A DNA stretch of 64,000 nucleotides, taken from Rhodothermaceae bacterium (GTDB lineage: Bacteria; Bacteroidota; Rhodothermia; Rhodothermales; Bin80). The first letter of the stretch is position 1. Every line of letters starts with the position of its first letter. The position numbers were made by a program, and so were the translations under genes. The notes under the pieces are model-generated. The model was not told where the DNA came from. It was given only the letters and a program-made list of their open reading frames with translations, and did no database searches. Shown one piece after another: positions 1-64,000 of this stretch. The stretch is from NCBI GenBank assembly GCA_009838195.1, contig VXSC01000037.1, positions 1-64,000 on the forward strand, written 5' to 3'.

Positions 1-1
1 G

Positions 2-361
2 GATCGCGCTAAGGTAGCGCTAATCAGGCAGAACCGTCCTGCTATAAGATCTAAAGGACGAATTGGCCGCCTCGATCCTTCGACCGGTGAATTCAAAGAA
101 TGGGATTCGCCGAGCGGACCACGATCTCATCCGTACTCACTGGCCGTGATTAACGACAAGATCTGGTACAACGAGTCTGGAATGCGCCCCGATGCACTGG
201 TTCGATTTGATCCCCAGACAGAATCCTTTCAGAGTTGGGCAATCCCCAGCGGCGTAGGAATCATTCGACATGTCTGGGTCACCCGTGAAAACAAACTGCT
301 CATTCACCAGAGCAGTTCTAATCGTGTTGGTCTCGTGACCATTAAAGATTTGGCGAATTAG
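2..361 (+). CDS. Vgb-like (streptogramin lyase-type) beta-propeller protein, 3' end only
   Basis: The frame is open from the left window edge to a TAA at 359-361, giving about 119 residues of a C-terminus; the real start lies outside the window. It shows two blade-like repeats: GRIGRLDPSTGEFKEWDSPSG with a following HPYSLAV strand, and ALVRFDPQTESFQSW. The pattern of an R-I/V-x-R-x-D-P-x-T-x-x-F core followed by a short hydrophobic strand is typical of virginiamycin B lyase-like propellers. Members of this family include streptogramin-linearising lyases, but most environmental homologues have unknown substrates, so antibiotic inactivation should not be assumed. A dispersed repeat begins about 30 bp after the stop. 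The fold assignment is fairly safe; the function is unknown. Confidence 0.6.
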   Translation, partial: DRAKVALIRQNRPAIRSKGRIGRLDPSTGEFKEWDSPSGPRSHPYSLAVINDKIWYNESGMRPDALVRFDPQTESFQSWAIPSGVGIIRHVWVTRENKLLIHQSSSNRVGLVTIKDLAN

Positions 362-387
362 CAGCTTTGTCCACGGAGTACCTAGTC

Positions 388-720
388 GAGACATCCCTAA
401 TAAGATGCAGAGGGAGGTTCTATTACCCGCCTTTCCGTAGATCCCCTGGATTTATTCATTCGCCCATATCTCGATTTGTTTTGAAAAAAGCATCCGGGTC
501 TCGCGCTGTACGCTGGCCGTTAAAGCAATTGTAATACTTCAATGCTCGGGCCAAAAGATTCAATTTAATGTGAATTAACAGTAATATGGCCAATATTTCC
601 CATTATATAACAGATAAAGGATAGAATCTCTGGAAAAATACTGGAGTAATTACTATCTCCAGTGAGAGGGTCTGTCTATAGCGGTGTAATGATCCGCTAG
701 TTATACAATATTCGCAGGGT
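388..720 (+). repeat. Dispersed repeat, copy A
   Basis: This stretch matches the reverse strand at about 25860-26195 (copy B) almost base by base and, over its second half, 23958-24062 (copy C). A and B align without gaps from 404 to at least 655. The first part (404-523) reads as the end of a protein, with the motifs EGG, VDPLD, IRP, LDL and HPGLAL before TAA at 521-523; copy A carries an extra in-frame TGA at 482-484, so it is dead as a gene. The second part holds the core GAATTAACAGTAATA, then CAGATAAAG and AAAATACT, shared by all three copies. No transposase or clear terminal repeats were seen. It may be the remnant of a mobile or duplicated locus. Confidence 0.7.
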
Positions 721-1113
721 GAGTGCGTGGGCCTGTGCCATGCTCCGCTGCGGGACACGCTACCCCCCAGTCGCGCAACCATTGCTACCTGATCGCTGCG
801 CCTAGCCGGTTCGTCAAAAATGAACCTAGGTAGATGGACAGATCCCGCGCGGAGCGACTTTCAGTTCGTGTGAAAAAACAGATCGATCGATCTTATGGAG
901 TGCCAATCCGTTGCGTACAGGGAAGATCTATAAAAAATCTGATATGATTCAAATTATGTCGCTGTTTTATTTGCATAAACGGTAGAGAGCTCCCTCGATT
1001 TTGGATTTTGGAATTTTGCAAGAGGCTCAATGTGAGAAAAATTGCCTATAATGCTGGGGCAGACTCACACATTTTCCGATCCAAAAGGATATGGACCGTT
1101 GTACAGCAAAGTA

Positions 1114-4100
1114 ATGTTATTTCTCCGGGATGAGGGTGGCAGCCTCAGGACCTGTGCTAGGCCCATCCTGATCTTCGTTGGACTTGGGGTGTTGTTGTCT
1201 GTTGTCGCCCTTGGTCAAGTGCCCACGCCAATAACCCATACTGGCGTGACTCCCCGGGTGTTGTGGAATTCGAATTTGCAGGCTCTTGAAAACAGTGAGA
1301 ACTTCGCGGTGGCAATTGATGGGAATTTGTTGCCGTCGGAAGCAGAGTTTGGCCGCCGTTCCCCGGTGGAGGTGACGTGGTGTTTGAGCCTTTCTGCGCA
1401 AGCGGTGATTGCAGGAGAATCAGTGACCGTGAAAGCAACGGTTTCTCCGGTGCAGACACAAGATGTTGACGTTGAAATTTCTTCCGATTCTTTGCTGCGT
1501 CCTTTTTTGGACCTGGATGACGGGACGTCGGTCACGATCCCGGCAGGGGCAAGTGAGTCCGCCCCGATAACGATTAAAACTCGTTGGGATGACAGTAATG
1601 ATTTATTTACTTATGGATGGCTGATAGGAATACCAGAACTGCCACATGTTCACCCTCTCTGTTTATGTCCTGTTTTGCGGATTTTCTCCCCGAATGCTCC
1701 CCCGGCGGTCTCACTGTCGGCATCTCCGAACTTGGTGTACGAAGGGGAGTCGGTCACGGTGACAGCCACGTTGACGAAGGCACTGTCGGATGCGGTGACT
1801 ATTCCCTTGGGATATGGTCCAGGTCGCCCACCGGCATTGGCGTGGTTCGATTATATTACTCTCCCGAGCATTACGATTCCCGGGGGATCCCGTACCGGAT
1901 CGGGGACGATTACCATTCGGGATGACGGGATCTCTGAGGGGGAGGAGCGTTTCGATGTTGGCTTGAGTTTTCCATTGCCGTCCAAGATAATAGATGGCTA
2001 CCCTTCGAGGGCGGGTATCACAATTCAAGACCGTGCCCCGGTGGACGTGACGCTCTCGGCATCTCCGGATCCGGTTGAGGAGGGGAATTCTGTCATGGTG
2101 ACGGCAATGCTGTCCAAGGCGCTGGACACGAATGTAACGATTCCGTTGACCTTGAGCGATGGCTCGGCGGAGGCAGGGGATTATGTGGCACCGTCTCCGG
2201 CCCAGGTGGTGATCAAAGCGGGAGCGACGAGCGGAGCCTACCGGATCATGACGGTGGCGGATGACGTTGCCGAAGCAGACGAGACCTTCACAGTGGCCCT
2301 TGGCTCCCTTCCGTCCAGGCTGGCCAGGGGAGATCCACACCGGGCCACTCTGACCATCGCCGACAACGACCAAGCCGGGATCCAGGTCCTCCGATCTGTC
2401 TCGGTGGCGGAGGGGAGCCAGGAATTTTTGGAGATCGCACTGACTTCGGAGCCGTCCACCTCCGTCGCGGTACAGATGGACTGGTCTTCGGGAACCGACC
2501 TGAGTCTGCATCCCATGTCGTTAACCTTTACGCCCGAGGACTGGCATGATGGGCAACTGGTGACGGCGATGGCGGCGGAGGATGATGATTTTGCGGATGA
2601 TCAGGTTCCAGTGATCCTGACGGCGAGCGGGAGTGACGACTACATCGGGATCGTGGAGACGGTGGTGGTAACGATCATGGACAACGATGCGGGGGAGATA
2701 CTGGTTGCGCCATCGGTGACGGTGGAGGAAGGGGGCACGCATCCGCTCGCGGTGGGTCTTTCTGCCCGGCCATCGGGCCCGGTGACGGTAACGCTGACGG
2801 GACACGCGGGGACGGACCTGGCATTGGAGCGGACTTCGCTCACGTTTACGGTGGCGGATTGGTGGACTCTCCAGCCGGTGGTGTTGACGGCGGGGCCGGA
2901 CGATGATTTTGCGGACGACACGGCGACGTTGACGCTCACCGCATCAGGTGGCGGCTACACCGGGGTGACGGCCGTGACCGCGGTAACGATCACGGACGAC
3001 GATACAGCGGGGATCTTGGTGGAGCAGGCGGTGACGATGGAGGAAGGGAGCACGCACCCGCTCCGGGTGGTTCTTTCCGCGCAGCCATCGGGCCCGGTGA
3101 CGGTAACGCTGACCGGACACGCGGGGACGGATCTGGCACTGGAGCGGACTTCGCTCACGTTTACCACAGCGGACTGGCAGACTCCGAAGCCGGTGATGCT
3201 GACGGCGCTGGAGGATGACGAGGATTATGTTGATGAAACAGTCGGACTGCATCTTGCGGCATCGGGCGGTGGCTATGCCGGGGTGGTGGCAACAAGCACG
3301 GTGACGATCATGGACAATGATGAACGTCCGGCAACGATCACGATCCACGACCATCAGGGATTGGAAGATGCGGGGGTTCTTCAGCTTCCCATCCGACTCA
3401 GTCGCCCCGTTGATCAGTTGGTGACCGTGCAGTATGCGAGTGCCGACAGGGAGGCGGAGGCGGGTCTGGACTATATGACCTCGCGCGGGATTGTGATTTT
3501 TGCTCCGGGGGCTACCCGGGGAATGATTGAGATCAAGGTCACCGATGATGAACTTCTGGAAGAAGATGAGTCTTTTGTGGTCACTTTGTCAAATCCGCGC
3601 CAGGCCATCATTGCGCGAGAGACGGGGACGGGCACGATTCTGGATAATGATGGCGGGGCGGTGACGCTTCGGGTCGAGGATGCGGTGGTGGTGGACGACG
3701 AGGAGCGGGTCCGGTTTCGGGTCGTGCTGTCGCATGCGCAGGGTCAGTCGATCTCGGCTGTGTACCGGACCCGGGACGGGACAGCCCGGGCGGGGGAGGA
3801 CTATGAAGCGTCTTCGGGGGTGGTGACGCTGATCCCGGGAACCATGGAAGCCATGATTACGGTTCCGCTGCTGCATGGCGGACAGGATCGGCATGAGGAG
3901 ACGTTCACGGTGCATCTGGAGTCGTCAGGGCATGCAGAGATTACGAAGGGGGTTGGAGTGGCCACGATACAGGAATCAGCCACGGTCAGCGAAGAGGTTC
4001 TGGACGCGTATGCGGCGCGGTTTGTTCGGACCTCATCGGCAGAGATTGTGGAGGCATTGGCCGAGCGGTTCCGCTCTGGGGTGGAGGGTGCAGCGTGCGG

Positions 4101-5217
4101 GGCGGCCGACCGTGCGGAGACGGCCCGGCTCTGGCATTCGGCTTCGTCATGGGATCCGTCTCTGGGCGAACTGTTGGCGGGGTGCCGCATGGCGGCGAGT
4201 TCTTACAGTGGTGCATTCAGTGTATGGGGACGGGGGGCATACCGGCAGTTTGGTGGCCCGGATGCATGGACACTGCGCGGCGAGGTAAGTACAGCGATGG
4301 TGGGGGCGGACTACCGGTGGCGGGCCGGTTGGCTGGCGGGGGTGCTGCTATCGCACAGTCAGGGGAGTGGATCGTTTGCAGTGATGCGGCAGTCTGGCGA
4401 GATCACGTCCGGGTTGACGGGGGTGTATCCGTACATGTCGTATGCAGGTGCGGGCTGGGAAGTGTGGTTGAGTGCGGGTGCGGGTCGCGGACAGGTGGAG
4501 ATGCAGGAGTTGGACACAGATCTGGCGTCACGGTTTGGGGCAATGGGGGTTCGGGGGAGTTGGGTGTCCGGCGGCAGGATCGGGCTGAACTACCGTGGAG
4601 ATGTTCTGGTGACGGATGCAAGGCTTCGGGATAGGACGGCAGAGGTGTACCGGGTGCGGGCCGGGGTGGAAGCCAATGCAACGATCAGGCGAGGGCTTCG
4701 TCCGTATGTGGAGGCGATGGTGCGCAGCGATGGCGGGCGTGCGGAGACGGGCGTCGGGTTGGAATTTGGCGGAGGGATTCAGGTGGACTATCCGGCGTGG
4801 CGTTTGAAGGGGGATGTGCACGCGCAGGGACTGGTGATGCATACGGCGGAGCAGTTCACGGAGTGGGGAATCTCAGGACGGGTGCAGGTGGGCCGTCGAT
4901 CGGAGGGAGTGATGGTGCAGGTGCGTCCATCGTGGGGACGGGGGATGTCGATCTATGGTCAGCCATTGGATGCGGTGCCGATCGGTGCCAATGTGCACCG
5001 GACGGAGTTGGAACTGGGGTACGGCGTTCCATGGAAAGAGGGCACGGCCCGGTCCATTGTGGGGGTCACCCGGATGGCTCAGGGGAGGATGTACCGGCTG
5101 GGAGGCGAATTCCATCCGTGGGAACAGGTGAGCTTCTCAGTCTTTGGGCTGGCACATGGCCACGAAACGGCGCTGGCAGACATCGGAATGAATGTGCGAG
5201 GGTCGCTGCGGTATTAG
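1114..5217 (+). CDS. Giant secreted Calx-beta repeat protein with C-terminal autotransporter-like beta-barrel
   Basis: A protein of about 1367 residues. An N-terminal hydrophobic stretch (ILIFVGLGVLLSVVALGQ) looks like a signal peptide. Then come about seven Ig-like modules of Calx-beta type, most ending in a D-N-D or D-D-D turn (ADND, MDND, TDDD, LDND) with acidic loops that normally bind calcium. Two adjacent modules (about 2690-3010 and 3010-3320) are nearly identical in DNA, implying recent duplication. The last roughly 330 residues (from about 4200) alternate aromatic and hydrophobic residues in amphipathic strands and end in RGSLRY, as expected of an outer-membrane barrel. The likely role is a calcium-stabilised surface adhesin anchored by its own barrel. 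The start is uncertain: the frame is open from TTG 1042 and ATG 1051, and 1114 was chosen for signal-peptide geometry. The gene is markedly more G-rich than its neighbours, which may indicate transfer or repeat-driven composition. Confidence 0.75.
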   Translation: MLFLRDEGGSLRTCARPILIFVGLGVLLSVVALGQVPTPITHTGVTPRVLWNSNLQALENSENFAVAIDGNLLPSEAEFGRRSPVEVTWCLSLSAQAVIAGESVTVKATVSPVQTQDVDVEISSDSLLRPFLDLDDGTSVTIPAGASESAPITIKTRWDDSNDLFTYGWLIGIPELPHVHPLCLCPVLRIFSPNAPPAVSLSASPNLVYEGESVTVTATLTKALSDAVTIPLGYGPGRPPALAWFDYITLPSITIPGGSRTGSGTITIRDDGISEGEERFDVGLSFPLPSKIIDGYPSRAGITIQDRAPVDVTLSASPDPVEEGNSVMVTAMLSKALDTNVTIPLTLSDGSAEAGDYVAPSPAQVVIKAGATSGAYRIMTVADDVAEADETFTVALGSLPSRLARGDPHRATLTIADNDQAGIQVLRSVSVAEGSQEFLEIALTSEPSTSVAVQMDWSSGTDLSLHPMSLTFTPEDWHDGQLVTAMAAEDDDFADDQVPVILTASGSDDYIGIVETVVVTIMDNDAGEILVAPSVTVEEGGTHPLAVGLSARPSGPVTVTLTGHAGTDLALERTSLTFTVADWWTLQPVVLTAGPDDDFADDTATLTLTASGGGYTGVTAVTAVTITDDDTAGILVEQAVTMEEGSTHPLRVVLSAQPSGPVTVTLTGHAGTDLALERTSLTFTTADWQTPKPVMLTALEDDEDYVDETVGLHLAASGGGYAGVVATSTVTIMDNDERPATITIHDHQGLEDAGVLQLPIRLSRPVDQLVTVQYASADREAEAGLDYMTSRGIVIFAPGATRGMIEIKVTDDELLEEDESFVVTLSNPRQAIIARETGTGTILDNDGGAVTLRVEDAVVVDDEERVRFRVVLSHAQGQSISAVYRTRDGTARAGEDYEASSGVVTLIPGTMEAMITVPLLHGGQDRHEETFTVHLESSGHAEITKGVGVATIQESATVSEEVLDAYAARFVRTSSAEIVEALAERFRSGVEGAACGAADRAETARLWHSASSWDPSLGELLAGCRMAASSYSGAFSVWGRGAYRQFGGPDAWTLRGEVSTAMVGADYRWRAGWLAGVLLSHSQGSGSFAVMRQSGEITSGLTGVYPYMSYAGAGWEVWLSAGAGRGQVEMQELDTDLASRFGAMGVRGSWVSGGRIGLNYRGDVLVTDARLRDRTAEVYRVRAGVEANATIRRGLRPYVEAMVRSDGGRAETGVGLEFGGGIQVDYPAWRLKGDVHAQGLVMHTAEQFTEWGISGRVQVGRRSEGVMVQVRPSWGRGMSIYGQPLDAVPIGANVHRTELELGYGVPWKEGTARSIVGVTRMAQGRMYRLGGEFHPWEQVSFSVFGLAHGHETALADIGMNVRGSLRY

Positions 5218-5620
5218 ATGGATGGAAAGAAGCACAACTGCGAGATAACTAATCAACGGGAATATCCTGACCTCGGCGGCTTGACGAGCTCTATAATTTG
5301 ACAACCCCTGTTCTGGGTCCTTCTGGAGACGGTTTTTCGTTCACCCCGTTTGCAGTGTTCAGTGTCTTGTTGTGCAAGATCTTTTTTTGTATACCTGTGG
5401 GTTCATTCTCCCGAATTTCACGTTTGTTCAACCCTACTAAGCAAGACGACCAAAAACGTCGGCAAGATTTGTGGAGAACTACCGCAATGCACAAGGCCAG
5501 ACCCAGCAACGAAAGTTTCCGGGTGCCATACCTTCGGCCAAATCAGATTGCCGGTACCTCAATTCGGCAACACCCTCGCTTGCACGGTTAAATGAACTTT
5601 TTTCCGCCAGAAAGTCAGGG
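5218..5620. other. Intergenic stretch, no supported gene
   Basis: About 400 bp between the convergent Calx-beta gene and superoxide dismutase gene. Small overlapping frames exist on both strands but none has a recognisable motif, signal or ribosome-binding site. No convincing terminator hairpin was found. Confidence 0.5.
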
Positions 5621-6235
5621 CTATCCCGTCGCCGCCGCAAAGTTGTCAGCGACCTGTGCCCAGTTCACTACATTCCAGAATGCAGCTACATAGTCGGGGC
5701 GGCGATTTTGGTAGTTGAGATAATAGGCATGCTCCCATACATCCAAACCAAGGATAGGAGTATGGCCCTCCATATACGGACTATCCTGATTCGCCGTGGA
5801 ATACACCTGTAGTGCACCCTCGGAATCTACAATGAGCCAAGCCCATCCACTGCCGAACTGTGTGGCCGCAGCTGCAGAGAATTTCGCCTTAAAATCCTCA
5901 AATGATCCAAATGCACTGTTGATGGCCGCTGACAGAGCACCCGCTGGAGAACCACCACCGGTTGGGCTGAGGACTGTCCAAAAGAGATTATGATTAGCGA
6001 AGCCACCGCCATTGTTGCGGACAGCACCTTGGACTCCCTCCGGTAAATCAGAAATTCCCCGTAAAAGTTCTTCAATGGACTTCGACTGCAGACTTGCGTG
6101 ATCCTCCAACGCCTTGTTCAAGTTGGTGGTGTAGGCTTGATGATGCTTTCCATGGTGAATCTCCATGGTTCTCTGGTCAATATAGGGTTCCAATGCACCG
6201 TGTGTGTAGGGAAGATTAGGAAGTTCAAAAGGCAT
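5621..6235 (-). CDS. sodA: Superoxide dismutase (Mn/Fe family)
   Basis: At 204 residues this is the family's normal length. It dismutates superoxide to oxygen and hydrogen peroxide in the cytoplasm. The four metal ligands are visible: H27 in [10 protein letters not shown]82 in ANHNLFW, and D165 and H169 in LDVWEHAYY. The NQDSPY segment before the last ligand motif is more typical of manganese or cambialistic enzymes than of strict iron enzymes, so the symbol is tentative. It lies on the same strand as, and just downstream of, the complex I genes, a sensible place because respiration generates superoxide. A 24-base inverted repeat in its upstream region (6267-6290) could be an operator. The start [10 protein letters not shown] matches the family N-terminus. 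Confidence 0.95.
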
Positions 6236-6266
6236 TTTAATGTTGTTAAGTTGCGGTGAAAGATAC

Positions 6267-6290
6267 CTCGAACATCACAGATTGTTCGAG
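6267..6290 (-). promoter_or_regulatory. Inverted repeat upstream of sodA
   Basis: A perfect 8-bp inverted repeat, CTCGAACA and TGTTCGAG, separated by 8 bases, lies 32 bp before the sodA start and 27 bp after the preceding gene's stop. On the minus strand it is followed by TATCTTTC, close to the Bacteroidota -7 consensus TAnnTTTG. It could be a repressor operator for sodA or a weak terminator of the upstream operon; no T-run follows, so an operator is slightly favoured. Confidence 0.4.
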
Positions 6291-6316
6291 AAAACAAGCG
6301 AATAGGCTGGAGCAGA

Positions 6317-6850
6317 TTAAGAACGGACGTTCATCAGTTTCTTATAGTCTGCTTCTGTTAAGCTTCCGTCAGAGCGTAAGCGATCAAGGGCCCGCGAAAC
6401 TGCAGCCCAGTCCGTCTCCTTTGAGTTAGAGGGGTCCGGAAGCAACATAACATTTCGAAGCAGTTGTTCGATATACTCAGTGCTCTCCGGATGCCTTGAA
6501 AGATCAAGTTTTACTGAAAAGGTTGCCCTCCCCCTGTTTACTTCCATCACGATGTGTGCCCCGCGAAGCTTAGACCGGCTAGAATCAATAAAAACAATAT
6601 CGCGATAACATACGGTCTGGGGAGACTCCAGATCTGAGTTTTGAAAAATCAGGCGGTCTTCCAGAAAAACCGCGCCATCTTTTCCGTTGCCAAGAAACGT
6701 ACCATCATATAGCGCGAGAATATCTTCAGAATGCGCATCCTTCGCATAATCACGGGTTGCACCTCTTAACCTTTTTTGGGGAATTTCGGGAGTAACGTAT
6801 AACCCGATCTTAGGAGCGTGCGGCAAAAGATCCTCGATCAGTGTTCTCAT
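6317..6850 (-). CDS. Hypothetical protein with PH-like core and SHOCT-like C-terminus
   Basis: A cytoplasmic-looking protein of 177 residues with no signal peptide or membrane segment. The middle (about residues 45-120: ILALYDGTFLGNGKDGAVFL, then a YRDIVFID strand) alternates beta strands in a way that recalls bacterial PH-like domains. The end (ALDRLRSDGSLTEADYKKLM) matches the short helical pattern of SHOCT oligomerisation motifs. It starts 9 bp after the nuoN stop and probably belongs to the same transcript. Its role is unknown; membrane or protein-complex association is a guess from the domain types. Confidence 0.7.
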   Translation of the reverse strand: MRTLIEDLLPHAPKIGLYVTPEIPQKRLRGATRDYAKDAHSEDILALYDGTFLGNGKDGAVFLEDRLIFQNSDLESPQTVCYRDIVFIDSSRSKLRGAHIVMEVNRGRATFSVKLDLSRHPESTEYIEQLLRNVMLLPDPSNSKETDWAAVSRALDRLRSDGSLTEADYKKLMNVRS

Positions 6851-6859
6851 TTTGAACGG

Positions 6860-8359
6860 CTACGGAAGGGTTGCAAGCGGACCCTGCGTAAAAAAGGACA
6901 GTGTTAGATCCCGAATCCCTGGAACCAAACCAATCCCTAACAACAGGATTGCACATGTTACAAGGACGATGGAGGACGAGCGGGGGATCGGGAAGGCCTC
7001 GGATTGGACGGCTGGGTCCGCCTCGGTAGCGGGTTTCATCCAGAATACATACAACACGCGCAGGTAGTAATACCCCGAAAAAACGCTGGCCAACACGCCA
7101 ACAATTGCCAACCAAGTCAGGCCTGCATCGACCGCTGGTGCAAAGACCGCAAGCTTCCCAAAGAACCCTCCTAAGGGAGGAAATCCAGTCAAACTGAACA
7201 TGAATACCCCCATCGTGATACCGACCAGAGGCCTCTTGAAACCAATGCCTGCAAGAGAATCAAGGGTTTGCATACGTCCTTCTTTGCCATCCCATTCCAG
7301 TAATGCGATCGCACCGAACGCCCCAATATTCATCAGAGCATAAATCAAGAGGTAATAAACTGCTCCCGCATACGCTTCACTGGTCCCCGCGGCCAATGCA
7401 ATCAATACATACCCTGCATGCGCAATGGAGGAATATGCGAGCATTCGCTTCACATTGTCCTGCGTCAGTGCAAGTAGATTCCCAAATACGACTGTCACCA
7501 GTGCAACGAGTGCCAGTGCCAACTGCCAGTCTCTACCCCCAGGTTCCAAGGTTCCAATCCCATGGTAGAGCACGAGTACCAGCGCTGCAAAGGCGGAAGT
7601 TTTCGAAGCAGTCGCCATGAACCCCGTCAGGGGCGTAGGTGCACCCTGATAGACATCCGGTGTCCACATATGAAATGGCACCGCGCCAACCTTGAACATA
7701 AATCCGACCAGAAACAAGGCAACCCCGACCCAAAACAGAGGGCGTAACCCACTCACAGAATACCCAACAGCCATCTCCGTGAAATACATCGTCCCGGTAG
7801 CACCGTAGATGAGAGCAATGCCATACAGGAAGAAACCAGTTGAGAAAGCTCCCAGCAAAAAATACTTGAGTGCACTCTCCAGCGCACCCTCATCACTTCG
7901 GACAATGCCAGTGAGGATATAGAGTGCAATGGACATGGTTTCCAGACCAACAAAAACAGTCACCATGTTGTTGGCCGTCCCCAACATTAACATCCCGCTG
8001 GTGGCAAACAGCATAAGAGCGTAGATCTCCCCGTAACTCCGACGGATTCCTTTCAGGTAAGGCACTGAAAGAATGATTGAGAAGAGCGCACTGACTAAAA
8101 TGGTCACGCTGATAAACGAAGCGAGGCCTCCCGTCTGAATGAGCGAGAAAAAAACGGTCGAAGATGGATCGGAAACCTTGAACAACTCGAAGACCATCGC
8201 AATCACGACCGACAGCCCCGCAATCCACGGCAACTGGGGGGCATCGTTGCGGAAAACATCCCACACAATGACGATCACACCAACGAGCGAAAGCCAGAGA
8301 ATAGACGCTCCTCCGGCCAAATCTACCAGGATGGTATCAAATGCGGACGAAATCTCCAT
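6860..8359 (-). CDS. nuoN: NADH-quinone oxidoreductase subunit N
   Basis: A polytopic membrane protein of 499 residues, the usual length for NuoN, one of the three antiporter-like proton-pumping subunits of complex I. It carries the glutamate helix (VGLETMSIALYILTG) and the lysine-bearing channel segment (FKVGAVPFHMWTP with DVYQGAPTPLTG), followed by the SKTSAFAAL helix. It is the last nuo gene of this cluster and is separated from nuoM by nhaD and phhB. The phhB gene lies 5 bp upstream, so translation is probably coupled. Recognition is unambiguous. Confidence 0.97.
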   Translation of the reverse strand: MEISSAFDTILVDLAGGASILWLSLVGVIVIVWDVFRNDAPQLPWIAGLSVVIAMVFELFKVSDPSSTVFFSLIQTGGLASFISVTILVSALFSIILSVPYLKGIRRSYGEIYALMLFATSGMLMLGTANNMVTVFVGLETMSIALYILTGIVRSDEGALESALKYFLLGAFSTGFFLYGIALIYGATGTMYFTEMAVGYSVSGLRPLFWVGVALFLVGFMFKVGAVPFHMWTPDVYQGAPTPLTGFMATASKTSAFAALVLVLYHGIGTLEPGGRDWQLALALVALVTVVFGNLLALTQDNVKRMLAYSSIAHAGYVLIALAAGTSEAYAGAVYYLLIYALMNIGAFGAIALLEWDGKEGRMQTLDSLAGIGFKRPLVGITMGVFMFSLTGFPPLGGFFGKLAVFAPAVDAGLTWLAIVGVLASVFSGYYYLRVLYVFWMKPATEADPAVQSEAFPIPRSSSIVLVTCAILLLGIGLVPGIRDLTLSFFTQGPLATLP

Positions 8360-8364
8360 AGATG

Positions 8365-8658
8365 TTACTTACCAAAAACCTTATCAATGGCCTGTGCCAA
8401 GAGTACATCCATCTGGCTAACCCGATTCCCCGCACTGTGAGTGGTGAGCTCAATACTGACCTGATTGTATACGTTGTACAAGATGGGATGATGATCTAAA
8501 TGGTCTGCACAAAACCCAATCCGCACAATGAATGCGACTGCTTCCCGGAAATCTGCAAACTTGAAGGTCCTGGTGAGTCGATCGTTACGAAACTCCCAGT
8601 TCTGCAGCGACGCAAGAGCGTCATTCAATGTTTTTTGATCAAGTGGATCACGATTCAT
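8365..8658 (-). CDS. phhB: Pterin-4a-carbinolamine dehydratase
   Basis: A small cytoplasmic enzyme of 97 residues that dehydrates 4a-hydroxytetrahydrobiopterin during recycling of the pterin cofactor of aromatic amino acid hydroxylases. The family signature is visible as ADHLDHHPILYNVYNQV, the histidine-rich active site, followed by the ELTTHSAGN segment. It sits between nhaD (16 bp) and nuoN (5 bp) in a continuous operon. A homologue (pcd) occupies the equivalent place in the Rhodothermus marinus complex I locus. No aromatic hydroxylase is nearby, so its link to complex I, if any, is not explained by the classical role. Confidence 0.93.
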   Translation of the reverse strand: MNRDPLDQKTLNDALASLQNWEFRNDRLTRTFKFADFREAVAFIVRIGFCADHLDHHPILYNVYNQVSIELTTHSAGNRVSQMDVLLAQAIDKVFGK

Positions 8659-8674
8659 GGGCCCAAGAAATTAT

Positions 8675-10225
8675 TTAAAAGATCCATCCGCTATAGAAAA
8701 CTAGCCAAACCACAGCATACACTGGCAACAAGATCGTCAATCCGTACTTGACTAGGTAACCAACAAACGATGGGACATCGGCACCGTTGGACTCAGCAAT
8801 AGCCTTGACCATAAAGTTCGGTGCATTTCCGATGTAAGTCATTGCACCAAAGAAGACCGCCGCAATCGAAATTGCCGACAAATAAAGCATGGATGCGTCC
8901 GCATTCGCAAATGCTTTCACCTCCACTGCATTATTTATGTCCATACCAAATTTGCCCATCGCTGCCGCAAGGAAGTTGAGGTACGTTGGTGCATTATCTA
9001 GTACACCGGACAGCGTACCGGTTCCCCAGTAGAAGGTCGTTGCGGTGAGAACGGAAGCATTCTCCGCAGCATAGTTCGAAATCAATGCCAACGCCGGTAC
9101 CATGCAGGCAAAGATGCCAAGGAATAACCAGCCAACCTCACGGATGGGTTCAAACGTGAATTCATTCTTTTTCAATGCCTCCTGATCACAGCACTTAAAG
9201 GCAAGCACGCACATCGAGAACATGATGATTTCTCGAATCCCAAATGGAAGATGATAGGTGCCAACTAAGTCAAATGGTGTCCCCTTCATTGCCGTGATCA
9301 CATTGGGATCAATAAATACGGAGACGACAATGATCACAACAAATATGAAGCTTCGGTTCCCCTGCAACTCAATGGTTTTTCCAGAAGAAATATCCGTTGT
9401 TGACTTTGCCTTGTTACGGCTGTCCATCACATAAAAAATGGCCAACAACACGATTAAGGTTGGCACCCAAATGTGCCATACATGTGCTGCTGTCCAGAAA
9501 AACGGAACACCACGCAGAAATCCTAGAAACAGCGGTGGATCTCCAATCGGAGTCATCGCGCCACCGACGTTTGCAACAATGAAAATGAAGAAAACAATGT
9601 GGTACGCTTTCAAGCGCCCCCTATTGAGACGCATATAAGGGCGAATAAATAGCATCGCCGCGCCGGTGGTTGCGATCAGGTTTGCAACTACTGCTCCCAC
9701 AGAAAGAAGTGAAATATTCGCAAGTGGTGTTCCCCTTGCATTGACTTTTAGGAAGATCCCGCTGGCCGCAATAAATAGCGAAGCCACCAAGGCGATGAAC
9801 GAGAGATATTCCTGAAGTGCATGCAGCATCGAAATACCGTCGTGCAGTACGAACAGGTAGTACACCGTCACAAAGAGACCCAAACCCACAGCATACTTGG
9901 GATAGTGGTGGTGCCAGTGATGTCCATAGAAAAGTGGCCCGGTTGCAATCATCAGAAGAAGAATCACAAAAGGCGCAACCAGCCATAGGGGAGGAAGTAC
10001 CTTTGCATGCCCCCCACCGTAGCCTTCTTCGTGATCCCCTTCTTCCGCAGTTGCATCCTGCACTGCGTGATCCGCATCCTCTGTACTTTCCATCACCTCC
10101 TCGGCACTACCATCAACTTCGTGGACGGTATCATTAGTAGCACCGTCCTCTTGCGCAAAAGCCGTAGAGCTACCTATAACAAGAAACAGTACAAACCATA
10201 AGTAAAGTACGCGAGGAATCGTCAT
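8675..10225 (-). CDS. nhaD: Na+/H+ antiporter NhaD
   Basis: An inner-membrane antiporter of 516 residues that exchanges cytoplasmic sodium for protons. An N-terminal signal-like helix ending in STAFAQ is followed by a stretch of about 60 residues very rich in Asp, Glu and His (EEGDHEEGYGGGH), presumably periplasmic, and then about 11-12 membrane helices. The family motifs NVGGAMTPIGDPPLFLG and GALTYIGN-like (AMTYIGNAPNFM) are present. The polar extension is longer than in many NhaD proteins and could bind cations. Placed between nuoM and phhB, it is probably co-expressed with complex I, suggesting that proton pumping is converted into sodium extrusion. Confidence 0.93.
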   Translation of the reverse strand: MTIPRVLYLWFVLFLVIGSSTAFAQEDGATNDTVHEVDGSAEEVMESTEDADHAVQDATAEEGDHEEGYGGGHAKVLPPLWLVAPFVILLLMIATGPLFYGHHWHHHYPKYAVGLGLFVTVYYLFVLHDGISMLHALQEYLSFIALVASLFIAASGIFLKVNARGTPLANISLLSVGAVVANLIATTGAAMLFIRPYMRLNRGRLKAYHIVFFIFIVANVGGAMTPIGDPPLFLGFLRGVPFFWTAAHVWHIWVPTLIVLLAIFYVMDSRNKAKSTTDISSGKTIELQGNRSFIFVVIIVVSVFIDPNVITAMKGTPFDLVGTYHLPFGIREIIMFSMCVLAFKCCDQEALKKNEFTFEPIREVGWLFLGIFACMVPALALISNYAAENASVLTATTFYWGTGTLSGVLDNAPTYLNFLAAAMGKFGMDINNAVEVKAFANADASMLYLSAISIAAVFFGAMTYIGNAPNFMVKAIAESNGADVPSFVGYLVKYGLTILLPVYAVVWLVFYSGWIF

Positions 10226-10242
10226 GAGGAATTTGGTATTTG

Positions 10243-11856
10243 TTACGGTTGGTGCGTGGTTGGACTCGGTGATGAAGAAGATCGGTTTGCTCTCCGACTC
10301 ATCTCATAGGTACGCTGAAGATCGGCATCATCAATCTCCGCATAAGCACGCTTCTCTTCAATAATTTCTATAAGGCGTGTTGCTGCTGGCTCACTCACCT
10401 TCAAAAATGGTTGAGGCATGAGACCCAGCAAAACCATCAGCAATGCCATGGGAACCAGTATAACAAGTTCTCGGCGATTCAGATCTGACATGTTCCGGTT
10501 TGCTTCAATCGTTAGGGGACCAAAAAACATTCTACTCAGCATCCAAAGCAGATACACTGCCGCAAGGATAACCCCTGTAGTTGCAATAATCGTCAATACG
10601 GGCATCCCCGGCGCCTCGCTGCTGAATGCTCCGACCAGAATCAGAAATTCACCAACGAAGCCGTTAAGCCCCGGAAGCCCTGCACTCGCCAGTGCTGTCA
10701 GTACCATGAAGAATGTCAGTACCGGTACGGATTTCGCGATACCTCCATAGTCAGACATCAGGCGTGTATGCCGCCTCTCGTACAACATCCCAACAAGCAA
10801 AAATAATGCTCCCGTGGAGATTCCATGATTGATCATCTGGATCATGGCGCCTTGAATGCTCTCCAGAGTCAGCGCAAAAATTCCCAGCACCACAAAGCCC
10901 AGATGACTCACGCTTGAGTAAGCGACCAGTTTCTTAGCATCTGTTTGCGCACGGGATACCAATGCCCCGTATACAATGCCTATCACAGCAAGGATACCGA
11001 TCAATAGCGTATGTGCTACAGAGGCACTAGGAAAGAAGGGAAGGCAAAACCGAATCAGACCGTAAGTCCCCATCTTCAACAGCACGCCTGCAAGAATTAC
11101 AGACCCACCCGTCGGCGCCTGCACATGGGCATCTGGCAACCAAGTGTGAAATGGGAAAACCGGAACTTTGATTGCAAAAGCAAAAGCAAACAGAACGAAC
11201 AGCCAGGTCTGCATCCCCAACGGGACATTAAAGGCCAACAGCTTGAAATAATTCGTAGTGAATACACCATCGTTGACCGCATTTCCTGCTGCGTATCCAA
11301 GATATAGAATTGCAACTAGCATCAAAAGAGAGCCTGCCATCGTGTAGATCACAAACTTGATGGCCGCGTAAATCCGACGCTCTCCTCCCCAGATCCCAAT
11401 GAGGAAATACATCGGAATCAGGGTTAGCTCGAAGAAAATGTAAAAGAGAAGGACATCAAAGGCGCAGAACACCCCCGTCATGCCAGTCTGCAGGACCAAG
11501 AGCAATACATAGTATCCCTTGATATTCTCTTTGATATAGGTCCAGGAACACAAGACAACGATTGGGCCCAAAAATGTGGTCAACAACAACAGCAGCAGGC
11601 TAAACCCGTCAATTCCGATGAGATAGCGTACATCCAGACTTTCAGAAATCAACGGAAACTCCACACCGCGAAATTGCAAATCGGCTGCATTAGCTACATC
11701 AAATCCAAACCAAAGCGGGAGTGACAGCAGAAACGTGCTCAACGCGACGAGCAGCGCAAACCAGCGCACCGAGCGATCACTCGGCGCAAAAAGCATACAG
11801 AGTGCTCCTACCAAAGGTAGAAAAATGATTGCCGTCAAGAGGTTTGCGAACTCCAT
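10243..11856 (-). CDS. nuoM: NADH-quinone oxidoreductase subunit M
   Basis: A membrane protein of 537 residues with about 14 predicted helices, the second antiporter-like subunit of complex I. The conserved glutamate helix (FFELTLIPMYFLIGIWGG) and the channel lysine region (AFAIKVPVFPFHTWLPDAH with VQAPTGGSVILAG) are intact. The C-terminus has a charged cytoplasmic tail ending in a Ser/Pro/Thr-rich stretch. The nuoL gene lies 18 bp upstream and nhaD 17 bp downstream. Confidence 0.97.
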   Translation of the reverse strand: MEFANLLTAIIFLPLVGALCMLFAPSDRSVRWFALLVALSTFLLSLPLWFGFDVANAADLQFRGVEFPLISESLDVRYLIGIDGFSLLLLLLTTFLGPIVVLCSWTYIKENIKGYYVLLLVLQTGMTGVFCAFDVLLFYIFFELTLIPMYFLIGIWGGERRIYAAIKFVIYTMAGSLLMLVAILYLGYAAGNAVNDGVFTTNYFKLLAFNVPLGMQTWLFVLFAFAFAIKVPVFPFHTWLPDAHVQAPTGGSVILAGVLLKMGTYGLIRFCLPFFPSASVAHTLLIGILAVIGIVYGALVSRAQTDAKKLVAYSSVSHLGFVVLGIFALTLESIQGAMIQMINHGISTGALFLLVGMLYERRHTRLMSDYGGIAKSVPVLTFFMVLTALASAGLPGLNGFVGEFLILVGAFSSEAPGMPVLTIIATTGVILAAVYLLWMLSRMFFGPLTIEANRNMSDLNRRELVILVPMALLMVLLGLMPQPFLKVSEPAATRLIEIIEEKRAYAEIDDADLQRTYEMSRRANRSSSSPSPTTHQP

Positions 11857-11874
11857 CGCGGATGCTACTTGATA

Positions 11875-13869
11875 TTAAAGGAGAAATAATGCAATCATTA
11901 AAACAGACCCAAGCAGGATTGCCAGTGCATAATTCTGCACAACCCCTGTTTGTAATCGTCCAAATAACCAACTGAATACCATGGATACCCGTGCCACCGC
12001 ATTCACCAATCCATCCACGACATATTGATCGAACGGTGCAAATGCCTTCTGTGCACCCCCAATCACTGGTCGAACAATCGCCCGATTATAAAACTCGTCC
12101 CAATAGTAGCTCGATTGCCACCAGCGGTAAAGCGCACCGAAGCTGCCCTGAATCAACTGATCCCCACCCAACTCATACCTCGCAAAGAATCTCCATGCCC
12201 ACAAGACTCCTACGATGGCAATGAGCGAGCCCAGCACTATTAACCCAATTTCAACCGAAACACTTACATGAGCATGGACTCCGGGCTCAGCAACCGGACC
12301 TAAATGATCTCCATGTCCGACAAGGTAATCATGGATCCAGTTCGACAACCCAATCTTTTCGGCTACTTTAGGGAATCCAATCGCTCCTCCGATCATGGAC
12401 AATCCAGCCAAAATTACAAGCGGTAGCGTCATTGACCACGGCGACTCATGAGGATGCAATTTGTCCTGCATGGGCCATCTGGCTTTCCCTTCGAAAGTCA
12501 GCATGTACGAACGCATCATGTAGAATGCGGTCAGAAGCGCGGTAATAATCCCAATACCCCAGACAAACCATGCATACATGTTCCCATCGTATCCATACTC
12601 AAATGCCTTGAACAGGATTTCGTCTTTCGAAAAGAATCCCGCCGTCAATGGGATTCCCGCGATGGCAAGCGTAGACAAGAGATAGGTCCATCGGGTAATG
12701 GGCATATATTGTTTTAGCCCTCCCATGAAGTACATATCCTGCGCATCAAAATCGCCATCGTAGCCTTCGTGCCGGAGATCATGCTCGACATGATGCATCC
12801 CGTGAATCACACTCCCCGAGCCTAGGAACAGACAGGCCTTAAAGAACGCATGGGTAACGACATGAAAGATTGCGACAAAAAATGCCCCTACCCCTGCCGC
12901 CATGAACATGTACCCTAGCTGGGATACCGTTGAATAGGCAAGAACTCGTTTGATGTCACGTTGCGTCAAAGCAATAGTCGCTGCCACAATCGCTGTCACT
13001 GCACCCACCACAGCAATCACTGCCATTACCTCTGGGGCCATCAGCACCAGAGGCGAGAGCCTTGCCAATAGATAGAGGCCGCTGGTGACCATGGTCGCGG
13101 CGTGAATCAGCGCGGAGACAGGCGTTGGACCTGCCATTGCATCAGGAAGCCAAATGAATAGGGGAATCTGTGCACTCTTTCCGGTCGCCCCCAAAAACAG
13201 GAGGAAGACCACGACCATAATGGTGCCTTCCGACATCGCCTCTGCACCCGATAGTACACTGCTGAAGTCCAGTCCTCCGACTTCCCGAACCAGAATGAAC
13301 ATGGCAATGAGGAAGCAAAAATCCCCTACCCTGTTCACAATAAATGCCTTCGTTGCCGCTGCACTGTTCTTGCGTTCCTCATACCAGAATCCGATGAGGA
13401 GATATGAGCAGAGTCCCACTCCTTCCCAGCCCAGAAACAGAAGTAACAGATTGTCTGCCAGAACCAGGTTCAGCATCATGAAGATGAACAGGTTCAAATA
13501 CGCGAAGAACTTCCAAAAAGATCTGTCCTCTGCCATATAGCCGGTTGCATAGAGATGAATCAAAGCCCCGACTCCTGTGACCACCAAAGTCATGATCAGC
13601 GAGAGCTGGTCAATCCGATAGGCAATATCAACCGAAAAGTCACCCGCGCCCATCCAGGTATAGACGGAAGTAATGGATGCGGTATCTGTCCCTTGGGAAA
13701 AAAGCATCGCTGCAAGCCCAAAGGGAATTGCGACCATCAATGTCCCGACGGTCCCCAATAACCCCTTGTGGACGCGTAAGCCACGCGCAAATAGAGGGAT
13801 AATTCCCAGTAATACAGCCCCTATGAGCGGCAGTAGAACAATAAGCTGAACAGTCAAATCAGTGGACAT
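11875..13869 (-). CDS. nuoL: NADH-quinone oxidoreductase subunit L
   Basis: At 664 residues it has the length expected for NuoL, the distal antiporter-like subunit with the long lateral helix. Motifs include LGWEGVGLCSYLLIGFWYEE and GKSAQIPLFIWLPDAMAGPT, continuing as PVSALIHAATMV. The C-terminal region (after about residue 540) carries the amphipathic segment followed by a final membrane helix. The tight spacing to nuoK (8 bp) and nuoM (18 bp) supports one transcript. Confidence 0.97.
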   Translation of the reverse strand: MSTDLTVQLIVLLPLIGAVLLGIIPLFARGLRVHKGLLGTVGTLMVAIPFGLAAMLFSQGTDTASITSVYTWMGAGDFSVDIAYRIDQLSLIMTLVVTGVGALIHLYATGYMAEDRSFWKFFAYLNLFIFMMLNLVLADNLLLLFLGWEGVGLCSYLLIGFWYEERKNSAAATKAFIVNRVGDFCFLIAMFILVREVGGLDFSSVLSGAEAMSEGTIMVVVFLLFLGATGKSAQIPLFIWLPDAMAGPTPVSALIHAATMVTSGLYLLARLSPLVLMAPEVMAVIAVVGAVTAIVAATIALTQRDIKRVLAYSTVSQLGYMFMAAGVGAFFVAIFHVVTHAFFKACLFLGSGSVIHGMHHVEHDLRHEGYDGDFDAQDMYFMGGLKQYMPITRWTYLLSTLAIAGIPLTAGFFSKDEILFKAFEYGYDGNMYAWFVWGIGIITALLTAFYMMRSYMLTFEGKARWPMQDKLHPHESPWSMTLPLVILAGLSMIGGAIGFPKVAEKIGLSNWIHDYLVGHGDHLGPVAEPGVHAHVSVSVEIGLIVLGSLIAIVGVLWAWRFFARYELGGDQLIQGSFGALYRWWQSSYYWDEFYNRAIVRPVIGGAQKAFAPFDQYVVDGLVNAVARVSMVFSWLFGRLQTGVVQNYALAILLGSVLMIALFLL

Positions 13870-13877
13870 TGATTGGC

Positions 13878-14183
13878 TCAGTGCCTAAACAATTTGATAT
13901 CATTAACATCGACTGTAAGCTTATTCCGGAAGATTGCGATGACAATGGCGAGACCGATCGCAGCTTCAGCAGCGGCGACCGAAATTACAAAAAACACCAG
14001 AATCTGACCAGATACGTCCCCCATAAATTGAGCGAATGCAACCAGAGTAATATTCACTGCATTCAGCATGAGCTCAATTGACATCAAGATCACGATCAGA
14101 TTGCTTCGGTACAAAACCCCTATCACTCCAATAGAGAAGAGTACTGCACTGAGCGTCAAATACCATGTAAGAGGAATTCCCAT
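13878..14183 (-). CDS. nuoK: NADH-quinone oxidoreductase subunit K
   Basis: A three-helix membrane subunit of 101 residues in complex I. Both buried glutamates of the proton path are visible: E in [12 protein letters not shown] and E in [18 protein letters not shown]. It lies 6 bp after nuoJ and 8 bp before nuoL. Confidence 0.97.
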
Positions 14184-14189
14184 CAGGTT

Positions 14190-14690
14190 CTATTCAAACG
14201 TGCGCTTTGCAAGCATCACCGCCCCCACAGTTGCGACCAGAAGAAGGATCCCGATAATCTCAAACGGGAGCACATAACGTGTAAAAAGTGCCTCCGCGAT
14301 GTTCAATGCAGATCCGGTTTCTGTATTTACGACTGCTGACGACAATGACTCTGAGGTCGTTGCCGTCACGTAAACCATCTGAGCCAGAATCACTGTGAAC
14401 AAAACAAACCCGACCCCTTTCTTCGCATCAACCCGGTCAACTTCAGGGACTGCACTCAGGTTGAGTAGCATGATGACAAATAAAAACAGGACCATAATTG
14501 CACCTGCGTAGACTAGGACCTGCACAACCGCAATGAATTCAGCATTTAGTGTCACATACAGTCCCGCCACACAGAGCATCACAAGAATCAACCATAATGC
14601 ACTCTGGACGGGGCTGCGTGAAATCAGCATTGCTAGTGCTGCAAACACCGCAATGAGACTGGCGGCAATAAAAAACACTTCAGCAAACAT
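14190..14690 (-). CDS. nuoJ: NADH-quinone oxidoreductase subunit J
   Basis: A membrane subunit of complex I with 166 residues and five helices. The third-helix region (VQVLVYAGAIMVLFLFVIMLL), with its conserved Tyr and Gly, is characteristic. It is the first gene of the cluster. The subunits nuoA to nuoI are not in the window, and the gene upstream is an unrelated nuclease, so the complex I genes are split in at least two loci. Confidence 0.96.
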   Translation of the reverse strand: MFAEVFFIAASLIAVFAALAMLISRSPVQSALWLILVMLCVAGLYVTLNAEFIAVVQVLVYAGAIMVLFLFVIMLLNLSAVPEVDRVDAKKGVGFVLFTVILAQMVYVTATTSESLSSAVVNTETGSALNIAEALFTRYVLPFEIIGILLLVATVGAVMLAKRTFE

Positions 14691-14716
14691 GCAAAATGCT
14701 CCGAGTCAAGACTGGG

Positions 14717-14724
14717 CAAATTTA
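14717..14724 (-). promoter_or_regulatory. Candidate -7 element for the nuo operon
   Basis: Read on the minus strand this is TAAATTTG, an exact match to the Bacteroidota primary-sigma -7 consensus TAnnTTTG, placed 26 bp before the nuoJ start. No clear -33 TTTG lies at the usual 19-21 bp spacing, so the call is tentative. A similar AAAATTTG occurs ten bases upstream. Confidence 0.35.
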
Positions 14725-14783
14725 GGCAAATTTTCGCAGCCGTTCACTATACAGGGGATTGAAAAAATCACGAAATCCCACTT

Positions 14784-16421
14784 TTACTGTCTTGAATGTA
14801 TTTGATCAAGCATCTCTTCCAGCGCAGCATCAAATTCTGAAAGGGACCCGTTAGATGTCAGCGGTAACACCGAAATACTTTCTCGCTCCTTGAACATCCA
14901 GGCCCCTAGCACCGTGATCGCATCTACCTGCTGCATCGTAAGCCGATCTGGTGGATGAAGTACCCGCTTATGGAAGATGGATTTCGCTGTATCGAAGGTA
15001 TCTGGGTCACACGGCCATACTGCATGTGCAATCGGAAACCCATACGCCATGAAATGTACCTCTATTTTCCCGTTCAACGTACATAACACTGCACCGGTCC
15101 TTTCCAACAGCGCTGTGCGCAGAAAATGTGGACGTGAATGGATGGTTTTCATGAACTCCAATTCATCGCGGATCTGCGCGGCGCGTTCATATTTCTGGAG
15201 TTGAGACGCTTTCCTCATTCTACTTTCCAGAAGAGACAATGCTTGTGTATCCCGCCCCTCCAGAAAAGCAGTTGCACACACAAACCCTTCCTCCGTCAGA
15301 GGGCCACCAATTTGGGAGCTCTCCAACCCGATTCCATTCCGTTCGGGGGATCGGAATGCGTCTGGGGATGCCCCATAGAGTGATACCAGTACCTGTGCTA
15401 AATGCATCGCTTCATTGTGGGTCGCCATTGGACCATAGTGCCTAGCCCCATCTGCCCGTATGTGCTTAATGAGGGTCACCCAGCCTGAGCTGGAAATTTC
15501 CCCGAGACGTAAAAATGTCCGACTGCGGTGTTTTCGCCCTGCTTTATTGAATGGTGGGATATGTTCTTTGATTAAGCGCGACTCCAATAGAAGTGCTTCC
15601 AACTCCGTCTCTGCCTGCGTCCACTCAATATCGTGGACTTGCCGGATCATTGCACGGATGTGTTGAGCATGGCCCTCTGTACCGGCAAAATAGCTGCGAA
15701 CCCTCTCACTGAGTACCCGGGCTTTACCAATGTAGAGCAACTTCCCATCCTTCCTCAGCATCTGATAGACTCCAGGAGAATGTGGAAGTTTGTTCAGATA
15801 ATTTTTGCGAATATGTTCCAGACGCTGCTGATCGGCTGGATTCCTCGCGTAGGAGGTATTTTGAAAACGCAACAATTCATCCAACTCCGTGATCTCGTGC
15901 TGTCTTTCCAACATGAGAAGTAACTGGGTCAATACCTCCTGCGTTGCAAGTGCGTCACTGAGGGCACGATGACGATCATCTGGGTTAATATCAAAATGTT
16001 TAATCAAGCTCCCCAAACTCCTTGATGGCAGCCCTTTAAGAAGACGACGTGCCAAACGTACCGTGCAGAGAGTCTGACTATTGAGTGCGGGGAGGCCTGC
16101 ACGACTTAATTCTGAAACAATGAATTTCCAGTCAAACGCAACATTGTGTGCTACGAAAATTGCATCCCCCACGAATTCAATGAAAGCTGGTAGTACATCA
16201 GCCACCTGCGACTGCCCATATACATCGGCCGCAGTAATTCCTGTAATCTGAGTAATACGCCATGGCACCTTGCACCCGGGATCAACCAGTCTTTCGAATG
16301 TGTCTTCAACCCTATTTCCTTTCACCCTGACCGCCCCAATCTCAAGAATCCGGTCCTGATCCGCATGCATTCCCGTCGTTTCCAGATCTACGATCACAAA
16401 TTCAGCATCTCTAATCCACAT
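14784..16421 (-). CDS. DEDDh exonuclease fused to UvrC/Cho-like GIY-YIG nuclease
   Basis: A protein of 545 residues with two nuclease modules. Residues 1-180 form a DnaQ-like 3'-5' exonuclease with Exo I (FVIVDLETTG), Exo II (AHNVAFDWKFI) and Exo III (HRALSDALAT) motifs. Residues about 210-300 form a GIY-YIG endonuclease (SPGVYQMLRKDGKLLYIGKA followed by the R of LSERVRSYF), as in the N-terminal half of UvrC and in Cho. A UVR-like helical segment (LQKYERAAQIRDELEF) follows. The UvrC C-terminal RNase H and helix-hairpin-helix domains appear absent. The likely role is DNA repair, incising 3' of lesions and trimming ends. It is divergent from mdh, with 80 bp between them. Confidence 0.88.
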   Translation of the reverse strand: MWIRDAEFVIVDLETTGMHADQDRILEIGAVRVKGNRVEDTFERLVDPGCKVPWRITQITGITAADVYGQSQVADVLPAFIEFVGDAIFVAHNVAFDWKFIVSELSRAGLPALNSQTLCTVRLARRLLKGLPSRSLGSLIKHFDINPDDRHRALSDALATQEVLTQLLLMLERQHEITELDELLRFQNTSYARNPADQQRLEHIRKNYLNKLPHSPGVYQMLRKDGKLLYIGKARVLSERVRSYFAGTEGHAQHIRAMIRQVHDIEWTQAETELEALLLESRLIKEHIPPFNKAGRKHRSRTFLRLGEISSSGWVTLIKHIRADGARHYGPMATHNEAMHLAQVLVSLYGASPDAFRSPERNGIGLESSQIGGPLTEEGFVCATAFLEGRDTQALSLLESRMRKASQLQKYERAAQIRDELEFMKTIHSRPHFLRTALLERTGAVLCTLNGKIEVHFMAYGFPIAHAVWPCDPDTFDTAKSIFHKRVLHPPDRLTMQQVDAITVLGAWMFKERESISVLPLTSNGSLSEFDAALEEMLDQIHSRQ

Positions 16422-16501
16422 TGGACTCTATTTTGTGAGTAAATTCATCGACTCGTGCGTACTAGCCTTCCAAATTATCACCATCTATTTGAAAGTATCT
16501 C

Positions 16502-17449
16502 ATGAATAAGGTTACCGTGATTGGAGCGGGCAATGTTGGGGCCACTGTTGCCGAATGTGTGGCCCGTAAAGATATGGTCAAAGAAGTAGTATTGATTGAT
16601 ATCAAGGACGGCTTATCCGAGGGAAAGGCTCTTGACATCGCCGAATCCGCCCCGATCCACTTATTTGATACCCGGGTTAAGGGAGTCACCAACGATTATA
16701 GTGCTACCGCGGACTCTGATATTTGCGTAATCACCAGTGGCGTACCCCGAAAACCAGGTATGAGCCGGGATGACCTGCTGGAGATCAATGCCAATATTGT
16801 TCGTTCGGTTACGGAATCATTTGTAGCGGAGAGCCCCGATGCGATCATTATCGTGATCTCCAACCCACTTGATGTGATGACCTACGTAGCCCATCAAGCC
16901 AGCGGGTTCCCATCCCATCGGGTTTTTGGAATGGCTGGCGTTTTGGATACTGCACGGTTCCGGGCCTTCCTGTCTATGGAGCTTGGAGTTTCTGTCAAGG
17001 ACATTCAGGCACTCCTGATGGGCGGACACGGAGATACGATGGTTCCTTTGCCCCGCTATACTAGCGTAGGTGGGATTCCGATCACCGAACTGCTCTCTGA
17101 AGATCGGATTGAATCTATTGTCGAACGTACGAAGAGTGGGGGTGGGGAGATCGTACAGCTCATGGGAACCTCGGCCTGGTATGCTCCAGGGGCTGCAGCT
17201 GCGGAAATGGCCGAAGCAATCGTCAAGGATTCTGGCCGAGTACTCCCCTGTGCCGTGTGCCCATCCGGTGAATATGGTCTCTCTGATTTATTTATCGGCC
17301 TGCCCGTCCGCCTTGGCCACTCTGGAATTGAACAGATCATCACTGTCGATCTGAACGAATCGGAGCAGGCTTTACTAGATGTTTCTGCTGAGCATATCCG
17401 CAGTAACTTCGAAGACCTCAGGCGTGTCTTGAATCAATCCGAGGCTTAA
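16502..17449 (+). CDS. mdh: Malate dehydrogenase (LDH-like type)
   Basis: A cytoplasmic enzyme of 315 residues that oxidises malate to oxaloacetate with NAD in the TCA cycle. The N-terminal Rossmann motif GAGNVGA, the substrate-binding arginines in SGVPRKPGMSRDDLL, the NPLDVMTY strand and the catalytic histidine in MGGHGDTMVPLPRY are all present. Arg in the PRKPGMSR loop fits malate rather than lactate. The start ATG is followed by the canonical NKVTVIGAGN. Its 3' end overlaps the convergent Smr gene by 32 bp. Confidence 0.96.
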   Translation: MNKVTVIGAGNVGATVAECVARKDMVKEVVLIDIKDGLSEGKALDIAESAPIHLFDTRVKGVTNDYSATADSDICVITSGVPRKPGMSRDDLLEINANIVRSVTESFVAESPDAIIIVISNPLDVMTYVAHQASGFPSHRVFGMAGVLDTARFRAFLSMELGVSVKDIQALLMGGHGDTMVPLPRYTSVGGIPITELLSEDRIESIVERTKSGGGEIVQLMGTSAWYAPGAAAAEMAEAIVKDSGRVLPCAVCPSGEYGLSDLFIGLPVRLGHSGIEQIITVDLNESEQALLDVSAEHIRSNFEDLRRVLNQSEA

Positions 17450-17708
17450 GCTCCACCAGTGTAGCCCCCCAACTGCTTGAATCTGTCGCAGTCTTCCAGG
17501 AATCGACAAGTGGAGATTTCGCCAGCACGGCATGCACAGTTGCTCGTAGAGTTCCTGTGCCCTTGCCGTGAATAATACGTATGTGATAGATGTCCTCGCT
17601 GTGACATGCACGGAGATACTCACGGGTCACATCAGCGGCATCCCGAGGATGGAACGTATGTAGATCCAGAATCCCATCTGTGGGATACTGAGAAATCTCG
17701 TCCTTCAT
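17418..17708 (-). CDS. Smr-domain protein
   Basis: A small protein of 96 residues made almost entirely of an Smr domain: LDLHTFHPRDA near residue 15 and the IHGKGTGTLR motif near residue 45. Smr domains occur at the end of MutS2 and as free-standing proteins that nick or bind branched DNA or cleave RNA on stalled ribosomes; which applies here cannot be told. It overlaps the 3' end of mdh tail to tail and lies 4 bp after a small upstream frame. Confidence 0.85.
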   Translation of the reverse strand: MKDEISQYPTDGILDLHTFHPRDAADVTREYLRACHSEDIYHIRIIHGKGTGTLRATVHAVLAKSPLVDSWKTATDSSSWGATLVELKPRIDSRHA

Positions 17709-17712
17709 GTGC

Positions 17713-17913
17713 TTACGTCGTAATATGTAAGTGTACGCCCTCCATTCCAGGAGCTAAAAGCTCCGAATGATGCATATCACAAAGTTGCCCTGCAAGGGGA
17801 TCAAGTGATCTATTCTCTACGCACCATACTCGTTCGATTTCAATTCGGTATCTTTCATAATACTGAACCGAATTATTTAAATAAGCCCTCGGGTGAGGAG
17901 CTTTTCTTCGCAT
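17713..17913 (-). CDS. Small hypothetical protein upstream of the Smr gene
   Basis: A 66-residue frame ending 4 bp before the Smr start, which suggests coupling. It is rich in Tyr, Arg and His, with Cys residues in VWCVEN and LCDMHH, and ends in GVHLHITT. No known domain was recognised. The close spacing and non-random composition argue for a real gene, but there is no strong ribosome-binding site. Confidence 0.4.
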   Translation of the reverse strand: MRRKAPHPRAYLNNSVQYYERYRIEIERVWCVENRSLDPLAGQLCDMHHSELLAPGMEGVHLHITT

Positions 17914-17991
17914 GATGGTGCCTCAGCATAAATGGGCGTGATCGGGCCCTTGCATTGGTGCGCCCCGCCTTCAAACTGATACGTAGAGAAT

Positions 17992-18705
17992 TTGTCTAAG
18001 AAACCCCGTATAGTACGCAGAGATCACCACAGGCGTTCATCGGCCATCAGCCGCTTTGACGCACTGGATACAATGGTAGATGAGGACCTGATGGAGCTTT
18101 TTCAGGCTGGAACTGTGGAGGCCTATAATATCCTGGTGGATCGCTACAGTGAGCGCCTTATGCATTATCTGTATGGATTTCTAGGTGACAAAAAACGCTG
18201 CGAAGATCTTCTTCAGGAAACATTCCTTCGCGTTCACCGCAACCGCCACTCGTATCAGCGTATTGCAAAATTCTCTACTTGGCTCTATACCATCGCGGGG
18301 AATCTAGCTCGGAGTGAGTATCGAAAGCAGAAGCGTCGGCATATGTATTCGATCCAGTCCGTGAGCAGGGACAATGAGGAATACGAGATGCCACTGCCGG
18401 ACGAGACCTTTTTACCGGATAAACACACGGAAAGTGCTCTTCAGGATGAGTACATCCAGGAAGCACTGGGTTCGCTCCCACCAAATTTCAGAGAGGTGGT
18501 AATTCTGCGGGACGTTCAGCAACTGGCTTACGGTGAGATCGCACAAATCACAGGACTTCCAATGGGAACGGTAAAAAGTCGCATTAATCGCGGACGTAGC
18601 AAGTTACAGGGGATACTCAGAGAGATCTATCCCTTTACGGAGGAACCAGATCCCCTCCCCATTGATCTACCAAATAGTACCACACAATTGGAAGCCGTCG
18701 AATGA
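17992..18705 (+). CDS. ECF-type RNA polymerase sigma factor (paralogue 1)
   Basis: A protein of 237 residues. Region 2 spans about residues 30-105 (LFQAGTVEAYNILVDRY, then ETFLRVHRNRHSY and FSTWLYTIAGNLARSEYR). A linker contains MPLPDETFLPDK. Region 4 spans about 145-205 (LPPNFREVVILRDVQQLAYG, ITGLPMGTVKSRINRGRSKL). The start is TTG at 17992: the N-terminal block RIVRR-x-RR...SRFDAL is conserved in the second sigma factor 1.4 kb downstream, so translation must begin before the first ATG. The gene overlaps the DUF971 gene by 4 bp (ATGA). No anti-sigma gene is adjacent, so control may be transcriptional or translational. Confidence 0.92.
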   Translation: MSKKPRIVRRDHHRRSSAISRFDALDTMVDEDLMELFQAGTVEAYNILVDRYSERLMHYLYGFLGDKKRCEDLLQETFLRVHRNRHSYQRIAKFSTWLYTIAGNLARSEYRKQKRRHMYSIQSVSRDNEEYEMPLPDETFLPDKHTESALQDEYIQEALGSLPPNFREVVILRDVQQLAYGEIAQITGLPMGTVKSRINRGRSKLQGILREIYPFTEEPDPLPIDLPNSTTQLEAVE

Positions 18706-19031
18706 GTCTGCTTCCTGGTGGATTAACCTGCCAGCGTCTGATCATTGAGAAAGATGCTCAGACTCTGGAAGTTCAATGGTCTGATGGCCATCACTGCACT
18801 TTTCCACTGGATGGCCTGAGGCGTGCGTGTCCCTGTGCTGCTTGTCAGGGACACGAAAAAATGCATGAACTCCCGGACCCCGCAATTTTTCGCCTCCCTG
18901 CCTTAATGCGATGGGAAAATGTTAAGGCCGAAATCGCAGGGAGTGTGGGGGTGCGTCTCATCTGGGATGATGGGCATAACAGTGGCATTTTTACCTGGGC
19001 GCGCTTACGCGCTATGTGTCCGTGCGAGTAA
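18702..19031 (+). CDS. DUF971 domain protein
   Basis: A protein of 109 residues corresponding to the DUF971 / gamma-butyrobetaine hydroxylase N-terminal-like fold. It shows the W-S-D-G-H substrate-like strand (VQWSDGHHCTF), the Cys-rich knuckle RRACPCAACQGH and a second CPCE at the very end, so a metal site is likely. The family is also linked to iron-sulfur metabolism proteins. Its ATG overlaps the sigma-factor stop, so the two are translationally coupled. Confidence 0.85.
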   Translation: MSLLPGGLTCQRLIIEKDAQTLEVQWSDGHHCTFPLDGLRRACPCAACQGHEKMHELPDPAIFRLPALMRWENVKAEIAGSVGVRLIWDDGHNSGIFTWARLRAMCPCE

Positions 19032-19371
19032 CCACCATCCCTCCTGTTTTTGCGGAGATTGGCTGGTAAATCCACAAATCCAAAGTATGTAGCTCCGCAC
19101 TCAAAAGACCTGTCAAGAGCAACCTAAAGCTGTGATAATATCTTCCTCAATCATATTTCGTATATTTAGGTCCGCACTGATATTATACTTTTGCGTACTG
19201 ATCCCCATATAGTAATTACTGGGTTTTGTGAAAATTTGAATAAGATTGGGCAAATCGTGCCACAATGATATATGGGTTCTGTACGTTTAGTGTGTACTGT
19301 AACAAGGTGCATCATTAGTACGTAAGGGGCAGCGAGCCTGTCCCTCAGTCTTTAATAAGATTTATAGTAAC
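19032..19371 (+). other. Intergenic leader before sigma paralogue 2, with candidate promoter
   Basis: A 340-bp AT-rich stretch without a gene. TACTTTTG at 19186-19193 is an exact match to the Bacteroidota -7 consensus, but lies about 180 bp from the GTG start, leaving a long leader if used. No -33 TTTG at ideal spacing was found. No tRNA or riboswitch fold was recognised. Confidence 0.35.
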
Positions 19372-20061
19372 GTGAAACAAATAACACGCATCGTTCGAAA
19401 GGACTCGCGGCGGCGTACCGCCCTGAGTCGCTTTGACGCTCTTCAGGATATGTGCGATGAAGACCTGATGGAACACTTCCAGGCAGGTGTGGTCGAGGCG
19501 TACAATATTCTATGGGAGCGTTGGACCGGTCCCTTGGTGAACTTTCTCTATCGGTTCACGGGCGACAAAAAAGCCTGTGAAGATCTGATTCAAGAAACGT
19601 TCCTTCGTGTATACCGGAATCGACATTCCTATAAGCGTATTGCTAAGTTCTCAACCTGGCTGTATACGATTGCGGGAAACTTGGCAAAAACGGAATATCG
19701 CAAGCGTAGCCGACGGCGTATGGACTCTATCCAATCGTTTAACCGTGACGGAGAGGAGTTCGAGATGCCCCTGCCCGATGAGACTTTCTCGCCAGATAAG
19801 CACGCAGAAAGTGCCATCCAGGATTACTACATCCAGATGGGACTTCTGGCATTGCCGGATCATTTTCGCGAGGTAGTTATCCTCCGTGATATCCAGCAGC
19901 TTAGCTATGAAGAGATTGCCATCATCACCGGCCTGCCTATGGGTACGGTAAAGAGCCGGATTAATCGGGGACGCACAAAGCTCCAAGAGCTCCTGCAAGG
20001 CATCTACCCCTTCCTAGACGAAGAGGAGGAAGATGATGAGCCGCTTCCTGAGTTTGCATAA
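19372..20061 (+). CDS. ECF-type RNA polymerase sigma factor (paralogue 2)
   Basis: A protein of 229 residues that aligns with paralogue 1 along its whole length, by eye about two thirds or more identical. Blocks such as FSTWLYTIAGNLA, MPLPDETF, FREVVILRD and GLPMGTVKSRINRGR are the same. Region 4's recognition helix is almost unchanged (S-K to T-K), so both may recognise similar promoters, whereas region 2 differs more (WERWTGPLVNFLYRF against VDRYSERLMHYLYGF). It starts with GTG, supported by the conserved N-terminus RIVRK...SRFDAL. The C-terminus ends in an acidic tail (EEEEDDEPLPEFA). No anti-sigma gene follows. Confidence 0.92.
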   Translation: MKQITRIVRKDSRRRTALSRFDALQDMCDEDLMEHFQAGVVEAYNILWERWTGPLVNFLYRFTGDKKACEDLIQETFLRVYRNRHSYKRIAKFSTWLYTIAGNLAKTEYRKRSRRRMDSIQSFNRDGEEFEMPLPDETFSPDKHAESAIQDYYIQMGLLALPDHFREVVILRDIQQLSYEEIAIITGLPMGTVKSRINRGRTKLQELLQGIYPFLDEEEEDDEPLPEFA

Positions 20062-20090
20062 GCCAGACAGCTGGACATCAAGTCGGCTGA

Positions 20091-20192
20091 TTAGCTGCTG
20101 AGTTGGATCAGGATCGCGAAGGCAGCAACAACTCCTGCAAGTATGGTAAGCGCAATGATGATGTTCTTGCGTTGCTTCCGATTCATGTTCAT
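20091..20192 (-). CDS. Tiny single-span membrane protein
   Basis: A frame of 33 codons: a positively charged start (MNMNRKQRKN) followed by one clear membrane helix (IIIALTILAGVVAAFAILIQ) and a short LSS end. This is the classic topology of small bacterial inner-membrane peptides with the N-terminus inside. It is convergent with sigma paralogue 2 and divergent from phzF. Support is limited to composition; no homologue was recognised. Confidence 0.4.
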   Translation of the reverse strand: MNMNRKQRKNIIIALTILAGVVAAFAILIQLSS

Positions 20193-20276
20193 GAGGGACT
20201 CTGTACTGCAATAAAGGCTTTTGGGTACAAATATGCAAGTTTCTGGTAGCAAACCTGGTCTGTGACACACCCGCTT

Positions 20277-21155
20277 ATGGCATCCTTCCCCTTCTTCCAG
20301 GTTGATGCATTTACAGATACACCACTGAGTGGGAATCCCTGTGCGATTGTGATGGATGCGGATTCGCTTACGAGCGAGCAAATGCAGGCTATCGCACGCG
20401 AACAAAATCTCTCGGAAACGGCATTCATTCTGCACTCTGATCAAGCGGATGTACGTGCCCGCTACTTCACACCATCCGAAGAGATTCCGCTTGCTGGCCA
20501 TCCTACGATTGCATCGGTCCACCTTCTCGTAGAATGCAGACGTATCTCCCTGACGGGGCCTGTGACCACGATTGCACTGGAGCTTGAAGCGGGGATCATT
20601 TCTGTTGACATTCTGACTGCTTTTGGGAAAGCGAATGAGATTGTCATGACACAACTGAAGCCGCAGTTCCTGTCTCTGGTGCCGCACGATCAGGCTCTAT
20701 CTGCATTTGGCTTATCGAACGACGACCTCATTCCTGAAAAACCGATCCAAATCGTCAGCACTGGAACCCCACAGTTAATGGTACCTGTGCGGGATGTTGA
20801 TTGCCTTAGAGGAATTCAGGTAGATGTGGCTTCTTTCACACAACTTCGCCGTGAATTCGATTTTTTCAGCGCACACCTGTTTACCCTAAACAACTCGGAA
20901 ACATTTGCCCGCCATTTTGCCAGCCCACCCGATATATTCGAGGATCCATTTACTGGAAGTGCAACTGGCGGAATGGGAGCATACCTATGGCAGTATGACC
21001 TTATCAAGGAGCCTGTCTTTACTGCGCGTCAAGGAACCTGGATGCAACGACCAGGCCGGGCCCGCGTGACGGTCATGGGCCCACGTGCCGATATTACGAG
21101 TGTTAAAGTCGCTGGGCAGGCAGTAACGGTGATTGTCGGCACGCTTAATATTTAA
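20277..21155 (+). CDS. PhzF family isomerase/epimerase
   Basis: A cytoplasmic protein of 292 residues with the two-domain PhzF (DAP-epimerase-like) fold. The N-terminal QVDAFTD strand, the catalytic glutamate in NLSETAF, the TPSEEIPLAGHPTIAS loop and the C-terminal half-site DPFTGSATGGMGAYLW are present. PhzF isomerises a dihydroanthranilate in phenazine synthesis, but most single family members in genomes without phz genes have unknown small-molecule substrates; no other phz gene is here. ATG 20277 was preferred over an in-frame GTG at 20262. It lies 9 bp upstream of the PLP-dependent lyase gene, so the two are probably co-transcribed. Confidence 0.9.
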   Translation: MASFPFFQVDAFTDTPLSGNPCAIVMDADSLTSEQMQAIAREQNLSETAFILHSDQADVRARYFTPSEEIPLAGHPTIASVHLLVECRRISLTGPVTTIALELEAGIISVDILTAFGKANEIVMTQLKPQFLSLVPHDQALSAFGLSNDDLIPEKPIQIVSTGTPQLMVPVRDVDCLRGIQVDVASFTQLRREFDFFSAHLFTLNNSETFARHFASPPDIFEDPFTGSATGGMGAYLWQYDLIKEPVFTARQGTWMQRPGRARVTVMGPRADITSVKVAGQAVTVIVGTLNI

Positions 21156-21164
21156 TCAAAATTA

Positions 21165-22298
21165 ATGATGACTCAAGCTATTGATACTCAGCTTATTCAT
21201 GCGGGAGAAGAGCGCCGTATTGAGGGAGCAATCCGCATGCCAATTTTTCAAACGGCCATGTTTGAGCATGACGATTCTCCCCTGAGATACATCCGCTACA
21301 ATAACACACCAAACCAAATTGTGCTCAATCGAAAACTTGCGATTTTGGAAGGAGCTGAGGAAGCATTGGTCACCGGTAGCGGAATGGCTGCAATTAGTGG
21401 AGCACTCCTTACCGTACTCAAGCCAGGGGATCATCTTCTGACACAAGACACCGTCTATGGAGGAACACATGGATTCGTTCGTACACTACTGGCAGATCTT
21501 GGGGTTAGCGTCTCCTTCTTTGATGCGGATGCTCCCGAAACCTGGAATTCCTTGTTGCAGGCCAATACTCGTGCAGTCTATGTTGAATCCATCACAAACC
21601 CCCTACTTCACGTTTGTGATTTGGAAGGGATCGTTGCGTTTGCGCAGGCAAATAAATTGGTCTCCCTGATTGACAATACCTTTGCGACGCCATTCAATTA
21701 CCCCGCTTCTGCTGCAGGATTTGACTTCTCACTTCACAGTGCAACCAAGTACCTTAACGGACACTCCGATGTTGTAGCCGGTGTCATTGCTGGAAGGGGA
21801 GACTGGGTGCGCAAGGCTGGAAAAAATTTAAAGCAGCTAGGAGGCTCCTTGGATCCTCATGCCTGTTTTTTACTTCATCGAGGTGTTCAAACCCTAGCCC
21901 TGCGAATGAGGCAACATAATTCCACCGCGCATGCTCTGGCAGAATTTCTTGATTCCAGAAGTGAGGTTGCACAGGTCTACCACCCTGGTCTGAAATCTCA
22001 TCCACAACACGAGCGGGCAGCTCGCTTATTTGAAGGCTTTAGTGGAATGTTGAGTATCGAACTGAAAGGTGGTTTAGAAGCTACAGAAAAGCTGATGAGT
22101 CGCCTCCAGATTCCCGTCTATGCACCAAGCCTCGGAGGTATCGAATCCCTGATGACCCGTCCCGCAATCAGTTCGCACGCAGGACTGACTCCGGAAGAGC
22201 GCAAAGCTGCAGGAATTCGTGATTTTCTTTTAAGGATTTCTGTGGGGATCGAAGACTGTCACGACCTGATTGATGATTTCGAACAGGCTCTGAATTAA
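21165..22298 (+). CDS. PLP-dependent Cys/Met metabolism enzyme (gamma-lyase or gamma-synthase type)
   Basis: A cytoplasmic enzyme of 377 residues of the trans-sulfuration family. It has the phosphate-binding SGMAAISGALL helix, the aromatic stacking YGGTHGF, the aspartate in LIDNTFATPFNYP, and the PLP lysine in HSATKYLNGHSDVVAG. The C-terminus has SLGGIESLMTRPA, where the serine and arginine bind the substrate carboxylate. Methionine gamma-lyase, cystathionine gamma-lyase and gamma-synthase share these motifs and cannot be separated here. A second, in-frame ATG directly after the first makes the exact start uncertain by one codon. Confidence 0.9.
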   Translation: MMTQAIDTQLIHAGEERRIEGAIRMPIFQTAMFEHDDSPLRYIRYNNTPNQIVLNRKLAILEGAEEALVTGSGMAAISGALLTVLKPGDHLLTQDTVYGGTHGFVRTLLADLGVSVSFFDADAPETWNSLLQANTRAVYVESITNPLLHVCDLEGIVAFAQANKLVSLIDNTFATPFNYPASAAGFDFSLHSATKYLNGHSDVVAGVIAGRGDWVRKAGKNLKQLGGSLDPHACFLLHRGVQTLALRMRQHNSTAHALAEFLDSRSEVAQVYHPGLKSHPQHERAARLFEGFSGMLSIELKGGLEATEKLMSRLQIPVYAPSLGGIESLMTRPAISSHAGLTPEERKAAGIRDFLLRISVGIEDCHDLIDDFEQALN

Positions 22299-22438
22299 CC
22301 GGATCCCCGTTGCTTTTCCCTAGAGGTCGGATCAATATTCTTCATGGTACTTTCATTTGACAGGTTTTCCTACGATACCGGGTAGGAATCTGCTCCGCCG
22401 CCTTGGGTGCTGGTTGTTGGCCGAGCACACAGGCAGCC

Positions 22439-23028
22439 TTACCGCACACGCAGGAAGCGGCCGGCCAGTCTTCGAATTCCCACCGGCGAGTTTGCCTGAA
22501 TCTGATACACATACAGGCCCGAGGGCAATGCCGAACCCTCAAGACGGATGCTCTGGCTCCAGCCAGCGGTTAGATCGACCGGAGGTTGGGAAAGTACCCG
22601 CCGTCCCATCACATCAAACACCTCCACATTCAGGGTGGCGGGCCAAGGAAGATCGACAACGAGGCGTGTGGATTTGCTAAAAGGATTGGGATAGTTTCCG
22701 TGAACCATAAACGATTCCGGCACTCCCCCCTGCTCCGACGCGACGGGGCCAAGGAATTCAACATGGAACACCAGACCATCTGTCGCCCTGGTGGCATCGG
22801 TCGCCTTAAACATATAAGGAATCGGACTTGACGTAACCATCGTCGGCGTTCCGCTGATCGTGCGAGTCAATGAATCGTACACGAGCTCGGCGGGGAGCTT
22901 GGGGGTCAGGGTATAGGTAACCGGTGAAATACCTCCTTGGCATTCTGGGCAATTACTCTACCGGTGCAGAAGAATCGAACAGGGAGGAGCCCTAACGTCA
23001 GTAGAGCAAATGACTGATGGATTCCCAT
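22439..23028 (-). pseudogene. Frameshifted remnant of a T9SS-secreted Ig-like protein
   Basis: The minus strand first reads a signal peptide (MGIHQSFALLTLGLL...VIAQ from 23028). It then continues in a different frame as an Ig-like putative cell-surface repeat (PVTYTLTPKLPAELVYDSLT, RTISGTP) and a C-terminal sorting domain (GNYPNPF, DLPW, GRRVL, TAGWS, LPSGLYVYQI) ending RFLRVR. One indel near 22925-22960 is enough to break it. The sorting domain closely resembles that of the subtilase at 34.3-37.3 kb. The intact ancestor would have been exported by Sec, then by T9SS. Confidence 0.7.
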
Positions 23029-23266
23029 AGTCGTACAAAGGATGATGCGCGTCAAACGTTAGATCTTATCCTGACCTCGGCATTCGGGCAACAAAAAACC
23101 TTGTTCCATGGTTATTTGTCGGTCCAGACGGCCCCGTCCGACGTTCAATGTCAGTTCTGGCAAAAGATCTTGTCGCCGCCACCAAGCACTGTCCCGTCCG
23201 AACGACAGGTGCGCGAATAATCGATTCAAGCCAGCAATCAGGACGACATGTAACAAGTTTCGAGGA

Positions 23267-23860
23267 TTAGTGGGCGGTGCTCAGCGCATTCATTACGGCT
23301 TTATAGTCCGCTTTGTCTACTTCGTCTAACAAGGATGTGGCTGCTGGAGCAATGGCAACGAAACGTATGCGGTCCCCATCGAACACGGATGCCCTCGGCG
23401 AAGAGCCTCGGGGCCGCTGAATAATTACGAAAACGGTTCCGACTTCAGTAGCATACGAGAGGTTGATTTCTCCGAGAGAAAACGGAAGGGCATAAAATTC
23501 CTCTCCACCACTCCCTAGATCAGTATACGCTAGTACGACTCCACGTTCGTGAATTTCACGGGTAATCAGTCCTGAAGACCATCCTGCTACTTCTAGGAAC
23601 TCCGATACCTGAAAATCACTTGTTCGCAAGGTTACGGTAAAACTCTGAACATTGGCGTTACCCGGTGGTCCTTGCTCTCCTGTAGCTCCCCGTTCACCTG
23701 TCCCCCCCTGCGGTCCAGCAGGCCCTTCTGGTCCAACGGGACCTTCGCAGGCAGACAGGAATAGGGCGGCAAGCAGGAATAGAATAGCTGCCAAGCTAAG
23801 GGATTGGAGAGAGGGTCCTCTACCATTTATGCAAATAGAAAGCGGCATAATTTCAGTCAT
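23267..23860 (-). CDS. Lipoprotein with collagen-like Gly-X-Y repeats
   Basis: A protein of 197 residues. A signal peptide of type II ends in the lipobox LSAC. Directly after the lipidated cysteine come about ten collagen-like triplets (GPVGPEGPAGPQGGTGERG continuing to GPPGN), then a globular beta-rich domain of about 130 residues (FTVTLRTSDFQV, ITREIHERGVVLAYTDLG, FYALPFSL). Similar collagen-plus-globular lipoproteins are common in Bacteroidota, where the role is unknown; a trimeric surface stalk is plausible. It is a lone gene inside a decayed region but itself looks intact. Confidence 0.85.
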   Translation of the reverse strand: MTEIMPLSICINGRGPSLQSLSLAAILFLLAALFLSACEGPVGPEGPAGPQGGTGERGATGEQGPPGNANVQSFTVTLRTSDFQVSEFLEVAGWSSGLITREIHERGVVLAYTDLGSGGEEFYALPFSLGEINLSYATEVGTVFVIIQRPRGSSPRASVFDGDRIRFVAIAPAATSLLDEVDKADYKAVMNALSTAH

Positions 23861-23957
23861 TTCAATTTTATCTTGTTGTAATGATAGACGACAGTCAATC
23901 CCTGAAAGTGACGGACACTGATGCCACTTTGCACAAGAATTCCCTATCGAAGAGATA

Positions 23958-24062
23958 GCGGTAAAATAGTGACACTTGAAGTATTTTGTCAGTCATTTAT
24001 ATTCCTTATCTGTGATTTTATCGGAAAATTTTGTTATATTACTGTTAACTCATAATAAATTG
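23958..24062 (-). repeat. Dispersed repeat, copy C (core only)
   Basis: The minus strand from about 24062 down carries the same core as copies A and B: GAGTTAACAGTAATAT, then ACAGATAAGGAATA, then AAAATACTTCAAGTGT. The part corresponding to the 120-bp coding tail of A and B is missing and is replaced by an IS110 transposase remnant that ends at this point, so the junction lies near 24060. Confidence 0.55.
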
Positions 24063-24555
24063 TAGCTCCGGGCCAGAACTGGTTCCAGACCTGATGTGCC
24101 AGCCGAGTGTGCTGCGCCGTCAACTCATCGGCTATGCGATACCATTCGAGCATCCGTATGATCTCGACATTAACCCGATCTAATCTTCACAGAAATTGGG
24201 ATCAGTCTGGACAGCATCGGCGAGCACGCGCGCATCCCGGCGGTCATTGGGTCCGACGAATACCAATCCCGGAAGCGATCCAACTGCTTGGGGTTGATGG
24301 TAGGCACCTAGAAGATATTCCCCTTGAAGCCGTCCACGACCAGACCATTGGAAACCTCAATGGCAGCTGCAATCTGGCCCGCAGTACAGTTTGCACAATC
24401 GAAGATCTAGTCCCACTGTTGGGGATTCCATCCCCTGAATGTGCAATAGAATTCTTACCAATAACGGTTCCTACTGAATTCACGATGCACACCTGGTACG
24501 ACTCAGTCCCCGAGTCAATGCTACAAAAGATGATGGATTGAGAATTCGTAGACAT
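24063..24555 (-). pseudogene. Degraded IS110-family transposase
   Basis: Four fragments in shifting frames reconstruct an IS110 transposase N-terminal half. The first catalytic strand is SIIFCSIDSGTESYQVCIV. NPKQLDRFRDW follows. Next comes the DRRDARVLADAVQTDP block, which carries the catalytic aspartates of the DEDD domain, and last VEIIRMLEWYRIADELTAQ with HTRLAHQVWNQ. At least three frameshifts and a stop interrupt it, and the C-terminal half is missing. The element is dead. Confidence 0.75.
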
Positions 24556-25341
24556 GATGGTGTATCTGTAGTGTGTGAAAGTAGTCGCGGATTGATGTGA
24601 TGCTTCATCGGTCCCTATATCGGTGCTCAATGACACAAACTCTCTACGGGGCGAAATCACGGCACTTCCTAGGGCGCGCCGACCAAGCAATCAAGACACA
24701 GGAGGCAGTTAGTCACTTTTGGGGAGGTGATCCGCAGAGACCCGATGTGAAACACAAATAGGCAATGCTCTTGTGAGCCTGGAAAGATCAAACGGTCTCA
24801 AAATCAAAAACCCTCGGCACAGAACCGATGATCCGTGACCTCTTTCATTGAAGCCCCAAACCCGCAGCTCTATGTCAATCTTCTTCAACTTCTTTGATTG
24901 CTCCAATACGTACTTAGGTAGCATCCCCTACAACATACAGGGTGAAATCCCCTCCCATTCCCTTTCCGAAATAGCCAGCGGTGTGTTAGCACCATTTTCT
25001 TCGATCTTGGCGGACGGCTTTCTTTGTCTCGCTGGGGCCTGAAAATGAACTGTCCACTGAAGAAGAAGAAGAACCAGAAGTCAAAGTCAGAGTACATGAC
25101 TGGTGCGATAACCAGAGTGACGAGTGTTGGATTTGACAACCTTCTGATGATCGTAATGCCCAGAGGCCCCCAGAATACAGACCGACCTCCCCGCGAACTG
25201 GCGATGTAAATCAAGCAGTGACCTCCAAGAAAGAACGTAACAAGCGACCCATCGAGAGCGGTGGCGAGGCGTGCATTCCCACCTATACCCGAATCTGTGC
25301 CAAGCCTTTCGGACGGGGCAACTCCCACCTTTTCAAACGCT
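24556..25341. other. Decayed stretch with a possible membrane-protein remnant
   Basis: About 790 bp without an intact gene. On the minus strand from about 25265 to 24928 one frame gives hydrophobic segments (SLVTFFLGGHCLIYIAS, TLVTLVIAPVMYSDF). After a single frameshift near 25010 it gives a polar tail (PSAKIEENGANTPLAISE) and a stop. This may be a broken small membrane protein. Nothing else is supported. Confidence 0.3.
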
Positions 25342-25701
25342 TCAGTTGTTACTACAGCGGACACTTCGTGACACTGCGCTAAACAATCTGATGTTGCCTT
25401 CACTGTCGCCTTCGACATTGAAGTCTTCGCCACTGCGGCACAACCGAGCCTCGGTGTCCGATAGCGGCAGTTGAGTACATGCCCGCTCGTAGGCCGAATT
25501 CAGCGCCTCCTCACGCGTGCTGCCCGTCCCCGTGCCCGTCCCGGATCCGCTTGGTGAACTCAGATTACCGAGCGTGGACGGTTCAAGAGTCAGTGTCACA
25601 GTACATTCCCAAGACGCCGATGAAGGGGAGGCAGTGTCACATGCACTTAAGGTCAAGCCGACCGTCGCCGCTGTAAGGATCAATAAGTCTAATCTACGCA
25701 T
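25342..25701 (-). CDS. Small Cys-containing lipoprotein
   Basis: A protein of 119 residues from the chosen ATG (an in-frame ATG at 25734 would add 11). The signal peptide LILTAATVGLTLSAC has a good lipobox. The mature part has a SGSGTGTGTGS linker at about residues 50-60 and four further cysteines (WECTVT, RACTQL, RLCRSG, VRCSNN), which could form two disulfides in the periplasm or on the surface. No family was recognised. It stands alone on its strand between decayed elements. Confidence 0.7.
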   Translation of the reverse strand: MRRLDLLILTAATVGLTLSACDTASPSSASWECTVTLTLEPSTLGNLSSPSGSGTGTGTGSTREEALNSAYERACTQLPLSDTEARLCRSGEDFNVEGDSEGNIRLFSAVSRSVRCSNN

Positions 25702-25859
25702 CGTTTGTTGACAGAGTATTCGTTTCCGGGTCATACTTTCAGGAGAGCCTCTTGAAAAAACCTAAAATCTAAAACCGGGGCAAATCACAAACAGAGCCCA
25801 GTGAACTTTACAGTACAGTTTCCAGTCCGTACGATTTTTTGTGCTTCGGGCACACAGGT

Positions 25860-26195
25860 CCAGACACTCGCCTAGTGAATATTGTCCAGCTAGCAAGTCG
25901 TTATGGACAGGAAACCCTGTTTGCAAAGATAGTAACTCTTCAAGTATTTTTTCGCCAATTGTATTCTTTATCTGTTGTATAATGGCCAATATCGGTGTTA
26001 TTACTGTTAATTCATGCCAGATTATATGTTTGAGCCAAAGCATGGAATAATCACAATCAATTTAACGGTTGGCGCACAGTGCGAGACCCGGATGGTTCTT
26101 TCGCACCAAATCGAGATGCGGGCGAATGACTGAATCCAGGGGATCTACGAAAAGACGGGGGATTAAACCTCCCTCTTGATCTGATTAGATGGGCA
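25860..26195 (-). repeat. Dispersed repeat, copy B
   Basis: The minus-strand partner of copy A (388-720), aligned without gaps for more than 250 bp. The minus strand reads a 39-codon open tail (26181 to 26062: EGGLIPRLFVDPLD, IRPHLDLVRK, HPGLALCANR, stop). Exactly 21 bp after the stop begins, as in copy A, a second frame starts with ATG at 26043 (MLWLKHIIWHELTVI...) and stays open to 25762 (93 codons). Whether this second frame is a gene is unclear: it is broken by stops in copy A. Confidence 0.7.
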
Positions 26196-26538
26196 AGTTC
26201 ATCTTAATACATAAAGGTGGTTGGGGAGTCCGATGTATCCTGAGAGGAATCGTTACTTCAGGTCCCAAACCATGGGGTAGGAGCGGCAGAACAGCCGATA
26301 TGGCATGGACTGTGCTTGCTCACGTATGCAGGTCGCCACTGCAGCCTCTCCGTATTATGCAGGAAAACTCAATGATTGAAATCCCGTCTAATAACCGCTC
26401 TGACATGACCCCAGTGTTATGCTCAGGGTAACGTCTGACCCGTCTGTCCTGTCTTGATATTCACAAGGAACCCGAACGGTCAGGCCCCAACTTAAGAATA
26501 TGATTTCCAAATATTTAAATCTAGAGTCCTTGGGTGCG
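26196..26538. other. Intergenic stretch, nothing recognised
   Basis: About 340 bp between repeat copy B and the end of the 26.5-32.3 kb operon. Only short frames without motifs are present on both strands. No clear terminator hairpin for the leftward operon was found. Confidence 0.4.
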
Positions 26539-26817
26539 TCAGTTATTGAACCAGCCCGGTATGGATTCTTCCTCTGTAATCTGCAGATCCTGAATGGCGA
26601 ACCATCCCTCATTTTCCATTCCGCTACTGTTTTTATATGTGGTAGACTCCCCTTCCAGAATCTCAATATCCACCACATAGGCCAAATCTTTTTTCATACC
26701 GGGAGCAACCTCCACTTCGGAGGCTACATCTGCTACACGACCGGTAATCGCTCCGATCATGATCCCATCGCGCGTGTACAGATGCACACGAACCCGCTTG
26801 CCCATTAAGTGATACAT
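26539..26817 (-). CDS. Small conserved-looking cytoplasmic protein
   Basis: A soluble protein of 92 residues with no signal. The first half (GKRVRVHLYTRDGIMIGAIT, then VADVASEVEV) has the alternating strands of a small beta-barrel such as an Sm-like or PRC-like fold, but this is only a structural impression. The end is acidic (QDLQITEEES). It lies 9 bp after the lipoprotein gene and is probably the last gene of the operon. Function is unknown. Confidence 0.6.
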   Translation of the reverse strand: MYHLMGKRVRVHLYTRDGIMIGAITGRVADVASEVEVAPGMKKDLAYVVDIEILEGESTTYKNSSGMENEGWFAIQDLQITEEESIPGWFNN

Positions 26818-26826
26818 CGTCTGACC

Positions 26827-27234
26827 TTATTGGTCTGAACGAGTTGCCATCAACGGCAAATCCACTCCAAATTGAACGACATGAATCCCCCCGCTCAAGC
26901 CCTCTTCACCAAGCACCAGGGAGACATGCATCGTTCCAAACTCAGGGTTGTCGAACGAAAATGACAGGGTTTGTGTCTCTTCATCAAACTCGACTGAATA
27001 TGCGCTGATGATTTCCTCAGGATTATCCTCCTGTCCTTCTTCCGCTAATGAAACCTCTAATGAATCTCCTTGGACAATCATCAGTGTACCCGTGTAAATC
27101 CCCTGGGGAGAGTCGATACTGTAAGTCCAGTCACCCGCTACAGGGCTTTCCTCCGTAGACAGTTCTCCAGTAGAGGCACATGCGCCAAGTACAAGTACCA
27201 GAAAGAAGATGAATAACGTATATCTATACTTCAT
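26827..27234 (-). CDS. Lipoprotein of the oxidoreductase operon
   Basis: A protein of 135 residues with a type II signal peptide (FIFFLVLVLGAC). The mature protein begins with a disordered STGELSTEES linker followed by a beta-rich domain (GDWTYSIDSPQGIYTGTLMI, FDNPEFGTMHVSLVLGEEGL) resembling lipocalin-like domains of about 110 residues found in Bacteroidota lipoproteins. It follows the second oxidoreductase by 29 bp. A role in binding the operon's substrate is possible but not shown. Confidence 0.7.
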   Translation of the reverse strand: MKYRYTLFIFFLVLVLGACASTGELSTEESPVAGDWTYSIDSPQGIYTGTLMIVQGDSLEVSLAEEGQEDNPEEIISAYSVEFDEETQTLSFSFDNPEFGTMHVSLVLGEEGLSGGIHVVQFGVDLPLMATRSDQ

Positions 27235-27263
27235 AGTTACGTACTATAAGTTAATGTATATGT

Positions 27264-28589
27264 TTAAGGTCGAACTACCCGGGGTTTGAGAGAGGTCAGT
27301 GATTCAATGCGCACGGGCTCCCCCGTCTTTACACTCTCTCTTGCCGCAACTCCAATCAGTACCGACATTGCACCATCTCTGGAACCCGCTGCCTGGCGAT
27401 AAGGATCTGGAGTATCTTCACCTTTGAAGATATGGTCTTGTAACCTCCGATCTCCCCCACCATGACCACCGCCACCATGCGGGATTTGTATCAATTCAGT
27501 CTGCCTGAAATTATCAGTCACACGAAGCTCATCAAAGGGCTCATCTTCCCAGGGCTGACGTTCCTTGATCCAGGCCTCCAGTCTCCCCTCCGTACCATTA
27601 AATGCAATCCGGTATCCTTCATAGGGAGAATAGGTTGTACACGAGTAATTGACATGGACTCCATTTGCATACTGAATCTGTGCGCTCATCTTGTCATAGA
27701 TGTCAATCTCTTCACTCCACACGCATCCATCCCGTAGATAGCCGTCATGGTGTTCGTGAGCAACATAGAGATTCATTGAGCTCTCACTTTCCGTAATATC
27801 CCAGTAGTGCTTGCACTTGGAAGCATGTGGGCAGCCTCGGCAATTTGTGTGGCGAAATTCATTGTTATGCCCATAGTATTCAAGATCTCCGTACGCAAAG
27901 ACTTCTTCTGGCTCCGATTCCAGCCACCAGTTTAATAAGTCGAAGTGATGCGTTGCCTTATGTACAAACAGCGTACCCCCAAACCGTTCCTTTCCATGCC
28001 AGCGCCGAAAATAGGATGCCCCATGGTATACATCCAGATACCAGTGAAAATCTACCGAGGTGACCTTGCCAATCCGGTTATTCATCAGGAGCTCCTTCAT
28101 CGCCTGACGATGCGGAGAATAACGATAGTTGAATGTGACCGTTACATTCTTACGTGTGAGTGCCTGTGTATCAAGAATTGCCTGACACTTCTGAGCATCC
28201 GTGGTCATAGGCTTCTCTGTAACGACATCACAGCCGAGTTCCATCGCCCGGATGATAAACTGGTGATGTGTGGAATCCACCGTAGTCACAATCACCGTGT
28301 CCGGGCCAGTCACACGGATCATCTCATCGAAATCCGTAAAGGTTGGGCAACTGGCCCCCATGTATTGTTTCACATACTCCAGCCGCCCGGGATTATGGTC
28401 ACACAAGCCAACATATTCAACCTCATTTGCATAATCACGAATCAGGTTCCGTCCCCACATCGTACTCCCACGAATTCCCGTCCCTACCAGAGCGACCTTC
28501 ATGCGTTGAGATTTTTTGGTCTCAGGCCTAACAAACAACCCAGCTGCCGCAGCAGTACTACCGGTCCGAATAAAATCACGTCGATTCAT
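27264..28589 (-). CDS. Tat-exported Gfo/Idh/MocA family oxidoreductase (1)
   Basis: A protein of 441 residues from ATG 28589; an in-frame GTG at 28625 overlapping the previous stop is possible but would bury the Tat motif. The start NRRDFIRTGSTAAAAGLFV is a twin-arginine signal, so it folds with its nucleotide and is exported. A Rossmann motif (VALVGTGIRGSTMWG), the EKPMTTD catalytic-lysine motif and the sugar-binding half follow. A Cys-rich segment (TNCRGCPHASKCKHY) with HxxxxD motifs suggests a bound metal. The family oxidises or epimerises sugars and inositols. It is probably co-transcribed with a second, distinct family member and an outer-membrane protein. Confidence 0.88.
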   Translation of the reverse strand: MNRRDFIRTGSTAAAAGLFVRPETKKSQRMKVALVGTGIRGSTMWGRNLIRDYANEVEYVGLCDHNPGRLEYVKQYMGASCPTFTDFDEMIRVTGPDTVIVTTVDSTHHQFIIRAMELGCDVVTEKPMTTDAQKCQAILDTQALTRKNVTVTFNYRYSPHRQAMKELLMNNRIGKVTSVDFHWYLDVYHGASYFRRWHGKERFGGTLFVHKATHHFDLLNWWLESEPEEVFAYGDLEYYGHNNEFRHTNCRGCPHASKCKHYWDITESESSMNLYVAHEHHDGYLRDGCVWSEEIDIYDKMSAQIQYANGVHVNYSCTTYSPYEGYRIAFNGTEGRLEAWIKERQPWEDEPFDELRVTDNFRQTELIQIPHGGGGHGGGDRRLQDHIFKGEDTPDPYRQAAGSRDGAMSVLIGVAARESVKTGEPVRIESLTSLKPRVVRP

Positions 28590-28621
28590 TTCTTTGCTGG
28601 TTGATTCGTTGGTTGAAAAGA

Positions 28622-29944
28622 TCACTCCTTGAGTTCCCAGCCCGGCTCATATTCCCGCCCCCACATACCCATCGCCTTCTCATCATTCAAAATATGACCG
28701 TTTGCCGGATCACAGTGAAGTGTATGTCCCGTTTCCTGAGCAATGTTGCCTAAGTGGCACAGCAGTGTACTCTTGTGTCCCTCATCAATCGGAGAATTCT
28801 GCGGAACTCCATCCCGAATGACCTGAAGCATATTTGCAATATGCCGATCTGTGAGCCCTCCACCACCTCGAATATCCAACGTTGCCTCACCTGTTATCCG
28901 TGATCGTTTCCATACCTCCCGATTATCCTGATCGTAGACCGTATAGCCATCACGGTCCATAATTACCGTTCCTTGCTCACCATGAATAGATGCACCCCGA
29001 CCCCGACCCTCAACAGGATAAAGGTTACAGCTTCGGCCATCCCATGTAATGGTCTTGCCCCCCTCAAAGTCAAACGATGCAATTTGCGTATCATAAAACT
29101 CCCAATCGTCATCGTAGCGATACCTTCCCCCGGAAGATGTGACTCTGATGGGGTAATCAACACCAAGGGCCCAACGACAAATATCAATCTCGTGCGTCCC
29201 ATTATTACAGATCTCGCCGGTGCCCCAGTGCCAGAACCAGTGCCAGTTGTAATGAATCAAGTTGTCCTTGTACGGCATTCTTGGAGCAGGGCCCTGCCAC
29301 AAGTCGTAGTTCAGCCAATCGGGGATCTCAGCAGGTTGGCCTCGACCAATGGACCCGCGGTTGTTGGCATACCACGCCCGGCCGTAGTAAGGACGCCCAA
29401 TGATCCCTTGCCGGATCGCATCAATGATCTGCGCAGATTCTACAGAAGCACGCTGTTGATTCCCCATCTGCACAACGCGATCATAGCGCTTTTGGGCCCG
29501 CACCAGCATCTCCCCTTCTTCAGGATTATAGCTGCATGGCTTTTCCACATAGACATGCTTGCCAGCCTGAAGCGCCATAATTGCAGCGGGGGCATGCCAG
29601 TGATCTGGCGCGGCAATGACAAGAATGTCTACATCAGGATTGTCCAGCACCTCACGCAGATCCATCACTCCAGTCGGGACACTGCCACCATTGGCTTCAG
29701 TAACCTCTGGAATAGATCTTGCGATCGCACGTTCATCCACATCACAAATGTGCGTGACTTCACAGCCCTCTGCCCTCGCAAACGAAGTGGCGAGTACTCC
29801 ACCACGGCTGTGAACTCCCATTACGGCAGCTGTAAGCCGGTTTGAAGGTGCGGCTAAACCTCGTGCAGCACCAAGAAAAGTCGCTCCGGCCACACCGGCA
29901 GAAGCGGTTTTTATAAATGTTCGGCGATTGGGTAGTCTGGTCAT
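28622..29944 (-). CDS. Tat-exported Gfo/Idh/MocA family oxidoreductase (2)
   Basis: A protein of 440 residues. The Tat signal is NRRTFIKTASAGVAGATFLG. It has the Rossmann start (TAAVMGVHSRGG), the VEKPCSYNPEEGE catalytic lysine motif, and a C-terminal substrate domain with GNQQRASVESAQIIDAI and HYNWHWFWHWGTGEICNNGT, the typical W/H-rich loop of exported family members in Bacteroidota and Planctomycetes. NAD(P) is likely carried in tightly bound. The gene is 60 bp after the DUF5916 reading frame and 32 bp before the first oxidoreductase. Substrate unknown, probably a carbohydrate. Confidence 0.9.
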   Translation of the reverse strand: MTRLPNRRTFIKTASAGVAGATFLGAARGLAAPSNRLTAAVMGVHSRGGVLATSFARAEGCEVTHICDVDERAIARSIPEVTEANGGSVPTGVMDLREVLDNPDVDILVIAAPDHWHAPAAIMALQAGKHVYVEKPCSYNPEEGEMLVRAQKRYDRVVQMGNQQRASVESAQIIDAIRQGIIGRPYYGRAWYANNRGSIGRGQPAEIPDWLNYDLWQGPAPRMPYKDNLIHYNWHWFWHWGTGEICNNGTHEIDICRWALGVDYPIRVTSSGGRYRYDDDWEFYDTQIASFDFEGGKTITWDGRSCNLYPVEGRGRGASIHGEQGTVIMDRDGYTVYDQDNREVWKRSRITGEATLDIRGGGGLTDRHIANMLQVIRDGVPQNSPIDEGHKSTLLCHLGNIAQETGHTLHCDPANGHILNDEKAMGMWGREYEPGWELKE

Positions 29945-30004
29945 GCGTCGTAATTGTTTGATTCAAAAACAATTTACAACGCAGGCCCATACAAATCGAA
30001 ATGA

Positions 30005-30178
30005 TTATGTGCGAAAAAGGTATTGAACCTTGAAAAATATCTGTCGACTGCTCTGCCGAAAATACTTTTCAGCCCCCTGTGGGCGGCTGAACTGATCAAA
30101 ATCGTGCGTTGATCCTACATGTAGTGCCGTGAACGCATTGATCTTGTAGGTTAACAGTGGATCAATTTCCAAAGACTT
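30005..30178 (-). other. In-frame continuation of the DUF5916 gene beyond its stop codon
   Basis: After the TAA at 30179-30181 the same frame stays open for 57 more codons: KSLEIDPLLTYKINAFTALH, then VGSTHDF, and finally FFKVQYLFRT before TAA at 30005-30007. An alternating-residue end in F-K-V-Q-Y-L-F-R is how outer-membrane barrels of this family close. The stop therefore looks like a single base change (GAA to TAA would restore a codon) removing the last two or three strands. Confidence 0.7.
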
Positions 30179-32317
30179 TTAGAAATCACTGTACTGCACG
30201 ATAGTGCGCAAGAAGAAGTGACGAGTGAACTGGTATTTCACACGCGTACGTGCAATGTACCCACTGAAGAATTCTTCGCTCGTTTCCTTATCTGAAAGCC
30301 GTGAGTAGGAGAATTGCGGTTGAATGGACATCCGCTGCGTCGGGCGCAGTGTCCCCCATGCACTGACTTCCAGACTGTTCCCAATTTCCGGCTCATCGAG
30401 AAAGCGGGCAATGGACTCTCCGAGCCCTGCCTCTACTCCCAGACTGATCCTCTTGCTGAAATTGCTGAAGACCATCGCATTCAACCTGGTCATCCCATCA
30501 AACTGCGTACCGGCAAAATTCTCCTCCCGGTACCACCAGTTGATTTGAACATTCGTTTGCCGTTTAAGCTGGACGAAGACTGCAGAGCGAAAGAAAAAGT
30601 TTTTTTGCAGGCCGTCAAAATTCCAACTGGAACCCACTAACACATTCGGTCGGATCCGATCAACGAACCCCAGCACCTTTTCAGGATAGATCGTTACGCC
30701 CTGCCAAAGGTACGCTGACTGGTCGTTATTCTGGCGGACGAAGCCGTTGTCCGCCCGAAATGTTGGACTGATCGCTTCATAGCCCCCTTCAAATGACCAG
30801 TACCGCGCCCCCCGATCAAGCTCAACCCTTGCAGCATACCCGCTAAATGACTCACCGTCCAATGCACCTGTGTATCCCTTCTTTCCAAATGTAATGTCCC
30901 CCACATCCTTGCTCAATTCTTCATCTGTGGACTCAACACTGTTACTGTACACGAACTGGCCACTGAGTGTATACTTCTGCAGAATCCTTGCAGCTGCATC
31001 AACGCTGACGGTTGACCCCGATCCACCTTCATCCAATCTACGATCCGTCACGAGTGCCCCAACGAAGGAATCATTGTTGAAATTATGCCGCACTCGCAAG
31101 ATATTGGAAACACTGCGCCCCCCTTCCAGCACACGACTCTCTTCCTCAAAGGGCAATAGAAGTGGTGAGTTATTATCTCTTGCGCCGATGTACGCTACAT
31201 CCACAGACCCAAACCGTCCTGTTAACTTGGCGGCCCCGATCGGATCATTAATGGATCGGGTATAGACGGTCTGGATATCGGTGTCAAACAACCCCGACCC
31301 TTCCTGGAAAAATGGACGCCGCTCCTGGAAGAACAGCGCAAACGTGGAATTCACGTCAATCTGTGCCTCGTCCGACTCAATCTGGCTAAAATCCGGATTG
31401 ACTGTGACATCCGCTGTGAGTTCAGATGTGATGCCATATTTCAGATTCAACGATGGTTCAAGAGTCATGCGATCATTTTTGAACCCGGAGGCGGGTTCGC
31501 CCGCGTCCCGGAGTGCACCGACTCCGCCCCCAGTTAATGAGGGTAGTATTTCGAGATTGCGCCCGGCTCTTATACCACGGATCCCATTGATCTCGCCAAG
31601 TTGGCAACTTACACATGGATTATCCTGGTCAATAGCAGCCCAGGAATATTGATTTCTGCTTTCACGAGGCCGGGTAATCCAGAGTGTTATTCCCCAAGTT
31701 TGCTCGTCTATGCTCGGAAAGCGCAGACTCTTGAACGGAATTGCTATCTCAACCTGGTACCCATTCTCGGTGATCTGGCCACCGGATCGAAACAGGATAT
31801 CAAATCCTTCATCCTCATTATTCGGGGAAATAAACGTATCGGCCTGGATCCCGAGAGGATTTGCTGCGATGAAATACATGCCTTGGCCATCACGATTGGG
31901 ATCCAGTACAATTCCGGCATAATCATCCTGCCAAATCTCATCACGATCACTGAGATTGGCTCGTATCTGACTCGGATCATCTACGACAATAATTCCCACA
32001 TAGAGATAATCGTCATCGTACATGACCCTTCCACTCAATTCCACAGGAGGGCGACTTTGCTCATTCGGGAACACTTCCGAGAAATTACTGATCGGCACAA
32101 CATCACTCCAGGCATCCTCATCCAATTGCCCGTCAACCCGTACTACTCCTTTTGCTCTGGTGACGGTTAGAGTCGGTTTAAAGCTGGGTTGGAATCCTTC
32201 AGAGGATTCGACTTCAGGCTCACTGGTTTCGTATTCTAAACCTCCATTACTGGATTGCGCCTGGGTGAGGGACACCAAACAGCCACACAACACAGTACTT
32301 AGAAATAGTCGAAGCAT
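30179..32317 (-). CDS. DUF5916 outer-membrane protein with N-terminal CBM9-like domain, truncated by an in-frame stop
   Basis: 712 residues as read; about 769 if the stop were sense. A signal peptide (STVLCGCLVSLTQAQ) precedes a carbohydrate-binding family 9-like domain at about residues 55-230 (VDGQLDEDAWSDVVPISNF, DDYLYVGIIV, YQVEIAIPFKSLRF). A long beta-barrel region follows (SELTADVTVNPDFSQIESDE, FFQERRPFFQEGSGLF). This is the usual architecture of Bacteroidota DUF5916 proteins, thought to act at the outer membrane, with unclear substrate. It appears to head the operon with the two oxidoreductases. The stop at 30179-30181 removes the final strands, and without them an outer-membrane barrel may not assemble. 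Confidence 0.85.
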   Translation of the reverse strand: MLRLFLSTVLCGCLVSLTQAQSSNGGLEYETSEPEVESSEGFQPSFKPTLTVTRAKGVVRVDGQLDEDAWSDVVPISNFSEVFPNEQSRPPVELSGRVMYDDDYLYVGIIVVDDPSQIRANLSDRDEIWQDDYAGIVLDPNRDGQGMYFIAANPLGIQADTFISPNNEDEGFDILFRSGGQITENGYQVEIAIPFKSLRFPSIDEQTWGITLWITRPRESRNQYSWAAIDQDNPCVSCQLGEINGIRGIRAGRNLEILPSLTGGGVGALRDAGEPASGFKNDRMTLEPSLNLKYGITSELTADVTVNPDFSQIESDEAQIDVNSTFALFFQERRPFFQEGSGLFDTDIQTVYTRSINDPIGAAKLTGRFGSVDVAYIGARDNNSPLLLPFEEESRVLEGGRSVSNILRVRHNFNNDSFVGALVTDRRLDEGGSGSTVSVDAAARILQKYTLSGQFVYSNSVESTDEELSKDVGDITFGKKGYTGALDGESFSGYAARVELDRGARYWSFEGGYEAISPTFRADNGFVRQNNDQSAYLWQGVTIYPEKVLGFVDRIRPNVLVGSSWNFDGLQKNFFFRSAVFVQLKRQTNVQINWWYREENFAGTQFDGMTRLNAMVFSNFSKRISLGVEAGLGESIARFLDEPEIGNSLEVSAWGTLRPTQRMSIQPQFSYSRLSDKETSEEFFSGYIARTRVKYQFTRHFFLRTIVQYSDF

Positions 32318-32396
32318 AAATCAGATGGTTTGATCGTGAGGATTATGCTTTTGTATTCCCAGGCATACAACAGCGTCTGCCCGCATTACGAGAGTA

Positions 32397-32428
32397 TTTG
32401 CCATATTGTTACGGAGGGTTTACATTTT
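32397..32428 (+). promoter_or_regulatory. Candidate Bacteroidota-type promoter for the SDR gene
   Basis: TTTG at 32397-32400, a 20-bp spacer, and TACATTTT at 32421-32428 fit the TTTG-N19-21-TAnnTTTG consensus with one mismatch, 28 bp before the ATG at 32457. It is the best promoter match found in the window. Confidence 0.5.
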
Positions 32429-32456
32429 CTATAGTTCAGATAAATCCAGAAAAATC

Positions 32457-33278
32457 ATGTTTGAAGATCAGGTCGTCTTAATTACGGGAGCTGCAAATGG
32501 AATTGGGCTCGCTGCTGCCCAACAGTTTGCCACCATGGGAGCACAGATATTCATCAATGACCTAGATGCAGATGCATGTACATCTGCGGCACGTTCCATC
32601 CAAGACGCAGGAAATGCCGCATGGCCCTTACCCGGCGATGTGACGGATCCAAAAACTCCCGATCTGCTGATCCAACGGGTGCTTGACCAGTGCGGGCACC
32701 TCAACATTCTGGTGAATAACGCCGGATTTACTTGGGATGGGATGTTGCACAAGATGACCGATGAACAGTGGCAACAAATCCAGGAAGTTCATACGATGGC
32801 TCCCTTTCGTTTAACTCGTGCAATTGCGCAAATATGGCGCCCCTTGGCAAAAGAGGAGATGAAAACTGGACACCCTCATCCTCACCGATGTATTGTCAAT
32901 GTGTCTTCAACCTCTGGCCTTCATGGCAATATCGGACAGATCAACTATGCCACAGCCAAGATGGGCGTGATCGGTATGACGAAAACCATCGCCCGGGAAT
33001 GGGGCATATTTGGCATCCGTTGCAATGCGGTTGCTTTTGGGTTCATTGATACGAGGCTGACGCGTCCCTTGGATGAAGGACACACGCTCTCGATTGAAGG
33101 AGAGGAGATTGCACTCGGGATCCCCCAAAAAATCAGAGATGCCTCCTTTGCTGCGATCCCCATGGGAAGGCCGGGGACGGCGGATGAGGCCGCTGCTGGC
33201 ATTATTCTTATGGCATTACCACTGGCCAGCTACATCACTGGACATACGCTGGAAGTGACGGGCGGACTCGGAATCTGA
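32457..33278 (+). CDS. Short-chain dehydrogenase/reductase, FabG-like
   Basis: A cytoplasmic NAD(P)-dependent reductase of 273 residues. The cofactor motif TGAANGIG, the NNAG motif, the catalytic serine in NVSSTSG and the Y-x-x-x-K in INYATAKMG are all in place, and the end EVTGGLGI is typical of 3-oxoacyl-ACP reductase-like members. An inserted loop (LTRPLDEGHTLSIEGEEIAL) widens the substrate lid. The start MFEDQVVLITG was chosen over an upstream in-frame codon at 32406. It has no operon partner on its strand, so the substrate is not indicated. Confidence 0.9.
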   Translation: MFEDQVVLITGAANGIGLAAAQQFATMGAQIFINDLDADACTSAARSIQDAGNAAWPLPGDVTDPKTPDLLIQRVLDQCGHLNILVNNAGFTWDGMLHKMTDEQWQQIQEVHTMAPFRLTRAIAQIWRPLAKEEMKTGHPHPHRCIVNVSSTSGLHGNIGQINYATAKMGVIGMTKTIAREWGIFGIRCNAVAFGFIDTRLTRPLDEGHTLSIEGEEIALGIPQKIRDASFAAIPMGRPGTADEAAAGIILMALPLASYITGHTLEVTGGLGI

Positions 33279-33335
33279 TTCTTCAAATACGCCGCCTATG
33301 CACCAGTTACGACGAGGTCCTTCGCGTAAACTAGG

Positions 33336-34238
33336 CTATAGATCCTCCCTGACCTTGGCAATCAGGTCATCAAAGGCTTCCACAGGATGCGCTCCACTCA
33401 GGAGATAGCCATTTACAAAGAACGCCGGTGTTCCCGTCAGGCCAAAACGCTCGGCCGTTGCAGTCGAAATATCAACCTGAAGTGTCACACTTCGATTCGC
33501 TACCGAGGATTCATCGGTAGTACAATTCTGCCAAGCATCAAGATCAATATCAGTTTCCTGCAACCAGGAATGGGCCTGCTGCGGCATTGACTCACTTGAA
33601 ATATCGCTCTGCAACTCAAAGAAGTTGTCGTGCAGCACCCAAAATGCGTCCTCACTCTGCCTTGCGGCACAATCCGCTGCTACCGCTGCAGGCTTTGCCC
33701 AATCATGCATACCCAGCGGGTAATGCAAGTACACAAAACGAATCTCTTCAGGGTACTTATTCAGAAGCTCTTCCATAACTGTGCTGGCCCGCGCACAATA
33801 CGGACATTGAAAATCACTGAATTCATAAATCGTGATGGGGGCATCCGACGGTCCTCGACTCGGCTTACCTTCGGCAAAACGGCCTAATGCACCATGAGTC
33901 TCGGCAGCAACCTGCTTTTCTTGCGTTGCCTGCTCAGCAAATTTCTCGGCTATTTCTGCCTCTGTCAGGCTCACATCGATTGGATTTGTCGTGAGAAGAA
34001 TAAGATGCCCTTGTTCTTCGGAAAGCAAAAATTGAAGTGTCTGTTGCCCATTGATCGTAAGCGAACCCTGCTTGAGACCGCTATAAAGACTGGGCTCCAA
34101 CTCCCCAATAGTGAGTTCAGCCCCCTCCAGGTCAGGGATACGGAACCGCAAATTTGCCAAGAGTCGCTCTTGATCAAATCCCTGTGCAGTGACAGAGCAT
34201 ACAACCAAGAAATTGATCAAAAGTAGAGTCCACCGCAT
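33336..34238 (-). CDS. DsbA/thioredoxin-fold exported protein
   Basis: A protein of 300 residues from ATG 34238, which places the signal peptide (MRWTLLLINFLVVCSVTAQG) at the start. Residues about 20-130 form an unassigned N-terminal domain; about 135-300 is a DsbA-like thioredoxin domain with the redox motif FSDFQCPYCARAS and the cis-proline loop GLTGTPAFFVNG. It resembles the BdbD/DsbG-like family in which the leading strand is APITIYEFSDF. It probably forms or shuffles disulfides in secreted proteins, for instance the Cys-containing subtilase encoded next to it (82 bp upstream, same strand). Confidence 0.88.
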   Translation of the reverse strand: MRWTLLLINFLVVCSVTAQGFDQERLLANLRFRIPDLEGAELTIGELEPSLYSGLKQGSLTINGQQTLQFLLSEEQGHLILLTTNPIDVSLTEAEIAEKFAEQATQEKQVAAETHGALGRFAEGKPSRGPSDAPITIYEFSDFQCPYCARASTVMEELLNKYPEEIRFVYLHYPLGMHDWAKPAAVAADCAARQSEDAFWVLHDNFFELQSDISSESMPQQAHSWLQETDIDLDAWQNCTTDESSVANRSVTLQVDISTATAERFGLTGTPAFFVNGYLLSGAHPVEAFDDLIAKVREDL

Positions 34239-34320
34239 GGTAAGCCCGTGAGATCCGTGGCGAACGATGGGTTTCATTAAATGTTGCGAAAAACAGATCG
34301 CGCTCGCTCGCCGAGTCTCT

Positions 34321-37251
34321 TTATCTGATTCGCACAAAACGTCCAACCTGCACGGAACGTTCTGTGGGCGAATCTGCAGTCACACGGTATAGATAGAGCC
34401 CCGCAGGCAGCGTCGCACCGTCTAATTCGATATTCTTTGACCAGCCGGCCGTCATATCACTCTCAGGGACGCTCAGAACACGTCTTCCGGTTACGTCGAT
34501 CACTTCTACCCGAACACGAGCCTGCCAGGGAAGATCAAACGCCAACTGCGTGGTTTCCTGGAATGGATTGGGATAATTGCTGTGAACTGCAAATTTTTCT
34601 GGTAAAGATTCTCTTCCACTCGTTTCTTCTATTGCCACAGCGATACAGGTGGGGCCGATTACGAAGTCAACATTTTGCAGCCACTCCTGGAATTCATTAT
34701 CCTCGGGGGCGCAGAGTTCCTGTCCTGAAAACGCAAGAAACTGGAGGCTATCCAACTGCATCAAACTTCTGGGGAGAATTCCTGTCAAAGCATTGTTTGA
34801 CAGATCCAACTCTGTTAATTTTGAAAGTTGTCCCAACTCTGGTGGAACCGTCCCGGTAAGCTGATTCTCGTTTAATCCCAATGTTTGAAGATCAGAAAGC
34901 TGTCCTAGTTCTGGTGGAATCGGTACGGTAAGCTGGTTGGTAGTCAACCGCAAACCCTCCAACTTCGAGAGTTGGCTCAGCTCCGCTGGGATAGCTCCAG
35001 TAAGCCGATTTTCAGTTAAGGACAGGAATCTTAATTCCGAAAGCTGTCCTAGCTCTGGTGGGATTGATCCAGATAATTCATTCAACTCAATAGAAAGCAC
35101 AATTAGTTTTGAGAGTTGTCCCAGCTCTGGTGGGATCGATCCCGTCAGCAAATTGAATGACAAAATCAACGTTTCTAATTCCATGAGTTGCCCCAACTCA
35201 TGGGGAATCAAGCCAGAAAGCTCGTTTACGGGTAACCATAAATTCCGTAAACCCTCGACTTGGCCTAATTCTGGTGGAATCATCCCCGAAAGATTATTTC
35301 CGGGCAAAATGATTTCGACCCCATCATGAATGACTTGCACTCCGAACCATCCGTTTAATTCCTCAATCGTGGGAGTGGCCGTAGTGTCCCAACCTGAATT
35401 GTCCAACCAGTTGTCACCGTCTGTAGATTCATAGAGAGCATGGAGTGCCTCTACCAGACTTACCAAATTGAGAGGTTTGAAGATATTCAACACGTCAGGC
35501 TCGTCCGTAAAGGAACCATCGCGAATTTGGACGGAGAAATGGGTCCCGCGAATCTGAGTAGCATCATCGGCAACCGAAAAACGAAACGTCACCATCGTAG
35601 AATCTCCAGTATCCAAAATCCCTACTGATTGCTCTGCACCAAGTAGGGTGATATATGGATAGGATTCCAGAGGTGCCAGATTTACCGTCAGCTGTTGGGT
35701 GGCGGTTAGGTAATTCACAAAGGTCACGTTGACCGCAACCTCATCCCCAGGATCAAGCTGCTGATTACCGTCGCTATCCTCCCATGACCAATTCTTGACG
35801 CGTACAGCCGGGACCGCTACCTCTTGCAAACTGGCCTCGGCATTGACGAGCCCTCCAATCAACTGCCCCTCATGCATGGGCAATGAGTTGTCCGCATCTA
35901 TATTCTTGGCCGAAAGCCGCAATCGTTCACGAAGCTCATCCGGCAATATGTCGGGAAAACGCGTTTTCACCAGCGCGGCAATGCCGCCGACTAGTGGAGA
36001 TGAAAATGATGTGCCTGATACATGAAAACAATCTTCATAAGGAGAGCACTCGTCGCTGGTGTACTCGTCATCAGGGAGAGTCGTATTGATATCTACACCA
36101 GGAGCATATATGTCGACCGACTTTCCATAATTCGAAAATTCCGCAAGTTGCCCTGAATCTTGCTCAGTTGCACCAACCGAAAGCACCCGAGGATGCGAGT
36201 CTGGATAGGTCGGATAGAGATCGTTATTTGAGCTCGCATTACCTGCCGCCGCCACCACCAAAGCCCCCATGTCTGTGGCAAGGTCCAGTGCCTGTGAGAC
36301 CATACGTAGTTGCCGATCCCCAGGAAATCCACCAAAACTCGTATTGATGATATCGGCACCATTGGTGGCCGCATACAGGATGCCCTCAAAAGCACCACAA
36401 ATCTCCTCTTCTACGCAGAATATATTTATATGCATCAGCTTTGCATTCCAGGCCGCACCTGCAATCCCCACCCCGTTATCAGATACGGCACTCGCAGTAC
36501 CTGCAACTGCTGTCCCGTGACCTGTTATTTCTGGATAGGTAGGATCCGGCGTAGGATCATTGTTTGCATCATCCCCATTGTTAAAATTCACCCCGTGCAC
36601 GTCATCAATGAAACCATTACCATCATCATCTATCCCGTTATCTGGAATCTCATCTTCATTGACCCACACGTTCGCCAACAGATCCTCATGGTCCCAATCT
36701 CCGCCGGTATCTATAATTGCAATTACAATCGGATCTGAAGCATCTTCTGCCTTGACTAGGTCCCAGGCCTCTGGCAAATGAACGAGTCCTAGATACGGCT
36801 GCTGCTGTGCGTACTGAGGATCATTGGGCTCTGCCTGGAATACTGATCCATATCTACGAAGAACCAACACCGGCTCGGCATACACCACCCCAAATTCCGA
36901 CGAAAAATCCCGGGAAACCTGCACTGGATCTGTCTGCACCCTATAACGAACATAGTACGTACGGCGAAGGGCCTCCAAGTTCTTTGCTATCTTCGGAGTG
37001 GACTCCACATGATCCAAAAAAGGATACACGCGCTCAATACTGTATACATCATACCTCTCTGCCGCACGATCAAAGCCCGACAGATTTGCTTTCGTTGCTC
37101 CCTTGCCAATCACAATATCTGACTCAAACTGTACAATTACAACTTGCTCCTGGAACTCAGGACCAGGCTCCTGCGCCACGACTACGTTCGAAAGTCCAGC
37201 AAAAAGTAGGATGAACAGGAAGATTGGGTTGAATCTCTTATTCGCTAGCAT
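34321..37251 (-). CDS. Secreted subtilisin-like protease with leucine-rich repeats and T9SS sorting domain
   Basis: A protein of 976 residues. After the signal peptide (FLFILLFAGLSNVVVAQ) and a propeptide of about 125 residues comes an S8 protease domain with D181 (IAIIDTGGDW), H245 (TGHGTAVAGTA), the oxyanion N338 (AAAGN) and S415 (SGTSFSSPLVGG). A DSDGNQQLDPGDEV calcium-type loop and a beta domain follow. Then come about eight plant-type leucine-rich repeats (IPPELGQLSKL, LTGSIPPELG) at residues 620-860 and a C-terminal sorting domain (SNYPNPF ... GRFVRIR). The protein is expected to be exported by Sec, then T9SS, and displayed or released. The repeats probably bind protein or glycan partners and direct the protease. 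Confidence 0.93.
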   Translation of the reverse strand: MLANKRFNPIFLFILLFAGLSNVVVAQEPGPEFQEQVVIVQFESDIVIGKGATKANLSGFDRAAERYDVYSIERVYPFLDHVESTPKIAKNLEALRRTYYVRYRVQTDPVQVSRDFSSEFGVVYAEPVLVLRRYGSVFQAEPNDPQYAQQQPYLGLVHLPEAWDLVKAEDASDPIVIAIIDTGGDWDHEDLLANVWVNEDEIPDNGIDDDGNGFIDDVHGVNFNNGDDANNDPTPDPTYPEITGHGTAVAGTASAVSDNGVGIAGAAWNAKLMHINIFCVEEEICGAFEGILYAATNGADIINTSFGGFPGDRQLRMVSQALDLATDMGALVVAAAGNASSNNDLYPTYPDSHPRVLSVGATEQDSGQLAEFSNYGKSVDIYAPGVDINTTLPDDEYTSDECSPYEDCFHVSGTSFSSPLVGGIAALVKTRFPDILPDELRERLRLSAKNIDADNSLPMHEGQLIGGLVNAEASLQEVAVPAVRVKNWSWEDSDGNQQLDPGDEVAVNVTFVNYLTATQQLTVNLAPLESYPYITLLGAEQSVGILDTGDSTMVTFRFSVADDATQIRGTHFSVQIRDGSFTDEPDVLNIFKPLNLVSLVEALHALYESTDGDNWLDNSGWDTTATPTIEELNGWFGVQVIHDGVEIILPGNNLSGMIPPELGQVEGLRNLWLPVNELSGLIPHELGQLMELETLILSFNLLTGSIPPELGQLSKLIVLSIELNELSGSIPPELGQLSELRFLSLTENRLTGAIPAELSQLSKLEGLRLTTNQLTVPIPPELGQLSDLQTLGLNENQLTGTVPPELGQLSKLTELDLSNNALTGILPRSLMQLDSLQFLAFSGQELCAPEDNEFQEWLQNVDFVIGPTCIAVAIEETSGRESLPEKFAVHSNYPNPFQETTQLAFDLPWQARVRVEVIDVTGRRVLSVPESDMTAGWSKNIELDGATLPAGLYLYRVTADSPTERSVQVGRFVRIR

Positions 37252-38005
37252 GATTTAGAAGATGATTGATTTGTGGTGGTAGCCGTTGCAGTTGTACCAT
37301 CACGACGAAATTTTGTCTATAGCCCGGCCTGAGCCTGTTTGTCTCTAACGAACTGCGCCGGCTTCTAACTCATAGACGTTCCAGAGGAACAAAAGGTCAC
37401 AAACGAGCCTCTTGCGAAGTTTTTTTGTTGCCCTAACACCTTATCTATTTTGGGGCATCAATTGTCCCCAATTGCCTAGATTACGCGAAGGATCGGCATG
37501 GCACAAGTTTCAAATTGTAGTGGATTATTCATGTAGTTCGGCTGTTCTCTGTTTTCAGAGAATCTGTCCTTGAGAATATTATTTCAGCGATTTTATACAT
37601 TTCGACGTCCTCTTTTGGCGGACGTTTTGTCTCCATTCGATGCGTATTTCCCCAACTTTAGTCCCATCAATTTGAAGATTATTCGCTGGAATGGCTTGAG
37701 CTCTGCACCCTGTTCGAGCAGGATACAATGTGCTTTGTTTTGTGCTAGTACGGTTGTTATCCGATGCTGCTGATTGAGTGTGACCTTGAGCGTTCCCCAA
37801 CTGCAAACCCCGATTGGAGGCTGGAATCAACGATTTGGGTCGATGAAATTCGTAAATTAATGCCAGAATTCGGTCAGCATGACTCCAAAATTTGAAACTT
37901 GCACATAGCAGAATGATCACCTCCTACTTTGTACACCCAAGTGATCTTTGGGCGTTTGTTCAATTGAATATCGATCGCGTATCTACTCACTAGATCTCAT
38001 AAAAA
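37252..38005. other. Divergent intergenic region between two T9SS cargo genes
   Basis: 750 bp separating the divergent subtilase and BNR-repeat genes, room for promoters in both directions. Short frames on both strands (for example 37579-37920 minus) lack motifs and were not accepted. One promoter candidate for the rightward gene is listed separately. Confidence 0.5.
37955..37987 (+). promoter_or_regulatory. Candidate promoter of the BNR-repeat gene
   Basis: TTTG at 37955-37958, a 21-bp spacer and TATCTACT at 37980-37987, partly matching TAnnTTTG, end 18 bp before the ATG. The -7 half is imperfect (three of the six fixed bases differ from or weaken the consensus). Confidence 0.3.
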
Positions 38006-41000
38006 ATGCCCCAGCCTAGATCATTTCCTGCTGCAGATCTGTCATTTATCAGTTTGGCTACTTTGGCTCTTGTTGTTTTGTTAATTGGGGTTTCCTTTCT
38101 ACCCTCTCCTCCACTGCAGCAGCCAGAAACTATCGTTGGCATTGAAAAATCTACCCGTTTTGAAGAGCGGCTCGGGTATCCTGATAAATTTGCGGAGCAT
38201 TTTGCAGCGGTTCAAGGAATTTATGATGGATATACACCCTATCCTCCTGGCCACAAAATTAGAGAGTTCCAAAAAGCCCTCCTTACCAATGCCAAGCGCG
38301 GAAAAATCTCAACCGGACTAAATTGGATTGAGCGTGGCCCCGGAAATGTTGGAGGGAGAAGCCGTGCAATTGTTCCGGATCCATCCGATCAAAATACATG
38401 GTTTATAGCTACTGTAGGCGGAGGTGTATGGAGGGCGCGCCGATCAGTAGCATTTGGTCTAGAGAAACTCGATTGGACACCGTTAACCGATCACCTACCC
38501 AGTCTCTCAGCTACCACTTTGGATATATCCAGAAATAATCCTAACGTGATATATTTTGGAACTGGAGAAGGGGTGCTCGGTGTCTCTTCCTCCAGCGGAG
38601 TTGGAATGTTTAGGTCAACGGATAAAGGAGAAAACTGGACTCATTTGTCGGCAACAAGCGTATCCTATGATGAAGATTGGCGCTTTGTGAACCGTATTGC
38701 CGTTCATCCCGATAATCCGAATATCGTCGTAGCTGTAACCAACGGAGCAATTTTTCGCACCGAAGACGGAGGCGAATCCTTCAGTAAAGTCCTGGACCTA
38801 AAGCTAGATCTGGGACTGGGAGGGGTTCAGGGCCCGAGAGCCAGTACAGGAAGGGTTCAGGATCTGAAAGCGAATAGAAAGGATTTTAACCTTCAGTTCG
38901 CGGCGGTTAACCGATTGGGTATCCTTAAATCAACGGACGGCGGTAAGTCATGGAATACCTCCTTAACAGGATTTGTTTACGGAGCGGAACGAATTGAATT
39001 GGCTATTTCTGAATCAGATCCAAATGTCATTTGGGCCTCGGTAGAGGGTACGGGTGCGAGAAGGAATTTAGGTTATCCCATAGCAGATCTTTATCGCTCC
39101 GTAGATAATGGCAATTCCTGGCATTTGGTTGAAATTGCTCAGGGAACGTTCCCTGAAGCTACCGTCTTTCTCGGGGCCCAGGGATGGTATGATAATTCAA
39201 TTACTGTTCACCCCTTTTCCCCCGACACCGTGTATCTAGGTGGTATATTTCGATGGAAAGCCTGGATAAATCCTGGTGGAGAAGAACTTGAACTAAGGAC
39301 AGTCATCCTTAATAAGCGTGCCCCATTTTTGAGCCTTTACAGCTTTGGGCAAGATTTTGCGGCCGGTAGAGTGGGTGGGGGGCATCTAGATGAGGCGGCT
39401 GAAGAAATTACTGAAGACGAAATGTCATCTGTTGAAATTCGATTCGGCCCCGGACTTACGCAAATGGCACACCGATTCACTGTCCCCCCAAACAGTGAAC
39501 GTCACCGAGACTGGAGAGAAGAAGGAATTCCATATCCCGGATACACATACGCTGATTATGTTGAGGTTCCATTTCAGGCTTGGGATACAGACAATGATCG
39601 ACAATTAATGGTTTCGTTTCGGGATCAGGGCAATGATGGGGCATGGAATCTTATCCATTCGAATGTCAGGGGTCTCGAATCTTCACACAGCAGGGAACTA
39701 ACGTTTATTTCCAAATATGACTATGACGCGTCTAGCCCCAAGCCTGAATACACTGAAAAGGGAGGGTTTGCTAAAGGCCTTATGTATTCTTTCTGGCCAT
39801 ACCTCCATCCCGACCAAGCAGAATGGGATCCCAGTTCTTCTCCTGATGGAGTACTTGACATTGATGTTATTCCTGCACGGGGAGTATACCGCACTACGGA
39901 GCTATGGGAAAACGGAAATGTTCATGTCGACCACCACGATCTAAGAGTGATTCCGATTGAGGAAAGGATGAACGAATTCCATATTCTCAATGCGAATGAT
40001 GGCGGAATCGCTTACTCGAGAGACGGTGGATACAGGTGGTTTCAGGGAGACGCGACTGCAGGATTTAATACATCCCAGTTTTACGATGCGACCAAACGTC
40101 CAAGTGGTCAAGAGTACCTCGGTGGTACGCAGGATAATGGTACTTATCGTTCCAGTTTCTCTCCCAGTAACCGTCAAGGATGGGCCCATGTATTGGGCGG
40201 AGATGGCTTTGACGTAATATGGAAGGGAGCGGATTCATTGATGGGGTCAATTCAGTTTAATTACATTTTGCGATCAATTAACGGTCTACCATGGGAAGTG
40301 GCTGGTAATATCCAGGGTTTTGACGGGCAATTTTTAACAACCCTTGGTTGGACACCGGAGTCAAAGGATGTTGTCTTTACAATTTCCCCCACATCTGGTC
40401 TGCTTCGATCATTGGATTTCGGGGGCTCATGGCATATAATTCCACTTTCCGACTACGGTCAATGGCGTACCCCCTTGAGGGGTGGCGGTAAGGTGCGTGT
40501 TTCTCTTGCGGATCCCTCAGTGGTTTGGGCCGGAAATCGATTTACGCAGGAGTACGGAGGAATAACTCTCCATGTATCTGAAAATGCGCTGGACCCTGTT
40601 CCTGGTGATGGAGTTGATCATCCTGTGAGGACTCGTGCAATTCCCCCACCTAGCTTTACACCATCAGCTCGGATTGCTGGGCTGGCAACACATCCTTTTG
40701 ATCGTGCTACAGCCTACGTCACATTTGCTGTTCCTTGCTTCCCAAAGGTAATCCGAACTGAAGATATGGGAGATACCTGGGAAGATCTTTCAGGATTTGT
40801 TGGGGTACCTGAAACGGTTTGTGAGAGCACCAATGGATTCCCTGATGCTCAGGTATGGGATATTGAGGTATTCCCGAATACACCTTCGATCATTTGGGCG
40901 GCGACCGACATGGGAATTTTTGAATCGCATGATGATGGCGAGACCTGGGCTTATGCAGATAATGGATTGCCTGCTGTTAGCGTATGGCGTATCCGCATTG

Positions 41001-41368
41001 TCGATGACGAAATCATTCTCGCCACACACGGTCGTGGGGTATGGACATTGAATATTGACCAAATAAACACCGATACGGATCGTATTGCCCATGAAATTCC
41101 AGATTCATTCAAATTGCTCGATAATTACCCCAATCCATTTAATCCGACAACCACAGTCAACTTTAAGGTCGCATCCGAGAGTCACATACGCGTGACCGTA
41201 TTCGACATGCTTGGACGCAAAGTCGCGATTCTGACAGATCAACCTTATGCCGGTGGAATCCATCAGATTCAATGGGACGCTTCGGCCATGGGGAGTGGCC
41301 AATATCTTTATCGTATGGAGGCAGATGACAAAGTGATCGACACCAAATCAATGATCCTGGTCAAATAA
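38006..41368 (+). CDS. Large secreted BNR/sortilin-like propeller protein with T9SS sorting domain
   Basis: A protein of 1120 residues. A hydrophobic N-terminal segment (SLATLALVVLLIGVSFLPS) is a signal peptide. The body carries repeated BNR (Asp-box) motifs that mark beta-propeller blades: STDKGENWT, TEDGGESF, STDGGKSW, SVDNGNSWH, SRDGGYRWF, SHDDGETWA. Such proteins are often labelled glycosyl hydrolase or VPS10-sortilin-like, but catalytic residues cannot be identified, so a binding or processing role is equally possible. A segment of about 150 residues with different character interrupts the propeller around residues 450-620. The C-terminus (DNYPNPFNPTTTVNF, SGQYLYRM, ILVK) is a type A sorting domain. 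Confidence 0.88.
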   Translation: MPQPRSFPAADLSFISLATLALVVLLIGVSFLPSPPLQQPETIVGIEKSTRFEERLGYPDKFAEHFAAVQGIYDGYTPYPPGHKIREFQKALLTNAKRGKISTGLNWIERGPGNVGGRSRAIVPDPSDQNTWFIATVGGGVWRARRSVAFGLEKLDWTPLTDHLPSLSATTLDISRNNPNVIYFGTGEGVLGVSSSSGVGMFRSTDKGENWTHLSATSVSYDEDWRFVNRIAVHPDNPNIVVAVTNGAIFRTEDGGESFSKVLDLKLDLGLGGVQGPRASTGRVQDLKANRKDFNLQFAAVNRLGILKSTDGGKSWNTSLTGFVYGAERIELAISESDPNVIWASVEGTGARRNLGYPIADLYRSVDNGNSWHLVEIAQGTFPEATVFLGAQGWYDNSITVHPFSPDTVYLGGIFRWKAWINPGGEELELRTVILNKRAPFLSLYSFGQDFAAGRVGGGHLDEAAEEITEDEMSSVEIRFGPGLTQMAHRFTVPPNSERHRDWREEGIPYPGYTYADYVEVPFQAWDTDNDRQLMVSFRDQGNDGAWNLIHSNVRGLESSHSRELTFISKYDYDASSPKPEYTEKGGFAKGLMYSFWPYLHPDQAEWDPSSSPDGVLDIDVIPARGVYRTTELWENGNVHVDHHDLRVIPIEERMNEFHILNANDGGIAYSRDGGYRWFQGDATAGFNTSQFYDATKRPSGQEYLGGTQDNGTYRSSFSPSNRQGWAHVLGGDGFDVIWKGADSLMGSIQFNYILRSINGLPWEVAGNIQGFDGQFLTTLGWTPESKDVVFTISPTSGLLRSLDFGGSWHIIPLSDYGQWRTPLRGGGKVRVSLADPSVVWAGNRFTQEYGGITLHVSENALDPVPGDGVDHPVRTRAIPPPSFTPSARIAGLATHPFDRATAYVTFAVPCFPKVIRTEDMGDTWEDLSGFVGVPETVCESTNGFPDAQVWDIEVFPNTPSIIWAATDMGIFESHDDGETWAYADNGLPAVSVWRIRIVDDEIILATHGRGVWTLNIDQINTDTDRIAHEIPDSFKLLDNYPNPFNPTTTVNFKVASESHIRVTVFDMLGRKVAILTDQPYAGGIHQIQWDASAMGSGQYLYRMEADDKVIDTKSMILVK

Positions 41369-42078
41369 TGTGTCACTTGCTCTGCAGATTTCGTAAACAA
41401 TGTAATTTCAAACGTAGCCCGTAGCCTTGTTCTCAACATGCCCCCCATCAGCCATCATCTGTGCAAAGTATTGGCCCGGCCATGACCTGACTTCCCGTTC
41501 ATTTCACTCATGTCGTGATACCATTAAAGCAGAGAGATCTCCTCACAGCCCCTGATTTGCCGAAGATCAAGAAAAATTCAGGCCCAGGTTCGGGAGAAAC
41601 GACTGTGCAAACGGATTTCGAGACCCTAACGACATCCCGCTAAAGCGGGTCGGGGGCATTGACATGCACATCTGGATCTACGGCCGGGAAAATCTGGATT
41701 CCTATCATACTCGTTGAACAGGGCCATTTGAAGCATTTGCTCCTCGGTAAGTACCACAACTCTGAACATCAGATGACACATCATCTTCTGGTGCCCACGC
41801 ACGAAAACAAACCGTACTCTAAATTCATCCCTGAACCACCCAAACGCCTGCTCCACCGTGAATCGTTTTCGATAGCAGACCGATCAGCACCGACTCCAAA
41901 AACGGCTGGACCTTATGCCTGATGAATCTACTGTCCCATAACACAAGCGCGAATGTGAGCATCCAGTCCCAGTTAAAGAGATTTGTAGATGAGAACGAAG
42001 ATTTAACGGCTACGAGGCAAGATTACGTCCGTTTTTTCACTGGATGTCATAGATCTTATTGCGGACCTCGGACAAGCA
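41369..42078. other. Intergenic region with transposon debris
   Basis: 710 bp between the convergent BNR and phosphohexomutase genes. Apart from the transposase fragment listed separately nothing was recognised. The fragment's flanks show no clear inverted repeats. Confidence 0.5.
41630..41883 (-). pseudogene. C-terminal fragment of a DDE transposase
   Basis: The minus strand reads CYRKRFTVEQAFGWFRDEFR, then FVFVRGHQKMMCHLMF and LTEEQMLQMAL before a stop. The R-x-x-V-E-x-x-F-x-W-x-x-x-x-x-x-R pattern, with its catalytic glutamate, followed by R-G-x-x-K and a hydrophobic helix, is the end of IS4/IS5-type DDE transposases. The rest of the enzyme is missing, and a stop lies just upstream in frame. 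Confidence 0.5.
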
Positions 42079-43461
42079 TTATTCCCCAAACTGAACCCGC
42101 GTATCTTCAACTAATTCCTCTGCTTCCTTACGCGTTGGAGCTTCCGCATAAATCCGAAGCACAGGCTCCGTACCGGACGGACGGACTAATAGCCAGGCAT
42201 CCTTCATCAAATGCTTAAAGCCATCTAGTGTATCCACCGACTGGACTTTCCGACCTGCAATTTGCCGCAGCCCACCCGTCTGGCGTAAGGCTGCAATAAT
42301 TTCAGGCTGCTTTTTCGTTTGCACATCTGAGCGGTAGTAGGCATGCGATCCAAACTCATCAAATAACTCCTGTACCAAGGCGGTGAGGGGTTTGCCGCGT
42401 TGCACCAGCATCTCCAATAACACAAGTGCCACATAAATGCCGTCCCGCTCCGGGATATGCCCCGCTACCGCTATGCCTCCCGATTCTTCCCCACCAACAA
42501 GTACACTGATCTCAAGAAAACGTGGCGCCACATATTTGAATCCGATCGGATAGGTCTCCACCGGTAAGCCCCAAGCAGTTCCCATCTTTTCCAGGATCGC
42601 AGATGTTGCAAACGTGCGTACAATCGCACCATTCTGGTTGCACTGTTTGTGCAAATGTGCTGCCAGAAGTGCCATTACCAAGTGAGACGTAACGACATTG
42701 CCCCGCTCGTCCACAATACCAATCCGATCCGCGTCACCATCATGCGCAATCCCGATTGCAGCTTTTTCCTGTACAACACGACGCATGAGTTCCCCCAGAT
42801 TACGCTCTATCGGTTCCGGTGGCCTGCCTCCAAAACCAGGGTTGATCTCCCCGCGAATTTCTGTAACAAACTGATCTCCCAATAGCGTGGATAGAATACC
42901 CCGACCTGCCCCATACATTGGATCATGTACAACCTTCAGATCCATGGATTCCAGATCAAATTTCCCCTTCAAATACTCCACATACTCTGTCGTGATATCC
43001 CGCTCGATCACCTCCCCCACATCACCAGTATATGAGCTTGATGGATGAGACGAAATCAGGCGTTCAACTTCTTCAGTCATTTCCTGCGTGGCCGATCCCC
43101 CAAACTTCGCTTTGATCTTGTATCCGCTGTACTCAGGAGGATTATGGCTGGCTGTAATGACCACTCCTGCGCTCACTTGTGGAAGTAGATGAGTTGCCCA
43201 ACTGATCGCCGGAGTAGGCGTAGGACCCGCTGCGAGAATCGCCGTAGCACCTTCTTCTGCAATCACCTGCGCGACATGCTCCGCGAATTCACGTCCCATG
43301 AAACGCGTATCATAACCAACAAGTACACCAGGGGGTGTGCTCCCGGATTGCTTTAGCCACTGGACTGTTGCACGGGCCAGTCGCCCCAAGTTGTCAAACG
43401 TAAACTCCTTTCCTATGACTGCACGCCAGCCGTCTGTGCCAAAGCGTATCGTATTACTCAT
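42079..43461 (-). CDS. Phosphoglucomutase/phosphomannomutase family protein
   Basis: A cytoplasmic phosphohexomutase of 460 residues. The start MSNTIRFGTDGWR is canonical. The phosphoserine loop ITASHNPPEYSGYK, the metal loop HDGDADRIG, the sugar-binding GGEESGG and the phosphate loop RPSGTEPVLRIY are all intact. It interconverts hexose 1- and 6-phosphates; glucose, mannose or glucosamine specificity is unclear. Its ATG overlaps the stop of the neighbouring pgm gene by 4 bp, so the two mutases are translationally coupled. It could supply mannose-1-phosphate for the GDP-sugar genes 17 kb away. Confidence 0.93.
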   Translation of the reverse strand: MSNTIRFGTDGWRAVIGKEFTFDNLGRLARATVQWLKQSGSTPPGVLVGYDTRFMGREFAEHVAQVIAEEGATAILAAGPTPTPAISWATHLLPQVSAGVVITASHNPPEYSGYKIKAKFGGSATQEMTEEVERLISSHPSSSYTGDVGEVIERDITTEYVEYLKGKFDLESMDLKVVHDPMYGAGRGILSTLLGDQFVTEIRGEINPGFGGRPPEPIERNLGELMRRVVQEKAAIGIAHDGDADRIGIVDERGNVVTSHLVMALLAAHLHKQCNQNGAIVRTFATSAILEKMGTAWGLPVETYPIGFKYVAPRFLEISVLVGGEESGGIAVAGHIPERDGIYVALVLLEMLVQRGKPLTALVQELFDEFGSHAYYRSDVQTKKQPEIIAALRQTGGLRQIAGRKVQSVDTLDGFKHLMKDAWLLVRPSGTEPVLRIYAEAPTRKEAEELVEDTRVQFGE

Positions 43462-45050
43462 ACTGATCCACCGGCAGATAGCGCTTGGTTCACGATTGAT
43501 TGCGCTTCCATTGTAATCTGGGCTAAATGTTCTTCTCCCAAGAAGCTTTCCGCGTAGATCTTGTACAGATCCTCCGTTCCTGACGGCCTTGCAGCGAACC
43601 ATCCATTTTTTGTGGTCACCTTGAGTCCACCGATCATTTCGTGATTGCCGGGGGCTTTGGTGAGCTTGGATTCAATTGATTCACCTGCAAGCGTACTGGC
43701 AGTCACATGATGCGGAGATAACCTGGCCAGTGTTTCCTTCTGAACAGGTGTGGCAGGAGAGTCCATCCTTACGTATGCAGGCTTCCCAAAACGCTCAGTC
43801 ATGACTTGATAATGCTGCGCAGGATCAAGATCGGTTGCAGCGAGAATTTCCGCCGCCAAAAGTCCCAAAATGATTCCATCCTTATCGGTCGTCCATACCC
43901 TGCCATCTCTACGGAGAAAGGATGCTCCGGCACTTTCTTCACCGGCAAAGCCGCAGGTCCCTTCGTGTAATCCCGTTACAAACCACTTGAACCCAACCGG
44001 CACCTCAAAGAGCTCACGACCCAAGTCCTTTGCAACCCGGTCAATCATGGAACTGGATACAAGCGTTTTTGCAAAGCGGGCATCTTTTGACCACTCTGAG
44101 CGGTGCTCAAATAAATACTTGCCCGATACAGCCAGATAGTGATTGGGGTTCATGAGCCCACCTTTCCTGGTGACAATCCCATGCCGATCTACGTCTGGAT
44201 CATTGCCAAAAGCAATGTCATAACCCTCCACCTTTTCAACTATACGTTGCATGGCGAATTTGGACGAACAGTCCATCCGAACTTTCCCATCATGGTCAAG
44301 TGGCATGAATGCAAATGCTGGATCAACGGTGCTGTTGACGACATCAATGGAAAGGTCATAGCGCTCAGCAATCGGCTCCCAGTAATGCACCGCAGCGCCT
44401 CCCATAGGATCCACTCCAATCTTCAATCCTGCACTGCGAATCAGACCCATGTTTACAACCGAAGAAAGATCGTTCACATAAGGAGTCATCAGATCCTTTT
44501 CTACGGTTGTGGACGCACTCAGAGCCTGTTTGATTGGAATCCGTTTGACTCCCTTCAATCCACACGCCATTAACTCGCGTGCCCGCTCCTGAATTGCCTT
44601 CGTGAGACCGCTTGATGCGGGGCCGCCATGTGGCGGATTATACTTGAAGCCACCGTCCTCCGGTGGATTGTGTGACGGGGTAAGAATCACCGCATCTGCC
44701 AGATGCTCCGAATGATTGCGGTTCCATTCCAGAACCGCATGAGAAATCACCGGTGTCGGAACGTACCCTTCCCCCAGAATTACATCCAGACCATTCGCGG
44801 CAAAGACCTCAATTGCCGTGATGCTCGCGGGCTCGGACAAAGCATGGGTATCCTTGCCAAGAATAATTGGGCCGGTTGCCGACCGAAGTTCACTGACTGC
44901 CTGGCTGATAGCCAAAATATGTGCTTCGTTGAACGTGCCCTTGAGTGAAGACCCTCGATGACCTGATGTCCCAAACGTCACCTCCCCTTCCGGGGCCCCC
45001 GTGTAGTATGTGCTGACTAATCGAGCAATATCATCTGACCCGATACGCAT
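43458..45050 (-). CDS. pgm: Alpha-D-glucose phosphoglucomutase
   Basis: 530 residues, the long form of the family as in E. coli Pgm. It interconverts glucose-6-phosphate and glucose-1-phosphate for glycogen and nucleotide-sugar synthesis. The motifs are TFGTSGHRG near residue 25, the catalytic serine loop LTPSHNPPEDGGFKYN, the metal loop NDPDVDRHG, GEESAGASFLRR and RPSGTEDLYKIYAES. It lies 12 bp downstream of recN's stop on the same strand. Confidence 0.95.
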   Translation of the reverse strand: MRIGSDDIARLVSTYYTGAPEGEVTFGTSGHRGSSLKGTFNEAHILAISQAVSELRSATGPIILGKDTHALSEPASITAIEVFAANGLDVILGEGYVPTPVISHAVLEWNRNHSEHLADAVILTPSHNPPEDGGFKYNPPHGGPASSGLTKAIQERARELMACGLKGVKRIPIKQALSASTTVEKDLMTPYVNDLSSVVNMGLIRSAGLKIGVDPMGGAAVHYWEPIAERYDLSIDVVNSTVDPAFAFMPLDHDGKVRMDCSSKFAMQRIVEKVEGYDIAFGNDPDVDRHGIVTRKGGLMNPNHYLAVSGKYLFEHRSEWSKDARFAKTLVSSSMIDRVAKDLGRELFEVPVGFKWFVTGLHEGTCGFAGEESAGASFLRRDGRVWTTDKDGIILGLLAAEILAATDLDPAQHYQVMTERFGKPAYVRMDSPATPVQKETLARLSPHHVTASTLAGESIESKLTKAPGNHEMIGGLKVTTKNGWFAARPSGTEDLYKIYAESFLGEEHLAQITMEAQSIVNQALSAGGSV

Positions 45051-45062
45051 TCTATATTTCGT

Positions 45063-46769
45063 TTAATTTTTCATGAGTTCTCTGGCACTCTGCCGCATGG
45101 CATCCGTCACTTCTGATCCCGTGATCAGCATTGCGACCTGCTCCAGGGATTCTTCGCTACCCAATCGCCTTATCTGGGTTATGGTTCTACCTTCCGATAC
45201 CCGCTTTTCTACCACATAGTGCGCATGCGCCAATGCAGCAATTTGCGGCAAATGGGTGATCGCGATCACCTGGTGATTGCGAGCCAACTCCGCCATACTC
45301 CTGCCCACCTTGCGTGCAATTGAGCCACTGATTCCAACATCTATCTCATCAAATACTAGAATGGGAAGCCGGTCATTTTTTGCCAGGATCCGTTTAATGG
45401 CCAACATAATACGACTAATCTCACCCCCAGAAGCTACACGTGTAAGCGGACGAAAATCCTCTCCTGTATTTGTCGTAATCAGAAAGGCCACATCATCCAT
45501 CCCATGTGGGTAGGCCCTGTAATTCTTTGCTCCGTTCGCGGCCGTCTGCAACGAAACCCATCCTGCAGGATCCGTGTGCTTCTGAATTCGAACGCGAAGT
45601 TTTCCCGCTGCCATGCCGAGTCTTGCAAACTCTGCTGTAATGGAGGATTCGATCTCTTTGGCTACTTCGCGGCGCCTGAGAGACAATTCGTTTGCCGTAT
45701 CTGAGAGAGTTTTCTTGACATCTGCCAGATCCAGCTCCACTTTTTCAAGAGTTGCATCGTAGTTCACGGCGATCTCATACTCTTTCGCAATCTGTACACG
45801 GTGATCAAGTACCGCTCCTACACTGCCACCGTACTTTCTCTTCAGCGTGTCAAGTTCCCCTAGCCGATCACGGATTTCTTCAAGCCGACTTGGACTGAAC
45901 TCAATCCGAGCACTATAGTCCTGCAGGGTTGCAGCGATTTCCGTAACCGAGATTTGCGCTTGTTCAATCTCCTGGCTCGCCGCCTCCAAGGCGGGGTCAA
46001 TTCGTGCAAGATCCCGAAGTTCATTCTGTGCAATTGCGAGCTGGTCCGCCGTGGAATCTTCTCGAGCATAGAGCATGGAATGAAGCCGTGCAGTGACACT
46101 GTGGAGCTGCTCGGCGTGTTCCAGCCTGTTCATCTCTTGTCTCAGCGTGTCTTCTTCTCCCTCCTGCGGTGCGACCGAATCAATCTCTTCAATCTCATAT
46201 GTCAGTCTCTCGCGAGATGCTTCCAGGCTGCTTTGTCTGGTTTTGAGCGCTTCATGTTCTTTTATCAGATCACGGACCTGTACATACGCCTGTGAATACA
46301 CCGAACACATCCCTGCAAGTCCGCCAAAGCTGTCGATCAAGTTTAGATGAGTTTCCTCCCTGAGAAGCGATTGATGTTCATGTTGTCCGTGCAGGTCAAT
46401 CAACTGTGCTGCAACCCTGCGCATCACCGGAAGTGTAGCTGGCGAGTCATTGATATAGCCGCGGCTGTGGGTCTTCGCAATCTCGCGTCTGAGAATCAGT
46501 ACCGGCTGCGACGGGATCTCGTTCTCCTCCAATAGCATTGCCAGATCCGGCGATGCCCCCGCATCAAATACTCCCTCAATGATGGCTTTTCTGGCACCGG
46601 AACGGATGATACCCGTTGGGGCACGCTCTCCCAAGATCAATTTGAGAGCGCCGATCATAATGGACTTCCCTGCACCGGTTTCCCCCGTCAGAATATTGAG
46701 ACCGCCCTCAAATTCGACCTCAAGCTCATCAATGATGGCGTAATCCCGTATGTAGAGGGTACGCAGCAT
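45063..46769 (-). CDS. recN: DNA repair ATPase RecN
   Basis: An SMC-like ATPase of 568 residues that acts early in double-strand break repair. It has Walker A (GETGAGKS) near residue 34, a long coiled coil in the middle (about 160-360), the ABC signature region RVASGGEISRIMLAIK and Walker B (LPILVFDEIDVGISG). Translation begins at LRTLYIRDYAIIDEL, preceded by a good ribosome-binding site (AGAGGGGA, about 7 bp before ATG); an upstream in-frame extension into secA was rejected. It lies 13 bp after secA. Confidence 0.95.
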   Translation of the reverse strand: MLRTLYIRDYAIIDELEVEFEGGLNILTGETGAGKSIMIGALKLILGERAPTGIIRSGARKAIIEGVFDAGASPDLAMLLEENEIPSQPVLILRREIAKTHSRGYINDSPATLPVMRRVAAQLIDLHGQHEHQSLLREETHLNLIDSFGGLAGMCSVYSQAYVQVRDLIKEHEALKTRQSSLEASRERLTYEIEEIDSVAPQEGEEDTLRQEMNRLEHAEQLHSVTARLHSMLYAREDSTADQLAIAQNELRDLARIDPALEAASQEIEQAQISVTEIAATLQDYSARIEFSPSRLEEIRDRLGELDTLKRKYGGSVGAVLDHRVQIAKEYEIAVNYDATLEKVELDLADVKKTLSDTANELSLRRREVAKEIESSITAEFARLGMAAGKLRVRIQKHTDPAGWVSLQTAANGAKNYRAYPHGMDDVAFLITTNTGEDFRPLTRVASGGEISRIMLAIKRILAKNDRLPILVFDEIDVGISGSIARKVGRSMAELARNHQVIAITHLPQIAALAHAHYVVEKRVSEGRTITQIRRLGSEESLEQVAMLITGSEVTDAMRQSARELMKN

Positions 46770-46782
46770 CGGGCTGTCCCCT

Positions 46783-49700
46783 CTATTCACGTCCGTGGCA
46801 GAATTTATATTTCTTGCCGCTTCCGCACGGACAGGGGGAATTCCTGCCGACTCGCTCTCCTGCCAGAACGGGCTGACGTTTTGCACTTGGATCCCGGTCG
46901 GCCCCGTTTGATTTGGGAGCAATCACGCCGAAGGACGGCGCCGCAGGGCGGTGTCTGGCCTGGGCACGCTGACGATCCATCCGACTAGTCTGGTTTGTGT
47001 TTGCTCCCCCACGCCGCTCAACGACCGGTCCTGCCCGGAAGACGAAAGTCACTACGTTCTCGCCAATCTGCTCAATCACCTCCGAGAAAAGCCGGAATGC
47101 CTCCATCTTATACTCTACCAGTGGATCACGCTGGCCGTATGCCCGAAGGCCAATCCCCTCCTTCACCTCATCCAGCGAGCGCAAATGTTCGGTCCAGTAC
47201 TCATCAATCAACGAGAGCATCGCTGTCTTTTCGAGACTATCATTGATCTCCTGCCCTTCTGTTTCAACGACATCATCAATGCGAACGACCGTGCGCAGCC
47301 TGCGATGCCCATCGGAGAAATCTACAAACGCACGTTCCGGCTTATTCTCTGCATCACTCTCCTGAACGGTCTTCATGCTGTTGTAGAACGGCCCGGCCAG
47401 CGCGCGGCGCTTGCGCTCATAATATTCAACTGCTTTATTGAAGGCATCCTCTGTCACACCGTCATCCCCCAAATCAAAGAACCGCTGGCGGTCAATCTCG
47501 TAGTCGAAGGACAAAAGTCGGCGAAACTCTTCCCGCAACTCATCCATCTCCCCTTCACCGTGGTGACGCTGTACGAGTCGCTCAATCAGTTTGTACAGCA
47601 TATCCAAAACCTCACCCCGCATACGCTCTCCTTTCAACGCATGCATGCGACGATCGTAGATCACTTCACGCTGTGAGTTCAACACATCGTCATACTCCAG
47701 CTGTCGTTTCCGGATGGCGAAGTTATTCTGTTCCACCTTTTTCTGTGCCCGCTCAATGCTCTTGGTAACCCATGGGTGCGTGATCACTGCTCCCTCCTCA
47801 AGCTTGAGCCGATCCATGACACCTGCCACCCGGTCAGGCCCGAAGAGTCGCATCAAATCGTCTTCCAGCGACACGTAGAACTGGCTTTCTCCTGGATCTC
47901 CCTGGCGTCCCGACCGGCCTCTGAGCTGTAGATCTATACGTCGGCTTTCGTGCCGCTCTGTTCCGATAATCGCGAGCCCGCCCAACTTCACAATTCCGGC
48001 ACCAAGCTTGATGTCGGTACCACGGCCCGCCATGTTGGTGGCGATTGTGACAGCTCCCCGTCGACCAGCCTCTGCAACAATCAGAGACTCCTGCTTTGCA
48101 CGATCACGCTTTGCATTGAGCACATTATGCTGAATGCGCGCACGCTTCAGCATCCTGCTCAGGGTTTCGGATACCTCAACCGAGGTCGTACCGACAAGAA
48201 CCGGCTGTCCTTTGTCGTGATATTCTTCAATCTTATCAATGACTGCGCTGTATTTCTCCCGTTTTGATCTGAAGACAAGATCGTCCAAATCCTCCCTTGC
48301 AATGGGTTTATTGGTCGGGACTACCACAACATCCATCTTATAGATCTTGTGGAACTCTTCCGCTTCTGTTTCTGCAGTCCCGGTCATGCCAGCGAGTTTG
48401 CTGTACATCCGGAAGTAATTTTGAAGCGTGATTGTTGCATAGGTCTGGGTCGCCGCCTGTACTTTGACTCCCTCTTTCGCCTCAATCGCCTGGTGCAATC
48501 CATCTGAGTATCGCCGACCCGATAGCACCCGACCGGTGTGTGTATCCACGATCTGAACTTTTCCGTCCTGAACAATGTACTCTGTATCCCGCTCGTAAAG
48601 AGTATAAGCCTTTAACAACTGCTCAATCGCATGGAGTCTCTCCGCGCGCTCTGAATAGGTGGAATACAGTTTTCGTGTTTCTTCATCAAGGGTATTCTTC
48701 AGGACGCGCAGGTCATTCTGTAGCTTATGCTCACGCTTCTCCTCGGAAAGATCTTCACGACCCCGAATGGACTCGTACATCTTCTGTTTATGACCCTCAT
48801 ATTCCCGCTTTAAACGGGCCGTCTCCTCCCCGACGTCTGGAAGAATGAACAAATTTACATCTTCCCCTGCTGCCCGTGCAATGAACTCGCGCCCCTGATC
48901 GGTTGGCTCCAATGCATGCTGCTTCTCATCTAGTGCATAATGCATCTCATCATCCACCACCGGCATTCTCTTTGCATTATCCTGCAAATAGAAATACTCT
49001 GTCTTGCGCTTGAGTTGTTCGACACCGGGCTCCTGCAACAGCTTCATGAGCCGCCTATTTCGAGGGAAACCGCGAGATGCGCGCAAAAGCGCCAAGCCCG
49101 CGTCCGCTTCAAAGTCTTTTGCTTCTCTTTCCTCACCACGCTCAAGGGCCAGATCACGATTCTTTAGATTCTTTTCTGCTTCCGAGACAAAGCCTGCGAC
49201 CAGTCGCTTCTGTGCGTGCACAAGCCGATCAACCGCAGGCTTGAGCTCATCAAACCGACTCTTGCTCGCCTGTGGGACCGGTCCACTGATAATGAGCGGC
49301 GTTCGAGCTTCATCCACCAGGACAGAGTCCACTTCATCCACAATGGAAAAATGATGTCCGCGCTGTACCAGTTGATTGGGGTCAATCACAAACGAGTTAT
49401 CCCGCAGGTAATCAAATCCAAATTCATTGTTTGTCCCGTAGGTAATATCCGCTCGATACGCCTTGCGACGCCCTTCCGAATGTGCGTCATACCCGTCGAT
49501 TACATCTACGGTTAACCCCAGAAACTCAAAGATGGGCCCCATCCACTCGGCATCACGCTGTGCCAGATAAGGATTGACCGTGATCAGGTGCACCCCGCGA
49601 CCAAGAAGTGCATTCAGATAAACTGGTGCTACCGCAACCAGGGTTTTTCCTTCCCCTGTTTTCATCTCGGCGATATTCCCTCGATGAAGGACTACTCCAC

Positions 49701-50256
49701 CGATCAACTGCACATCATAAGGGATCATTTCCCACCGGATCACTGTCCCTCCTGCCTCCCATTCATTGGGCCAGATGGCCCAGGAGCCTTGAATTTCGGG
49801 GTAGGCACGGCGGCTACTGATGGCGTGGTCATGCTCGGTGGCGCGAACCTTCAGGGAGCCCCTTTCGGTCAGACGTCGACAGACTTCCTTGACCAGCGCA
49901 AAGGCCTCCGGGAGAATTTCGTCCAAGGTTTCTTCGCCGACCTCCAGCCACTCGTCTTCCAGTTCGTCCAACTCCTCAAAATACTCCTGTCGGTCCTCCA
50001 ATGTCAGCACCTCTTCTTTGTCTGGTGCATGTCCCGTTCGTAGCGCAGTCTGGATCTCTTGCCTTCGTTCTTCGATCTCTGCAACGGCAGCTCGAATTTT
50101 CTGCCGGTACACGTCCGTGCGTCCACGCAATTCGTCATCCGACAGCGCTTTGACAATGGGAGTCGCTTTGAGGATCTCAGCGACTACCGGCTCATACTTG
50201 CGATCAATTTCGCGCTGATTCTTATCACCGAAAAATTGATTGATGAAGTTCAACAT
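46783..50256 (-). CDS. secA: Preprotein translocase ATPase SecA (long Bacteroidota-type)
   Basis: About 1157 residues, far longer than the E. coli protein (901), as usual in Bacteroidota. It powers export through SecYEG. Walker A (MKTGEGKT), the DEVDSVLVDEARTPL helicase motif, NMAGRGTDIKL and the arginine-finger region LQLRGRSGRQGDPG are intact. The extra length comes from an insertion in nucleotide-binding domain 1 (about residues 60-130, charged) and another near residues 350-520. The C-terminus ends in the zinc and SecB-binding motif CPCGSGKKYKFCHG. ATG 50256 was chosen over an in-frame GTG at 50274 because LNFINQFFG matches the family. Confidence 0.96.
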   Translation of the reverse strand: MLNFINQFFGDKNQREIDRKYEPVVAEILKATPIVKALSDDELRGRTDVYRQKIRAAVAEIEERRQEIQTALRTGHAPDKEEVLTLEDRQEYFEELDELEDEWLEVGEETLDEILPEAFALVKEVCRRLTERGSLKVRATEHDHAISSRRAYPEIQGSWAIWPNEWEAGGTVIRWEMIPYDVQLIGGVVLHRGNIAEMKTGEGKTLVAVAPVYLNALLGRGVHLITVNPYLAQRDAEWMGPIFEFLGLTVDVIDGYDAHSEGRRKAYRADITYGTNNEFGFDYLRDNSFVIDPNQLVQRGHHFSIVDEVDSVLVDEARTPLIISGPVPQASKSRFDELKPAVDRLVHAQKRLVAGFVSEAEKNLKNRDLALERGEEREAKDFEADAGLALLRASRGFPRNRRLMKLLQEPGVEQLKRKTEYFYLQDNAKRMPVVDDEMHYALDEKQHALEPTDQGREFIARAAGEDVNLFILPDVGEETARLKREYEGHKQKMYESIRGREDLSEEKREHKLQNDLRVLKNTLDEETRKLYSTYSERAERLHAIEQLLKAYTLYERDTEYIVQDGKVQIVDTHTGRVLSGRRYSDGLHQAIEAKEGVKVQAATQTYATITLQNYFRMYSKLAGMTGTAETEAEEFHKIYKMDVVVVPTNKPIAREDLDDLVFRSKREKYSAVIDKIEEYHDKGQPVLVGTTSVEVSETLSRMLKRARIQHNVLNAKRDRAKQESLIVAEAGRRGAVTIATNMAGRGTDIKLGAGIVKLGGLAIIGTERHESRRIDLQLRGRSGRQGDPGESQFYVSLEDDLMRLFGPDRVAGVMDRLKLEEGAVITHPWVTKSIERAQKKVEQNNFAIRKRQLEYDDVLNSQREVIYDRRMHALKGERMRGEVLDMLYKLIERLVQRHHGEGEMDELREEFRRLLSFDYEIDRQRFFDLGDDGVTEDAFNKAVEYYERKRRALAGPFYNSMKTVQESDAENKPERAFVDFSDGHRRLRTVVRIDDVVETEGQEINDSLEKTAMLSLIDEYWTEHLRSLDEVKEGIGLRAYGQRDPLVEYKMEAFRLFSEVIEQIGENVVTFVFRAGPVVERRGGANTNQTSRMDRQRAQARHRPAAPSFGVIAPKSNGADRDPSAKRQPVLAGERVGRNSPCPCGSGKKYKFCHGRE

Positions 50257-50420
50257 CGTACTAAAAATTTTCACTACCCACGCTAGATGTGCCCTTTGTA
50301 GGGGGCAAACTGCGATATACCCCTATGGTACGCACTTCAACGGAGGGCGTTTAACACGCATTTAGCCTGGATCCGTTCCCCTTCCCTACGGGTACACGGC
50401 GTCATTCGTGTATCTCCATT

Positions 50421-51389
50421 ATGGCCAAGCGAAGCACTTCATTCTGGCTGGGTATCGTTATCTGTTTGTTCACAACCTCGAACGTACGGAGCCAAACGCT
50501 ATCTGGTTTCGATTTTTTGCGGCTTGAACCTTCTGCAGAAGCGGCCGCACTCGGTGGGACGCTCCCGGATGCCACCTCCAGCCAAAGTAGTGCCATCCTT
50601 TATAATCCGGCATTGCTGAATCGTAAGGCGGGGGGCAGTCTCTCGGTATCATGGCTGAACCACCTGAGTGATCTCCAGTCCGGCACGGTTACGTATGCCC
50701 ATGACCTTGGCGGGCTCGGTATGGCTGGTGTGGGAGTACGGTTCTTTCACTGGGGAAAAATAGATCAGGCCGATGCGAATGGCGAGCGCATTGGTACGCT
50801 TGCTTCTAGTAATGTTGCACTGTCTGCAGGATTATCTCGTCCATGGCACTCCCGATTCCGATACGGAGCGAGCCTCCATCTAGCCTATACCTCCATTGGT
50901 GAATTCAATGCCGTCGCAGTCGCCATGGATGTAGGGCTGGTCTACCATGTTCCTGATCAGGGCCTCACCGCCTCCATCGGGGGCACGAACGTCGGTAGAT
51001 CTCTTTCCAGTCTTGGCCAATCAAGGGATGCCATGCCCCTGGACTTGCGGATGGCTGTATCCAAGCGACTCAGGTATATCCCGGTACTCGTCGGTCTCAC
51101 GGTCTATAATCTGCAGCATATCCATGAGATTACGACGGTGAATGAGGGATTCCGGCATGCGATTTTCAGTCTGGAATTCCAGGCAATCCCTGCCTTTGAT
51201 CTCCGACTGGGCTATAACCACCGTAAACGAAACCTCAAGTCTGATCGGCGGCTGGATATGGCCGGAACGACCGTTGGATTTGGCTTGCACATCCGACGCT
51301 TTGAGCTTGATTATTCGTTCAGTTCCTGGTCATTTGCCGGGCTGCACCAGTTCACAGTGACAACCAGGTTCAGTAAGAGGGATCAATGA
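50421..51389 (+). CDS. porQ: Type IX secretion system protein PorQ-like
   Basis: A protein of 322 residues. A signal peptide (FWLGIVICLFTTSNVRSQ) is followed by LRLEPSAEAAALGG, the conserved first strand of PorV/PorQ outer-membrane barrels, and AILYNPALL, then about 12 amphipathic strands to the C-terminus (HQFTVTTRF). The length and the strand pattern fit PorQ rather than PorV (usually longer). PorQ, with PorZ and others, works in attaching T9SS cargo to the surface; three cargo proteins (one broken) are encoded in this window. It is divergent from secA by 164 bp and overlaps the following minus-strand gene by 20 bp. Confidence 0.82.
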   Translation: MAKRSTSFWLGIVICLFTTSNVRSQTLSGFDFLRLEPSAEAAALGGTLPDATSSQSSAILYNPALLNRKAGGSLSVSWLNHLSDLQSGTVTYAHDLGGLGMAGVGVRFFHWGKIDQADANGERIGTLASSNVALSAGLSRPWHSRFRYGASLHLAYTSIGEFNAVAVAMDVGLVYHVPDQGLTASIGGTNVGRSLSSLGQSRDAMPLDLRMAVSKRLRYIPVLVGLTVYNLQHIHEITTVNEGFRHAIFSLEFQAIPAFDLRLGYNHRKRNLKSDRRLDMAGTTVGFGLHIRRFELDYSFSSWSFAGLHQFTVTTRFSKRDQ

Positions 51390-52278
51390 GGCCCCTTGTT
51401 TTGAGATTGTTCACCCGATGGTAGAAGCGGTGTGGACCTATCTGTTCTTTGAGCTCCTCTTTGGAGATCCCTTGCTGAATCATTAAATAAATGGCCGTGT
51501 GCGACAGGCTCTGCGGGGACACCTCAATGCGCGTAATCATGGCAAGATCAAGCAGCCCGCGCATACGGGACCGGACAGTACGTACCTTTAACCGTTCATA
51601 CTTCTCACGGGTGCCGAGTGATTGAAAGAGCGGATCCTTTGGCCCTATCGGTTGTCGCCGCGTTGCAAGATAAGCCCTTAGGCTTTGATAGGTTTGCTGA
51701 TCCAGGGGCACAATACGCCGATTCTCCCCACGAATATTCAACTCTTCCCCCATCAGGGTATTCTCCAGGTCCTCGTAATTACATTTCGTAATTTCCGTTT
51801 CCGACAGGCCCTTACGTAGCATACAGCACAGGATGGCTTGATCACGCAGCCGAATAGGGGCCCTGCCTTCGGAAACCTTAAATAAGCGCTTGATCTCATC
51901 CTCTGTCAGGATCCCACGGCCCAAGGGACGAGGCTGGGGCTTGACCCTGATATTTTTGGCCGGATCTTCCTGTAGCAGCCCCTCATTCACGAGGAACACG
52001 AAAAATTGCCGTACTGCGGTCAGGTAAGTCTGGATCGTAGCATGGCTCACATGGCGTTCCGTTTTGAGATAGATCGGAAACTTCTCCAGATTTTCCTGGG
52101 ACAATTCCACATTCCCTCCTTGCTCCAATATCCACAACTTGAAAATCTCAAGCGACTTCCCGTATGTCTTTACGGTGGCTTGAGATTTACCCTGCGCCAG
52201 CGTGCTCAAAAAAAAATCCACACGCGCAAGGATCGCATCGGTTGTCAAGGTCTTGACTAGATCGCGATCTTTTAGCAT
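51370..52278 (-). CDS. Tyrosine-recombinase-like (XerC/D family) protein lacking catalytic residues
   Basis: 302 residues with the full Xer architecture: a SAM-like N-terminal DNA-binding domain (about 10-100: QATVKTYGKSLEIFKLWI) and a catalytic-fold domain (about 120-300). Aligned without gaps to the family, the first catalytic arginine (GLR) is serine (GLSETEI), the beta-hairpin lysine is gone (RGENRRIVPL), the HxLR box is QSLS in SPQSLSHTA, LGH is IGP, and no tyrosine sits at the nucleophile position. The gene is otherwise intact and well folded in appearance. It probably binds DNA or a partner without recombining. It shares a strand, 32 bp apart, with the E2 gene, and its 3' end overlaps porQ. 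Confidence 0.8.
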   Translation of the reverse strand: MLKDRDLVKTLTTDAILARVDFFLSTLAQGKSQATVKTYGKSLEIFKLWILEQGGNVELSQENLEKFPIYLKTERHVSHATIQTYLTAVRQFFVFLVNEGLLQEDPAKNIRVKPQPRPLGRGILTEDEIKRLFKVSEGRAPIRLRDQAILCCMLRKGLSETEITKCNYEDLENTLMGEELNIRGENRRIVPLDQQTYQSLRAYLATRRQPIGPKDPLFQSLGTREKYERLKVRTVRSRMRGLLDLAMITRIEVSPQSLSHTAIYLMIQQGISKEELKEQIGPHRFYHRVNNLKTRGLIDPSY

Positions 52279-52310
52279 GGAAGAACTCTCCGGGTATCAA
52301 CTCAGCCGTC

Positions 52311-53909
52311 TCAAAGCTCCATGTCTGGATCTAGGTTTTCAATCACTTCTGAGCATCGACGAAGGAAAGCAATCCCCATCGCCCCGTCAATGATCCGATG
52401 ATCATACGACAGGGACAAGACCATCATATGTCTGATCGCAATCGTATCACCATGGTCTGGATGTTCAATAACCACCGGACGTTTGATGATAGTTCCAGTT
52501 GCCAATATAGCAACTTGAGGCTGTAGTATGATTGGAGTTCCCATCAGAGACCCGAGTGACCCTACGTTGGTCAAGGTAAAGGTCCCTCCTTGCAGATCAT
52601 CTGGAAGCAGCTCCGACGCTCGTGCACGATGGGCTAAGTCATTGGCTGCATGGGCAAGTCCGGTGATGCTTAATCGCCCGGCATTGCGGATCACCGGCAC
52701 AATCAACCCCGACTGTTCCAGTGCGACGGCAACCCCGATATGATGGTCTTTGCGTACGATAATCTTGTCTCCTTCGACAGAGCTGTTGAGCAGTGGAAAG
52801 TCACGCAGTGCTTCTACTGCAGCATAAATCAGGAAGGGGGCGTACGTCAGCTTCACGCCATCGCGTGCATAAAAGGCCTCCTTATTGGCTTCCCGAATTC
52901 GAACCAGCCGTGTTGCGTCCACCTCTGCAAACGAGGTCACATGCGCAGCAATGCGTCGCGACTTCGTCATATGCTCGGCAATCAACTGACGCATCCGATC
53001 CATCTGGATGACCTCCACCCGATCCCCTTTCCGGCCAGAATCCCAGGGAGCCGGCGTTTTTCTGGCGGGTGACACGGCCTTCTTCTTCGGTTTGGGAGAA
53101 GGTGCGCCTTTTCGGGATTCCAAGTGATCTACAAGGTCCTTTTTTGTAATCCGCCCAGAACGCCCGGAGCCTTTGATGCCAGCTAGTTCCTCTCGGGAAA
53201 TATTCTCGGTCTCTGCAATACTGCGAACCAGTGGGCTTAGAAAACGCCCATCCTCCAAATGCCGTGCTCCCTCCGGTTCGGATGGCTCGGGTAATTTAGG
53301 TTCTGGCGCAGGCTCAGGTTCTGATACGCTCTCAGAGGGAGATGCTACTACTGGAGTATTTGCACTACCCTCCGCGCCAATAATGGCAATCGTGGTTCCA
53401 ACATCCACCGTCTCTCCTTCGGGCACCAGAATTTTCCGCACAATCCCTGCAGCAGGGGCAGGCACATCGGTATCCACTTTGTCGGTCCCGATCTCTAGGA
53501 GCGTCTCATCCAATTCAACAGAATCTCCTTCTTTCTTATGCCAAGCAATGACTGTCCCCTCAGTGATGCTCTCGCCCATTTTCGGCATTACGACGGGGGT
53601 GTCCTCAACCGTAGATGCGGCTGGTGGTGGCGGGCTGGAATCCGAGGATGTCGGCTCCGGGGTCGTTTCTTCGGTATGAATCACAGCAATCACATGCCCG
53701 ACGGGAACGGTCTCCCCCTCCGGGGTAAGGATTTTCCCGACGACTCCGGCCGTCGGCGCAGGTACATCCGTATCTACTTTGTCGGTCCCAATTTCCAGGA
53801 GCGTCTCATCCAGTTCAACAGGGTCTCCCTCTTTCTTATGCCAAACAATGACGGTTCCTTCGGTAATACTCTCGCCCATTTTGGGCATTGGGACTTCAAC
53901 CTTTGCCAT
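52311..53909 (-). CDS. 2-oxo acid dehydrogenase E2 component with two lipoyl domains
   Basis: A protein of 532 residues. Two tandem lipoyl domains (about 1-80 and 105-185) each carry the lipoylated lysine in [14 protein letters not shown] and are very similar in DNA as well. A peripheral-subunit-binding domain follows ([28 protein letters not shown]), flanked by Pro/Glu/Lys-rich linkers, and then the catalytic acyltransferase domain with the active-site motif [24 protein letters not shown] favours 2-oxoglutarate or branched-chain complexes over pyruvate dehydrogenase, but the substrate is not certain. No E1 or E3 gene is adjacent. Confidence 0.92.
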
Positions 53910-53965
53910 GGCATCAAATTTTTGGACTCATCTCCAACGTACCAATCAACGCCCAAGTTGTTTAT

Positions 53966-56074
53966 TTACAGCAGCGGTGCAATCACAAGAGCAACCACGG
54001 CGATTAATTTAATCAGAATATTCAAACTTGGGCCGGATGTGTCCTTGAACGGATCCCCTACGGTATCCCCAACGACTGCAGCTTTGTGCGCTTCGGTGCC
54101 TTTTCCTAATATCACCCCATCAATATTCATTCCTCCTTCGATGCGTTTCTTCGCGTTATCCCACGCGCCGCCGGCATTGGACTGAAATATGGCAAACAGA
54201 ACCCCAGACACGGTGACGCCAACCAGTAGCCCCCCCAACATATCCTTGCTGATAAAGCCAATCATAACCGGCAGCGCAATCGCCAACAGGCCGGGAGCAA
54301 CCATTTCCCGAATAGCGGCGGCGGTTGAAATATCCACGCACTTGGCATACTCGGCGGGAGCCGTTCCTTCACGTAGCCCTGGAATCTCATTGAACTGCCT
54401 TCCCACTTCTACAATCATATCGGCGGACGCGCGTCCTACCGCAGCCATTGCCATCGCACTGAACACATAAGGCAGTGTCGCCCCGATCAGGAGTCCGGCA
54501 AGGATATTGGGCTGTGCCACATTAATAGTTTCAAGCCCGGTCTGCTGCATGAATGCAGCAAAGAGCGCGAGCGCCGTCAATGCCGCAGAACCAATGGCAA
54601 ATCCTTTCCCGATGGCGGCAGTCGTATTCCCGACGGCATCTAGCTTATCGGTTCTCTCCCGCACTTCGGCGGGGAGGTGTGTCATTTCGGCGATTCCGCC
54701 AGCGTTATCGCTGATCGGGCCGTAGGCATCCACAGCCAGCTGAATTCCTGTGACCGATAACATCCCAACAGCAGCAATCGCAATTCCATACAGACCTGCC
54801 GTACTGAAAGCTCCAATAATCGCCAATGCCAGTACGATCGCGGGAATTCCCGTTGAATACATACCGGTCCCCAGACCGGAAATAATATTCGTTGCAGCAC
54901 CCGTGACACTCTGCTTTGCAATCCGCAGAGTGGGCTGCGTCGTGGTGGCGGTAAAATATTCTGTCGCCAAGCCAATCAACACGCCGGCTGCCAAGCCGAT
55001 CAGCATGGCCAAAAATACTCCCAGCGCTGTATAAACCCGTTCACCGACAATGCTTGTCGTTGCAGTCCACTCACCTGGCAACATCCAGGAGATCACAAAG
55101 AACGCAGCCACGGCCATGACTGCACTTGCACCAAATTCGCCCAGGTTCAATCCTCTCTGGGGATTCCCCCCTTCTTTGACACGGACAAAGTAGGATGCCA
55201 GAACGGAGACAAGAATCCCGACGGCCCCGAGAACCAGGGGAAGAAGTACTGCACTGATGCTTCCCAGAGCTGCACCAGATCCCTCAAATACCGTCAGGAA
55301 CCCAGTCCCAAGCACCATTGCTCCAATGATGGAGCCGACATAGCTTTCAAAAAGATCTGCACCCATGCCGGCAACATCCCCCACGTTATCTCCTACATTG
55401 TCGGCGATCGTAGCGGGGTTTCGTGGATCATCTTCTGGAATCCCTTCATAGACCTTACCAGCGAGGTCGGCCCCCACATCTGCGGCCTTGGTATAGATCC
55501 CACCCCCGACACGGGCAAAAAGCGCAATGGATGAGGCACCGAGTGAAAACCCAGAAATCACCTCAATCACCCGAATCGTGGTCCAATCCGTCAACTCGCT
55601 ATAGGCCAAAAACAATCCACCAAGCCCTAGAATCCCCAATCCTACCACGCATAGACCCATGACCAGACCACCAGAAAAAGCAATGTCCAGTGCAGGAGCT
55701 AGACCGGTTCGTGCCGCATTGGTGGTACGAACATTCGCTTTTGTGGCAACACGCATGCCAATGAACCCCGCGGCGCCACTACAAAATGCACCGACAAAGA
55801 ACGACACGGCAACCATTGGAGATTGCCCTGTATCCGAATCACTTAACCAACCGGTAAAGACCAGAATGGCAGCCACGGATAAAACAAAGACGGCAATGAC
55901 ACGATACTCCCGGTTCAGGAACGCCTGTGCTCCCCGGGCGATATGCCCGGCAATCGTGACCATTTGTTCCGTACCTGGATCTTGTCTGGAGATCCATCGT
56001 GCCCGCATCCAGGCAAATATGAGTGCCACCACGCCACAGGCACACACCAAAAGGATTAGAGGGATAGATTGCAT
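53966..56074 (-). CDS. hppA: Membrane-bound ion-pumping pyrophosphatase
   Basis: An integral inner-membrane protein of 702 residues with about 16 helices that couples pyrophosphate hydrolysis to H+ or Na+ export. The substrate-site motifs [20 protein letters not shown]-like (with VY in place of VE) and [20 protein letters not shown] are intact, as is [16 protein letters not shown]. In [16 protein letters not shown] the alanine occupies the position that is lysine in potassium-independent enzymes, so potassium dependence is expected. H+ versus Na+ cannot be settled by eye. With NhaD and complex I it adds to the cell's ion-motive network. Confidence 0.95.
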
Positions 56075-56146
56075 ATGTGTAGAAATTCAAATCGGCCGTA
56101 TAAGCAACGAACTCATAATTTGCACGACCGCCTAGGGTTTAGTAGT

Positions 56147-56779
56147 TCATGATGATTGGGCTCGCCCAGGAGTTTCTTCTGATTGCTTCTCAGAGGTCCG
56201 GGTGCGACGATTAAAACGATTCATGGCAGGTACAATCCCTTCTGCAACAAACATTAGGGCCGCATCCCGCGAATGGTCAAGTGTAGGGTTGATCGTTTCC
56301 CTCTCTTTTTGGTCGAAAGAGGAGAGTACATGATCCTTCTGCGTGCCCTGCTCAAATTCTTCTCCGATCCCGACGCGCAGCCTTGGAATATTCTCGTCTC
56401 CGAGAGCATCAATAATACTCTGCATCCCATTGTGACCTCCTGCACTCCCACTTTGACGCAGCCTTAGCGTACCGACAGGTAAATACAGGTCATCCATGAC
56501 GACCAGAAATTCCCGGCCGCTAAGTCGCATACGTCGCTGAAAGCTGCGGGCAGATTCCCCACTTCGGTTCATCCAGGTTTGAGGTTTTGCGACGGTAAAG
56601 GCGTGTCCCCGCCAACGCCCTTTCCCCGCAACTGAATTCGTTCGGGAATGGGGGCGCAAGGTGATCCTGCAGCGCTCTGCGATCCGGTCAATCACTTCAT
56701 AACCTACGTTATGGCGTGTTCCCTCGTATTCCGGGCCTGGGTTACCCAACCCAAGGATTACGCACTGTTTCTGTGGCAT
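56147..56779 (-). CDS. pth: Peptidyl-tRNA hydrolase
   Basis: 210 residues. It releases peptides from prematurely dropped peptidyl-tRNA. It has the N-terminal LGLGNPGPEYEGTRHNVGY with the catalytic histidine, KPQTWMNRSG, the aspartate in VVMDDLYLPVG and the SAGGHNGMQSI loop. The C-terminus carries a basic, Ser/Glu-rich tail beyond the usual end. It lies 29 bp after rplY. Confidence 0.96.
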   Translation of the reverse strand: MPQKQCVILGLGNPGPEYEGTRHNVGYEVIDRIAERCRITLRPHSRTNSVAGKGRWRGHAFTVAKPQTWMNRSGESARSFQRRMRLSGREFLVVMDDLYLPVGTLRLRQSGSAGGHNGMQSIIDALGDENIPRLRVGIGEEFEQGTQKDHVLSSFDQKERETINPTLDHSRDAALMFVAEGIVPAMNRFNRRTRTSEKQSEETPGRAQSS

Positions 56780-56808
56780 TAAAAAGCCGGAGTCGGCTTG
56801 TCTGGTAC

Positions 56809-57417
56809 CTATTCCTCAATCTCCTCCTCTTCTTCCTCCTCTACTTCCTCGTCCACCTCTTCTTCCTCTTCTACAGCACGTGGACGCATGACTGTCATCA
56901 AAATTTGATCCTCCGGTGCAAGAAACTCCAGGGCCTCCTCCTCAAGATCACGTAGATAAATAGAGTCCCCGATATCCACTTCTCTCACATCAATATCAAT
57001 CCGTGCAGGAATGTCCCGTGGGAAACAACTGACCAACAACTCATTCAAAACAAACTGAGGCGATCCACCCTTTGATTGTCCTACGGATACTCCAATAAAA
57101 TTGAGCGGGATGGAAAGCGTCACTTTCTCGCCTGCCTGGAGTGCCTGAAAATCAACATGTATCGGACGATCCGTGACCGGATGATACGTAACATCCTTCA
57201 CGATGCACTCCCAGGAATCGTCTCCAAGACTGACGTTCACAATGTGCGTTCGGTCCGTAAAAATGAGTGGATGCAGGCTTCGTTCACTCGTCACAAAAGG
57301 GTGTGCATCCACATGACGCCCATAAAGAACACAAGGAACATTCCCTTGTCTGCGCGCTGCCCTGGCAGAAGCTTTGCCAGGTGTACGCGCCTGTGCTGAA
57401 ATCGAAATCACATTCAT
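56809..57417 (-). CDS. rplY: Ribosomal protein bL25 (CTC/general stress type)
   Basis: 202 residues, the long two-domain form. The N-terminal 5S rRNA-binding domain includes VPCVLYGRHVDAHPF and the C-terminal domain VHVDFQALQAGEKV and FPRDIPARIDIDV. The protein ends in an unusually acidic tail of about 20 residues, nearly all Glu. It sits 15 bp after prs and 29 bp before pth, the standard prs-ctc-pth order. Confidence 0.95.
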   Translation of the reverse strand: MNVISISAQARTPGKASARAARRQGNVPCVLYGRHVDAHPFVTSERSLHPLIFTDRTHIVNVSLGDDSWECIVKDVTYHPVTDRPIHVDFQALQAGEKVTLSIPLNFIGVSVGQSKGGSPQFVLNELLVSCFPRDIPARIDIDVREVDIGDSIYLRDLEEEALEFLAPEDQILMTVMRPRAVEEEEEVDEEVEEEEEEEIEE

Positions 57418-57432
57418 GGATTCTAGAACTAA

Positions 57433-58371
57433 CTAATTAAACAATGTAGAAACAGAGTCGTCCGTGGAGATACGCTGGATGGCATCTGCAAACATCGCAG
57501 CAACACTGACCACCTCAATACGGTCAGACTTCCGCTTGAGTGGCACACTATCAGTCACCAGGAGCTTACTCAAAACAGAAGCCTCAACCCGTTCATAGGC
57601 TTTTCCTGACAACAATGGATGCGTGCATGCGGCCATGATTTCATGCGCTCCGGCATCTCTGAGAGCATTCGCAGCATTGGTCAATGTCCCGGCAGTGTCA
57701 ATGATGTCGTCAATCAATAGCACATTACGTCCTTTAACCTCGCCAATAATGTTCATGATCTCTGCTTCATTCGGGTGGGGTCTGCGCTTATCAATGACTG
57801 CAAGGTCCGTGTCCAGTCGGTTGGCATAGGCGCGGGCCATCTTGATCGCACCTACGTCCGGTGCAACAACCACCAGGTTCGTCAGGCGAATTTTTTGAAG
57901 ATAGCCCGCGAATACTGCTGAGGCATACAAATGATCCACAGGAACATTAAAAAATCCCTGAATCTGTGATGCATGCAAATCCATGGTGAGCAATCGGTTG
58001 ATCCCGGCAGTCTGAAGGAGATCCGCCATGAGCTTAGCGGCAATGGGAACTCTCGGCTGATCCTTCCGCTCCTGACGGGCATATCCAAAGTAAGGGACGA
58101 CGGCATTGATTCGGTCGGCAGATGCACGCTTGGCGGCATCAATCAGGAGTAACAGCTCCATCCAGTTGTCTGCATTCGGATACGTACTCTGTACGATAAA
58201 CAGGTCCCTCCCCCGGATAGACTCCTGATATTTTGCGTATAATTCTCCATCCGAAAACACAACACGCTGCAGCTTTCCGAGCGGTTGACCGTAGGCTTCG
58301 GCAATCTTTTCCGCTAGCGCGGGGTTACTGCTACCCGTAAAGATTCCAACGGGGGGTTCCTGACATGACAT
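57433..58371 (-). CDS. prs: Ribose-phosphate pyrophosphokinase
   Basis: 312 residues. It makes PRPP from ribose-5-phosphate and ATP for nucleotide, His and Trp synthesis. The metal and substrate site is DLHASQIQGFF, the catalytic lysine and arginine are in the flexible loop (AVIDKRRPHPNEAEI), and the PRPP loop is VLLIDDIIDTAGTL. It is the first protein gene after tRNA-Gln. Confidence 0.97.
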   Translation of the reverse strand: MSCQEPPVGIFTGSSNPALAEKIAEAYGQPLGKLQRVVFSDGELYAKYQESIRGRDLFIVQSTYPNADNWMELLLLIDAAKRASADRINAVVPYFGYARQERKDQPRVPIAAKLMADLLQTAGINRLLTMDLHASQIQGFFNVPVDHLYASAVFAGYLQKIRLTNLVVVAPDVGAIKMARAYANRLDTDLAVIDKRRPHPNEAEIMNIIGEVKGRNVLLIDDIIDTAGTLTNAANALRDAGAHEIMAACTHPLLSGKAYERVEASVLSKLLVTDSVPLKRKSDRIEVVSVAAMFADAIQRISTDDSVSTLFN

Positions 58372-58402
58372 TAATTCGTGTATTGTATTGGGACAAAGGA
58401 GG

Positions 58403-58473
58403 TTGCCCGGGGAGGACTCGAACCTCCACCGACGGCTCCAAAGGCCGCTGTCCTGCCATTAGACGACCGGGCA
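58403..58473 (-). tRNA. tRNA-Gln (anticodon TTG)
   Basis: A 71-nt cloverleaf on the minus strand. The acceptor stem is TGCCCGG / CCGGGCA with A as discriminator, the D arm GTCT...GGAC, the anticodon stem GCGGC / GCCGT around loop CTTTGGA (anticodon TTG, reading CAA), a four-base variable loop, and the T arm GGAGG-TTCGAGT-CCTCC. CCA is not fully encoded (CCT follows). It lies 31 bp upstream of prs. Confidence 0.95.
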
Positions 58474-58510
58474 ATTACGTATAACGATCCCACTTCGTGT
58501 TAGAAAATTG

Positions 58511-58518
58511 CAAAGATA
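58511..58518 (-). promoter_or_regulatory. Candidate -7 element for tRNA-Gln/prs operon
   Basis: On the minus strand TATCTTTG exactly matches TAnnTTTG, 37 bp upstream of the tRNA 5' end. No -33 TTTG lies at the expected distance, so support is partial. Confidence 0.35.
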
Positions 58519-58562
58519 ACAAGAATCCTGCTCTCCTTTGCGTAAATTGACGTGAAAATTTG

Positions 58563-59309
58563 ATGAAAAATCCAGTTATCGGCATAATTGGGGGAATGGG
58601 CCCGCAAGCAGGACTTGACCTAGCCGCAAAAGTGATTGCGCAAACACGAGCCGTCACGGATCAGGATCACCTTCCGATGGCGCTGCTGTCCTATGGCCAC
58701 TTGATTGGCGATCGGAGCGCCTACGTATTTGGGGAGTCGAGTGAGAATCCGGGAATTGCAATTGCCTCGGTTGCCCGTGAACTTTCCAGCCTCGGGGTTC
58801 AGGTCGCAGGGATCCCTTGTAATTCTGCACATGCTCCGCAAATTTTTGACGAATTGACACGGTTATCAAAGGGAATCCGCATCCTGCACCTTATCCAGGA
58901 GACCGTTCGCCACATCCAGGAAACCTTGCCGGACATGACCCGAATTGGATGTTTATCCACGTTGAGCGTTCATCGCCTGGGCCTGTACCGATCTGCACTG
59001 GAAAATGCCGGCTATACACCCGTAATGCCCACCGATGAGGTGGCAGAGCAGGTGGTTCACCGAGCCATCTTTGACCCCGGGTTTGGAATCAAGGCTCATT
59101 CTGCCCCTGTCACGGATCAGGCGCGGGCAATGGTACTCTCTGCGGTGGCTCACTGCCGTAGCAGAGGAGCGGAGAGTGTCATTCTGGGGTGCACAGAGCT
59201 CCCACTTGCTGTTTCCCATGCCAAGGACATCCCCCTGATTGACCCTGCCTGTGCTCTGGCACGTGCACTGATCCGTGAGACATCGCCTCAAAAACTTGTT
59301 CCCCTTTGA
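58563..59309 (+). CDS. Aspartate/glutamate racemase family protein
   Basis: 248 residues. The family interconverts L- and D-amino acids without a cofactor using two cysteines, both present: GIPCNSAHAP in the first half and ILGCTELPLAV in the second. The N-terminus IGIIGGMGPQAGLDL is diagnostic of the aspartate racemase branch. D-aspartate or D-glutamate for peptidoglycan is the likely product. The start ATG at 58563 directly follows an in-frame TTG. Confidence 0.9.
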   Translation: MKNPVIGIIGGMGPQAGLDLAAKVIAQTRAVTDQDHLPMALLSYGHLIGDRSAYVFGESSENPGIAIASVARELSSLGVQVAGIPCNSAHAPQIFDELTRLSKGIRILHLIQETVRHIQETLPDMTRIGCLSTLSVHRLGLYRSALENAGYTPVMPTDEVAEQVVHRAIFDPGFGIKAHSAPVTDQARAMVLSAVAHCRSRGAESVILGCTELPLAVSHAKDIPLIDPACALARALIRETSPQKLVPL

Positions 59310-59393
59310 TCAAATTCCTAAGCGCCAAGTCGTAAATTTGGGTACTACAATGGATATGGTATTGCATAGCTTAAGATTCATCTGCCGTCGTTG

Positions 59394-60338
59394 ATGCTGC
59401 GAACTTTGATCACCGGTGGCGCTGGCTTTCTTGGGTCTCATCTATGTGACCGGCTGCTTGACGATGGGCATGAGGTGGTCTGTATGGACAATTTCCTGAC
59501 CGGATCACCGGACAATATTTCACATTTGACCGGGCACCCACGTTTTAGCTTTCTTGAGCATGATGTGACCGAGTATATCACGATTGAAGGGCCGCTCGAC
59601 TACGTGCTCCATTTCGCGAGTCCGGCATCTCCGATTGATTATCTGCGCCTTCCGATCCAGACACTCAAGGTTGGGGCTCTGGGAACACACAATGCTCTTG
59701 GGCTGACCAAAGCAAAGAATGCATGTTTCCTTTTGGCATCCACCAGCGAGGTCTATGGAGATCCGAACACGCATCCCCAAAAAGAGACGTACTGGGGGAA
59801 TGTCAACCCGGTTGGCTTGCGTGGGGTCTATGATGAGGCAAAACGGTTCGCAGAAGCGATCACAATGGCCTATCACCGCCATCACAATGTCCCGACTCGT
59901 ATCGTACGTATCTTCAACACGTATGGCCCCCGTATGCGCCTCAACGATGGCAGAGCACTCCCGGCGTTTATGCGTCAGGCGCTCTCTGGAGAGCCGATCA
60001 CCGTCCACGGAACGGGCAAACAAACCCGCTCATTTACCTATGTGGACGACACCATTGAGGGGATCGTACGGCTGCTCTACAGCAATGTAACCTCCCCGGT
60101 AAATATTGGGTGCTGCGATGAAATTTCCATCCTTGAGTTTGCAAAAGAAATTATTGCGCTGGTCAACAGTACAAGTGCGATTACTCATGACCCGCTCCCT
60201 GAAGATGACCCTAAAAGCCGTCGACCGGACATCTCTCTGGCGAACAGGCTCCTGGATTGGAGTCCCGGGGTGGACCGGGAAGAAGGTCTGCGACGTACAC
60301 TCGTCTATGTTCTTGAGAAAATCGGCCAGGCGCCCTGA
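59394..60338 (+). CDS. UDP-glucuronate decarboxylase-like NDP-sugar epimerase/dehydratase
   Basis: An extended short-chain dehydrogenase of 314 residues. It has the NAD motif [10 protein letters not shown], the [11 protein letters not shown] substrate loop, the catalytic triad S/T (STSEVYG) with YDEAK, and [10 protein letters not shown], all typical of UDP-xylose synthase (UXS)-type enzymes. It would make UDP-xylose or a related sugar for surface glycan. It is 3 bp upstream of fcl and is probably the first gene of the polysaccharide operon. Confidence 0.88.
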
Positions 60339-60341
60339 TCC

Positions 60342-61301
60342 ATGCATCTGAAAAATCTGGATGCATCCATTTATGTAGCCGGGCACAGAGGACTGCTTGG
60401 GCGTGCACTAGTGAAGAAGCTCCGTGCAAGTGGATATACGAATTTGCTGCTTCGCACAAGTGCAGAGCTGGATCTTCGATGCCAACGCTCGGTCAACCAC
60501 TTCTTTGAAGAAGAACAGCCGGAATTCGTGATTCTGGCTGCTGCGCGGGTTGGGGGGATCCTTGCCAATGATCAATATCCGGCAGACTTTCTGGGGGATA
60601 ATCTCTCGATCCAGAACCATGTCCTGGATGCCGCAAAAAATACCGGTGTAAAGCGTCTGCTTTTTCTTGGGAGCACCTGCATTTATCCCCGGGAGGCCGA
60701 ACAACCCCTGAAGGAAACGGCTTTACTCAGCGGACCGCTTGAGACGACGAACCGATGGTATGCGGTTGCCAAGATTACCGGTGCCGTTCAATGTCAGGCA
60801 CTGCGGCGTCAGCATGGCTGTGATTTTGTAACGGTCATGGCAACAAACCTCTATGGACCGGGGGACAACTTTGACCTCGCCTCCAGTCACGTACTGCCAG
60901 CACTCATGCGAAAGCTTCATGAAGCACACACGTCTGGCGAAGGACGAATCTCTGTCTGGGGTTCTGGAACTCCCCGCCGAGAATTTCTCTACAGTGAAGA
61001 CATGGCAGATGCCTGTGTATTTGTGCTGCAAACACCGGAGGAAGAACTTTTGCGTATCGCGCCCGATTCCATGCTGAATGTGGGCTGTGGACAGGACTTC
61101 AGTATTTCCGACCTATGCAGGCTCCTTCAGGAGGTGATGGGCACAGACTGTGTACTTGAATTTGACTCCTCCAAGCCAGATGGCACCCCACGGAAGCTTG
61201 TTGACGTTTCACGCTTGACCGAGTTGGGCTGGACGGCTCCAACCTCATTACAGAGAGGGATTCACAAGACGTATACGTGGTACAAGTCCCAATGCCAATG
61301 A
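60342..61301 (+). CDS. fcl: GDP-L-fucose synthase
   Basis: 319 residues. It epimerises and reduces GDP-4-keto-6-deoxymannose to GDP-L-fucose. The N-terminus has [12 protein letters not shown], then [11 protein letters not shown] and [17 protein letters not shown], the catalytic RWYAVAKI, and [11 protein letters not shown] with [11 protein letters not shown]. It overlaps gmd by 4 bp (ATGA), and the two enzymes are consecutive steps of the pathway. Confidence 0.95.
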
Positions 61302-62344
61302 AGAATAAAACAGCTTTGATTACCGGTGTGACCGGTCAGGATGGTGCATATCTCTCTGAACTCCTTCTGGATAAGGGATACACTGTTCACGGTGTGAAAC
61401 GCCGTGCAAGCCTCTTTAATACGCAGCGGATCGATCATCTGTACATGGATCCACATGTTGACCAAGCGCGGTTCCGACTCCATTACGGGGATCTGACCGA
61501 CTCGACCAACCTGATTCGCATTGTGCAGGAAGTGCAACCGGATGAGATCTATAACTTGGGCGCGCAGAGCCATGTACAGGTCAGCTTTGACACCCCCGAA
61601 TACACGGCGAATGCGGATGCGGTTGGGGTTTTAAGGCTGCTGGAGGCGGTTCGTATCCTGGGTATGACCGACCAAATCCGATTTTATCAGGCGTCTACCA
61701 GCGAACTCTTCGGCAACGCGCCGCCCCCTCAATCCGAAACAACTCCGTTCCGCCCCCGAAGCCCCTACGGTGCCGCCAAGCTCTACGCCTACTGGATCAC
61801 AGTCAACTATCGAGAAGCCTATGGCATGTATGCCTGCAACGGAATTCTTTTCAACCATGAAAGCCCGCTGCGTGGGGAGACGTTTGTGACTCGCAAAATC
61901 ACCCGGGCCGCAGCAAGGATCCAGCTTGGGATTGATCAAAAGCTATACCTCGGAAATCTTGATGCCAAGCGGGACTGGGGACATGCGCGCGACTATGTAG
62001 AAGGGATGTGGCGGATGCTGCAACAGGAAGTTGCGCGTGACTATGTGTTAGCAACCGGACGAGCCACCTCGGTACGAACCCTCTGCTCTTTGGCCTTCGC
62101 GGAAGCGGGGCTGCCTTTGGAATGGAAGGGTACCGGAAAGAATGAAAAGGGGCACTGTAAAAAAACCGGACGTATCCTTGTCGAAGTTGACCCTCGCTAT
62201 TATCGACCCGCCGAAGTGGATCATTTACGGGGAGATTCCTCTCTTGCGTGGAAAGAGCTCGGCTGGAAACCAACCACCACTTTCGAGGACATGATCCAAG
62301 AAATGGTCCAGGGTGATCTCCGACGGGAACAGGATCTTCATTAA
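61298..62344 (+). CDS. gmd: GDP-mannose 4,6-dehydratase
   Basis: 348 residues from ATG 61298 (ATG 61292 and GTG 61277 are also in frame). It converts GDP-mannose to GDP-4-keto-6-deoxy-D-mannose. The motifs are [27 protein letters not shown], the catalytic STSELFG and [12 protein letters not shown], and [17 protein letters not shown]. With fcl next door it yields GDP-L-fucose. The usual order is gmd-fcl, here reversed. Confidence 0.95.
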
Positions 62345-62399
62345 GCGGATCAAAGCTCCGATACAACCTTGACCTCGCCCTAAACTGCACTTTTCGCAC

Positions 62400-63149
62400 A
62401 TGCATGAGCTCCTGAATGGGATCGTCCTTGCCGGCGGCACAGGAAGTCGATTGTACCCTCTTACGAAGGTTACCAACAAGCATTTGCTTCCTGTGGGAAG
62501 ATATCCAATGATTTACCATCCGCTCATGCGACTCCAGGAAGCCGGCATTGAGCGGGTTGCTGTAGTTACCAGCCCTGAACATATGGGAGATGTTGTGAAT
62601 CTCCTCGGAAGCGGAAGGACACTGGGACTTGACCTGACGTACCGTGTTCAGGATCAACCAGGTGGCATTGCGCAGGCGCTGGGGTTATGTGAGCATTTTG
62701 CCGGTGGCAAGCCCTTTCTGGTCGCCCTTGGAGACAATATCCTAGAAGACAGCCTGACTCGTGAGGTGGATTTGTTTCGTCGCCAGAAAGATGGCGCACG
62801 TATTCTCTTGAAGGCCGTTCCGGATCCTGAGCGTTATGGGGTCCCCCGCTTCCAAGGAGGGGAGATTGTCGAAATCATGGAAAAACCCGAATCTCCACCG
62901 AGCCAGTATGCGGTGACGGGACTTTATTTCTATGACGCACAAGTGTTCGACTTTATTCGCACTCTCTCCCCGAGTCGGCGTGGTGAATACGAAGTTAGTG
63001 ACCTGAATTCCGCTTATGTCAAATACAGTACCTTAACCTATGGCGTACTGGAGGGCTGGTGGGGAGATGCGGGGACGCTAGAGGGCTGGCATGAGGCGAA
63101 TCAGCTCGCACGGAACCTTGTCTATCCTGCATTGAGTACTGAGGTATAA
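62400..63149 (+). CDS. Short RmlA-like sugar nucleotidyltransferase
   Basis: 249 residues, shorter than RmlA (about 290). The nucleotide loop is GIVLAGGTGSRLYPLTKVTNK, followed by the VALGDNI metal loop and VTGLYFYDAQVFD. It would form an NDP-sugar from a sugar-1-phosphate, probably dTDP-glucose. It lacks part of the C-terminal helices. It lies 6 bp before a cupin-type epimerase gene. Confidence 0.85.
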   Translation: MHELLNGIVLAGGTGSRLYPLTKVTNKHLLPVGRYPMIYHPLMRLQEAGIERVAVVTSPEHMGDVVNLLGSGRTLGLDLTYRVQDQPGGIAQALGLCEHFAGGKPFLVALGDNILEDSLTREVDLFRRQKDGARILLKAVPDPERYGVPRFQGGEIVEIMEKPESPPSQYAVTGLYFYDAQVFDFIRTLSPSRRGEYEVSDLNSAYVKYSTLTYGVLEGWWGDAGTLEGWHEANQLARNLVYPALSTEV

Positions 63150-63155
63150 TGACCA

Positions 63156-63629
63156 ATGAACTGGAGAACGGGCGTGGTACATGACTGCATCGTACGGCTG
63201 TTGCCTCGCTATACAGATGAGCGCGGCTGGCTGTCAGAAATCTTCCGGCACGATGAACTGGAGAAAGAATTCCACCCCGTGATGGCCTATGTTTCTCTAA
63301 CGCGTGCCGACATTACCCGCGGCCCGCATGAACATCGCCATCAGACCGACCTTTTTGCATTTTTGAATGGATCCTTCCGGCTCTACCTGTGGGATGATCG
63401 TGAAGACTCCCCGACTTATGGAACCAGGCAAGTACTGGATGCCGGAGGGGAATCCCCAACGGCCGTCCTGATCCCTCCAGGAGTGATCCATGCTTACCGG
63501 AATACTGGCGCATCGGATGCACTCGTCATCAACTGCCCCAACCGGCTCTATGCCGGGCGCGGTAAAATGAATCCAGTGGACGAAATCCGCTGGGAAGAAC
63601 GCCCTGATCGCAACCTAATTCTTGACTAA
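63156..63629 (+). CDS. dTDP-4-dehydrorhamnose 3,5-epimerase-like cupin
   Basis: 157 residues forming a single cupin fold. The motifs DERGWLSEIFRHDE, RGPHEHRHQTDLF and LIPPGVIHAYRN follow RmlC-like proteins, including the histidine-rich first motif and the G-V-x-H turn. It is shorter than RmlC (about 180), so it may act as a WxcM-like 3,4-ketoisomerase or another epimerase. It belongs to the nucleotide-sugar cluster. Confidence 0.8.
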   Translation: MNWRTGVVHDCIVRLLPRYTDERGWLSEIFRHDELEKEFHPVMAYVSLTRADITRGPHEHRHQTDLFAFLNGSFRLYLWDDREDSPTYGTRQVLDAGGESPTAVLIPPGVIHAYRNTGASDALVINCPNRLYAGRGKMNPVDEIRWEERPDRNLILD

Positions 63630-63632
63630 CCC

Positions 63633-64000
63633 GTGAAGCTTATTATCCCTATGGCTGGGCATGGCAAACGCTTGCGCCCCCAGTCATCTATCACACCGAA
63701 GCCACTTATGACCGTACGTGGTCAATGTATGGTGGAACGTATTGTAGAAAAATTTACCCATACCCTGCCCCGTTCCGTTACGGACGGTGTTTTTATCCTT
63801 GGGCCGGGGTTTGATCGCAAGGCCTACGACATCCTGGATTCTGTTTGCGACCGGCATGGTATCCAGGCGCATTATATCATTCAGGAAGAGGCAAAAGGAA
63901 CAGCACATGCGGTCATGTGCGCACAGGAATTTCTGGCAGGAGAAGGCGTTGTCGTCTACGCCGATACAGTCTTTGACATGGACCCCATTCATGATCTGCA
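63633..64000 (+). CDS. Sugar nucleotidyltransferase, 5' part only
   Basis: The frame opens with GTG at 63633, 3 bp after the previous stop, and runs off the window after 122 codons. It reads KLIIPMAGHGKRLRPQS, then TPKPLMTVRG, and QEEAKGTAHAV with VVYADTVFDMD, the nucleotide and metal loops of the nucleotidyltransferase family. It is a different subfamily from the enzyme at 62.4 kb. Confidence 0.85.
   Translation, partial: MKLIIPMAGHGKRLRPQSSITPKPLMTVRGQCMVERIVEKFTHTLPRSVTDGVFILGPGFDRKAYDILDSVCDRHGIQAHYIIQEEAKGTAHAVMCAQEFLAGEGVVVYADTVFDMDPIHDL

Follow-up and report, generated by a model that had tools for sequence, protein, structure and literature searches.

A dispersed intergenic module in a Rhodothermaceae genome, probably the operator-promoter cassette of a one-protein two-component regulator

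Our analysis of a 64,000-nucleotide stretch from a Rhodothermaceae bacterium (contig VXSC01000037.1, positions 1 to 64,000; hereafter the window) identified a dispersed non-coding repeat that is probably a cis-regulatory cassette, defining an OmpR/PhoB-type regulon of a regulator of the P0001 type. The anatomy of the repeat, its intergenic position, its orientation, its co-occurrence with the regulator and the content of the adjacent genes were observed directly, and it is from these features that we infer binding and regulation.

Three copies of the module lie in the window. Copy A (388-720, +) comprises a left arm, a core and a right arm, as located by blastn in the window and genome and by a profile match at 464-727. 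Copy B (25865-26188, -) has its core at 25927-26012, and copy C (23911-24079, -) at 23964-24050, both located by blastn, the profile and a sequence-only model, R1 (E 1.3e-19 and 9.6e-15, respectively). As an earlier note on this DNA had reported, copies A (397-658) and B (26188-25927, -) lie on opposite strands and align over 262 bp with no gap (blastn, 77.1% identity, E 1e-54); copy C aligns to copy A over 83 bp (23980-24062, -; blastn, 75.9%, one gap). Across the assembly, blastn locates the repeat at 14 places (E<=0.001) and, since even the weakest of these matches has an E-value of 1.1e-5, the repeat is far beyond chance; model R1 places 15 sites in the same genome (G000). The suggestion of a multi-copy unit that is only partly present in the window was borne out by these 14-15 genome copies and by the BLASTN search of the genome for an intact copy, which located a fuller form on contig C3, between two genes, and also on contig C13. 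The 'IS110 debris' described near copy C could not be confirmed, as window positions 24244-24690 gave no Pfam hit at E<=0.001.

The earlier note had read the repeat as a decayed two-gene unit, with a 39-codon gene tail followed by a second frame. This reading, which the gap-free alignment of copies A and B over 262 bp favors, is now scarcely credible. The tail frame of copy A reads VDPLDLFIRPYLDLF, a stop, KKHPGLALYAGR and a further stop, so that it is interrupted internally, and the next ATG opens only 8 codons. Differences between copies A and B are spread over the three codon phases as 23/20/17, showing no codon bias, and 22 of the 25 indels in eight long copies (copy A as reference, shared indels recounted) are not multiples of three. 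Copy B has longer frames that the other copies do not preserve, and the second frame is not common to the copies either; a protein-coding unit was therefore rejected. At the fuller loci no such genes are found in this position, and the DNA of the supposed tail is the antisense of the start of a divergent sensor-regulator gene (L017:98-2452, -). The repeat itself is thus a member of a non-coding intergenic family, which overturns the gene-based reading.

The fuller form on contig C3 (locus L017) is the divergent intergenic region between the gene of this regulator, P0001, and a large surface-protein gene. P0001 is intact, with 784 amino acids encoded at L017:98-2452 (-) by a gene that begins MNKSNKVDSEIQ, and harbors GAF, PAS (below cut-off), HisKA (1e-14), HATPase_c (1e-24), PF00072 (3e-25) and PF00486 (1e-17) domains according to Pfam. 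Its receiver (REC) domain with the Asp residue, its Trans_reg_C winged helix and the H-box His kinase in the same chain assign it to the OmpR/PhoB-type two-component proteins. In an alignment of P0001 with 28 of 38 close relatives, H322 is present in 29/29 rows, D604 in 28/29 and K653 in 29/29. The best solved relatives of the output part are MtrA, RegX3 and KdpE; among full-length response-regulator chains, MtrA matches best. The GAF part resembles DevS, called a redox sensor in its structure entry, so that a redox or gas signal would be a plausible guess for P0001.

A divergent module beside an intact regulator is found in G000 (C3, L017), G003 (C54) and G009 (C119). On contig C13 of G000 (L018), the module lies twice between a regulator start and a surface-protein gene, one of these regulators running off the contig and the other being broken by a stop. 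The two units on this contig form a tandem duplication (L018:88-3493 and 6513-9933) that takes in the surface-protein gene, the module and the start of the regulator, with 79.7% identity over 3450 columns. In the window, alignment to the L017 regulator start and the translations revealed a relic of the divergent gene start in copy A (397-459, -; MNKS..., 20 codons), which keeps MNKS and then departs from P0001 jointly with copy B and the copies on C47 and C11. These regulator-start relics, together with the left extension common to copies A, B, C47 and C11, suggest that the module spread by copying of the cassette.

Iterated profile searches yielded 59 module copies in loci from five genus genomes, of which the 51 with at least 70 bases of core were aligned (alignment A1). 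The core, which is the part common to unrelated loci, has the consensus AATTAACAATAATATAACCAATATTnCCCAnTATATAACAGATAAAGAACATAATTGACGGAAAAAATACTTGAAnCGTTACTATnT between such loci, with AAC at positions 0, 11, 32 and 43 (spacing 11-21-11). Copy A carries its core at 573-658 (+; alignment A1, R1 E 1.7e-17), a candidate operator plus a promoter-like part that faces right, with AAC at 577-579 and 609-611, degenerate half-sites at 588-590 and 620-622, and TACTATC at 651-657. When the core profile was matched to itself, the best mean lags were 32, 21 and 43 bp; single lags gave p 0.003 at 10, <0.004 at 21 and 0.007 at 32, and z 1.8 at lag 11, values uncorrected for 31 lags. Helical phasing was borderline as an in-phase score against shuffles (p 0.049 for a period of 10.5 and 0.023 for a period of 10) and not significant as plain spectral power (p 0.087 and 0.070, respectively). 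The core is probably a candidate OmpR/PhoB-type operator with two tandem half-site pairs, the phasing alone being borderline. In seven G001 copies, the DNA separating half-sites 2 and 3 is shorter by 10 bp (about one helix turn), a loss that may represent one event.

The right arm contains TTGAC followed 18-19 bp on by TACTATCTT, the left arm contains TTGTATCTTTGG on the opposite strand, and TATCTT(T) is present in both arms. This motif resembles the TAnnTTTG element of Bacteroidota promoters. If the arms are promoters, transcription would be expected to begin shortly 3' of TACTATC on the right and of TATCTTTG on the left. A hairpin-like inverted repeat was noticed by eye at the presumed transcription start in L166, L171, L179 and others (G001, G003), being TTACTAAACT..AGTTTAGTAA in L179. 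The conserved unit extends past position 720, with a second block 5' of the target gene at 866-993 (+) that is matched beside other copies and belongs to an nhmmer family with 16 matches in the loci examined; in copy C it lies at 23813-23918 (-). In seven copies, 11-13 bp separate it from the profile match; in two, a longer insertion intervenes. The family (866-993 and 15 further matches) is also found apart from the core, for instance in L167, L195, L177 and L172, and the second block may be a separate promoter or leader.

The presumed target of copy A is a Calx-beta/autotransporter-like surface protein encoded at 1042-5217 (+; ORF and Pfam), whose true start is probably further in and whose autotransporter match is under its Pfam cut-off. 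Within this gene, window positions 2568-3003 repeat as 2886-3321 (73.9%), as expected of modular Calx-beta proteins. Copy B faces a presumed target ORF at 25342-25734 (-) for a 130 amino acid protein with a lipoprotein-like start, for which no Pfam family was found. That of copy C (23267-23860, -) is a lipoprotein-like protein with a weak collagen-repeat match (PF01391, E 5e-4, under cut-off).

The copies are intergenic and mostly oriented towards the genes that follow them. Only one of the 59 copies lies inside an ORF of at least 150 amino acids, while such ORFs cover 78% of the loci. Model R1 recovered 68 sites, 65 of which have at least 1 kb of DNA after them and could be scored for an ORF of at least 120 amino acids within 1 kb: 60 have a codirected ORF ahead, 4 first meet one in the opposite direction, and the last has none in range. 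In 20 stretches of the same genomes, the opposite ORF came first at 883 of 2045 control intergenic points (binomial p 4e-11), many of these points sharing genes, so that the codirected ones represent 90 genes. The arms match the neighboring genes as well. Among the copies with a left ORF (4 of the 59 have none and were omitted), a divergent left gene was present within 450 bp in 7/7 left-arm-only copies, all from G001, in 13/32 copies with both arms and in 3/16 copies without a left arm (p 5e-4 for 7/7 against 3/16, a comparison picked after seeing the data). A codirected right gene lies within 600 bp of 47/52 copies with a right arm and 4/7 without one. Given the relatedness of the G001 copies, these arm-gene counts are not fully independent.

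Comparison across genomes links the sites with the regulator. At E<=1e-3, the 68 sites fall in five of 16 family genomes (G000, 15; G001, 17; G002, 10; G003, 16; G009, 10), with 0 in the other 11 when up to 150 first-look candidates are scored for each genome. P0001-like genes were found at E<=1e-60 in G000, G001, G003 and G009, that is, in four of the five site carriers, and at E<=1e-40 none was found in the assemblies of G002, G004-G008 and G010-G015. The resulting distribution, 4/5 carriers against 0/11 others, gives a Fisher p of 0.003, uncorrected for phylogeny. In an AspRS tree, G001, G002, G003 and G009 group together, and G000 groups with G004 and G005, which have neither sites nor regulator (support 89/91). 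The best tree implies two site/regulator changes, and one suffices in 6% of bootstrap trees; since only one of the two is forced by well-supported branches, the co-occurrence is weakly replicated. The sites thus lie upstream of genes and are oriented to them (60/65), and they co-occur with a regulator over one or two phylogenetic changes, as would be expected of a regulon.

We considered whether the repeat could be an inert mobile element of the MITE or REP kind that is intergenic by chance. It is multi-copy, intergenic and unequally distributed between genomes, and transposase-like genes lie to the right of several G001 copies (by eye), PF01610 matching 2 of the 60 targets. However, its copies begin and stop at varying places with no fixed ends seen, unrelated loci share the core, orientation and arm-gene matching are strong, and the 11 relatives with 0 sites yielded no regulator either. 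The way the copies face their genes, the conservation of the core and its co-occurrence with a single regulator make an inert repeat unlikely, at roughly one chance in eight by our estimate, and point to a cis-regulatory module. Counting against the regulatory reading, the core at orthologous loci mostly does not stand out as a conserved island: it is no better conserved than the upstream flank in three of five sets (Cas3g, 0.61 vs 0.62; L164/L175, 0.80 vs 0.80; regulator, 0.61 vs 0.64). It clearly surpasses the flank in one (GPP34-P450, 0.41 vs 0.13), and the alignment of the fifth set was poor.

A structured RNA leader, riboswitch-like or an attenuator, would explain why a long stretch past the presumed start, towards the gene, is conserved and why some copies show, by eye, a hairpin-like sequence. 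We regard this as very improbable, since RNAalifold predicted 0 pairs in the 51-sequence core and positions 1-30000 of the window gave no Rfam match at gathering score. Somewhat less improbable than either of these, although still doubtful, is that the module is a true operator/promoter of another transcription factor, with the P0001-type regulator being one more target. The regulator of G001 has no site on its contig, G002 has 10 sites and no regulator found in its assembly (one of its matches starts at contig base 23, on the expected regulator side), and the phasing typical of OmpR is only borderline. Against this, sites and P0001 were gained or lost together in the genus, and the module lies divergently beside an intact regulator in three genomes. 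A regulon of the P0001-type regulator is the reading that we favor.

Carrier genomes have 10-17 copies each, mostly before genes other than the regulator. The targets include surface or eukaryote-like proteins by Pfam, among them Calx-beta, autotransporter-like and LRR proteins, a WD40 protein with 14 matched stretches and TonB receptors, to which are added three subtilases (two with LRR), a sortilin/BNR protein and Por_Secre_tail proteins (6/60 at E<=1e-5). A signal-peptide heuristic, which misses signal peptides visible by eye, was positive for 19/60 targets and 13/90 controls (p 0.015); some ORFs of the 60-target set look spurious, e.g., L017:2650-3075 and L016:1925-2587. The GPP34 (Golgi phosphoprotein 3) and cytochrome P450 families each match 3/60 targets, and a fusion of the two is encoded 3' of the module in L189, L203 and, by similarity, L168.

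Defense genes are also among the targets: Cas3g in G002, G003 and G009; Cas7g/Csb1, HsdM (type I methylase) and ZorA in G003; an HmaA-like helicase in G009; and a type III methylase in G001. In the carriers, each of the four Csb1 (type I-G) loci found belongs to a gene set that starts right after a site, the first gene being Cas3g in three and Csb1 in one; three further Csb1 loci, in G004, G005 and G008, belong to genomes without any site. In the genome of L083, which is outside the training set, R1 hits the promoter of its own regulator (E 8e-11) and a site with an unclear target (E 3e-4), and a weak third hit (E 0.003) lies 63 bp before a Cas3g gene. With padloc at E<=1e-20, where counts are of families and one protein can match several, the 60 targets gave 3 Cas3g, one type I and one type III methylase, one HmaA and 2 'subtilase' among 25 of 59 families listed, and the ZorA and Cas7g targets also pass this threshold. 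The 90 control genes gave DrmD (2), DrmA (2), DrmB (1), AbiEi (2), type III methylases (2), BrxH (2), HmaA (1) and mad3 (1) among 25 of 27 families listed. Random genes of these genomes are therefore defense-rich too (DISARM-like, AbiEi, methylases), and we claim no enrichment: defense operons are members of the target set, and defense genes are not clearly enriched over the background.

Of 71 loci matched by P0001 in a genome collection, 38 (L081-L118) encode proteins of 50-87% identity (E 0), in records labelled as many phyla. Those records whose source could be traced come from sponges. The names bin80 (MPNB, Rhodothermaceae), bin65, bin43 and bin103 are those of bins in a study of the sponge Aplysina aerophoba, according to passages of that paper (PMC5649159). 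The jk18x bins fit the naming in passages of an Ircinia study (PMC9531527), in which the p16x names do not appear. For the remaining records of P0001 relatives, a sponge origin is suggested by their names alone. In two genomes of distant phyla, the DNA upstream of the regulator has no second copy (queries of 221 and 271 bases, from which short operators could escape), which suggests that the dispersed form of the cassette is a trait of this Rhodothermota lineage. Upstream of distant regulators (40 loci, L081-L120, minus four of Rhodothermota = 36, thinned to 29), a period of 11 had the top z for repeats (4.4 for pairs; next 3.0), a score driven by few cases. In a Latescibacterota MAG (L105, about 5855-5880), two 11-bp repeats resembling the Rhodothermota half-site pair lie 5' of the distant regulator, with ATCACAATAATATCACAATG in reverse complement. 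A PWM scan of the distant upstream regions was unconvincing, its full-length version scoring low everywhere, probably owing to composition.

OmpR/PhoB-family regulators share with P0001 the REC domain and winged-helix output. Boxes of the PhoB, KdpE and MtrA type are tandem direct repeats next to a promoter, and the module resembles OmpR/PhoB boxes in its candidate head-to-tail half-sites about one helix turn apart beside a promoter-like part. Unlike these systems, P0001 carries its sensor, kinase and receiver on the same chain as the DNA-binding domain, and the candidate box has four half-sites at 11-21-11 and recurs with long flanking arms. The hybrid two-component systems (HTCS) of Bacteroides are also one-protein sensors and DNA-binding regulators, encoded beside TonB/surface genes; they sense in the periplasm, have an AraC-type output and regulate loci next to them. 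P0001, by contrast, couples a GAF/PAS input to an OmpR-type output, and its many candidate targets are dispersed.

Mobile promoters and copied stretches of intergenic DNA likewise place highly similar promoter segments before unrelated genes; papers on this topic include PMC9208149 and PMC8049555. The segment copied here differs in that it seems derived from a regulator-operator cassette, so that copying would enlarge the regulon. In Serratia, the available passages of one study (PMC10810281) describe how one phosphorelay, Rcs, links surface features and CRISPR-Cas expression, with inverse control reported from experiments; P0001 belongs to another protein family with other operators. Restriction-modification genes (PMC5649159), and CRISPR, restriction-modification and eukaryote-like repeats (PMC8163846), are reported to be enriched in sponge symbionts, and the passages of these two papers that were available name no regulator. 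A narrow literature search (titles and abstract starts) found no description of this regulon.

In the mechanism that we propose, the full cassette is that of contig C3, with the one-protein two-component regulator gene on one side and the surface-protein gene divergent from it. The GAF/PAS part of P0001 would sense a cytoplasmic signal, upon which the protein would autophosphorylate at His322 and transfer the phosphate to Asp604. The winged-helix domain would then bind the half-sites and activate, rather than repress, the flanking promoters, rightwards and, where the left arm is kept, leftwards. Surface and eukaryote-like proteins would in this way come under joint control and, in related genomes, so would CRISPR type I-G and other defense operons. 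The module would have spread by copying of the regulator-operator cassette.

More tentatively, and with perhaps one chance in three in our judgment, this could be a self-spreading regulon, in which the cassette copies its regulatory half beside new genes and so captures adhesins, eukaryote-like proteins and whole defense operons (type I-G CRISPR, type I and III restriction-modification, Zorya). One sensor of a redox or host signal might then switch host contact and immunity together in these relatives of sponge symbionts. Given the core consensus, the candidate P0001 and the 68 sites, the regulon can be tested in vitro, with no culturing needed. If true, it would be a clear case of a regulon that grows by copying its own promoter, and it would bear on how symbionts coordinate many surface and eukaryote-like proteins with a rich phage defense.

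Follow-up and report, generated by a model that had tools for sequence, protein, structure and literature searches.

The window analyzed here, a 64,000-nucleotide stretch of contig VXSC01000037.1 (Rhodothermaceae bacterium, assembly GCA_009838195.1), carries a tyrosine recombinase-like gene, hereafter pseudo-Xer, between porQ and an E2 gene (Table 1). The porQ neighbor named in the preliminary description is real, scoring over the cut-off of NF033711. E2 and pseudo-Xer are probably co-transcribed. A promoter and terminator scan gave results at chance level.

Table 1. Features of the pseudo-Xer locus, with positions in the window
Feature	Position	Strand	Remarks
porQ	50421..51389	(+)	Convergent with the pseudo-Xer ORF, tail to tail, 20-bp overlap; NF033711, 222.8 bits against a cut-off of 220
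pseudo-Xer gene	51370..52278	(-)	Intact open frame, 302 aa; six catalytic positions all substituted
Degenerate catalytic domain, ~residues 122-300	51379..51915	(-)	Pfam Phage_integrase (residues 124-281) and AlphaFold
Asn291, nucleophilic Tyr position (Y279->N291)	51406..51408	(-)	Alignment to E. coli XerD
Pro282, His III position (H270->P282)	51433..51435	(-)	Pro in 9/9 genus members
Ser259, Arg II position (R247->S259)	51502..51504	(-)	Thr in Rhodothermales beyond the window's family
Gln256, His II position (H244->Q256)	51511..51513	(-)	Gln in 9/9 genus members
Glu185, beta-hairpin Lys position (K172->E185)	51724..51726	(-)	Loop alignment less certain
Ser159, Arg I position (R148->S159; GLRxSE -> GLSETE)	51802..51804	(-)	S/T/A/G nearly family-wide
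N-terminal core-binding domain (SAM-like, helical), ~residues 13-112	51943..52242	(-)	Pfam SAM_1 (residues 23-100) and AlphaFold
Dihydrolipoamide acyltransferase (E2) gene	52311..53909	(-)	Ends 32 bp upstream of pseudo-Xer, same strand; identified from sequence

Fold and catalytic positions of the window protein

The window protein belongs to the tyrosine recombinase fold superfamily. Two Pfam domains scored over their cut-offs (Phage_integrase [PF00589], 46.3 bits versus 27.1; SAM_1 [PF02899], 33.7 bits versus 22.3), and the best Foldseek matches of the predicted models were XerA, Cre, and XerD, with XerH matched too. Together with the intact frame, the Pfam scores bear out the earlier claim that both domains and a full length of 302 residues have been kept. 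With an alignment of 38 family members, AlphaFold modeled the window protein at a pLDDT of 90 and a pTM of 0.67, and the Roseithermus ortholog at 85 and 0.70. A comparison of the predicted structure with XerD had been proposed, and the model has a complete Xer fold, with helices at residues 13 to 27, 33 to 52, 61 to 73, and 79 to 98 of the core-binding domain. TM-scores to PDB entries were ~0.5 over both domains with a large rmsd, which in these models probably reflects a different inter-domain angle. The XerA proteins of archaea (PDB 5hxy and 4a8e) were the best matches, over approximately the full length; XerA is catalytic, however, and the window protein scored 87 bits against the NF040815 cut-off of 220. 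Among the structures, PDB 9i5v chain 14 (401 aa), labeled a RaiA-type ribosome factor, has an Xer match over residues 21 to 270, which suggests either a natural fusion of an Xer with a ribosome hibernation factor or a naming error. The window protein has a pI of 9.6 and a net charge of +12, and the positive charge sits in the catalytic domain (+11, versus +1 in the core-binding domain).

Catalytic positions were read by alignment to E. coli XerD (R148, K172, H244, R247, H270, and Y279). This alignment agrees with the motif changes listed in the preliminary description (GLR to GLS, HxLR to QSLS, LGH to IGP, the hairpin lysine replaced in GENRR, and no nucleophilic tyrosine), and the R-K-H-R-H set and nucleophilic tyrosine of an active tyrosine recombinase are absent. 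Nor does the alignment show any other conserved residue of the window protein standing in for those lost. The window protein also lacks RxR, a family-specific motif before His III that is common but not universal (Q279 and G281 stand in its place); the other eight genus members keep it. Tyr286 was considered as a displaced conserved nucleophile and rejected, because it is aligned with Tyr or Phe in relatives. The sequence strongly supports a lack of strand cleavage by the window protein and its genus; for the window protein this is because the active site is wholly gone.

Distribution and descent of the family

Orthologs were recovered (E < 1e-38) from 56 of the 59 genomes searched, a set that spans the genus, the family, and the order and includes the window's own genome, and the frame is open in every genus member with the gene. 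Named relatives include Roseithermus, Rhodothermus, Salinibacter, Salinivenus, and Longimonas. The preliminary description had proposed a search for orthologs elsewhere; they occur throughout Rhodothermales in the same neighborhood, with the order E2-xer-porQ-secA kept where sequence reaches, some neighbors being occasionally absent. Two genomes without pseudo-Xer (G009 and G030) lack the porQ ortholog as well, so that the locus there is probably unassembled rather than the gene lost. In G037, porQ-secA is present and no pseudo-Xer was found within 1.5 kb beside porQ, which is perhaps a true loss. One genome has a second, 95-aa partial copy running off a contig end (L040, G005 C49:2-286), probably through assembly redundancy.

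Relatives in Thermochlorobacter, other Chlorobia, and Ignavibacteriae have 44 to 48% identity to the Roseithermus protein, and in a 296-genome sample of the phylum an E-value gap divides orthologs from ordinary Xers. One outside genome (family f40; G303:C5:84386-85254) has its ortholog in two frames, owing to a frameshift or a sequencing error. Beyond Rhodothermales, a leucyl-tRNA synthetase-like gene lies downstream in Ignavibacteria-like loci, and various genes adjoin pseudo-Xer in Chlorobia. A functional tie to porQ or E2 was considered and rejected, the neighborhood being constant within Rhodothermales and different outside it. Because of this change, the adjacency is probably incidental, and porQ and E2 look like neighbors rather than partners.

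An IQ-TREE analysis of 73 proteins placed the pseudo-Xer family in a single clade (100/100), apart from XerC (100/99) and XerD (99/90), with sub-clades for Ignavibacteria, Chlorobia, and Rhodothermales and with the window's genus on a long branch (1.24). Pseudo-Xer shares with XerC and XerD a two-domain architecture, fold, length, and status as a vertically inherited chromosomal gene. In contrast to them, it forms its own clade, has lost the catalytic residues, and coexists with XerD and XerC-like proteins outside Rhodothermales; the window protein scored 106 bits against XerC (TIGR02224; cut-off, 335) and 103 bits against XerD (TIGR02225; cut-off, 330) and is thus an equivalog of neither. The marks of the pseudo-Xer family (replaced Arg I, E2-xer-porQ-secA order, and monophyly) are all found in the window protein. 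From these sequence comparisons, the family looks like a third paralog of vertical descent.

Twenty genomes outside Rhodothermales with pseudo-Xer also have an XerD over the cut-off and an XerC-like match (fragments only in one). Neither XerC nor XerD was found over NCBIfam cut-offs in the eight Rhodothermales searched (G031, G028, G022, G026, G017, G039, G053, and G011). In those Rhodothermales, XerC and XerD may be replaced by Xers particular to each lineage, of the L001 type in the window's family and the L212 type in Rhodothermus. The window's genome has a third tyrosine recombinase on a 6.2-kb contig (L003, G000:C24:2960-3466), possibly part of a mobile element. An obligate partnership with XerC and XerD was rejected, as the tested Rhodothermales without both over the cut-off still keep pseudo-Xer.

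Xer systems are tetramers in which one subunit pair is active at a time, and this established arrangement could accommodate pseudo-Xer as a silent partner of an active Xer. Such a partner would hold one dif-like arm and position or regulate the active subunit, and the single strand exchange would be finished by replication or repair. The intact predicted fold is consistent with this role, as is the presence of at least one conventional tyrosine recombinase in nearly all genomes checked. However, pseudo-Xer persists with XerC and XerD in Chlorobia and Ignavibacteria and with unrelated lineage-specific Xers in Rhodothermales, lineages f17 and f18 have XerC and XerD without pseudo-Xer, and one genome with pseudo-Xer (G016, a 93% complete draft) has no other Phage_integrase match. 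We regard a silent partner as rather unlikely.

Stepwise loss of the active site

At the Arg I position, all 63 named Rhodothermales beyond the window's family have Ser, Ala, or Gly; of the 18 matched genomes outside Rhodothermales, 17 have Ser, Thr, or Ala there. Arg II is Thr in all 62 readable Rhodothermales beyond the window's family and Arg in most outside genomes. The matched outside genomes keep Tyr (18/18) and Lys (17/18), and both residues are kept nearly everywhere except in the window's family. By parsimony, the fewest changes on the tree are 2 for Arg I and 7 for Tyr, the latter residue being Ser in Rubrivirga-like members. A small nested group of Chlorobia has Arg at Arg I, which parsimony reads as a regain. 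One protein of this group, from Chloroherpetonaceae (L146, 8001-8873), has all six catalytic residues, apparently through that regain; its close relatives (L181) have Arg I, together with Gln at Arg II.

Near-total loss is limited to the genus of the window protein and the greater part of its family. Within the genus, the Lys position varies and is often still Lys, and Tyr is nearly always lost. Losses across the window's family are heterogeneous, with the sister genera of the window's genus differing in detail, and a family member that groups elsewhere in the tree (G013) still has Lys and both His residues. The preliminary description had asked whether its substitutions are conserved. Replacement of Arg I by Ser or Thr proved general to the pseudo-Xer family and Q256 and P282 general to the genus, but the residues at the positions of Lys, Arg II, and Tyr are not constant. 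The loss was stepwise: Arg I went at the base of the family (to Ser, Thr, or Ala) and Arg II (to Thr) in Rhodothermales, followed by both His residues and, in nearly all cases, Tyr in the window's genus. The wider family is likely non-cleaving as well, although this is less sure than for the window protein because Lys and Tyr are retained.

The same retention of Tyr and Lys in the matched outside genomes would fit a protein that, beyond the window's family, remains an active recombinase whose catalytic arginines have moved (RxR for LxG before His III), with only the window's family inactive. Arg at the positions of XerD residues 267 and 269, where the canonical motif is LxG, is frequent to invariant among pseudo-Xer proteins; neither XerC nor XerD has it. 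A precedent is described in a 2021 classification of prokaryotic tyrosine recombinases: in part of the IntCTnDOT group a catalytic arginine is absent from its usual place, and these recombinases are reported to be active via an alternative arginine (PMC8138268). Unlike pseudo-Xer, the IntCTnDOT group consists of active mobile-element integrases. The family-specific RxR may be a counterpart of their compensating arginine, and it is gone from the window protein. Against relocation, several Rhodothermales members keep RxR even though Tyr has become Ser, and most of the window's family keeps it after the loss of Tyr and His, which argues that RxR there serves a non-catalytic purpose. Arg II is lost too in Rhodothermales, and outside Rhodothermales the catalytic domain is less conserved than the core-binding domain. 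Relocated catalysis is, in our judgment, very unlikely.

Selection, domain conservation, and proposed function

In non-saturated pairs within the genus, dN/dS (Nei-Gojobori) was 0.13 to 0.20 for pseudo-Xer, compared to 0.11 to 0.25 for porQ, 0.04 to 0.09 for the genome's active-type Xer, and 0.03 to 0.06 for SecA in the same pairs. Pseudo-Xer is under purifying selection, looser than on an enzyme that shares its fold and comparable to that on porQ; the value near 1 that the preliminary description had suggested checking for was not observed. The long branch of the window's genus and a dN/dS some 2 to 4 times as high as in the active-type Xer might suggest a recombinase in decay whose frame is not yet interrupted by stops. 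Decay is nevertheless rejected by the dN/dS range, which covers all non-saturated pairs, and by synteny conserved across the order. The frame is open in every genus member carrying the gene, and 9/9 of them have a GLID tail at the C terminus, with Tyr or Phe at its end. We consider decay scarcely credible; dN/dS and synteny agree with the earlier view that a coherent protein has survived.

Conservation of the two domains was compared in 18 genomes with all three proteins. The core-binding domain was more conserved than the catalytic domain in pseudo-Xer (46.7% versus 38.2%), with the reverse in XerD (36.3% versus 57.5%) and XerC (35.8% versus 46.8%). Of 153 genome pairs, the core-binding domain had the higher conservation in 136 for pseudo-Xer, 0 for XerD, and 5 for XerC; because the pairs are not independent, these counts are descriptive and do not test significance. 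Since the domains are approximately equal within Rhodothermales (65.7% core-binding versus 64.8% catalytic) and within the genus (58% versus 59%), the argument from domain reversal rests on lineages outside Rhodothermales. Near-invariant family-specific residues of the core-binding domain are G37, T38, R41, Y67, Y85, and T87.

The explanation that we favor, and consider probable, is that pseudo-Xer is an ancient third Xer paralog beside XerC and XerD that has lost its cleavage chemistry and been kept for DNA binding. DNA binding is predicted from the conservation of the domains and the fold, in support of the repurposed DNA-binding or structural protein envisaged in the preliminary description. 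In the manner of Xer proteins, pseudo-Xer would grip a specific, conserved DNA sequence, leaving it uncut, and its role on the chromosome would be DNA binding, architecture, or regulation. Against this explanation, the near-invariance of Lys and Tyr beyond the window's family is odd for a chemistry-free protein, the domain reversal shows clearly in the outside lineages but not within Rhodothermales, the positive charge of the window protein lies in its catalytic domain, and the TM-scores are only ~0.5. More tentatively, it is possible that the family is a pseudo-recombinase family as deep as the phylum, having dropped catalysis before the split of Chlorobia, Ignavibacteria, and Rhodothermales. 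Pseudo-Xer would then be a conserved chromosomal factor recognizing the same DNA element across lineages, comparable to yeast Ndc10.

Recombinase domains that have lost their catalytic residues are known from Crypton-derived proteins (DUF3504 proteins, Cbf2/Ndc10, and Gcr1), several of which are transcription regulators and one of which binds centromeres (PMC3212892). Domesticated Cryptons are eukaryotic and transposon-derived and usually have extra domains, whereas pseudo-Xer is bacterial, stand-alone, and Xer-like. The plant ALOG domain reuses a recombinase-type N-terminal DNA-binding domain in a regulator (PMC3537659); unlike the two-domain pseudo-Xer, it has the N-terminal domain only. No group like pseudo-Xer was seen under the relevant terms in the 2021 classification (PMC8138268), and no named subgroup of dead Xers was found in the open-access literature, a search that leaves out most subscription journals.

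Tyrosine recombinases are by default annotated as enzymes, and naming this Rhodothermales gene XerC or XerD would be wrong. If our explanation is true, pseudo-Xer would show clearly that, in bacteria, a chromosomal Xer-type protein can turn into a conserved non-enzyme, with intermediate losses of the active site visible in living lineages. The explanation would also predict that the chromosomes of Rhodothermales, Chlorobia, and Ignavibacteria, some of which are culturable, carry an unrecognized DNA element and encode the factor that binds it.
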